From Mycoplasmataceae bacterium (lineage in GTDB: Bacteria; Bacillota_I; Bacilli_A; Mycoplasmatales; Mycoplasmoidaceae), in NCBI GenBank assembly GCA_031289655.1, contig JAITPC010000016.1, positions 1-35,395 of the forward strand: 35,395 nt of DNA, read 5' to 3'. Below are positions 1 to 35,395 of the stretch, in pieces. Numbering within the stretch: the first letter of the stretch is position 1; every line of letters starts with the position of its first letter. Below the pieces are notes generated by a model. That model saw nothing but the letters and a program-made list of their open reading frames with translations. It did not search any database and was not told the DNA's origin. Made by a program: the position numbers and the translations under genes.

Positions 1-124
1 AAAAAAAATATTTTTTTATTAAAATTATTAGTTTTTTTACAAAAATTTATTTTATAATTTAATTGCAAATAGAAAATATTTTATTATTTTTTATTATGAA
101 TTTTTATTTTTTTAATACCATATA
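1..124. other. AT-rich leader before dnaB
   Basis: Almost purely A/T sequence with no open frame of note and no RNA gene that I can see. It contains a TATAAT at 51-56. The bases just before the dnaB start read TATAATG, so a -10-like hexamer overlaps the start codon, and which of these is used cannot be told by eye. Confidence 0.5.
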
Positions 125-1222
125 ATGATACCTCTTACTTGTGCTTTATCTGTTCAAAAAAAATATGATTTTCCCATTGACACGTACATTTTAAATGAAA
201 TTTATAAAAAAATCATTGGGAATGAGGCGATTGGATTATTTTTTTCATTAGATGCCATTTTCAAAAAAAATAAAGATAATAGAATAGAACTTATTGCTTT
301 CTTAAAAAAAGAAAACATAAATAATGAGAAATTTAATGAACTAAAAGCGAAACTTGAATCTGTTGATTTAATTGGTGCTTACACTAGCGAAAGTAATGAT
401 CTTCTCGTCATTCTTAATCAAACTAAAAGAATTGAAGAAGTATTTAGCAATAACGAATTCAATGAATTATTAAAAAGCAAGTGCGAACAAGACGAATATG
501 AGGAATTAAAATATCGATTTGATTTATTTATTCCTCAAAATTTCATCAATATTTCTAGCGATATTAGTGTTTTATTAGAGAAAAATAACATTGATACTGA
601 TTTATTTAAAATAGAAAATGTGCAAAGGGAAATAAATGCATATTTTAAAAGAATTGTAATTATGCCACAGGAAATTAAAAATTTATTGATAAACAATTGA
701 ACTGTTTTAGGAGAAGAAAAAATAATTTCTTTGCTAACTTCGTTGGGTCTTGAAAATAAAAATGAAATTATCTTTGATTTTAATTCTTTATCTAGTGGCA
801 TTAACAATTTATTAAATATAGGAAATAATGTTTTGATTATCAGGGAGGCGCAATTATGATCACAACATAATTTTGATCAAAATAAAAAAAATGAAATATT
901 TAATTGTTATCGATCATACGCAGCAGAAGAATATTTGGGCAAAATTTTTCCCGAGGAATTAACACAAAGAATTAAAAAAATTTTTCTTAATTTAAGATAT
1001 AGTGGAATTAAAGATGAGGTGATTAACATGATGATTGACTTTACTCTTAATAAATGTCACAATTTACAATCTGAATATATTAATAAAATTTCAAATACAA
1101 TAAAGGCTAAGGGGCTAAATACAATTGAAAAACTTTATGATCACCTTACTTTTAAATCAAATAAAAATAATGAGTTTATTGATAAAAATTATTTAGTAAT
1201 CAATAAAAATATTGATTGGTAA
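125..1222 (+). CDS. dnaB: DnaB/DnaD-type replication initiation protein
   Basis: A 365-aa protein, read through in-frame TGA codons as Trp. It resembles the Firmicutes DnaB family, the replication initiation and membrane attachment protein that recruits the DnaI-loaded replicative helicase to oriC. The C-terminal third (about residues 270-345) has the DnaD-like pattern: LNLRYSGIKDEVINMMIDF, then KCHNLQSEYINKISNTI, matching the family's 'G...eVin.li.y.l......ln..yv.kia..w' layout. The stop codon overlaps the start of dnaI (TAATG), the classic dnaB-dnaI order. The N-terminal two thirds is not recognisable on its own. The start is the first in-frame ATG after A/T-only sequence. Identification rests on the DnaD-like block and the partner gene. 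Confidence 0.75.
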
Positions 1223-2085
1223 TGGACATTGACGGCAAACAACAAAAATTTTTAAATTCTAGTTTTGATAAAAAAATTTATGAAGGTGGTAGTTTCATTT
1301 CAAAATACCTAAATCATCACGAAATTAAAAAATTAGATCTCACAAAGGGGGAAATTGAAAAATATTTTGTACAAATTATTAGGATGGTAGACGAAGATGA
1401 ATTATGTTCAAACAGTGGTGATCAATGTTATTTTACTGATGGTATCCACTTTAAAATAGCTCGTGATAAACAAGGCAAACTAATATTCATAAGTGTACCA
1501 TGTGCAAAAATGAATGTTATTAGGAATTGAATTTATAAACCATTCGATAATGAATTATCTCAAATTCGTATGAACGAAAAATATATTAAAAATAAGGATT
1601 TTAATATCAACAAAAAAGAAATTAAGGATACAATAATGAAACAATTGAAAAATGATAAACTTGAAAGTTTTTATATTTCTAGCATTGAATACAAAAATTT
1701 ATCTGTTTTTCTTTTAGCATTTGCAAATGAAATTACCATACGAAATAAATTGGTTTCTATGATTGATGCTAATGAACTTTATAAAATACGAAAAGATGCA
1801 GAAAAATGTCCACAAACATTAAATTTGCTAAAAGAATCAGATGTTTTATTCATCACAAATTTAAAATTAGTTGATGATTTCAATTTTTTTGAGGAACAAA
1901 TTAAAGAATTGATCAAATACTTCATCGATACAAATAAAGTGATTATTTTTTCATCGGATTATAAACTTAATGAATTGCAAAGAATATTTAGTAATAAATT
2001 TAAATATCGCAATGAAAGCGAAGTGAAAAGTTTTTTTAGTTTGATTACATCTATCACAAAGAAAATTGAATTTGTCTACTTATAA
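1222..2085 (+). CDS. dnaI: DnaI-like helicase loader with degenerate AAA+ motifs
   Basis: A 287-aa protein translationally coupled to dnaB (TAATG at 1220-1224). The order dnaB-dnaI and the N-terminal layout (a 'YFTDGIHFKIARDKQGKLIF...PC' block around residues 75-100) fit DnaI, the loader of the replicative helicase. The C-terminal half should be an AAA+ ATPase. At the P-loop position (about residues 153-163, SSIEYKNLSVF) the G-x-x-G-x-G-K-T pattern is absent. The Walker B-like strand (DVLFITNLK, from about residue 207) lacks the expected Asp-Asp/Glu. The fold may be kept without ATP hydrolysis. An upstream in-frame TTG at 1216 exists, but the ATG at 1222 fits the coupling better. Confidence 0.65.
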
Positions 2086-2086
2086 T
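2081..2086 (+). promoter_or_regulatory. -10 box for tRNA-Arg overlapping dnaI stop
   Basis: A perfect TATAAT overlaps the last codon and stop of dnaI. The mature tRNA begins 8 bases further on, so transcription would start at or next to the tRNA 5' end and leave almost no 5' leader for RNase P to remove. Confidence 0.6.
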
Positions 2087-2094
2087 TATTTTAG

Positions 2095-2171
2095 GCGCCT
2101 GTAGCTCAGTTGGATAGAGCACATGCCTTCTAAGCCTGTTGTCGTACGTTCGAATCGTATCAGGCGCGCCA
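2095..2171 (+). tRNA. tRNA-Arg (anticodon UCU)
   Basis: A 77-base cloverleaf. The acceptor stem GCGCCTG pairs perfectly with CAGGCGC, the D stem is GCTC/GAGC, the anticodon loop is CTTCTAA (anticodon TCT, reading AGA), the T arm is GTACG-TTCGAAT-CGTAT, the discriminator is G, and CCA is encoded. The anticodon stem CATGC/GCCTG carries one T-C mismatch at the middle pair (29-41). It sits between dnaI and plsC with its own -10 box. AGA is the expected main Arg codon in such an AT-rich genome. Confidence 0.93.
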
Positions 2172-2178
2172 ATTTTTT

Positions 2179-2994
2179 ATGAAAATCTTTATTAAAATAT
2201 TAAAATGAATCGGATATATATTGGCTTTACCATTCGTTTGCATAAGTGCGGTTTTTGGCATAATCATGATTAATTATCGAGCACAAAAATATATAAAAAA
2301 TAAAAATAGGTATTTTGTTGACCAACGTTATCGTTGACTAAAAAAATTAATCAAAAAATTATTTTTTATTAAAAGAATTAAAATTAGATCTCATGGTTTA
2401 AGAAACATTCCTAGTTCTCCTTGTCTATTTGTTTATAATCACAAATCTAATTTAGATGGCGTTTTGTTGGTAGATTTGTTAATAAAATACCAAACAAATT
2501 ACAATGCAAATTTTAAATTTTCAATTATTGCTAAAAAAGAAACTGCAAAAGTTGGTTTAATTAAAAACATTCTTAGTCTATTAGACGCACTTTATTTAGA
2601 CAGGGAAGATATTAGACAACAATTTAAGGTATTTGAACAACAAAATGAGCTAATAAAAAATAAATATAGTATTCTAATTGCCCCAGAAGGCACACGAATA
2701 CATGGTGACGAATTAGGCGAATTTAAGGCTGGTGCGATCAAAGTAGCCTACCACAATATGATTCCCATCCAGCCAATAGCAATTTATGGCAGTGATGGTT
2801 TGATGGATAAAAATAAAACACATATGAAGAAGGACAGAATTGTTTATGTTGATTTTTTACCATATAAAAAACCATTTGATTTTCATATGCATAATATTGA
2901 ATGATATATTAATGAGATAAGGGATGAAATACATGATCAATATAAAACTATTCAAAATAAAATTAAGAGTAATGAAAAAGTTTTTCCTGAATAA
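2179..2994 (+). CDS. plsC: 1-acyl-sn-glycerol-3-phosphate acyltransferase
   Basis: A 271-aa membrane-bound acyltransferase of the PlsC family, which adds the second acyl chain to make phosphatidic acid. There is an N-terminal membrane segment (about residues 10-30). The catalytic H-x4-D motif is NHKSNLD (His87, Asp92), and the substrate-binding EGTR motif is at residues 170-173. Three in-frame TGA codons are read as Trp. It starts 7 bases after the tRNA-Arg CCA end and may be cotranscribed with it. The other half of the pathway, PlsY, is encoded at 9.5-10.2 kb on the opposite strand. Confidence 0.9.
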
Positions 2995-3020
2995 AATACT
3001 TACTTTATATTAGGCTTATA

Positions 3021-3026
3021 TATAAT
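3021..3026 (+). promoter_or_regulatory. -10 box of the rpsC operon
   Basis: TATAAT lies 11 bases before the rpsC ATG, within a 43-base TA-rich gap after plsC. No Shine-Dalgarno sequence is visible, so the mRNA would have a leader of only a few bases. Confidence 0.5.
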
Positions 3027-3037
3027 ATATATATATA

Positions 3038-3772
3038 ATGAGTGGAAAGACTAACGCAAATGGTTTAAGAATTGGCATCAATAAAAACTGAACCTCTCGT
3101 TGATTGAACAACAATGGCAAGGAATTTGGTAAACAATTAGTCCTTGATGAAAAAATTAGAACATATTTATTAAAAGAGTTCAATGATTCTCAAATTGACA
3201 GAATTGAAATAGAGAAAAAAACTAAACTAAATAGTTTTGATAAGGAAAAAAATGATACATTAAATATTGTTATTTATTGTTGCCAAATTGGTTTAATCAA
3301 TGACGAAAAGAATCAATTAGCAACAATGTATATTCAAAAACTAGTTGGTAGAAAAATTAAAGTTAATTTAGCAGTGGTAGACTTCGGGAATCCAAATTGA
3401 TCGGCAAGAATTATTGCTAGAAAAATTGCTGATGATATTGTAAACCGTGTACCTTTTAGAGTGGCACAGAAAAATGCTATTAAAAATGTTATGGGAGCAA
3501 AAGCACTAGGCGTGAGAACACAAGTCAGTGGTAGACTTAATGGAGTGGATATGGCACGAACCGAAGGATATACTGAAGGACATGTGCCATTATCAACATT
3601 AAGAGCTGACATTGATTATGCTATGGAAAGAAGTGAAACACTGCAAGGGACAATTGGTGTTAAGGTTTGGATTAACCATGGTGAAATATTTGCCAAAGGT
3701 TTAAACAATCAAATTAAAGCACCGAAACAAGAATTTAAAAAAGAGTTTCGAAAAGAAAGAGGTCGTTCATAA
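3038..3772 (+). CDS. rpsC: 30S ribosomal protein S3
   Basis: A 244-aa S3 protein. It opens with the typical '[19 protein letters not shown]' start, has a KH-type region around residues 60-115, and the conserved C-terminal domain '[17 protein letters not shown]...[14 protein letters not shown]'. Three in-frame TGA codons fall at conserved Trp positions (code 4). S3 lies in the 30S head at the mRNA entry. The stop overlaps the rplF ATG (TAATG). It is normally followed by rplP, whereas here rplF follows directly. Confidence 0.96.
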
Positions 3773-4341
3773 TGAGCAGAAAAGGTAACAAATTAATTAA
3801 AGTCCCTGTTGGAGTAAAAGTAACGATTGGTAATAATGATATTTCTATTACCGGAAGTCTTGGAAACTTAAAAGTTAATTACCCAAGTGATATCATTAGT
3901 GTTGCATTTGAAGATGATGGAGTTAAGGTCGAAAGAAAAAATAGTGAAACAATTTCTAATATTTTTCAAGGAACTGTTGCAAGTAATTTAATGAATGCCA
4001 TACATGGTGTTAGTTTGGGATATACAAAAAAACTTAAAATTGTTGGTGTTGGATATAAGGCTGCTGTTAGTGGAGGAAAAATAGAGGTTCATGCCGGATA
4101 TAGTGGTAGTGGATCAAGAAAGTTACAAATTCCAACTGGCCTTAAGGTAACAACGCCAACGCCAGTTGAAATCATTGTTAATGGCTATGACAAACAACTA
4201 GTTGGGGAATTTACTGCTAAAATTAGAGATATCAGAAGACCAGAACCTTATAAAGGGAAAGGTATTATGTACAGTAATGAAATTATTGTTAGAAAGGTTG
4301 GTAAAACAGCTGAAGGCTCGAAAGGAGTAGTTACTAAATAG
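3772..4341 (+). CDS. rplF: 50S ribosomal protein L6
   Basis: A 189-aa L6 protein, full length. It has the two-domain L6 pattern, with 'GTVASNLMNAIHGVSLGYTKKLKIVGVGYKA' in the middle and the C-terminal signature 'GEFTAKIRDIRRPEPYKGKGI' before the final Lys-rich tail. L6 binds 23S rRNA near the sarcin-ricin loop. It is coupled to rpsC by a 1-base overlap. This junction skips rplP, rpmC, rpsQ, rplN, rplX, rplE, rpsN and rpsH. Confidence 0.96.
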   Translation: MSRKGNKLIKVPVGVKVTIGNNDISITGSLGNLKVNYPSDIISVAFEDDGVKVERKNSETISNIFQGTVASNLMNAIHGVSLGYTKKLKIVGVGYKAAVSGGKIEVHAGYSGSGSRKLQIPTGLKVTTPTPVEIIVNGYDKQLVGEFTAKIRDIRRPEPYKGKGIMYSNEIIVRKVGKTAEGSKGVVTK

Positions 4342-4347
4342 TATAAT
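4342..4347 (+). promoter_or_regulatory. Possible internal -10 box before rplR
   Basis: A TATAAT immediately follows the rplF stop and lies 6 bases before the rplR ATG. The same spacing occurs at other first-in-operon genes here, so rplR may have a second, leaderless start inside the operon. An AAAGGAG at the end of rplF is about 28 bases upstream, which is far for ribosome binding. Confidence 0.4.
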
Positions 4348-4353
4348 TTAAAT

Positions 4354-4710
4354 ATGAAAAAAATAAGCATTGATCGAGCATATAGAAAATCATTAAGACA
4401 TACCCGTCTTTTAAATAAATTAAAACGAGAAGGTAACACAAAGCCAAGGTTTATTGTCTCAAAATCTAATACAAATATTTTTGCACAAATATTTGATGAC
4501 AATACTAATAAAGTATTGGCTTCATCTAATTCAGTTCAATTAAAAAAGAGTGCCAACATTAGCGTTGCAAAAGAAATTGGACAAAAAATTGCAGTTGCTG
4601 CTTTAGCTCAAGGTATCAAAGAAGTTGTGTTTGACAGAACCGGAAATAAGTTCCATGGTCGTATTAAAGCAGTTGCTGATGCTGCAAGAGAGAAAGGATT
4701 GGTATTTTAA
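4354..4710 (+). CDS. rplR: 50S ribosomal protein L18
   Basis: A 118-aa L18 protein, the 5S rRNA-binding protein of the central protuberance. It shows the 'RAYRKSLRHTRLLNKLKREGNTKPRF' basic N-terminus, 'SKSNTNIFAQIFDD', and the ending 'VFDRTGNKFHGRIKAVADAAREKGL'. Its stop overlaps the rpsE ATG (TAATG at 4708-4712). Order rplF-rplR-rpsE is canonical for the spc operon. Confidence 0.96.
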   Translation: MKKISIDRAYRKSLRHTRLLNKLKREGNTKPRFIVSKSNTNIFAQIFDDNTNKVLASSNSVQLKKSANISVAKEIGQKIAVAALAQGIKEVVFDRTGNKFHGRIKAVADAAREKGLVF

Positions 4711-5315
4711 TGAGCGAAGTTCAAATAGGCAAAGAAACTACGGAAAAATCTTTTAAACCTAAATTCGTACGTGCGAAGGATGAATTTGAAGAAAAAACTG
4801 TTATGACTAAACGTATTAATAAAACCACTAAAGGTGGAAGGCGTGGAAGATTTAGCGCATTAGTAATTGTTGGGGATAGAAATGGTAGAGTTGGATATGG
4901 TCTTGGGAAATCAGTTGAAATTTCCAATGCAATAAAGAAAGCTAGTAAAGATGCAAGAAAGAATTTAAAAACCTTCCTTATTAATAAAAGGGGGGGATTA
5001 TTTCATGATTTATATGCACAAAATGGTGCAACAAAAATTTTAATTAAAACAGCCCCTGTCGGTTCTGGAATTATTGCTGGTGGGGTAATTAGAGTTATTT
5101 TAGAATTAGCAGGTTATAAAGATGCTTGTAGCAAAAACTTAGGTTCTAATAGTCCCATCAATATGGCTCAAACAACTTTTAAAGCATTGAGTCAATTAAA
5201 AACACCAATGCAAATGGCTAGAGAAAGATTCGCTAAAGTATCATTTGATGAAAACGGTAAAAAAATTGTTGGCGGCAATCTAAATAAATTGTTTAAAGGA
5301 GGACACAATAACTAA
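4710..5315 (+). CDS. rpsE: 30S ribosomal protein S5
   Basis: A 201-aa S5 protein. The double-stranded-RNA-binding-like N-terminal domain includes 'TKGGRRGRFSALVIVGDRNGRVGYGLGKS', and the C-terminal domain has 'APVGSGIIAGG..R.ILELAG..D..SK.LGS'. It has an N-terminal extension of about 30 residues typical of mollicutes. A Shine-Dalgarno-like AGAAAGGA lies about 11 bases before the ATG inside rplR. The stop overlaps the rplO ATG. rpmD (L30), usual between rpsE and rplO in many bacteria, is absent, as is common in mollicutes. Confidence 0.96.
   Translation: MSEVQIGKETTEKSFKPKFVRAKDEFEEKTVMTKRINKTTKGGRRGRFSALVIVGDRNGRVGYGLGKSVEISNAIKKASKDARKNLKTFLINKRGGLFHDLYAQNGATKILIKTAPVGSGIIAGGVIRVILELAGYKDACSKNLGSNSPINMAQTTFKALSQLKTPMQMARERFAKVSFDENGKKIVGGNLNKLFKGGHNN
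5295..5302 (+). promoter_or_regulatory. Strong Shine-Dalgarno for rplO
   Basis: AAAGGAGG lies inside the end of rpsE, 12 bases before the rplO ATG. It shows that the ribosomes use anti-SD pairing for genes internal to operons, in contrast to the leaderless look of first genes. Confidence 0.7.
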
Positions 5316-5794
5316 TGAAATTAAATACTTTAAAATACAAATACGGAAGTCGAGGACATAAAGAGAAAGTTGCAGGAAGAGGTTTTGGTTCTGGCTCAAA
5401 AAGAGGATTTAAGGGTAACAAAGGACAGGGACAAAGAGCCACTGTTAATGTAAGAATTGGGTTTGAAGGTGGACAAACACCTTTATATAGAAGGGTAGCG
5501 AAGATTGGGTTCAATAATCATGAATTTAAAAACAACTACAATGTTATTACATTAAGACAAATTGAAACCCTTGGCAATGAACTAGTTAATAGAAAAATAT
5601 TGGAAGATGCTAGAATTATTAAAAAAAATAAACTGCCAATAAAAATTATCGGCTCAGAAATAAAGCTTTCTAAACAATATGTTTTTGATGTTGAAAAAGT
5701 AACAGATGGAGTTAAAGCAACTATTGAAAAGGCTGGTGGAAAAATTAATATTATTTCAAACAATATGCCTAAAAAAGTTTCTAAAAATAAATAA
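5315..5794 (+). CDS. rplO: 50S ribosomal protein L15
   Basis: A 159-aa L15 protein. It has the Gly/Arg-rich N-terminus 'RGFGSGSKRGFKGNKGQGQR' and 'GFEGGQTPLYRRVAKIGFNN', both signatures of L15, and a C-terminal 'G.KATIEKAGG.I' L18e-like fold. It is the last gene of the cluster. secY, adk and map, which normally follow, are not here. Its stop is 2 bases from the convergent ftsK stop. Confidence 0.96.
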   Translation: MKLNTLKYKYGSRGHKEKVAGRGFGSGSKRGFKGNKGQGQRATVNVRIGFEGGQTPLYRRVAKIGFNNHEFKNNYNVITLRQIETLGNELVNRKILEDARIIKKNKLPIKIIGSEIKLSKQYVFDVEKVTDGVKATIEKAGGKINIISNNMPKKVSKNK

Positions 5795-5796
5795 GA

Positions 5797-7542
5797 CTAT
5801 TTATTTTTTTCATCTTCCTTGATAGCTATTTCATCATAAAAGAATGAAATAACCTTTGTTATATATCTAACTTCATTTACTCCGACATAACAAATTTGCA
5901 TTCTTACTTTATCTTCACCTTTTTTAACAATAAATCCATCGCCAGTACCATAGAGATTGTAGGCTTGGTCAGTTTTTAATATGGACGTGCTTTCATTTTC
6001 ACTATTTAATCTCAAAACATATTTCTCATTAATTAACGAATAAACATCATCCCCGGCTGAATTGTTGTCAACAATTTTTGAAGATAATATGAGAGTGGTG
6101 TTTTTCGATTCATTAACTTTTTTAAGAAACGCAATAAACAATTGTCTCCTTTTAAAATTATTTGCAAAGAATTTCTCGAATGAATCAAAAAATATTAAAG
6201 ATTTTCTCTTGCTACTATCATTCATGTACTCATCGATAATAACATGACACTCATCAATACTAAGTGCTGGAGCTTTTTTAAAATGGGGTAATGATGAAAA
6301 ATTATCAAAGATAATTTTACCATTTTTATCTGGACTTAATAAAATTACTTGGGCATCATCAGGTCTATTTAAATAAATATATGAAAAAATTAGTATCAAA
6401 ACCAACATACTTACACCTGAACCAGTTGTTCCATATATTGCCAATGAATGATTGTTTTCAATGTCAAAAAAAACTGATTTATCGTTGATATCTATTCCGA
6501 CTGGTAAAAGTTTTTTTGAACCAATTTTTTTTAAAATGTTTTTAATTGATATTTTGCTTGGCGTTGGATTTAAAATTTCAAATGTTACAGTATTTTTCCT
6601 AGTGGAAATAATAAACTTGCCAATATTCAACTTTTTATATAGTTCAAATTGGTACTTTAAAAGATCGTCAACCTCATCCTCATCTTTAAGTGTATATATA
6701 ATTTGTGAGAATATTGGCATGACATTAAATTTTTGCTTCATAGTTTTGATATTATTATCTCTTAAAATCTTATTAATTAAAAATGCTTGTTCTTCCACAA
6801 ATTGTAAATTCTCTTGATTATTATTCTCGCTAGTATCTAAAAGATAATCAATTGATGGCAATGTAGCATTATTTATAGCGATATCACTTTTAATCAATAC
6901 AGTATCAGGCTCAACAATTTTACTTTCTTTAATCTGAGTAATTTTCATTTTATATTCACTTGTAATTTCATTTTGGAATAATCTTGGGAACATTTTTTTA
7001 ATTCAATCGAAAGAAAATATTTTCCTATTGATAAAAATACTTATTCCAAATAACATTAATGGTATAGCTATCAAAATAAATACAATAGGTGTGAATAATT
7101 CAAGGATACCTAATGAAAATTCAGCAAATATTCCTCCAGTAATATATAAATTAAAAAAATCTCCATATGATGCACTCATGAAATAAGACGAAAAATGAGT
7201 ATGATAATTTAACAAAATTTTTCAGAAGTTATCATTACCAAGTACTTGAATTATTTCATGGTGTACTCCAGAAACAATCATTACTAGTGATGAAAGCACT
7301 AAAGTAAAAGCAATGAGAACCCTTTTAGAAATAATTATTTTAAATAAATCATACCTGATCATACCGATAGTGCAAGTAACTATTATTGCTAAATATAAAA
7401 AATACTTACAGGTACCAAAGGTATAATCAAAAAATATTGCATCAATATAACTTCCAACATATGGGATTCTAAACAAAAATATTAATGATAATACGAGTAT
7501 TATTGTGAAATATATATACCTCTTATTACTAGTTTTCACCAT
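5797..7542 (-). CDS. ftsK: FtsK/SpoIIIE-like DNA translocase with altered P-loop
   Basis: A single 581-aa reading frame including in-frame TGA (Trp) codons. The N-terminal 180 residues hold about four membrane segments, as in FtsK anchors. The C-terminal part is an FtsK motor: the Walker A region is GTTGSGVSM at about residues 371-379, and later 'LYGTGDGFIVKKGEDKVRMQICYV' matches the family's 'LLG.GDML......R.QG.fv'. FtsK pumps DNA across the closing septum. The Walker A Lys is Val377 (codon GTA, 6412-6414), and the Walker B strand SLIFFDSF lacks the Asp-Glu pair, so ATP hydrolysis is doubtful. No gamma (KOPS-reading) domain is present. It is divergent from the HAD gene. Confidence 0.8.
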
Positions 7543-7559
7543 ATTCTCTTATTAAATAT

Positions 7560-7567
7560 ATTATAAT
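7560..7567. promoter_or_regulatory. Palindromic bidirectional -10 (ftsK / HAD)
   Basis: ATTATAAT equals its own reverse complement and so offers TATAAT on both strands. The plus start (GTG 7575) is 7 bases beyond it; the minus start (ftsK ATG 7542) is 17 bases beyond. The whole divergent gap is 32 bases. Confidence 0.6.
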
Positions 7568-7574
7568 TATACTA

Positions 7575-8120
7575 GTGAGCACAAAAGATAAAACGATTGT
7601 TGTAAGAAATCCTGAGGATTTAATTATTAAAGCGGTTAAGGGTGGAAAAGTTTTAACTAATTCATTAAATTTAAAAAAGACAAGATTATATCTTGATGTT
7701 GATGGAACACTTGTCGCTATGGAATTTGATCCAACCTATATTGAAAGTAAAAGAGGATGGGGTTCAGTATATCGAACTGATTTTTGTCATTGATTAAATT
7801 CTATTTATTCAATCATTGATGAATTATGCGAAGTTATTGTTTTAACAAACTTTTCTAAAGAAGAAGAAATTAAAGCTAAGGAAAAATGATTAAAAGAAAA
7901 TTTAAAATGTAATTATAAATTAGTTTTAAATAAAGAAGGAATCACGAAATCTTTATTTGTTAGAGGAAAAACAGATATTTTAGTAGATGATACTCTAAGA
8001 AATTTAATTGAATGAAATAAAGTTGGTGGAACACAATTCGCTTACCAATTTGTAACATGTGAAAAAGGTCGAAGACATTTATTAAGAAAAATTATTGATT
8101 TTAGTAAAGGGTCGAAATAA
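7575..8120 (+). CDS. HAD-superfamily hydrolase
   Basis: A 181-aa protein starting at GTG. It has HAD motif I DVDGTLV (nucleophile Asp41, acid Asp43), motif II in VLTNFSKEE (Thr91), and motif IV ILVDDTLRNL (Asp138, Asp139). That is a complete small HAD phosphatase, similar in layout to nucleotidase or phage-type HAD proteins; the substrate cannot be told. A TATAAT lies 7 bases before the GTG, so the mRNA is probably leaderless. Three TGA codons are read as Trp, without which the gene would appear broken. It converges on the exonuclease gene with a 14-base gap. Confidence 0.75.
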
Positions 8121-8134
8121 TTGAAATTTGATAA

Positions 8135-8998
8135 CTACAAATAATTATTAAACCCATTAAAATGATATTTATTGATAATATTCAGTATTTTTTGTTTATC
8201 TACGCCTTTATTGATAAAATTAAGGATCGCATAATCATTAAGTATGGTTGTATCAATTGTAGAAAGTTTTTTACACAAAAAAGCATGATCTTTATTTTCA
8301 ATAAATTTCTTTTTAATGTTCTCGCTTAATTTATCAAGATTATCATAAATATTTTCAAGGTTTCCATACTCTAGTATTAATTTACTGGCAGTTATTGGAC
8401 CAATTCCCTTAACTCCAACTAAATTATCGCTACTATCACCGCTAATACCTTTAAAATCAACAACTTGGTGCGGTTCTAAATTATTAAATACTTCTTTAAT
8501 GTTGCCAGCCGTTACCTTCAAAACATCACTAACGCCAGTTTTAAACATGTAAACATTAGTTTTTTCATTAATCAATTGTAACATATCTTTATCAGAAGAA
8601 TAAATATCTACTTCAATATTTTCATTGTTCATAATTTTACAAAATCCGCCAATAATATCATCTGCTTCAATTTGATCAATAGACAATGTTTGTATACCCA
8701 TTGCATTGATAGCTTCATTGATTAATGGCAATTGAGTTACTAATTCCTGAGGCATGGGTTTTCTCCCTGCCTTATATTCTTCTAATTCTTGATGCCTGAG
8801 TGTTTTTTTGCTTGCATCAAAAGCCACCAACGCATAATCATAACTTTGATTACTAATTATTTTTAATACAATTAACATCATCAATTTTAAAGCATTAACT
8901 GGCTGTAAATTATTGTTTTTATAGTATTCTAATTGTTTCAAGGAAGCATAATAACAACGATAAATCAATGAATTACCGTCGATAACTAAAGCTCTCAT
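8135..8998 (-). CDS. 5'-3' exonuclease (PolA N-domain type)
   Basis: A 287-aa stand-alone 5'-3' exonuclease/flap nuclease, like the N-terminal domain of DNA polymerase I, used in primer removal and repair. Acidic metal-binding motifs are all present: VIDGNSLIYR, 'FDASKKTLRHQELEEYKAGR', QIEADDIIGG, YSSDKDMLQL and 'DFKGISGDSSDNLVGVKGIGP' (the last includes the helix-hairpin-helix). No polymerase domain follows, as usual in mollicutes. I place the start at the ATG at 8998 (MRALVIDGNSL). A longer frame to 9079 would run through the divergent lipoprotein gene and adds nothing conserved. Confidence 0.92.
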   Translation of the reverse strand: MRALVIDGNSLIYRCYYASLKQLEYYKNNNLQPVNALKLMMLIVLKIISNQSYDYALVAFDASKKTLRHQELEEYKAGRKPMPQELVTQLPLINEAINAMGIQTLSIDQIEADDIIGGFCKIMNNENIEVDIYSSDKDMLQLINEKTNVYMFKTGVSDVLKVTAGNIKEVFNNLEPHQVVDFKGISGDSSDNLVGVKGIGPITASKLILEYGNLENIYDNLDKLSENIKKKFIENKDHAFLCKKLSTIDTTILNDYAILNFINKGVDKQKILNIINKYHFNGFNNYL

Positions 8999-9011
8999 TA
9001 TAATAATTATA
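8999..9011. promoter_or_regulatory. Interleaved divergent -10 boxes
   Basis: In the 14-base gap between two divergent start codons there is TATAAT on plus (8999-9004, 8 bases before ATG 9013) and TATAAT on minus (9011-9006, 7 bases before ATG 8998). Both mRNAs would be leaderless, and each promoter's upstream part lies inside the neighbouring gene. Confidence 0.6.
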
Positions 9012-9012
9012 A

Positions 9013-9471
9013 ATGTTGGGTGTGAAATTAAGTATATTAACAACCGCCCTAATTGGGGGGGGTATTGCCCTTTCAACAAATTTAACTAGTTGTACTAAAA
9101 CATCAAAGCTTTTGTTTAGCGATTTAAGAACGGGGATGGATTTAACTGGCTACACCATATTTTTTAATACTAATTTTCCGGTTAGTGACTTACCATATGG
9201 AACAGGTAGTACTAATACTTCATGTGATTATCAAATTGTCGATGAACAATCAGGCACATTTTTAGAGATTTATTATTACAAAATCGGTTATTGCATAACA
9301 ATCAGTGATGTAATATATGCAATATATGATAATGGTGCTTGAAGTAACAATACATTTAAATTTCCAACATTTACAATAACTTATCTCGTGTGTTCTCCAG
9401 ATGACGGAGACACTTTTGATCCAATTGATAAATTGCATGACATAGATGAATTAGGATATTTTTTAAAATAA
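9013..9471 (+). CDS. Lipoprotein with poly-G signal peptide
   Basis: A 152-aa predicted lipoprotein. The signal peptide is MLGVKLSILTTALIGGGIAL followed by STNLTSC, with Cys27 as the lipidation site. The three Gly codons come from a G8 tract (9055-9062). With eight G the frame is open; seven or nine would stop translation within about a dozen codons. Residues 28-152 are acidic, Tyr-rich and of no recognised family. The signal region is nearly identical in DNA to that of the lipoprotein at 25.2-26.2 kb, so the two are members of one family. It converges on plsY. Confidence 0.8.
9055..9062 (+). repeat. G8 tract in lipoprotein signal peptide
   Basis: Eight consecutive G in very AT-rich DNA, coding Gly-Gly-Gly in the hydrophobic core. 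It is in frame (ON) as assembled. Confidence 0.8.
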
Positions 9472-9480
9472 TACCAATAA

Positions 9481-10212
9481 TTATTTTTTAGAGAATGCTT
9501 TACTTTCTGTATGTTTAAACATTCTAACAATATTGCTCTTGTGTCTTAGAATAATCAATAAACATCCTAGCATCAATCAAATAAAACTCATACCTATAAA
9601 ACTATAATCATCACCTAATGTCATTGGCTTTAAATATATTAAGTCTAATTGTTTTATTCAAATTAAGCATGTAGCTATGAGAATGGCACACATTGAAGCT
9701 AATGAAACATATCTTGTGATTGAAATTAAAATTGCTCAAATTCCAAAAGCTATCAATCCAATTCAAGGACTTAATGCAAAAATAATTCCTGCGAATGTCA
9801 TAACACCTTTTCCGCCAATATACGGTTTTAATGTTTTATAATCAAATTTGTTTTGGATTAACTTTATTAAAAAAATTATTGGAAAACAATGCCCAATAAC
9901 ACAAAAAATTCCAGAAATAAATATCATCGAAAATAAAGCAGGATCGATTGTTTTGTTTGGATGCTGATATCATAAATTTACCACAAAGCTGCAAACAACA
10001 ACAACTAAATAAGCCTTAGCCCCATCTAAAATCGCAGCTAGAAATGCAATAAATTTATTTTTACTAATTCTCATTAAATTTGTGGCACCGGGGTTTCCGC
10101 TACCAGATGCTCTAATGTTGTTATGATTTAGTCGTCCAATTATCTCTGCAAATAAAACACTTCCAAATAAATATCCTAATATGCAAAATAAAAAAATTAT
10201 TAAATAATACAC
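9481..10212 (-). CDS. plsY: Glycerol-3-phosphate acyltransferase (acyl-phosphate)
   Basis: A 243-aa multi-pass membrane protein of the PlsY family, which transfers acyl groups from acyl-phosphate to glycerol-3-phosphate, the first step of phospholipid synthesis. Motif 1 is LGYLFGSVLFAEII with 'RASGSGNPGATNLMR', motif 2 is GHCFPI, and motif 3 has 'YIGGKGVMTFAG'. The frame opens with GTG at 10212, with a TATAAT 8 bases upstream, so it is probably leaderless. The same frame stays open without an ATG for 51 codons further upstream (see 10213-10365). It ends 9 bases from the convergent lipoprotein. Confidence 0.9.
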
Positions 10213-10432
10213 ATATAAATTATATTTTATAATTTTTATTAGTCATGTTAGTTCATATGGAATTGTAAAATATTTTTCCTCGCTTATAAGAATTTTGTGA
10301 TTTTTGAAACTAATTTGTCCATCTTTTCATAGAATTGTTTTTTTACATTCATCTAACTTTAAAACTTATTTTGTCTATAGAGTTTAATGAATTCAAAAAA
10401 CATGTATATAAGTAAATTTAGATATTTTACTT
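10213..10432 (-). other. Gap with gene-like remnant upstream of plsY
   Basis: A 220-base stretch without a recognised gene. On the minus strand the plsY frame remains open from 10365 for 51 codons with protein-like content (for example DECKKTILWKDGQISF), but has no ATG, GTG or TTG start. An ATG at 10403 begins MFFEFIKLYRQNKF in another frame, and one added T in the TTTT run near 10359-10362 would join the two. It may be a decayed gene. I recognise no family. Confidence 0.3.
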
Positions 10433-11959
10433 TTATTTAAAATATTTAATTAATTCACATATTATTAGTTCTTTCCTTGCATTATAAAAATTATTTTCAT
10501 CATTTTTTGAATATGTGATAGTAGAATTATTAGCAATCGTTGGATCAAAAGAAATTCTAGGGAGTGTACCACCAAATTGTGTTTTCATAAATACATCTAA
10601 CTCAATGTTACTTTTCCTTTTGTTGAAATAGCTATATAGTAGTTGTTTGTTATAAACGAGGTCACTACCACCTCTAGAGTATGGGTGTAAATGATCAACA
10701 TCAAATTTTAATCCGGGTAGTGCGCTGCCACATTTAGTTGCTATATATAATATTATTTTTTGAATATTTACATCCATTGTTGTGTCTACTATATTACAGA
10801 TGAAATCTTGAATATTTGTATATGTTGAAAAATGGCAGATAATTTCTAAAAAACTAGGGAGGGGCTTCTTATCAATATGTTGCCAAAAATTTTCTATCTC
10901 GTTTTGTGAATTAGCTTTCCCTACTGATACTAATAATAATAATAATAAATATTTTTCGCCGAAAGTTGGAACATTAGAATATGCTTTCTTCAAAACAAAA
11001 AACATCATTAATGCTGTACGATAATTATGAGCAACCATTTTTTTAATGTCTTCGTTATTTAAAAATTTTGTGAGATAATCTTCGAATACATTACAATTAG
11101 TTCCAATGGAAAAATAATTAACTATACTTGATAATAAAGCATTATCCGAAATAGCTTGCAAGGAGACTTTAGGAGAATGGGCTGATGATAATAAAATTGC
11201 TAAACCAATTAAAATATTTGAATTAAAAGCGAATGTTTTACCTTTAAAAAAATTTTGTACTTTTTTAGAATTAGAGACACCAACACTTCCTAGTGCATTT
11301 ATGAAAATATCGCCTGTCTGCAATGTCTTGCCTTTAGTATTAATCCTCTCAAAAATATCAATAAGCATATCAAAAGTTGTTGCATTATTCGCCCTATACC
11401 CAATAAGCAAGGCTGCATCAAATGTTGCTTTTAGCTGTGTAAATTCGTTTGGGACTATTTTACCGGGAGAATAAAAATCCGATAGGTATAAGTCATTTAC
11501 TTGTGATATTTTTTTTTTAATAGAAAATGTATATCCAAGAGTAGATGGGCTGTATGTAACACACACATTACTTATTGGGTTGAATGCAGACTTTAGGGCA
11601 GAAAGACGTTGTTGCCCATCAACTACAATATCATAGGCAGAAATAGAATTTGTGTAAAAAGATTGATTTGTAATCCTAGGACCCACACTATTTACTTTTT
11701 GCAAACCATTAGAACATACTTCGTATAAATCAGAGCCTAAAATTTGATGACCACTATAGTTTCATAACAAAATTGATGGAATTGGATAATCCTTTGCTAT
11801 TGAATCTAAAAAAGAAAAGATTCTTTTTTTATCTCAAGTAAAATTTCTTTGAAATGCAGGGATAACAAAATTGTTAGAATTATTTAAAAAATCTTTTATA
11901 TATATATATATATATGGTTTTGACGAATTGATTCCACTAATGTGATTAATTAATGCCAT
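10433..11959 (-). CDS. DUF262/HNH (GmrSD-like) restriction or defence protein
   Basis: A 508-aa protein. Residues 32-60 carry the DUF262 entry motif (FVIPAFQRNFTWDKKR...SFLDSI), residues 114-118 the DGQQR motif of the ParB/sulfiredoxin-like nucleotide-binding core, and residues 416-452 an HNH nuclease signature (FDVDHLHPYSRGG, then N...L....N.RKSN). This is the architecture of GmrS-GmrD type IV enzymes and related phage-defence proteins that cut DNA, often modified DNA. Just before the DUF262 motif the gene contains a (TA)9 tract coding YIYIYI; as assembled it is in frame. It shares a 24-base divergent promoter with a C5 methyltransferase. Target specificity is unknown. Confidence 0.85.
11897..11915 (-). 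repeat. (TA)9 dinucleotide tract in DUF262 gene
   Basis: Nineteen bases of alternating T/A near the 5' end of the DUF262 gene. On the coding strand nine TA units (18 bases) follow a CCA codon and keep the frame. Gain or loss of one unit gives a frameshift and an early stop, so it is a candidate phase switch. Confidence 0.7.
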
Positions 11960-11969
11960 TTACATATAT

Positions 11970-11977
11970 ATTATAAT
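11970..11977. promoter_or_regulatory. Palindromic bidirectional -10 (DUF262 / MTase)
   Basis: ATTATAAT gives TATAAT on both strands. The methyltransferase ATG (11984) is 6 bases to the right and the DUF262 ATG (11959) is 10 bases to the left. One symmetric element would serve, or alternate between, a nuclease and a methylase. Confidence 0.6.
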
Positions 11978-11983
11978 ATTAAA

Positions 11984-12924
11984 ATGAGTAAATTAATTGT
12001 GTGAGATCTTTTTGGGGGGGGGCTAACAGTGTCTACAATGCACTAAAAGGTAATCCTAGATATGAAATATATACTTTTGATATTACAAAACCAACAAGGA
12101 AACTACATTTTAAGTTAGATTTATCACAAAAAAATATTGTAGAAAAATTTAAAAAATATCCTAGACCAGACATTATTACTAGTAGCACATTGTGTCAATC
12201 ATTTAGTTTGGTTCTTTCTATGGTTGGGGGTGGCACACCTTTTTGGAAGTTTAACACGGATAAGAACAAGCTTCAATTAAGGACTATTAAGGAATTTGAA
12301 AAACTAAAAAGTGGCTTTACTAGATTTTTAAAGCCAGATGTACAGTTATTTCTTGCTAAATTAGGAAAAAAATGTATTGATAATACAATAAAAATAATTG
12401 ATTATTATAAACCAAAAAATTGATATATAGAAAACCCGAAAACTTCTCTTATTTGGAAATACATAAAGCTAAATAAAAAAAAGGATCATAAAAAATATTA
12501 CTTTAATCTAGCAAGTTACGGAAAATATGGTTTTATGATAAGAAAAGATACTATTTTTTTTAGTAACATTAAAATGAATTTATCTTTTGGGAAAGTTATG
12601 CCCATTTATCATATTGAATTAGAAAGTGTTAATGAAAAAGAAGCTTTGTCTAATTTAGTTAATAGAAGCAAAATATATGTAAACAAAAACGGAAAATGGT
12701 ACAAAAAATGATATGTTGCAAATGGACATACTCTAAAAGAAGGTAGAAAATTTTGTACCTTATTTGCCAAGGATGCTGGTTTGGGAAAATTGCAGAAAAT
12801 AGATGATAAATCTAAACTACAAAAAAATAAAAAGTCAACTGAACAAATTTGCGAAAGTGGCAGTGTTTCTCACATTCCAGAAAATTTAATCCGCAGTATT
12901 TTTAGTTATTTTAAAGGGAAGTAA
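11984..12924 (+). CDS. C5 cytosine DNA methyltransferase, out of frame at G9 tract
   Basis: The ATG at 11984 encodes MSKLIVWDLFGGG, a motif I (SAM-binding) start. A run of nine G (12014-12022) then shifts the frame and translation ends at 12046. One extra G (or two fewer) joins it to the long downstream frame: NSVYNALKG, FDITKP, then TLCQSFS with the catalytic Cys (codon 12193-12195), an ENP motif (WYIENPKTSLIWKYI), 'NLASYGKYGFMIRKDTIFFSNI', and C-terminal 'SVSHIPENLIRSI'. The restored protein would be 313 aa. The pattern fits the C5-MTase family, although motif IV has TLCQ rather than PPCQ. It is OFF as assembled. The HNH nuclease gene begins 1 base after its stop. Confidence 0.8.
12014..12022 (+). 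repeat. G9 tract in methyltransferase motif I
   Basis: Nine G follow TTT in codon register. The tract codes the Gly-rich SAM loop itself and is one base short of the in-frame length (10) or two bases over (7). Confidence 0.85.
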
Positions 12925-12925
12925 G

Positions 12926-14080
12926 ATGGGGTTGTTAAGAATAAATTTAGAATCTGGATCTTCAAAAGTGTATAATTTTAATGCTACACTTGATGTCTTA
13001 TATGATGATGCTTGTGGCTACTTAATTGATTGAAAAATTAAATTCCACAGTGGTGCTATTGATACTTTAACAACAGCCTCATGAGCAAACCCCAAAAATC
13101 ACCAGCATGGAGATTATAATGAACGAACTAAAATTTTAAATAACATTGGTTTGGAAAATTTAACTCGTCACAAGAAGACAGATCACAAAATTGTTGTTTT
13201 AAGTGATACCCAATTATCTTCCTTGGAAAAGTATTTTAATGGTTGTGAATATACTTCAACTATTTATAATATTTGTAAATTTTTTAAGGGGTCAAATCCA
13301 TCTGGTAGCTATATGAAACCATCAACATCAGAAATGTGAGAAAATGATAGTGGAAAAAAATATAAAATCAACATCTTTTTTCATTTTTTCTTAATTCACA
13401 ACAACTCAAGAAATCAAGGAAAAATAAATGATAATAAAGAAGAATGAGATAAAGCAAAAAATACAAAACCAGATGATATAAATTCTTATCTGCTGCTTTT
13501 TGCTTCGGTACCTTGTTGTGGCAAAGGGTCAATTAGGGAGATTTTTTTAAATTTGCAAAGAGAAAGAGATGCGACCACCACAAATTATAAAAATTTTAAG
13601 AGAAGAATAAAAGCAACAGCAGAAGAAATTTTTAAAAATGCTCAAACCGTTAATGAGGATGTAAATAAAGAAAGAAAAAAATATAATTCTAATATAAATA
13701 AATCATTTCGGAGTAATATAAAAGAGGCAGCAAATGCAATCTGGGGAAGACAATGCTCGGCACCAGATTTTCAAAAAGCACACATACTCCCTGTTTGATG
13801 GATAAAAGGAGAAATGTTTTCAAATTTTGGTAAAAAAAATTATGAATCTATAAAATCACAAATAAGTGATGTGAATAATTTCTTGCCCTTAGATGCTGTC
13901 ACACATAGTCAATATGATAAAAAATCATTGTTTTATTGGACAGATGGTGGAGTAATTCACATGTTGAAAAATTCAAGCTTCCCTTTCTTAGAAGATTATG
14001 CACAGATTCATCCAGATTATCTTTTTAAAAGAGTATATTATCTAAAAAAATACATTGAAACATTCAAGAATATTTTATAA
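12926..14080 (+). CDS. HNH-type restriction endonuclease (putative)
   Basis: A 384-aa protein with no recognisable N-terminal family. The C-terminal part is HNH-like: Cys277 and His286 in CSAPDFQKAHILPVWW, then 'NNFLPLDAVTHSQYDKK' with Asn near 318 and His327, the usual position of HNH metal and active-site residues in restriction enzymes. A Lys-rich, helical stretch (about 215-265) precedes it. It starts 1 base after the methyltransferase stop (TAAGATG), with a weak AAGGGAA in the SD position, so the two form a likely restriction-modification pair. Five or more TGA codons are read as Trp. It overlaps the convergent gene at 14075 by 6 bases. The role as the cognate nuclease is inferred from position. 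Confidence 0.7.
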
Positions 14081-14983
14081 TTTTAAAACAGCATCAGCAA
14101 AGTATTTTCCATACATACATTCTTTATTTTTATAATTAGGTTTAATTGTTCTATCCTTTAATCAATCAGCATCCTTTTTACTAAACTTAGAAAAATCATC
14201 AAATACTTTAATTCATCGCGAATCATAGTAAGGCATTTCTTTAACAGCCTGGCTATTTGTTATTATCTTTTTATTGGCCTCTATGGCAAAAGATACATTT
14301 GTTGAAATATAATCATTGCCAGAAAACATTATGTGGCAATAGCATCCTACATATGGCAAAAGATTTTCATCACATATTTTTTTCGAACTTGGTACAGGAT
14401 TTGAAATGTTATATTGTTCAATTTCTTTAATTAAGTGATTTGAAATATCTTTTTTGTCAAAATTATCGTTTCGAACACAAAAATTAATTTTAAATTTATC
14501 AAATCTTTTTAGTAATATTAATGTAGTTTTTACTCGTTCAAGTGGTTGACCAGATTGTTTCAAACCAAAATCATATTTTATTTTTTTTCTCCTAACCTTA
14601 ATCTTTCGATTAGGAAATGTAAGATAAATTAGTTTATAATCTCGACACATTATTTTATCATAGCAACAAATTTTATCTCATTTATATTTTAATAATTGTT
14701 TAAATGAATAAGAAGCATACTCTTCAATAGACTTAATTGTGTCATGTATCATTAAGTAAACTTTGTAACCGTTTGATTGAAGAAAATTAAGAATTTTAGG
14801 TGTTGCATTAAAACAAGCACTGAATATAACAAATATATCTTTTTCCTTGTTAAAATGTTTTAAATTAAATTTTCACTGTAAATTATTTTTAATTGTTTTA
14901 ACATAAAAATTACCCCCCCTGTAAGATTTTTTTGGAAACCAAAAAACAAAACGTTTTGGATAAATAGCAATAACTCTTTCCAT
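14075..14983 (-). CDS. Hypothetical, possibly glycosyltransferase-like
   Basis: A 302-aa soluble protein (in-frame TGAs read as Trp). The alternating hydrophobic strands and phrases such as IFVIFSACFNATPKIL, NGYKVYLMIHDTI and the late 'ISTNVSFAIEANKKIIT' suggest a Rossmann-like, GT-B-type fold as in capsule glycosyltransferases, but I see no diagnostic motif. Codon 20 onward, SYRGGNF, is coded across a G7 tract (14913-14919), in frame as assembled. It begins 2 bases after the rpsI stop, so it would be cotranscribed with rplM-rpsI. It overlaps the HNH gene end by 6 bases. Confidence 0.55.
14913..14919 (-). repeat. G7 tract in glycosyltransferase-like gene
   Basis: Seven C on plus (G on the coding strand), near codons 22-24. 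It is shorter than the other tracts and in frame. It is a weaker candidate phase switch. Confidence 0.5.
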
Positions 14984-14985
14984 AA

Positions 14986-15390
14986 TTATCTTTTAACGAA
15001 CTGAGGACTACGTCTTGCGCCATACTTACCAAATTTCTTTCTTTCCTTAACTCTTCTATCTCTTGTAATTAATTTGTTCTTTTTTAAATCTGGCTTTAAT
15101 TCGTCATTGTAGCTAATTAAGGCTCTTGAAATTGCTAATCTAATTGCTCCTGCTTGACCAGTAAATCCTCCACCTTCAACTTTAGCTTTAACATCAAAAC
15201 TACCAATTTTTTCATTTAATAAAGAAAGAGGCTGCTCCATATCTTGAATAATTATTTTGTTAGGAAAATATTGACTTGGTGTCTTTCCATTGATAAGAAT
15301 ACTATTTGTTTTTGCAGTAATTGGTGTAATAATAACTCTAGCAACAGAACTTTTTCTTCTTCCTAAACCTTTATAATTTTTTTCAGCCAT
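14986..15390 (-). CDS. rpsI: 30S ribosomal protein S9
   Basis: A 134-aa S9 protein. It has the start '[14 protein letters not shown]', '[21 protein letters not shown]' and the invariant C-terminus '[24 protein letters not shown]' whose last Arg reaches the P-site tRNA. The start overlaps the rplM stop (TAATG), the canonical L13-S9 pair. Confidence 0.97.
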
Positions 15391-15830
15391 TATCTAATTT
15401 GTATCCTCGCCGGATTCTGTGCTTCGTGAGCTTTGCCATTGTCGCCATAAACAAACAATTTATTAATAACACTTCTTCCTAATCTATTTTTAGGAATCAT
15501 TCCTTTAATAGCCTCATAAATCATTTCTTCTGGATATTTTTCAAGCATTTCCTTAGCACTACGTGTTCTTAAACCGCCAATATATAATGAGTGATTGTAA
15601 TATTTTTTGTCAGTTAATTTTTTACCAGTTAATTTAATATTCTTTGCATTTCGAATGATTAAATAGTCTCCACAATCAACATGAGGCGTAAAAACTGGTT
15701 TATTTTTGCCTCTTAAAAGATTGGCACTAAAAACAGCAAGATCTCCCAAAACTAATCCGGTGGCATCAATTTCATATCATTTACGACTTTTTTGCATTAC
15801 TTCTTTTTTAGCAATTGTAGACTTTTGCAT
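15390..15830 (-). CDS. rplM: 50S ribosomal protein L13
   Basis: A 146-aa L13 protein. The start at 15830 gives [23 protein letters not shown], where the Trp is TGA-coded, followed by '[18 protein letters not shown]' and '[20 protein letters not shown]', all diagnostic. A shorter start at 15749 would cut away the conserved WY.IDA region. A TATAAT lies 12 bases upstream, giving a leader of a few bases. In related Firmicutes this gene directly follows truA, which here lies 5.7 kb away on the same strand. Confidence 0.96.
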
Positions 15831-15901
15831 GTGAATATTAATATTATATATTAAAAAGGTGAATCAAAATTATAAGAGATTTTGTTTCAACAACAAGATG
15901 T

Positions 15902-16995
15902 CTAAAACTTTTTAACAGCAACTCTCGGTATTCGTTTAGTAAGAGCGCACAAAGCAGCAATTATATTTGCCACATCAGTTTTATCAGTTAAATACGTTAT
16001 AGCGTGCTCAAAATCCTTGAAAACATAAACTTTATCGCCAACCTTCACGTTATCATCAACAGCAATTGCCATACTGTCCATAGAAATTTTTCCAACAATT
16101 GGACAATATTTACCATTAACTAAAACCTTACCATTTTTGAATTCACGACTAAAACCATCACCTCATCCTAAAGGAATTAATGCCACATGTTCATTTTTCT
16201 TTGAAGTATATTTACTGTCATAACCAACATTTTCATTAGGAACTAATTTGTTTATTTGAATAACATTAGAAACTAATTGAAAAGTATTAAAACAATCTTT
16301 GTCATAATCGCTGAGTATTCATTCGCCATATCGAGCACCAGTTTCTCAATCTTTTTTTGGTATTTCTTTTTTTATGTAACTAAGTATTCCACCACTTGCT
16401 CGTAAACTGATAATCGGAATTTTCTTTCAATTGGGGATTTTTTTAAGTAAAGTTTCAAATTTTTGAAATTGTTTTTCCATTTTACTTAAATTATTGTTAT
16501 CGTATATATGACTAAAAACACCATAATTAATGATTCCATGTTTATTTAATATTTTATAAGACTCTATTAATTCTTTTTCCTCTTTAAAACCTATTCGATT
16601 CATGCCAGTATTTAGTTTTCAGTGTACTTTTAAACCTTTTACATTTAATTTTGCATATCTTTGTACTTGTTCAAAATTTGCAACTGGAATAGTGATACCA
16701 TATTTAATAGCTATTTTAACATCACTATCGTCGATAATGCCCAAACAAAAAACAATAATTTGCTTTTGTTTTCCTATTTTTTTTAAAATTTCATAGCATT
16801 CAACACATTCATCAAATCTAGCTAATGCAATAACATTACAACCATTTTTGACTAATAATGGGATAATAATGTGGGCATCATGTCCATATCCATTACCTTT
16901 AGCAACCCCAATTTTGTATTTAAATTGCTTTAAGACATTGTTTATATATTTAATGTTATTATTTTTTTAGTTTCATTAACATATAGTGTTGTCAT
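15902..16995 (-). CDS. alr: Alanine racemase, frameshifted at A7 run
   Basis: A PLP-dependent alanine racemase family protein. The main frame contains 'YKIGVAKGNGYGHDA' (PLP Lys33), 'VHWKLNTGMNRIGF', 'NENVGYDSKYTSKK' and 'IPLGWGDGFSREFKNGK' with 'PIVGKISMDSMAI', all Alr landmarks. The only good start, ATG 16995 (MTTLYVNETKK), is out of frame with this because of a seven-A run (16962-16968 on plus as T). One more A gives a full-length 364-aa enzyme. As assembled, translation from the ATG stops after about 17 codons. This may be an error, slippage rescue or inactivation. D-alanine has no obvious use in a wall-less cell. Confidence 0.75.
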
Positions 16996-17003
16996 CTTAT
17001 AAT

Positions 17004-17009
17004 ATTATA
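17004..17009 (-). promoter_or_regulatory. -10 box of alr
   Basis: A minus-strand TATAAT lies 8 bases before the alr ATG, predicting a leaderless transcript. It supports the ATG at 16995 as the real start despite the downstream frameshift. Confidence 0.5.
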
Positions 17010-17053
17010 TGCACCTAATTAAGGATTTTTCAAAATGTACCATTAATTAACTT

Positions 17054-17059
17054 TATAAT
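17054..17059 (+). promoter_or_regulatory. -10 box of the membrane protein gene
   Basis: TATAAT lies 7 bases before the ATG at 17067, in the 71-base divergent gap with alr. Confidence 0.5.
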
Positions 17060-17066
17060 TTTCTAT

Positions 17067-17876
17067 ATGGATGTAAATTTCACTGGTGTTTGATTGTTAT
17101 TAATAACACTTGGCCTTGTTGCAATCACTATTGTTGCATATCCCTTTATTAAAAAAATAACCAACCTATATTGATTTTGAATGCCCATAAGTATTTTATT
17201 ATTAATATATATGATTTATTTTAGATTTTTTCAAGATTTTAGTGATTTTTGAAAAATGAAGGATAAAACTGGGATTGTTGCTTCTAAAGCATTATTATTG
17301 GACCTGTGTCCATTTTGTGCTTTTATGATTCCGATTTTTCTCATTATTGATCCAACAAGAAAAATAGCAAGTGTGTTAGCTTTCTTTGCTATTTTTGGGG
17401 GATTAGTAACTTACATTGGGGGATTTTGCATTAATAGCGGGGGTACAACTGTTGATGCAAAATGGGATTGACATTGAATATTGATTGGTGATGAGCCAAA
17501 TAGTATGTATTTTATGATTCATTTCATTCTATTGTTTTTTGGACCTCTGATTATTTTGAATACAAAAAGAACTTTCTGAAAGGATGCATGTAGTGGCATT
17601 TGCTTTATTCTCTTATATTTTGGTTATGTTTTAATTATGGTTCATACATTTAGTGTCACAAATAATGCAACCGGGCTGGTTCCGGGCGATTGAAATGAAT
17701 GGGGTGAATATGGTGCTGTTGATAACCTCTTGCACCTTTCTTTTCCATATATAGTTCCAGTAGCTTTTGGATTAGTAACATTATTTATTTTATTGGTAAT
17801 GTACTTATATGGTTTGTTGCAAAAAAATAAACAATATATTTATAATTATTCAAATAAAAATTTGTTTATTTTATAA
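17067..17876 (+). CDS. Multi-pass membrane protein (DUF5378/YwaF-like)
   Basis: A 269-aa protein with about seven hydrophobic segments and many TGA-coded Trp. Motifs such as 'LLLDLCPFCAFMIPIFLI', 'FFAIFGGLVTYIGGF', 'IGDEPNSMYFMIHFILLFFG' and 'HLSFPYIVP' recall the mollicute DUF5378 family and the YwaF/TMEM164 membrane proteins, which have conserved His residues in membrane segments. The function is unknown. The start is the ATG after the -10 box. A lipoprotein gene follows 15 bases downstream with its own -10. Confidence 0.55.
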
Positions 17877-17878
17877 AA

Positions 17879-17884
17879 TATAAT
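17879..17884 (+). promoter_or_regulatory. -10 box of the 553-aa lipoprotein
   Basis: TATAAT lies 7 bases before the GTG start at 17892. Confidence 0.5.
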
Positions 17885-17891
17885 AATTACT

Positions 17892-19553
17892 GTGATAATA
17901 AAAACATTCAAGGCATTTAGTTCCTTTCTTATATTGACTTCATTTTCTATTGCAAATAGTTTTGTTATCGCTTCATGTTCATATGTTAAACCGAGTATTA
18001 CTGTTAGTGGAAATAGCGGTGCAATTACAACTGATACAATATACAATTTTAATATTGAGAGGTTTGGAATATATGATAAGAATTTTTCACTAAATAATTT
18101 TTTAATACGCACATTTGATGTTGATGAACAAGGACATTCCACAGGAGTTGAAAATGATGCTCTTAATGAATTCTTCTTAAATTATGATTACACCAATGAT
18201 GATGATGATTTAAGAAAAACTAATATTTTAAAATTACAGACTGTGTCATCATTCGAAGATTTTTCAAAAACTTCTTTTTCGTTAAATATTATTTTGGGTA
18301 TTAATTCCTCACTATATAGTGACACATATTATACCTACTATTCAACAATCGATATGCATGCAATTCCTATTGATTGCACTATAACAGATTCTACAATTGA
18401 GGATAATCTTTACAAAGATCCAACAAACCCCGCTAATGACGATAAGATACTGATTCCTCCCAACGAAAATTATAATTCATACACTATTCTTCATAACGGT
18501 ACGCTTGGGTATATTATCTCACCAGAAGATTTTACAGAACTTTACTTAAAGTGACTTATTGGACGATTGTATAGTGATATGATTAGTGAGATTCATGATT
18601 TTATTTCACGATTAAAAGCAACATTTAGTATCAAGGGTTTTGATATTGATATTCCCAAATATTGCATTAGAATTAATTTTATTTATGATGCTGAAAATGG
18701 AATAATTGATGAATTTACAATGAAAAGTAAGAATTACTCAAATCACGATATTGATGGCTCCATTGCAATTTCAATTCCATTTGTTGGCACCTCTAATTAT
18801 TGATTAAATATTTTCACTATAGAAAAATATTCTATAAATGGAGCCTTTCGGTCTATGCCGACTTTAAATTATTTATCATGTGTACCCCAATCCCTGGAAT
18901 CTCGCTTTATATACCACATATATCCAGAAAATAATTTATTTGGGATATTGCCTAGTTGAAATTCTGAGAAATTTTATTCCAAAAATGGTTATTTTGGTGA
19001 TGATCTTTCTTTAATTGATCCTGGATTATATTTTAAATCATATTATATCAAACAAATTTGAGCGTTGGATCCGATAATAATAAAAGAATTTAGAACAAAA
19101 GAAGATGAAGTCAATCCGAGTGAAATGCCAACTGTTATTCAACCAGGTAATATAATTGATGGCCTTGATTATTCTAACCTTGAAATTTTTAATAATTATT
19201 TTTGTAACTTATATGAATATAATTCAGAAACAGACAATACTCACATCGGTATGGTTAATCCTAATGAAGCACAGACTGATTATAACATTATTATTCAAAA
19301 TAGTACAAAGACTGGCCCTTACCTTGTTACAATTATTGACAAAGACAACAATATAATTAATTCAAATGTTCCATTTTATCAAGTCATTCGTTTTCATAGG
19401 TGGCAGTATATTCAAGATGAATTAAATCCTTATTATCAACTTGAATTTGCGACAAATTATTGTTACCTTAACAATGGGAGCTATAGCAACAATTACCCTA
19501 TCCCTGCCGCCATATGTAAATCTGATAATTTTTGATTTCCTTATAACGGATAA
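17892..19553 (+). CDS. Large lipoprotein, hypothetical
   Basis: A 553-aa protein starting at GTG. The N-terminus MIIKTFKAFSSFLILTSFSI is followed by ANSFVIASCS, a clear lipobox with Cys at about residue 29. The rest is acidic, Asn/Tyr-rich and shows no family I recognise. An acidic DDDD stretch lies near residue 101, and aromatic segments occur throughout. It should be exposed on the cell surface. No homopolymer tract is present, unlike the two smaller lipoproteins. It ends 2 bases from the convergent ABC ATPase gene. It might serve as a substrate-binding or adhesion lipoprotein, which is inference only. Confidence 0.7.
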
Positions 19554-19555
19554 AA

Positions 19556-20233
19556 TTATTTAATTACTGATTTTAAATAACGGGGGGGGGATTTACTAGA
19601 TAAAATAATCTTACCATTATTTATTTTTATATAATAATTAGCGTAATGTTTAATTTCAAATAAATCATGTGTTGAAATTAGAAATGTTGCTCCTAGTTTA
19701 TTCTTTTTTAAAACAAATTTATAGAATAACATTCGTGTTTCAAAATCTAAATTAGCAGTTGGTTCATCTAAAATAAAAAACTTGCTTTTTGATAAAAAAG
19801 TTTCCATTAGCATAATAACTTTTTTTAATCCAGAAGATAAATTATTAATTTTTAATTTAAGTTTAGTTACAGGGAAATCAAAAGTTTTACATAAATTTTG
19901 TATTTGATCAATACCCTCTTTTTTTGTTCATCCAGAATAACATGCCTGTTCCAACAAAAAATCATATATTATCATATTTGGTAACTCTTCTTTTTCCGGG
20001 CAATATGATAGAGTCGCTCTTGACTCAGAATCCATACTTGAAATGCTGTTAATCATTATATTCCCAGTGTAGGTTTTAAGCAAATTAAGAATAGATTTAA
20101 TTACAGTGGTTTTTCCAGCTCCATTTTTCCCGATAAACGCACAAATTTTATTATCAGGAACAATGAAACTTACTTCATCTAATATTTTTATTTTATTTAT
20201 AGAATAATTTATTTTTTTTACTTGTAATACCAT
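19556..20233 (-). CDS. ABC transporter ATP-binding protein
   Basis: A 225-aa ATPase. Walker A is GKNGAGKTTV (about residues 35-44), the signature is LSSGLKKV (a degenerate LSGGQ), Walker B is KFFILDEPTANLD, and the H-loop is ISTHD. It pairs with the permease whose stop overlaps its ATG (TAATG). The system resembles simple exporters (ABC-2 type). The C-terminal coding region contains a C9 tract (19582-19590), giving SPPRYLKSVIK as the tail; other lengths would change only the last residues. Confidence 0.88.
19582..19590 (-). repeat. C9 tract at 3' end of ABC ATPase gene
   Basis: Nine G on plus (C on the coding strand). With nine, the tail is SPPRYLKSVIK. With eight it stops after about two more residues; with ten it ends a few residues later. 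It lies about 30 bases from the stop of the convergent lipoprotein. Confidence 0.7.
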
Positions 20234-20943
20234 TATATTTTGATTTTTTTGTTACAAAAAAATAATGTGTTAGCTATAAATATAAAAATTGCCATTGGCA
20301 AATAAAAAACTAAAGACATATATAAAGTATATCATATTCTATGTTGATCAGGTTCTCTATATCCATTTATATTTCATAATATTGGGAATATCAAGCTACT
20401 TGCTAAAACAATTATGGTATCAATTATTGTTCAAACGCCTGTGACAGTATTGTGACAACATATAGTTGTGCTACTAGCAAAAACGCAAACAATCAAAAGC
20501 GATATTAAAATTCCGTATCAAGATATGGAAGTGGTAAAAAGCGTTTTTCCAGGTTGAGTTCTACTAATTAAATCAATAATATAAAATTCACTGAATATCA
20601 TCAAAGTAAATAAAATAGTGACAACTAATGTTGATAAAAATTTACTTCATAAATACCAAAACCGCCTAACATTTTTACTAATTATATAAATCATTTGCTT
20701 TTTATTAGCGTTTATTTCGGAGATTAATGAAGTTACAATACAAACAATAATCAAAGATGCAGGTCACACTATTGACAACCAATCAGGTCCCGAAGAATAA
20801 AAATTAATAATTCCTATATTAGCAATTATTGGCAAAATAATAGCGATGAATGTAAAAATTAATAATCCAAATAGAAAAAACAAATATAACTGCCATGTTC
20901 TTAATAATTTTAATAATGAGAACTTAAAAATTTTTACATTCAT
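20233..20943 (-). CDS. ABC transporter permease (ABC-2-like)
   Basis: A 236-aa membrane protein with about six hydrophobic segments, for example 'LYLFFLFGLLIFTFIAII', 'LSTLVVTILFTLMIF', 'YGILISLLIVCVFA' and the last 'LVFYLPMAIFIFIANTLFF'. It is coupled to the ATPase by TAATG. TGA codons are read as Trp. The start at 20943 (MNVKIFKFSLLKLLRTW) matches ABC-2 permeases, which open with a short basic cytosolic stretch. It lies 46 bases downstream of tRNA-Lys on the same strand and may be cotranscribed with it. The substrate is unknown. Confidence 0.7.
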
Positions 20944-20989
20944 TCTTCAATTCGTTTTATGATTAGCGTTTGGTAACATTGGGTACTTT

Positions 20990-21065
20990 TGGTGCTCCGT
21001 AAAGGATTCGAACCTTTGACCCAGTGATTAAGAGTCACTTGCTCTACCAGCTGAGCTAACGGAAC
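20990..21065 (-). tRNA. tRNA-Lys (anticodon CUU)
   Basis: A 76-base cloverleaf with acceptor GTTCCGT/ACGGAGC (one G-T pair), D stem GCTC/GAGC, anticodon stem AGTGA/TCACT with loop CTCTTAA (anticodon CTT), T arm AAAGG-TTCGAAT-CCTTT, discriminator A and encoded CCA. It reads AAG. All stems pair. Confidence 0.96.
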
Positions 21066-21073
21066 ATAATTAA

Positions 21074-21081
21074 ATTATAAT
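21074..21081. promoter_or_regulatory. Palindromic bidirectional -10 (tRNA-Lys / membrane protein)
   Basis: ATTATAAT serves the tRNA on minus (8 bases to its 5' end) and the gene at 21091 on plus (9 bases to its ATG). The gap between the two genes is 25 bases. Confidence 0.6.
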
Positions 21082-21090
21082 CCTAATGAT

Positions 21091-21513
21091 ATGAAAGCAA
21101 AATTTGAAAGTAGTTTTTTTATTAAAAATCTATATGTATGTTGTATAATATTAAACATTGTATTTTTATTAATAACTTTAATTGTTGGATTAATATTAAG
21201 AAAATACAATATTATTTATGCTTCATTGCTTTTTATCCCATTTGGATTCTTATATATATACATTACCGATCATACTTCAAAACTAATAAAAATTAAAAAT
21301 AATCTTAATTCTTTCAAAAGATTTAGTATTTTCTTTTTATTATCATTATTTAAATATTTTATATATCTTCTGCCATTATTGGTTACATGTATTTTATATA
21401 ATAAAAATATTTTTAATTTAATTGTTACAATGAGCGAAACAATATCATTTTTATTGTTGCTAGTTATAGTGAGTTTGATCAAAAACAAGGAGAAAAACAA
21501 GGTTATTAACTAA
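21091..21513 (+). CDS. Small four-TM membrane protein, hypothetical
   Basis: A 140-aa basic protein with four hydrophobic segments (about residues 15-36, 42-58, 78-102 and 110-130). I do not recognise the family. The size and topology recall AtpI/MG406-like accessory proteins, but no ATP synthase gene is nearby. The ATG follows a -10 box by 9 bases. Its stop overlaps the stop of the convergent truA. Confidence 0.6.
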   Translation: MKAKFESSFFIKNLYVCCIILNIVFLLITLIVGLILRKYNIIYASLLFIPFGFLYIYITDHTSKLIKIKNNLNSFKRFSIFFLLSLFKYFIYLLPLLVTCILYNKNIFNLIVTMSETISFLLLLVIVSLIKNKEKNKVIN

Positions 21514-22238
21514 TATTTAACTTTATTAAGATATAAACCACAAGCTTTTACTTTGGTAATTGCACTTCCTTTTTTAGGATTCAATAATAACTTTTTTATA
21601 TCATTAATTGTTTTTTTGCCATCACTATAGTCTAATAGTGTTCCTACAATCATTCGCACCATTCCTCTTAGAAATCCAGTGCCAACAACGCTAATGATGA
21701 TAAAATTATTTTTTTTAATTGTTTTGATTGTCTTAATTTCTCTAACAGTATTTTCATTTTCACTAATACTAAAAGAAAGGAAATCATGCCTTCCAATTAA
21801 TAATTTGCTCGCTTCTTTAATTTTTTTAATATTGATTTTTTTATTATGAAATAATGCATAATCGTTATAAAACACATTATTTTTATCTAAAGATATTCAA
21901 TATACGTATTCCTTAAGTATAACATTAAATTGTGCATGAAATTTATTATTAACATTTTCAATGTCCTTAACCACTATATCGTTTGGTAGCATTTCATTTA
22001 AAGATTTCAGCAATTGAACTGATGCGAATTTTTTTTTGGCTTTAAAATTAAACACTTGATTGTTGGCATGTACAAAAGCATCAGTTCTACCGCTACCATT
22101 AATTCTTATTTTACTATCAAATATTTTAGACAATGTATTTTCAATTACCTCTTGAATAGTAACATGATTGGGTTGCTTCGCTCACCCATGATAATTTTTG
22201 CCGTCATAAGAAACAATTACTTTATAATTAAACTCCAT
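21510..22238 (-). CDS. truA: tRNA pseudouridine synthase A
   Basis: A 242-aa TruA protein, which makes pseudouridine at positions 38-40 of tRNA. The catalytic Asp is in 'INGSGRTDAFVHA'. 'FHAQFNVILKEYVYWI' and 'GTGFLRGMVRMIVGTLLD' are the family's other conserved blocks. The start ATG at 22238 gives MEFNYKVIVSYDGKNYHGWA, the expected N-terminus. It overlaps the end of ecfT by 11 bases, so it is translationally coupled in the conserved ecfA1-ecfA2-ecfT-truA operon. Confidence 0.95.
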
Positions 22239-23340
22239 ATAGCAATTGCAAGTCTAATAAACCTAAATTTCCGATTAAAACATTTTGATTGACAAACATC
22301 AATAATAAACCTAAATAGATGAAAACAAAAGCTAATAATATAAAATCTTTATAGGTTAAATTATAAGTTTTATACTTTGTTGTAAAAGTATCGGTCGTGA
22401 AATTTCTTGCCTGCATTGCATTAGCTAATTCATTTGATTTAATAAATGAAAGTAGGAACATAGGGATAATTAAGGATGTCATTGCTTTTGCCTTATCATT
22501 AAAATTACCATTCTTAAAATCAACTCCCCTACTGGCCTGTGCATTTAAAATTCTCTTACTTTCTTCAACTAGTGTTGGTACAAACCTTATTGTCAACGAT
22601 ATGATAATTCCTCATTCTTTAACTGGTAATTTAAAAATTTTTAATGGTGAAATTAATGTCGTTATTCCATAAGTCATAGCCACATCATCAGTTGAAGAAA
22701 TAAATAATGTGATTGTAATTAGCAATAATAAAATTTTAAAAGTAATATTTCCGGCATAAACAACGTTAGATAAGGAGAATGTATATCAAAAATTTTGATA
22801 TTCAATATATCGTCATATCATATGTCCGTTTTCTTTAACACTCAATAGCATAAAATCTCATCCCACCGCATGATGCTCTGACGCTTGTTTATAGGCTTCT
22901 GAATAATTGCCAATGAAGAAAGTATCACCACTAGTAAAACTGCCTCAACTGTTATCAATATTTCCACCAAAAAAATTGCAACCTCAAATTGGATTCAAAT
23001 AATATTCAAAATTAGAATCAGGATAAAATGGCAAAAAATCATTTTTTTTACTATCTCACCAATTTAATTTATCGAAATTAAAGATAGCGATATTTGGTGT
23101 TTTCACAGAGATTCAATTTATCAATAAAACTAAACAAAACATCAATAATGAAGAAAAAATAATAAAACTATTTTTTTGTCAATTTGGTTTAGATAGACAT
23201 CATAAAACCATCACTAGTCCAAAGCATAATAAATAACAAAAAAATGAATGAATTATAAAAATAAAAACAATCAGAAATATTAGAATACAAATTTTAATTA
23301 CTGGATGGATTTGTTGTATAAAATTTTTATTTTGTTTCAT
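22228..23340 (-). CDS. ecfT: ECF transporter transmembrane protein EcfT
   Basis: A 370-aa membrane component of an energy-coupling factor transporter for vitamins or metals. The C-terminal half has the coupling helices with 'ILNAQASRGVDF' and 'NELANAMQARNF' (Ala-Arg motifs that contact the ATPases). It also has a long internal Trp/Asn-rich insertion (about residues 75-165) typical of mollicute EcfT, with many TGA codons. The start ATG 23340 lies inside the end of ecfA2 (14-base overlap), with GAAAGGA just upstream as SD. Confidence 0.93.
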
Positions 23341-24223
23341 GTTTTCCTTTCAAAAAATTAATATCATTTGCAAGTTGTTCAATTGTTTTTGGTTTTAATT
23401 CTAATAATTTTTTATACTTTTTATCCTTGACAATTAGCATATCAACTATTTGATAAATGTGTGGAACAGATAAATTCATACTTTCAACTAATTTTTTATC
23501 ATTAAAAATATCATAAATATCTCCATCTTTTAATATTTTTTGATTGCCAATAACAACAACATTATCACTTATTTCCATTGCTTGATTAATAGAATGAGTA
23601 ACAACAATTACCGTTTTACCAAGTGCCCTTATATTCTTCATAATCTCCATCATTTCTTTTTCACCTTGGGGGTCTAAACCAGCTGTTGGCTCATCAAAAA
23701 TTAAAATTTCTGGTTCAATTGCTAAAATACCAGAAATCGCTACCCTTCTTTTTTGACCGCCACTTAATTCAAATGGATTTCTTTGCAAAAATGTTTCATT
23801 TAGTCCAACGCTATTAAGATATTTTTTAGCACGTTTTTTTGCTTCTTCTTTTTTTACCTTAAAATTAAGTGGACCAAAAATAATATCATTTTCTATCGTA
23901 GTTTTAAATAATTGATATTCAGCAAATTGAAAAACTAATCCCACTTGCTTCCTAATTTGTTTAACATTTTTCACTTTACCACGTTTGCTAGTTTTAATCA
24001 ACTTATCAAAAATCTTAATCTTTCCATATTTACTGGTCATCAAACCATTAAAATGAGAAATTAAAACAGTTTTACCAGCACCGCTTGGTCCAATAATATA
24101 ATGAATCTTTCCTTTTTCAAATTTATAATTAAGATCTTTTAATAAGATGTTTTGCTTTTTGTTTTCATTAAAAATTACAGAGAAATTTTCTAATTCAATA
24201 GCTGTATTGATTATTTTTGACAT
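23327..24223 (-). CDS. ecfA2: ECF transporter ATPase EcfA2
   Basis: A 298-aa ATPase. Walker A GPSGAGKTVLI, Q-loop region VGLVFQFAEYQLF, signature LSGGQKRRVAI, Walker B ILIFDEPTAGLDP and H-loop VVTHS are all intact. The C-terminal extension is typical of Ecf ATPases. A Shine-Dalgarno AGAGGAGG lies 14 bases upstream inside ecfA1, whose end it overlaps by 13 bases. With EcfA1 it forms the heterodimeric motor shared by several substrate-binding S components, none of which is in the window. Confidence 0.95.
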   Translation of the reverse strand: MSKIINTAIELENFSVIFNENKKQNILLKDLNYKFEKGKIHYIIGPSGAGKTVLISHFNGLMTSKYGKIKIFDKLIKTSKRGKVKNVKQIRKQVGLVFQFAEYQLFKTTIENDIIFGPLNFKVKKEEAKKRAKKYLNSVGLNETFLQRNPFELSGGQKRRVAISGILAIEPEILIFDEPTAGLDPQGEKEMMEIMKNIRALGKTVIVVTHSINQAMEISDNVVVIGNQKILKDGDIYDIFNDKKLVESMNLSVPHIYQIVDMLIVKDKKYKKLLELKPKTIEQLANDINFLKGKHETK

Positions 24224-25038
24224 ATTTGTTTGACAGCCTCCTCTACGTTAGCTGTTAATTTATATTGGCCTTTTTTATTACGTTTATTTAATTCAATCAA
24301 AACATTAACTATAAAAGGAACATCTAAATTTAAATTTGTTAAAAAATCCTTATCATAGTACATTTCATCACTAGTGCCAATTTTAACCACTTTGCCTTTA
24401 GACATAACAATAATTTTATCTGCTTTAGTAATTTCTTCCATATCATGTGTAATAGAAATTATTGTTTTGCCATAATCTTTTTTAAGTGTATACATTAGTT
24501 TTTTTAAATCTTCCTTAGCATTTGGATCTAATAAAGCGGTTGATTCGTCAAAAATTAAAATTTTCGTATTGATTGCTAGAGCACTTGCAATTGCCACACG
24601 TTGTTTTTGACCGCCACTTAATAAATTAGGACTTGTAGTCAAAAATTCATTCATACCAACTGCATTTGTAACAACATCAATAATTTTTTTCATCTTGTTT
24701 TGTGGAAAATTATGATTTTCCATACCAAAGGCAATATCGTCCTCCACAGTTAATCCAACAAATTGACTATCAGGATTTTGAAAAATAATAGAAATATTAT
24801 TCATAATATAATGAATATTGTTGTCAGTAATTTTTTGCTTATTTATAAAAATCTCGCCACTTTTAGGTTTTTCTAATCCTACTAATAATTTTGAAATGGT
24901 ACTTTTCCCACTGCCATTGTGTCCGATAACACAAACATACTCATTTTCCTTAATTTCAAAGGAAACATTGTTGATGTTTATTACATTTTTGTTATAACCA
25001 AATATTACATTTTTGAATTCAACAATGTTATCAGCCAT
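24211..25038 (-). CDS. ecfA1: ECF transporter ATPase EcfA1
   Basis: A 275-aa ATPase. Walker A GHNGSGKSTISK, Q-loop SIIFQNPDSQFVG, signature LSGGQKQRVAIA, Walker B ILIFDESTALLDP (DES instead of DEP, usual for EcfA1) and H-loop SITHD. It starts 6 bases after the stop of the Cys-rich small gene. Confidence 0.95.
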   Translation of the reverse strand: MADNIVEFKNVIFGYNKNVININNVSFEIKENEYVCVIGHNGSGKSTISKLLVGLEKPKSGEIFINKQKITDNNIHYIMNNISIIFQNPDSQFVGLTVEDDIAFGMENHNFPQNKMKKIIDVVTNAVGMNEFLTTSPNLLSGGQKQRVAIASALAINTKILIFDESTALLDPNAKEDLKKLMYTLKKDYGKTIISITHDMEEITKADKIIVMSKGKVVKIGTSDEMYYDKDFLTNLNLDVPFIVNVLIELNKRNKKGQYKLTANVEEAVKQICQK

Positions 25039-25044
25039 TTTATT

Positions 25045-25179
25045 TTACTGTTCGCAGGCAGGAGGAACTCCTTCTGCTTTCATTGCCTTTCTGCATTCAA
25101 CACATTTGCCTCACAATGGACATTGCTTATTAGCACAGGGGCAGTTTTTATTTAAAAAAGTTGTAGCATTTTTTTTCAT
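25045..25179 (-). CDS. Small Cys-rich protein (DUF6485-like)
   Basis: A 44-aa protein at the head of the ecf operon. Six Cys are spaced C-x-C-x4-C-x5-C-x2-C-x12-C (residues 13, 15, 20, 26, 29, 42), with a Trp coded by TGA in CPLWGKC and the ending EGVPPACEQ. This resembles the short DUF6485-type proteins of Firmicutes, which look like metal or Fe-S binders. The coupling to an ECF transporter may hint at metal or cofactor uptake, which is inference. A TATAAT is 12 bases upstream, and TATAATG overlaps the start. Confidence 0.7.
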
Positions 25180-25191
25180 TATACTAATATT

Positions 25192-25197
25192 ATTATA
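25192..25197 (-). promoter_or_regulatory. -10 box of the ecf operon
   Basis: A minus-strand TATAAT lies 12 bases before the small Cys-rich gene and just downstream of the inverted repeat that ends the lipoprotein gene. Confidence 0.5.
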
Positions 25198-25200
25198 ATA

Positions 25201-25227
25201 TTGGTAGTCTATAGTTTAGGCTACCAA
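25201..25227 (-). terminator. Inverted repeat at lipoprotein stop, possible terminator
   Basis: TTGGTAG and CTACCAA form a 7-bp stem, extended by CTA/TAG after one mismatch, and the lipoprotein stop codon lies inside it. No U-run follows, so it may be a weak terminator or an RNA-stability hairpin. It separates the lipoprotein from the ecf operon promoter. Confidence 0.35.
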
Positions 25228-26154
25228 AGTGGAATTGAATGGAAAATAAGAAAGTGATAATAATACAGAATCATCACCGAGCAATTGATTCAAAATTCAC
25301 CCATTATTCACCAAAGAATAATATTGATATTTTCAGCCAGAGGTCTCTCCACTTTCAAGGTAATCAGAATATGAATAAAAATAATCTACATATATCCATT
25401 CATATTCGTACCAATCCCAAAATCATAATGTATATTCAAAATTAGTAGGATCAGAATGGATGGATGAGAGATTAAGGTCAATTGCATAAGAATTTTCAAA
25501 ATACAACGTTACGCCATGACCATTGGCATCCATTTCAGAATATATACTATCAGATAAAAAATTCTTACTAGTGGGAAATACTAATGTTTTACTAGATATA
25601 TCGGTCCCAATGTGTATATCGCTAAGACTAGGGAAAGCATTGTTCTTAACAGCAATTTTTACAAAATCAGAAAGTAAACCATTTGTTGAACCCCAATTAT
25701 CTATACATTCCTTAAAACAATAATATTCATACTGATATGCTTCGAAATCTATTTTTAATTTACCCGTGAAAAATTCGTCCCAAGCTCACCCATTAGTTAT
25801 CATTTGTCCTCAAAAACCTTGATCACTTCACACATTAAACCATATTTCAGGTGCCTCACCATTCATCGTAATATTAAGAATAAAACAATCAGTGGTAGAT
25901 TCATCTTCGTGTGGTTCTCCAAAAATAAAACTGATTGATGTATTACTTTCCTTAAACGTTTCTTCTAGTCCATTAAGATTAAAGTATAAAGTAGAATTTT
26001 TATAATTAGTTCCTACTTCAAGTTGATCCAAATCAATCGCATTCGATGGATACCATCGTGTTTTGCCACAACTAACTAAACTTGTTGAAAGGGCAATCCC
26101 CCCCCCAATTAGAGCAATTACTAATAAACTAAATCCAATTTTTGTTTTGTTCAT
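25216..26154 (-). CDS. Phase-variable lipoprotein with aromatic-rich tail
   Basis: A 312-aa predicted lipoprotein with signal peptide MNKTKIGFSLLVIALIGGGI, then ALSTSLVSC (Cys29 lipidated). The Gly-Gly-Gly codons are a G9 tract (26098-26106), in frame as assembled. The mature part is acidic, with TGA codons throughout. Residues 239-265 (25360-25440) alternate Trp/Tyr/Phe with Asp/Glu, 15 of 27 being aromatic. A second tract of ten C lies just upstream of the -10 box, so expression can be tuned in both transcription and translation. The signal region matches the lipoprotein at 9.0 kb almost base for base. The function is unknown; it is presumably a surface antigen or adhesin. Confidence 0.82.
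26098..26106 (-). repeat. G9 tract in lipoprotein signal peptide
   Basis: Nine G on the coding strand after ATT, giving Ile-Gly-Gly-Gly-Ile. It is ON as assembled; a one-base loss leads to a stop (TAG) within about ten codons. Confidence 0.85.
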
Positions 26155-26161
26155 AACTAGA

Positions 26162-26182
26162 TTATATACACCGGGGGGGGGG
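26162..26182 (-). promoter_or_regulatory. Lipoprotein promoter with C10 spacer tract
   Basis: On the minus strand ten C (26173-26182) are followed by six to seven bases and then TATAAT (26167-26162), 6 bases before the ATG at 26154. The tract therefore sits in the -35/-10 spacer. No clear -35 is visible. Length changes would alter promoter geometry, as in the vlp and pMGA/vlhA-type promoters of other mycoplasmas, which vary by homopolymer or triplet tracts. Confidence 0.7.
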
Positions 26183-26192
26183 AATTGTGGTG

Positions 26193-28154
26193 TTATTTAG
26201 TTTTAACTATTTCACCAATCATATACTCAACAGCAATCATTGCTCGAACATCATTTTCACAATAAATTTTAAGATTATTCGCTATCTTGTTTCACTCATT
26301 ATCATCTATAATATTAAAGAATCTTTTGGTGGATTCTTTTTGTGCCTCTGTCCCGTTATGAATCATTTCTAATGTTTTATAATCCAAACATTTTGTTGCT
26401 TTAAATATATCCGGGTAATATTTTTCAACAATTGGCAAAACCTTTTTTATAGAATAAAATCCATGGTTTTTTTCAATTGCTATTGCTGATTCTTTTTGTA
26501 AATTAAATAAATCAGCCAAATCAAAAATATTATTAATGATGATATCAATCTTTAATCCATACTCTGTTGCATATGTTTTATGATTTATATTAAAGAGCAT
26601 TTTCATTTCTTCTAATCTACTTTTCTCAAATCCTTTATTATAAACGATATATAAATATTTATCGCACAATTTCAAATTGGTTGATGGCATAATAGCATCA
26701 ATAATTTGTTTATATGAATCTAAGGTCATTTTTAACGGATCTATTACCAAATTGTTTGATTCACTTATTCTTTTATCACCATGGTCAAAAATTACTGATA
26801 CTTGATTTACTGTTTGCATAAATGGTAAAGTATTGTCAATAACCCTTGTTGCTAAATTAATTGATTCAAAATCAAAATATACCTTTTTATCATGAAGTTT
26901 AATCATGTTAAATGTGCTTATTGCAGATTGATCAAAACCACCAAGTGCAAAATTATGTTTTTTTATCAATGCCAAATATCTTTTCCAAGCTTTAAGTGGT
27001 TTAGTCATTGAAATAATATTGACAAAATTTTCATAATTATCATGATTCATATAACTTTTAATGGCATTTTTAAAAGGAACTAAATTTCCTGAATAATGAA
27101 AATGAAATAAATCGTTACGACTTAAATAATAATCTCTGATATTGGGTCAGTAATCATTATTTTTAATTCAGCTCTTGTATTTTTCACTTGGTTTAAATTG
27201 AGGACGTAAATCGATATCTGCATTGAATAATTCTTCAATAATTAAATCAAAATTATTCTTCATCATTTCATAATTTTTAAAAAAATCCTTTCATTTGCTA
27301 TCAATATTCCCATTTTTTTTATTTTTTATCAAAGGAATAAAGTTTTTTTGATAAATAAGATCACTGAATTTTATTCCTCTAACACTTGCATCTTTATAAG
27401 ATGCTGTTTTTTCAATATATTCATCACTATATTTATCTATTTTTTTATCATCCATTTTAAATTTAAAACCAGACTTGCTTGAACATGCGTATTCACTAAA
27501 TTTAAAACCAATGTCATTTTTTTCACTAAAACGATAATCTATAAAACACAATTTAAATTCATCAATATTATTTTTAAATAATTTATTAATAGTTTGGTTA
27601 ATAATTAATGCTTGATAAGTAATATCAATTAAGTGAACAAGTTTAATAGTCGTCGTTCCTTTTGTTTCGATCAAAATAAAATGATTATTTCTTTTAACAA
27701 AACCATCTGGTCTAGCAATTGCTTTATTGTCATAAAGAAACGTAGGTTGAAAAATTATAATATTCTCATTTTCCTTTAATAATTCAATCGTTTTTTGATA
27801 ACTTGACTCATTATTAAATTTATATTGATCATGTTGATCAAAATCAAATGCAATGCAATCTAAATATTTATCTTTCATAAACTGCTTAGATTCCTTATCA
27901 ATTTTATTTCCTTCATATATTTTAGGATCGTTTTTATCTAAATCAACATTGTTCTGCTTTTGATCATTAAAAAAATCATAGCTGTCAATTTCTTCATCAT
28001 TTTCTTCATCTTCCTCGTAATCTAATTCTTTTTTTGTTAAATTTTTAAGATAATCGGTGATTAATGTTGTTGGTCAAAATCATTCGTCCTTATTACGATA
28101 AAAATATCTTTGGAAATCATATTTCCTAATATATTTCGGTTTGCTAATTAACAT
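26193..28154 (-). CDS. DUF2779 nuclease (RecB-like plus DEDD exonuclease)
   Basis: A 653-aa protein resembling the mollicute DUF2779 family. N-terminal half: PD-(D/E)xK nuclease residues Asp150 in ARPDGFV, then Glu163 and Lys165 in ILIETKG, as in RecB/Cas4-type domains. C-terminal half: DnaQ-like 3'-5' exonuclease with DFE at 428-430 in VYFDFES and a late 'IYCENDVRAMIAV' (the last acidic residue), after a 'CLDYKTLEMI' block. The acidic stretch near residue 50 is a linker. It likely acts on DNA ends or RNA; the exact role is unknown. It overlaps the 7-TM gene by 11 bases. Many Trp are TGA-coded. Confidence 0.78.
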
Positions 28155-29199
28155 TTTGCTTTTTATTTAAATCAGTAACATATCAATAATCTGTTAACAA
28201 ATTTGTTCCACCGATCATAGCACCAATTCCACCAAAGCCAATTGCTAAAATATCAAATCATATATATCTTTTAACTATATGTTTGTGTATGTTGATTCAA
28301 ACAAGCAATGCAATTGATGAACCAATAAATACAAGACACATAAATGGCAGAAAAACATACATGATAGTTATTTTTGATGCCGCATCAAAATGTATTGGTG
28401 AACTAAATAATATGGCATAAATGAATAAAATAATCACTGGCATTGTGACAATATCAATCACACACATATTAAACATAAATCTTTTTTTGTTTAACAAAAC
28501 TGCTGTCGCATTGTTTTTGTTATAAATGTATTTGTTATTACTTCCTCATTTCTGAAAAGTTTCATAAATATAAGCGGTAGTAACTTTAACTTGATAACAA
28601 ATAAAAAAGATAATAAAAAATAACATTATTCATCCAAATGGTGTGAAAATATTTGAATAAACACCATCAGGAGAAACAATAAACCTTGTCAACAAAGATG
28701 AAAATGTTGAATATACTCCACCCAAAGGAGAAACATATACAGACTGCGTTGGAATACCACAAGATATTAAAATAATAAAAAGAAAAAAAGCAAATATGCA
28801 AAATGGAAAAAAACAAAAATAAGTTAATTTATGCTTAGATAATTTAAATTTTCATTCATGTTCTAATAATAATCCTATTGCCAATGAAATAGCCATTAGC
28901 AATATGATTACCACATCTAAATAACTAACTCAATGTAAATATGGATGATTGTTAGCGTCAAATGCATAAAATCCCATAAATTTACCTGATAAATTAAGGC
29001 TTTGGAAATTATTTGAGGAAACAATTAATCCACAAGAAGTAGTGATGAATAGCGAAACAACAGCTAATACTAGAGCAACAATAAAGCAAATATGCACAAT
29101 TCTTTTTTCTTTATTTAAATCTACCTTGCCCGCATGTTTATCATGCAATTTAGCAATATGCTTTTGATGTTCTTTATTAAAAAAACTATATTTCATCAT
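28144..29199 (-). CDS. Seven-TM membrane protein, hypothetical
   Basis: A 351-aa protein. A basic, His-rich cytosolic start (about 35 residues) is followed by about seven hydrophobic segments (around residues 36-57, 90-112, 118-138, 166-188, 220-242, 255-280 and 290-312). The family is unknown. It lies 2 bases after the giant surface protein stop and overlaps the start of the DUF2779 gene, so the three form one operon. It could assist export or anchoring of the surface protein, which is inference from position only. Confidence 0.6.
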
Positions 29200-29201
29200 A
29201 A

Positions 29202-32200
29202 TTAAAATCCTGTACCACTATCCCCTTTCTTCGACTTAGAGGAAACTGTGCCATCTTCTTCATCTTCTTTTAGCAATTTTTTAGCTCTAGCCTTATTAAC
29301 AAAAATTTTCGCAACAAAGCCAATACCAATCGCGCCAGCAATTCCACCAATAATTTCGCCAATTAAAGCTCCGACAGAACCATGGTTAGTTGGGCCGGAT
29401 ATTTCAACATTAAAACCAAAAGTAAATGCAATAGGAGTAATTGATGAACCATAAAAACTTATTTCATAAGTAGCATTAATAGTGTATAATCCATAATATT
29501 TTTTAAGTTCATCCTTCGAAAATTTACTTATATCAATTTTTAAACCAATTGAACCGAAATTATCAGTAGTGTAATCTTTATTTAAACCAAATTCAATACC
29601 CTCAGGTAAAGCAACTGACTTACCATTTTGCATAACTGTTAATTTTGTATTAATATTTTTCGCTATTTTTTGATAAATCCAATTTATTGCAGTTGTATTT
29701 TTAGCTGTATTAGGATCGAAATGATTTGGATCAACTTTCAATGTGAAAGAAGGTTTAACAAAATCATTTTCGCCAGCATGTCACTTAACGTTATCTCCAT
29801 TATTGACGTTGGTACCGTTTTCATCAATGTAAGTAGCTGTTAAAGTTTGTGGACTAATTGTATATGAATGAATTGGCTTTTTAATATCAGTTGTATACAC
29901 AGCTAAGCCTGTTTGACCTTCAACATTTGCCAATAATTGAATTTGATAATCAAAATTTTTTGCAAAATTAGGATCGTCAGGTGTAAATCCTTGAGCTTTA
30001 TCTTTGGCATAATAAATGGAAAAATGAATAATATCACCAACTTGTAAAACATTTACTGTTAAATAATCATTCGTAAATGCTTGTCCATTTTTTAATAATT
30101 GTCCATAATAGTGAGCATTTTTAAATTCAGCATTGGTATCATTAATTTCAAAGTTTGCGCTAATAGTTTGTTTTTCGCCCCATAGACATCCAGTAGTATA
30201 ACTCCCGTCGGTATTCATAATTACTCCTCCTGCTGTAAAACCTAACAAATCGACAGTTGGACCAGAAACAGGATAATTGTCATTATTAAAAATTTGTATT
30301 TTTATAGAAGCGGAACCATCATTAGTTTTTGAAAACGTTGCTCCTGATTCAATAATTGTATATGTAATTTTTGGTGTAATTGTATATGTTTCAATATCAA
30401 CTGCCACCTCTGCTGGCCATGAAACAGTGCCATCACCTTTAGTGTCTGTTGTAATTTTAAACCCAGTTATTGTACTACCACTAGAATTAACCACGTCGAT
30501 ATCTCATTGGACAGAATAATCAGTTCCATATTTTCCTAAATTTACTGAAAAACTAGCAGGATCGGGCAAACTATAAACACCATTAACTTTTCCTCCGGTT
30601 AAATTATTTCCAATGGTAAATTTATCAATATTATCATTAGTAATCATAATATTTGTAGCATCATACCATCAAAGAGTTATTACATTGGATGTCGAACTTT
30701 TGAAAGGATTTGAAGTAAGTGTTTGAGTACTTCCACCTAATGAATCATTAATGATGACTCTGCATGATGTATCAAATTCAATTGGTGTCCATCCTGCTTC
30801 AGTTTCTCCTGTAGTACTTAAATTTTTTACACTTAATGTCGCAACTGATGTTGTGCCAGTTATTTCAACCAGGTCCTCTAAAGAAGTTTGCTTTGAAGTA
30901 TCCTTGGCAACTATTGTTCAATTAAAGGTTAATGTAAAATCTGAAAGTTTAGAAGGATCAAAAGATGATGGCTCAAATTTTAAAGTTGCGTTACAAGTTG
31001 TTGTACCTGTATCACTTGATCCGGCTTGCATCGGGTCAAAAGAATCACCCGATGTAACATCAATACCGGAAAGTTTTCAAGCAGTAAAAATAAAGGATGT
31101 AGATTTTGGAGCAGTTGCATCACTAAATGTATATGTTAAAGTAATGGTATATACATCAGCGCTAACACTGCTTCAATCGTTTTTATGAAATTTAAATGTT
31201 GGGGCAGATGAATCAGTCGTATAATCTAATTCCAATAATGTTGTTGGAATATTTACCACAGAACCCCTGCTATTTTTTATTTCAAAAGTTGGGTCTAATG
31301 AAGGGTGACCTCCTGAATTGAAAGAATATATCTTTGTTCCTAATTCACCACCAGTTTGGTTAGAACATAAAATATTATCAGTTATTCCAGTGTTTGATGA
31401 AAATGAAATTGTTGGATCTGACAACGGACCAACTTCCAATGTGTATAATTGGCTTTTATAAATTGAGGCATCATCGCTAGCGCTAACTGATGTCGTGAAT
31501 GTATATTGTTTAGAGGTGCCATCAGAATATCAAGTTCCTCCTAGTGTTAAAGCATTTGCTGCAATTGTAGCAGTTGCTGATGCTGGAAGTGTTGGTGTTG
31601 AACCCGTATAACTAAGAGCAAAATTATCTGTTGGATATCCAGTTCCACTACCAACTGGTTTAAAACCATTTTGGTAAATAAAACTTACAATAGGAACCGG
31701 ATATGAGTAAGTTAATGATCAAACACTATCGGAAAACCCTTGTTGAAAATCAGTTGATGTTGCATTAACATTCATATCAGAAATCTGCCATAAATTAATT
31801 GAATATGTTTTATTAGTAATTGATGTTTTATTAGAATCATCGATTGGAGAACAGGCGATGGCAAAAGTGTATAAACCACATAACGAAATATCTGGAATTG
31901 CAGGAATTGTGATTACTGGAGTTGCATTAATTAAGTCACCGCTGATAGAAGAACTGACTCCAATAATACTATTTCATCCAACTGGAACAGGAGCAGATGT
32001 CTTGCCATCAGGATAATAAGTAGCATTTATTATTTTTGTCTCAAACTGAGATAAATCTAGCGCGTGGATTGTTGGCTGAACGCTTGGACTAAAAGTAGCA
32101 GTTGCTAATGTATCACTTGCAGTTGATCCTGCTTTCATTTGTTGAGCAACCTGGAAAACAGAGCTAGTATAAGTAATATTGCCAAATTTAACACTTCAAA

Positions 32201-34151
32201 AATCTAAATTGATCGAATCACTAGCATATATCTTTTTATTTAAATAGATGGAATTTACTCCTGGGGTTAATGTAATAACACTATCATTACTTCCGGCTGA
32301 AAAAGGTGTAGAGATAGTATATTTTGGTGCAATCAATCACTTACCGTCCTCATCACTATTTCCTCAACCATCTGGTTTAGCAGTCTTATCTGAATTGACA
32401 CCTTGATCACTTAATGCAATTTGTTGTATTGCAATTACGCCGTCATTACTTGATTGATTAAAAAGAATTGTTAAATCACTTGCGGGCATATAAGCATTAT
32501 GTGGAAGTGGTGTTATTTTTATAATGTTTGCGCCATCAAATGATCCAGGATCGCCAAAAAGATAAGTTGGGATGTCTGTAGTAGCGCCAGCATAAGTAGA
32601 AGGAATAGAGGAAGGTATTTCAAACTCATAACTAGTTGGGGCAATATATTTTCAACTAAAATAAGAAGTTTGAGAAGAAGGAGCTGTACTAATGGTTGGA
32701 TCGATTGCCTTACAATAAGTAGAATACATTGCATTATTGATATCATAACTTCCGCTTGGACTTGAATTAAAATCGAATGGCACATGTAACGTTAAATCTT
32801 TGCCGACAGAAAACTTACTCAAACTATTTTTTAACCCAATTAAAAAATTCTGACTCGGATTTGGATCGGGTAAATATATATCGCTAATTTTGAATGTATT
32901 TGCTCCATCATATGTTCCAAAAATATCATTAGCACATTCTTCGATTCCTAATTGGCCAATTTGTTTATTAGGCTCTGGGAAATATAAGGACAATTTACTG
33001 CCATTGGTATAACCAACACGATAAAACGCATAACTTCCAACTGATTGAACAGAGTTGGGCAAAAATAAACTATATGATGGATCATTGTTGTGAACATTAA
33101 AAGAATTTAACGCCACATCATTAGTAAAAAATCTTGCAGGGATATTTTTTAAAGTCGCTTCATTATAATTTCCAGTTGGTGCACCATACTCACCTCAATG
33201 TCTTTGAAATAAATTAATTCCTGTAAGTTTAGTGTCACCTTCAAAAACACCAATATTTGTTGCATAGTCTCCGCCAGTAGAAGAATATATCGGCGTTGGG
33301 ACATTAGTGGGATCTATAGCGAAATCAACCACCTGGATCGGACTAGGCCCATATGGTTCATCAATATAAGTAATTTCATTGTGGCTACTAAAATCAACCT
33401 CATTTAAATTCGTTGCCCTGCTAAAAGCACCGGCGTGGATAACTTTAATTTTGGCATAGTTCATAACACTGCCATCAGTATTAAACTTCACATCGCGTAA
33501 TGAAGAAAAAGCTGGGGCAGGAGTTCCGTTTGGAAGAAGATAATAATCATGAAAATTACTAGCGCCAGGGACATTATTTGTAAATATTCTTGCATCACCG
33601 CTGAATGAATAATATCCAATTTCGTTTAACGGGCTTGGTGTGCCAGACCTTTTATCATTAACATTGATTGTTGTAATTTTACTAAGTGAATTAGTGATAG
33701 CATCAGTATAATAACCCGGGGTAATCAAATTTGTTGGGGTAATTGAATCATTGTTAAAGTCCAACATTGTGATCCCACCAATTGGTGTATTCCCTGTTGA
33801 ACTAGTATATTGAGAATAATAAATATCAGGGGAAGCAACATTGATAAAATCAATTGTATCATAAGAAATTCAATTAACTGGAGTTTGGGGAGTAATTGTA
33901 CCATCTGTTGTGGGAACTTCTAATCTAGCAGAATAACCGCCATCATTAGCGAGCCTTGCTGAAACCAATGTTTGATCTAAAGCAGCTGGAGCTGTTGTTG
34001 GAGCAATTGCTTCTTCTTGATTAGTTTTATTTTCATTTGCCTGGGGTAAAAATAAGTAGTTTTCCGCCAATGAATAAGTTATTAAACTCATTGCTGTTGC
34101 TACTGCCAATATTGAAAATAAAATTTTTACTTTTTTATTTGCTTTTTCCAT
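29202..34151 (-). CDS. Giant BspA/LRR-type surface protein
   Basis: A single 1649-aa open frame once TGA is read as Trp; I checked 30495-32652 codon by codon and found no TAA or TAG. There is an N-terminal signal-anchor (residues 8-28, KILFSILAVATAMSLITYSL). Residues about 150-400 carry BspA-like LRR_5 repeats (GAFSRATNLNEVDF, VFEGDTKLTGINLF, FLPNSVQSVGSYAF). A long Ser/Thr/Asp-rich, Ig-like beta region follows to about 1590, then a C-terminal membrane helix (about 1594-1617, GALIGEIIGGIAGAIGIGF) and a charged cytosolic tail. It is probably a membrane-anchored adhesin. A TATAAT lies 7 bases before the ATG. Confidence 0.8.
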
Positions 34152-34158
34152 TGTTTAT

Positions 34159-34166
34159 ATTATAAT
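34159..34166. promoter_or_regulatory. -10 box of giant surface protein (palindromic)
   Basis: ATTATAAT again. Only the minus-strand use (7 bases to the ATG at 34151) leads to a gene; on plus it would point antisense into the upstream Gly-rich gene. Confidence 0.55.
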
Positions 34167-34178
34167 ATAGAAACAATT

Positions 34179-35395
34179 CTAATTTATTCAACTAATCCTA
34201 GCATAAGGAGTCGAATTGCCTATTAGTGTTGTATTGTTCGGCTGAACAGTTGTATTCTTGCCATCAATCATTATAAATCCTTCGGGTATTCATTCTCTAC
34301 TTTGTCCTTCAACATCTGGAAGTACTAACGTTGAGATATTGCCTGTAGTTTTAGGAGTTCGATTTGCAGCAATATCAGTTAGGGGATTGGCAATCGAAAT
34401 GCAACCATTCATTCCACTAACAAATGAAGAGCCGCCAGCAGAACCAATACGATAATTCCTGAATGAAGCGCCCATACCTCCATAGTAACCACCCGGCCCA
34501 CTTGTACCATAACCTCCATCTCCATATCCGCCTACACCAAAAGAACCTCAATGATTTATTTCAGGGTTGGTTGGCGTTCCGCCGGAAGTTTGGGTGGCAG
34601 GAACACTGGGATTGGATGTTGAGGGAAAGGAAATAATTCCACCAGCATCTCCACCTTGACCTGCAGCAGCTCCGGTAGACCATCCATTCCCGCCACCTCC
34701 GCCTGCAACCATTATTCTACTATTTAATGATATTGGATCTGACCACCCATTGGTGTATGTTGTATTATTATTTGGCACTAATCTAAAATCAGTTGCACCT
34801 CCACCTGCACCAGTTGAACCACCGGTATTTGGTGCGGCATTATAAAGACCGCTAGTGTGTTCTCCAAAAGCCCCTACATACACATATATTTTTTGATTTT
34901 GTTTTAGATAATAGTTGGTGGAAACATAACCGCCTTTCGTTGTTCATCCATTCCTGCCACTAGAACCCGCACCCCAAGCTTCCAATACATAATATCCATC
35001 TTGTGGAGCGGTAAAAGTTTGAGTAGCGCCTGTATAAGCAAAATTGCTAATATTAAAAGTTGGAAAAGTTAAACTAAAAGTTTTAGTGACACTCCCGCTA
35101 TACATCGAACCAGTTTTAGCACTAAAAATTATAGTTCCAGTATTTGCTTTTTGAGAACTACTACTGCTAAAATCCATTTTATCAATATTTAACTGATTAA
35201 TACTTAATCCTGGATTTTGAAGCATGAATTGGTTTAGTAAATAAGATCTAGGACTGGTTTGTGCGGTAATATTAATATAGGTTTGCGATGAAATAGTATT
35301 AGTAATGGCGCTCGTTAGTGGTGTTAATGTTCCAATTACAAAGTCAAAATTAACTGAACTATTATAAAATGGATTTCTGTCAGTTGCACTTAAAG
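34179..35395 (-). CDS. Gly-rich surface protein, partial (C-terminus)
   Basis: An open frame from the window edge to TAG at 34179; the N-terminus lies outside. The visible 405 residues contain a Gly-rich (ALK/LTK-type, Gly_rich) domain. First comes 'FTAPQDGYYVLEAWGAGSSG' leading into 'GGYVSTNYYLKQNQKIYVYVG', then 'GGGATDFRL', 'RIMVAGGGGGNGW' with 'GQGGDAGGI', 'GGYGDGGYGTSGPGGYYGG', and finally 'GSAGGSSFVSG'. Upstream residues are Ser/Thr-rich beta repeats like those of the neighbouring giant protein. It is likely extracellular. No C-terminal membrane segment is visible, so anchoring must be N-terminal. Confidence 0.78.

Follow-up and report, generated by a model that had tools for sequence, protein, structure and literature searches.

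A frame-setting poly(G) tract in the motif-I codons of a mycoplasma C5-type methyltransferase gene suggests a phase-variable operon with a MAG4270-family nuclease

The window, that is, the whole stretch of 35,395 nucleotides analysed from the genome of a Mycoplasmataceae bacterium, carries a gene for a C5-type DNA methyltransferase (MTase) whose frame is interrupted at a run of nine guanines. It is followed by a gene for a putative restriction endonuclease and preceded by a divergent gene with a nuclease domain. The features of the locus are listed in Table 1.

Table 1. Features of the MTase locus and their positions in the window
Feature	Position	Strand	Basis or remark
Divergent GmrSD_N (DUF262) and HNH_4 gene, probable second restriction gene	10433..11959	-	Domain matches
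Palindrome TATTATAATA, a candidate -10 element that the two divergent genes would share	11969..11978		Putative function
OFF-frame product of the MTase gene, 20 aa	11984..12046	+	ATG 11984, premature stop 12044-12046
G9 tract, codons of the motif-I glycine loop, proposed switch	12014..12022	+	Recurs at this site in six relatives
Remainder of the C5-type DNA MTase, in a frame different from that of the start codon	12016..12924	+	phrog_2882; C5-MTase fold of a relative
MTase-nuclease junction TAAGATG: MTase stop (TAA 12922-12924), one base, nuclease start (ATG 12926)	12922..12928	+	
MAG4270-family putative restriction endonuclease, C-terminal HNH domain, intact frame, 384 aa	12926..14080	+	NF045952

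The window uses a code in which TGA is read as tryptophan, and translation with code 4 turns split frames into full genes. Under this code, the frame opened by ATG 11984 reads MSKLIVWDLFGGGLTVSTMH* and ends at 12044-12046. Downstream of the ATG, TTTT stands directly 5' of exactly nine G (12014-12022), and about 300 remaining codons are open in the other frame (12016-12924), which begins GGANSVYNALKG and contains TLCQSFS and YIENP. All the coordinates that the sequence-only reading had given for the ATG, the G9 tract, the frame loss and the stop at 12046 were correct on re-reading. The long downstream frame with TLCQSFS described there is present, and the translation given is right, being valid only under the TGA = Trp code. 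An alternative start, GTG 12001, which opens the long frame (307 aa), was judged non-functional, as LIVWDLF of strand 1 is replaced.

The G-run is not a product of chance, as shown by the excess of the 7-mer GGGGGGG in the window (17 overlapping matches compared with 0.41 expected from dinucleotide shuffles) and by the rarity of GGG among glycine codons. GGG accounts for 7.5% of the glycine codons in 23 window genes, and the probability of three consecutive GGG is about 4e-4. Homologues free of the tract encode the same three glycines with mixed codons, GGTGGTGGA and similar.

The long frame matched the phrog_2882 DNA methyltransferase family with an E-value of 3.5e-30, while a Pfam search of it returned no model at 1e-3. 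The fold was modelled with AlphaFold2 on L002, the closest in-frame relative (67% identical; pTM 0.71). In this model a predicted strand (residues 10-16) is followed by the glycine loop and a helix (22-27), and the Foldseek matches listed for it are C5-type MTases, namely DNMT1, M.HaeIII, M.HhaI, Dnmt2 and DNMT3; the low TM-scores result from the poor C-terminal part of the model. By way of L002, the predicted fold is that of a C5 MTase with the glycine loop of motif I after strand 1. The earlier claim that the repeat encodes this loop is borne out by the model, in which the tract corresponds to the loop that joins strand 1 to helix A. The motifs LCQSFS and ENP are invariant where PCQxFS and ENV are expected; the Cys, Gln, Phe-Ser and Glu-Asn are kept and the Pro-Cys dipeptide is not, so the MTase is a divergent C5-type enzyme. 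The DNA methyltransferases of Streptococcus and Enterococcus phages (phrog_2882) belong to the same family, with approximately 33% identity over the N-terminal 63%, but they are phage-borne, unlike the MTase of the window. Single-protein scans of genome contigs and viral contigs found no relative, and the same was true of an alignment-based scan of viral contigs. The genomes with an MTase match numbered 29 of the 149 searched, the window's own included.

The loop of every intact relative contains exactly three glycines (DLFGGGxNS). This bears on the claim that ten or seven G would restore an enzyme of 313 aa: a frame change within the run does give about 313 aa, but the frame-restoring lengths that alter the number of glycines are probably not equivalent.

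The search of relatives for the same tract revealed a G-run at the same motif-I codons in six further MTases, which makes seven in total, from two genera and with lengths of G7-G9. The run is G9 and in frame (ON) in L073/L002 and L069, G7 and out of frame (OFF) in L072, and G8 and OFF in L068, L070 and L071, the last of which belongs to another genus. The ON state in two of the seven (the window and four relatives are OFF) matches random phase (1/3). Over 3,840 bp, the R-M regions of L069 and L070 differ by a single tract base, G9 in the ON allele and G8 in the OFF allele, and the neighbouring gene is about 9% diverged. We consider this difference confined to the tract as the strongest single piece of evidence pointing to phase variation. 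Tract length decides the frame, and ON and OFF alleles are otherwise near-identical, as seen in L069 and L070 rather than in the window species. The two alleles were assembled separately. Their source runs are neighbouring (SRR7533638 and SRR7533640), so one study probably yielded both MAGs, and one of the contigs could be chimeric.

The identity between these two species-level MAGs extends over a 3.8-kb R-M block and ends inside a pyruvate:ferredoxin oxidoreductase gene. Either the R-M locus was recently exchanged through recombination, or a contig is chimeric.

Phase variation of the MTase, proposed in the sequence-only reading, is strongly supported by a tract that varies in length and state among relatives and by two assemblies that differ solely there. 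Three other explanations of the broken frame were weighed. An assembly or sequencing error in a gene that is really in frame and constant is very unlikely; homopolymers of nine are error-prone and the genome is a 572-kb draft in 43 contigs, 85% complete, but a long G-run occupies the same site in six other genomes, in three lengths, and a G-run instead of the common glycine codons is improbable. Moreover, the tract would remain the switch site even if the window copy were miscounted. The frame is indeed broken in the window genome, which could also be read as a one-base frameshift in a decaying pseudogene. We regard this as extremely unlikely, given that the roughly 300 remaining codons and the downstream nuclease are intact, that dN is 0.27 against a dS of 1.48 in the comparison with L073, and that the break falls exactly within the hypermutable tract, likewise in other OFF relatives; the OFF alleles in general keep open frames with dN well below dS. 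Finally, long G-runs can in principle favour slippage of RNA polymerase or of the ribosome, and such slippage on G9 would give a constant low level of full-length MTase, so that the tract would serve as a programmed signal for weak expression in place of an on/off switch. Slippage might also operate in addition to phase variation, but as an explanation of the tract it is highly improbable, since lengths and states are scattered among relatives, in-frame alleles included, and the repeats of sister systems are (AG)n and other dinucleotides, where such slippage is unexpected.

The gene downstream of the MTase encodes a clear member of the MAG4270 family, with a score of 184.9 bits against NF045952 (cut-off 53) over residues 13-376. 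The HNH catalytic residues H286, N318, H327 and D331 are invariant among 20 MAG4270 members, and the modelled HNH domain resembles those of VcaM4I (Z 8.7) and TagI (Z 6.7); the whole-chain Foldseek E-values for the nuclease are weak. These two best HNH matches raised the idea of a nuclease that depends on its partner's own modification mark. It was rejected, since intact nuclease genes adjoin in-frame MTases (L069, L164 and L172), beside which cutting at the partner's mark would be lethal. The position claimed for the nuclease, one base past the MTase stop, was confirmed, and in 14 loci inspected the start of the next gene falls between -13 and +6 nt relative to the MTase stop, TAATG being one such junction.

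The order of the genes was compared with the presence of the tract within the MTase clade. All seven tract-bearing MTases have the next operon gene downstream, and it is a restriction gene wherever it is readable: a MAG4270 gene in the window and in L068-L071, and a gene for a McrB-like AAA_5 protein (Pfam match) in L072. In L073 the MTase is followed by an unread gene that starts 2 nt past the stop, at the contig end. None of the nine MTases of the clade that have an HNH nuclease upstream (L074-L077, L078, L089 and L094-L096) carries a tract. The difference, 7/7 against 0/9, gives a Fisher p of 8.7e-5 with loci treated as independent though they are related; the minimum number of changes in tract state required by the tree is only two and L069 and L070 are copies, so the support from gene order really amounts to a few events.

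Simple repeats at 44 distinct MAG4270 loci lie mostly upstream of the nuclease: 25 upstream (within 1.3 kb), two inside and two downstream, with about equal lengths scanned. The nuclease sits behind C5-type MTases of three clades, many of them repeat-bearing. In the second clade (WALYDDAESS), which precedes a similar HNH nuclease, an N-terminal (AG)6-12 was found at six loci, one of them ON; several WALYDDA-type MTases precede a similar nuclease without a repeat. Members of the third clade (FEAFAGIG) have (AG), (AC), (AT) or G runs, and in L149 and L150, from two related genomes, a MAG4270 nuclease follows a FEAFAGIG-type MTase whose G8/G11 run lies in the middle of the gene. By our own tally, the ON state holds for 5 of the 25 MTases with a repeat whose state could be evaluated. 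A rule for mollicute Type II systems can be formulated from these patterns, and we give it about an even chance of holding: hypermutable repeats in the MTase gene would persist only where a translationally coupled restriction gene follows it, a single slip then silencing the two together without self-restriction, and MAG4270 would be a recurrent partner of at least three MTase clades with different repeats, one of them placed inside the codons of the SAM-binding glycine loop.

Intact nuclease genes adjoin OFF as well as ON MTases, and the neighbour is OFF in most loci. An OFF MTase beside an expressed nuclease would be lethal by Type II logic, yet OFF alleles with an intact nuclease are common, and the simplest account is that the nuclease is translationally coupled to the MTase and is probably co-silenced when coupling is lost. 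Such coupling had been suggested from the window alone, and it is supported by the conserved MTase-stop/nuclease-start junctions and by the gene-order pattern. The main rival is a phase-variable MTase with a nuclease made in both states and harmless without it, whether because it works only with the MTase as its partner, recognizes another target or is inactive. It agrees with the intact nucleases next to OFF MTases and with a candidate Shine-Dalgarno sequence of the nuclease's own, AAAGGG at 12913-12918, just 5' of the junction, where no RNA structure hiding the nuclease start was detected (z -0.30). The stop/start overlap is conserved at the junction, though, and the lack of a tract where the nuclease is upstream is expected only if nuclease expression depends on translation of the MTase, so we consider this rival rather unlikely. 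A search for an internal promoter of the nuclease gave pattern matches no more frequent than in shuffles.

We favour, as the likely reading, a slipped-strand phase-variable Type II-like R-M operon, present here in the OFF state, in which one tract switches modification and restriction together. In such an operon, replication slippage would add or remove Gs at high frequency. In the ON frame the MTase of about 313 aa would be made, and ribosomes completing it would initiate the MAG4270 nuclease, giving both methylation and restriction. In the OFF frame ribosomes would stop at the end of 20 codons, some 880 nt short of the nuclease, and little or no nuclease would be made. As a single tract would switch both functions, self-cutting would be avoided. 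The population would contain methylated cells that restrict alongside unmethylated cells that are permissive, a possible bet-hedge between phage protection and DNA uptake, and methylation-dependent gene regulation may be added to this.

The 24-bp gap between the divergent genes contains TATTATAATA. The spacing of TATAAT, 6 nt and ATG implies that the MTase mRNA may be leaderless. In the divergent GmrSD_N/HNH_4 gene, a (TA)9 repeat at 11897-11915, close to the 5' end of the coding sequence, is in frame at present and reads YIYIYI; the gene is possibly a second phase-variable restriction gene. The sole sizeable in-family homologue of the DUF262 gene aligns only from residue 248 onward.

Other repeats were noted in the window and in relatives. 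A lipoprotein gene (25216-26154, minus strand) has a module at window positions 26098-26182 that consists of a C7-C11 run directly 5' of TATAAT, 6 nt, the ATG and then a G-run coding for the glycines of the signal peptide (LIGGGIALS). Many loci of the same genome are alike, e.g., L180 and L181, and the C...G order of the module gave 43 overlapping matches compared with 0 when the order was reversed as a control. The arrangement resembles a double switch, with complementary tracts that may act on the promoter spacer and on the reading frame. A G8 at 9055-9062, in the region of 8135-9079 / 9013-9471, lies in a short lipoprotein-like ORF (MLGVKLSILTTALIGGGIALSTNLTSC), the 5' part of which overlaps a divergent gene similar to 5'-3' exonucleases; this is probably a further phase-variable lipoprotein. 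An ABC transporter ATPase gene (19556-20233, minus strand) has, within its 3' end, a G9 on the plus strand at 19582-19590 (C9 on the coding strand), which could give a variable C-terminus. In L069, a PF01555 MTase of the N6/N4 adenine- or cytosine-type (3318-4232, minus strand) stands behind the MAG4270 nuclease and has (GA)8 just before its frame; it is probably a further phase-variable MTase of that locus. L104 (3821-5982), on a contig binned as the archaeon Methanovirga, contains a mycoplasma-like MTase with a mid-gene (AG)10, out of frame, followed by a MAG4270 nuclease; the locus is either mis-binned or transferred.

A switch of this kind is already known from Mycoplasma agalactiae, where poly(G)-driven phase variation of an m5C MTase was measured: in its phase-variable CpG MTase a poly(G) of 6-11 sets the frame, most strains are OFF, and the length variation was measured by fragment analysis (PMC9465063). 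Both this enzyme and the MTase of the window are mollicute C5 MTases with a frame-setting poly(G). The M. agalactiae enzyme is of the FEAFAGIG type, 40% identical to M.SssI and M.MpeI, with the tract mid-gene, just 5' of the conserved catalytic domain (PMC9465063), whereas the MTase of the window has a DLFGGGxNS motif I with the tract inside it. The same paper cites poly(GA) for both M. pulmonis and M. crocodyli (PMC9465063). The Type III mod gene of Mycoplasma mycoides subsp. capri, MmyCI, carries (AG)12. It shares with the window system a repeat-driven frame switch in the MTase gene of a mollicute R-M system but differs in being a Type III adenine MTase with a dinucleotide repeat, and not a C5-type, Type II-like enzyme with poly(G) (PMC3498834). 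No paper naming MAG4270 was found among the openly licensed papers searched. As far as could be found, the tract inside motif I, the pattern of the MTase gene before the restriction gene and the association of MAG4270 across MTase clades are new.

Phase variation of a Type II system is puzzling, as a cell that loses the MTase but keeps the nuclease should die. A simple and testable answer to this puzzle comes from the gene-order pattern, with the MTase gene first, the restriction gene coupled to it and both under one switch. The pattern also places MAG4270, so far called only a "putative restriction endonuclease", in a functional context, and it suggests that switching of C5-type methylation together with restriction may be widespread in the uncultured gut relatives of mycoplasmas.
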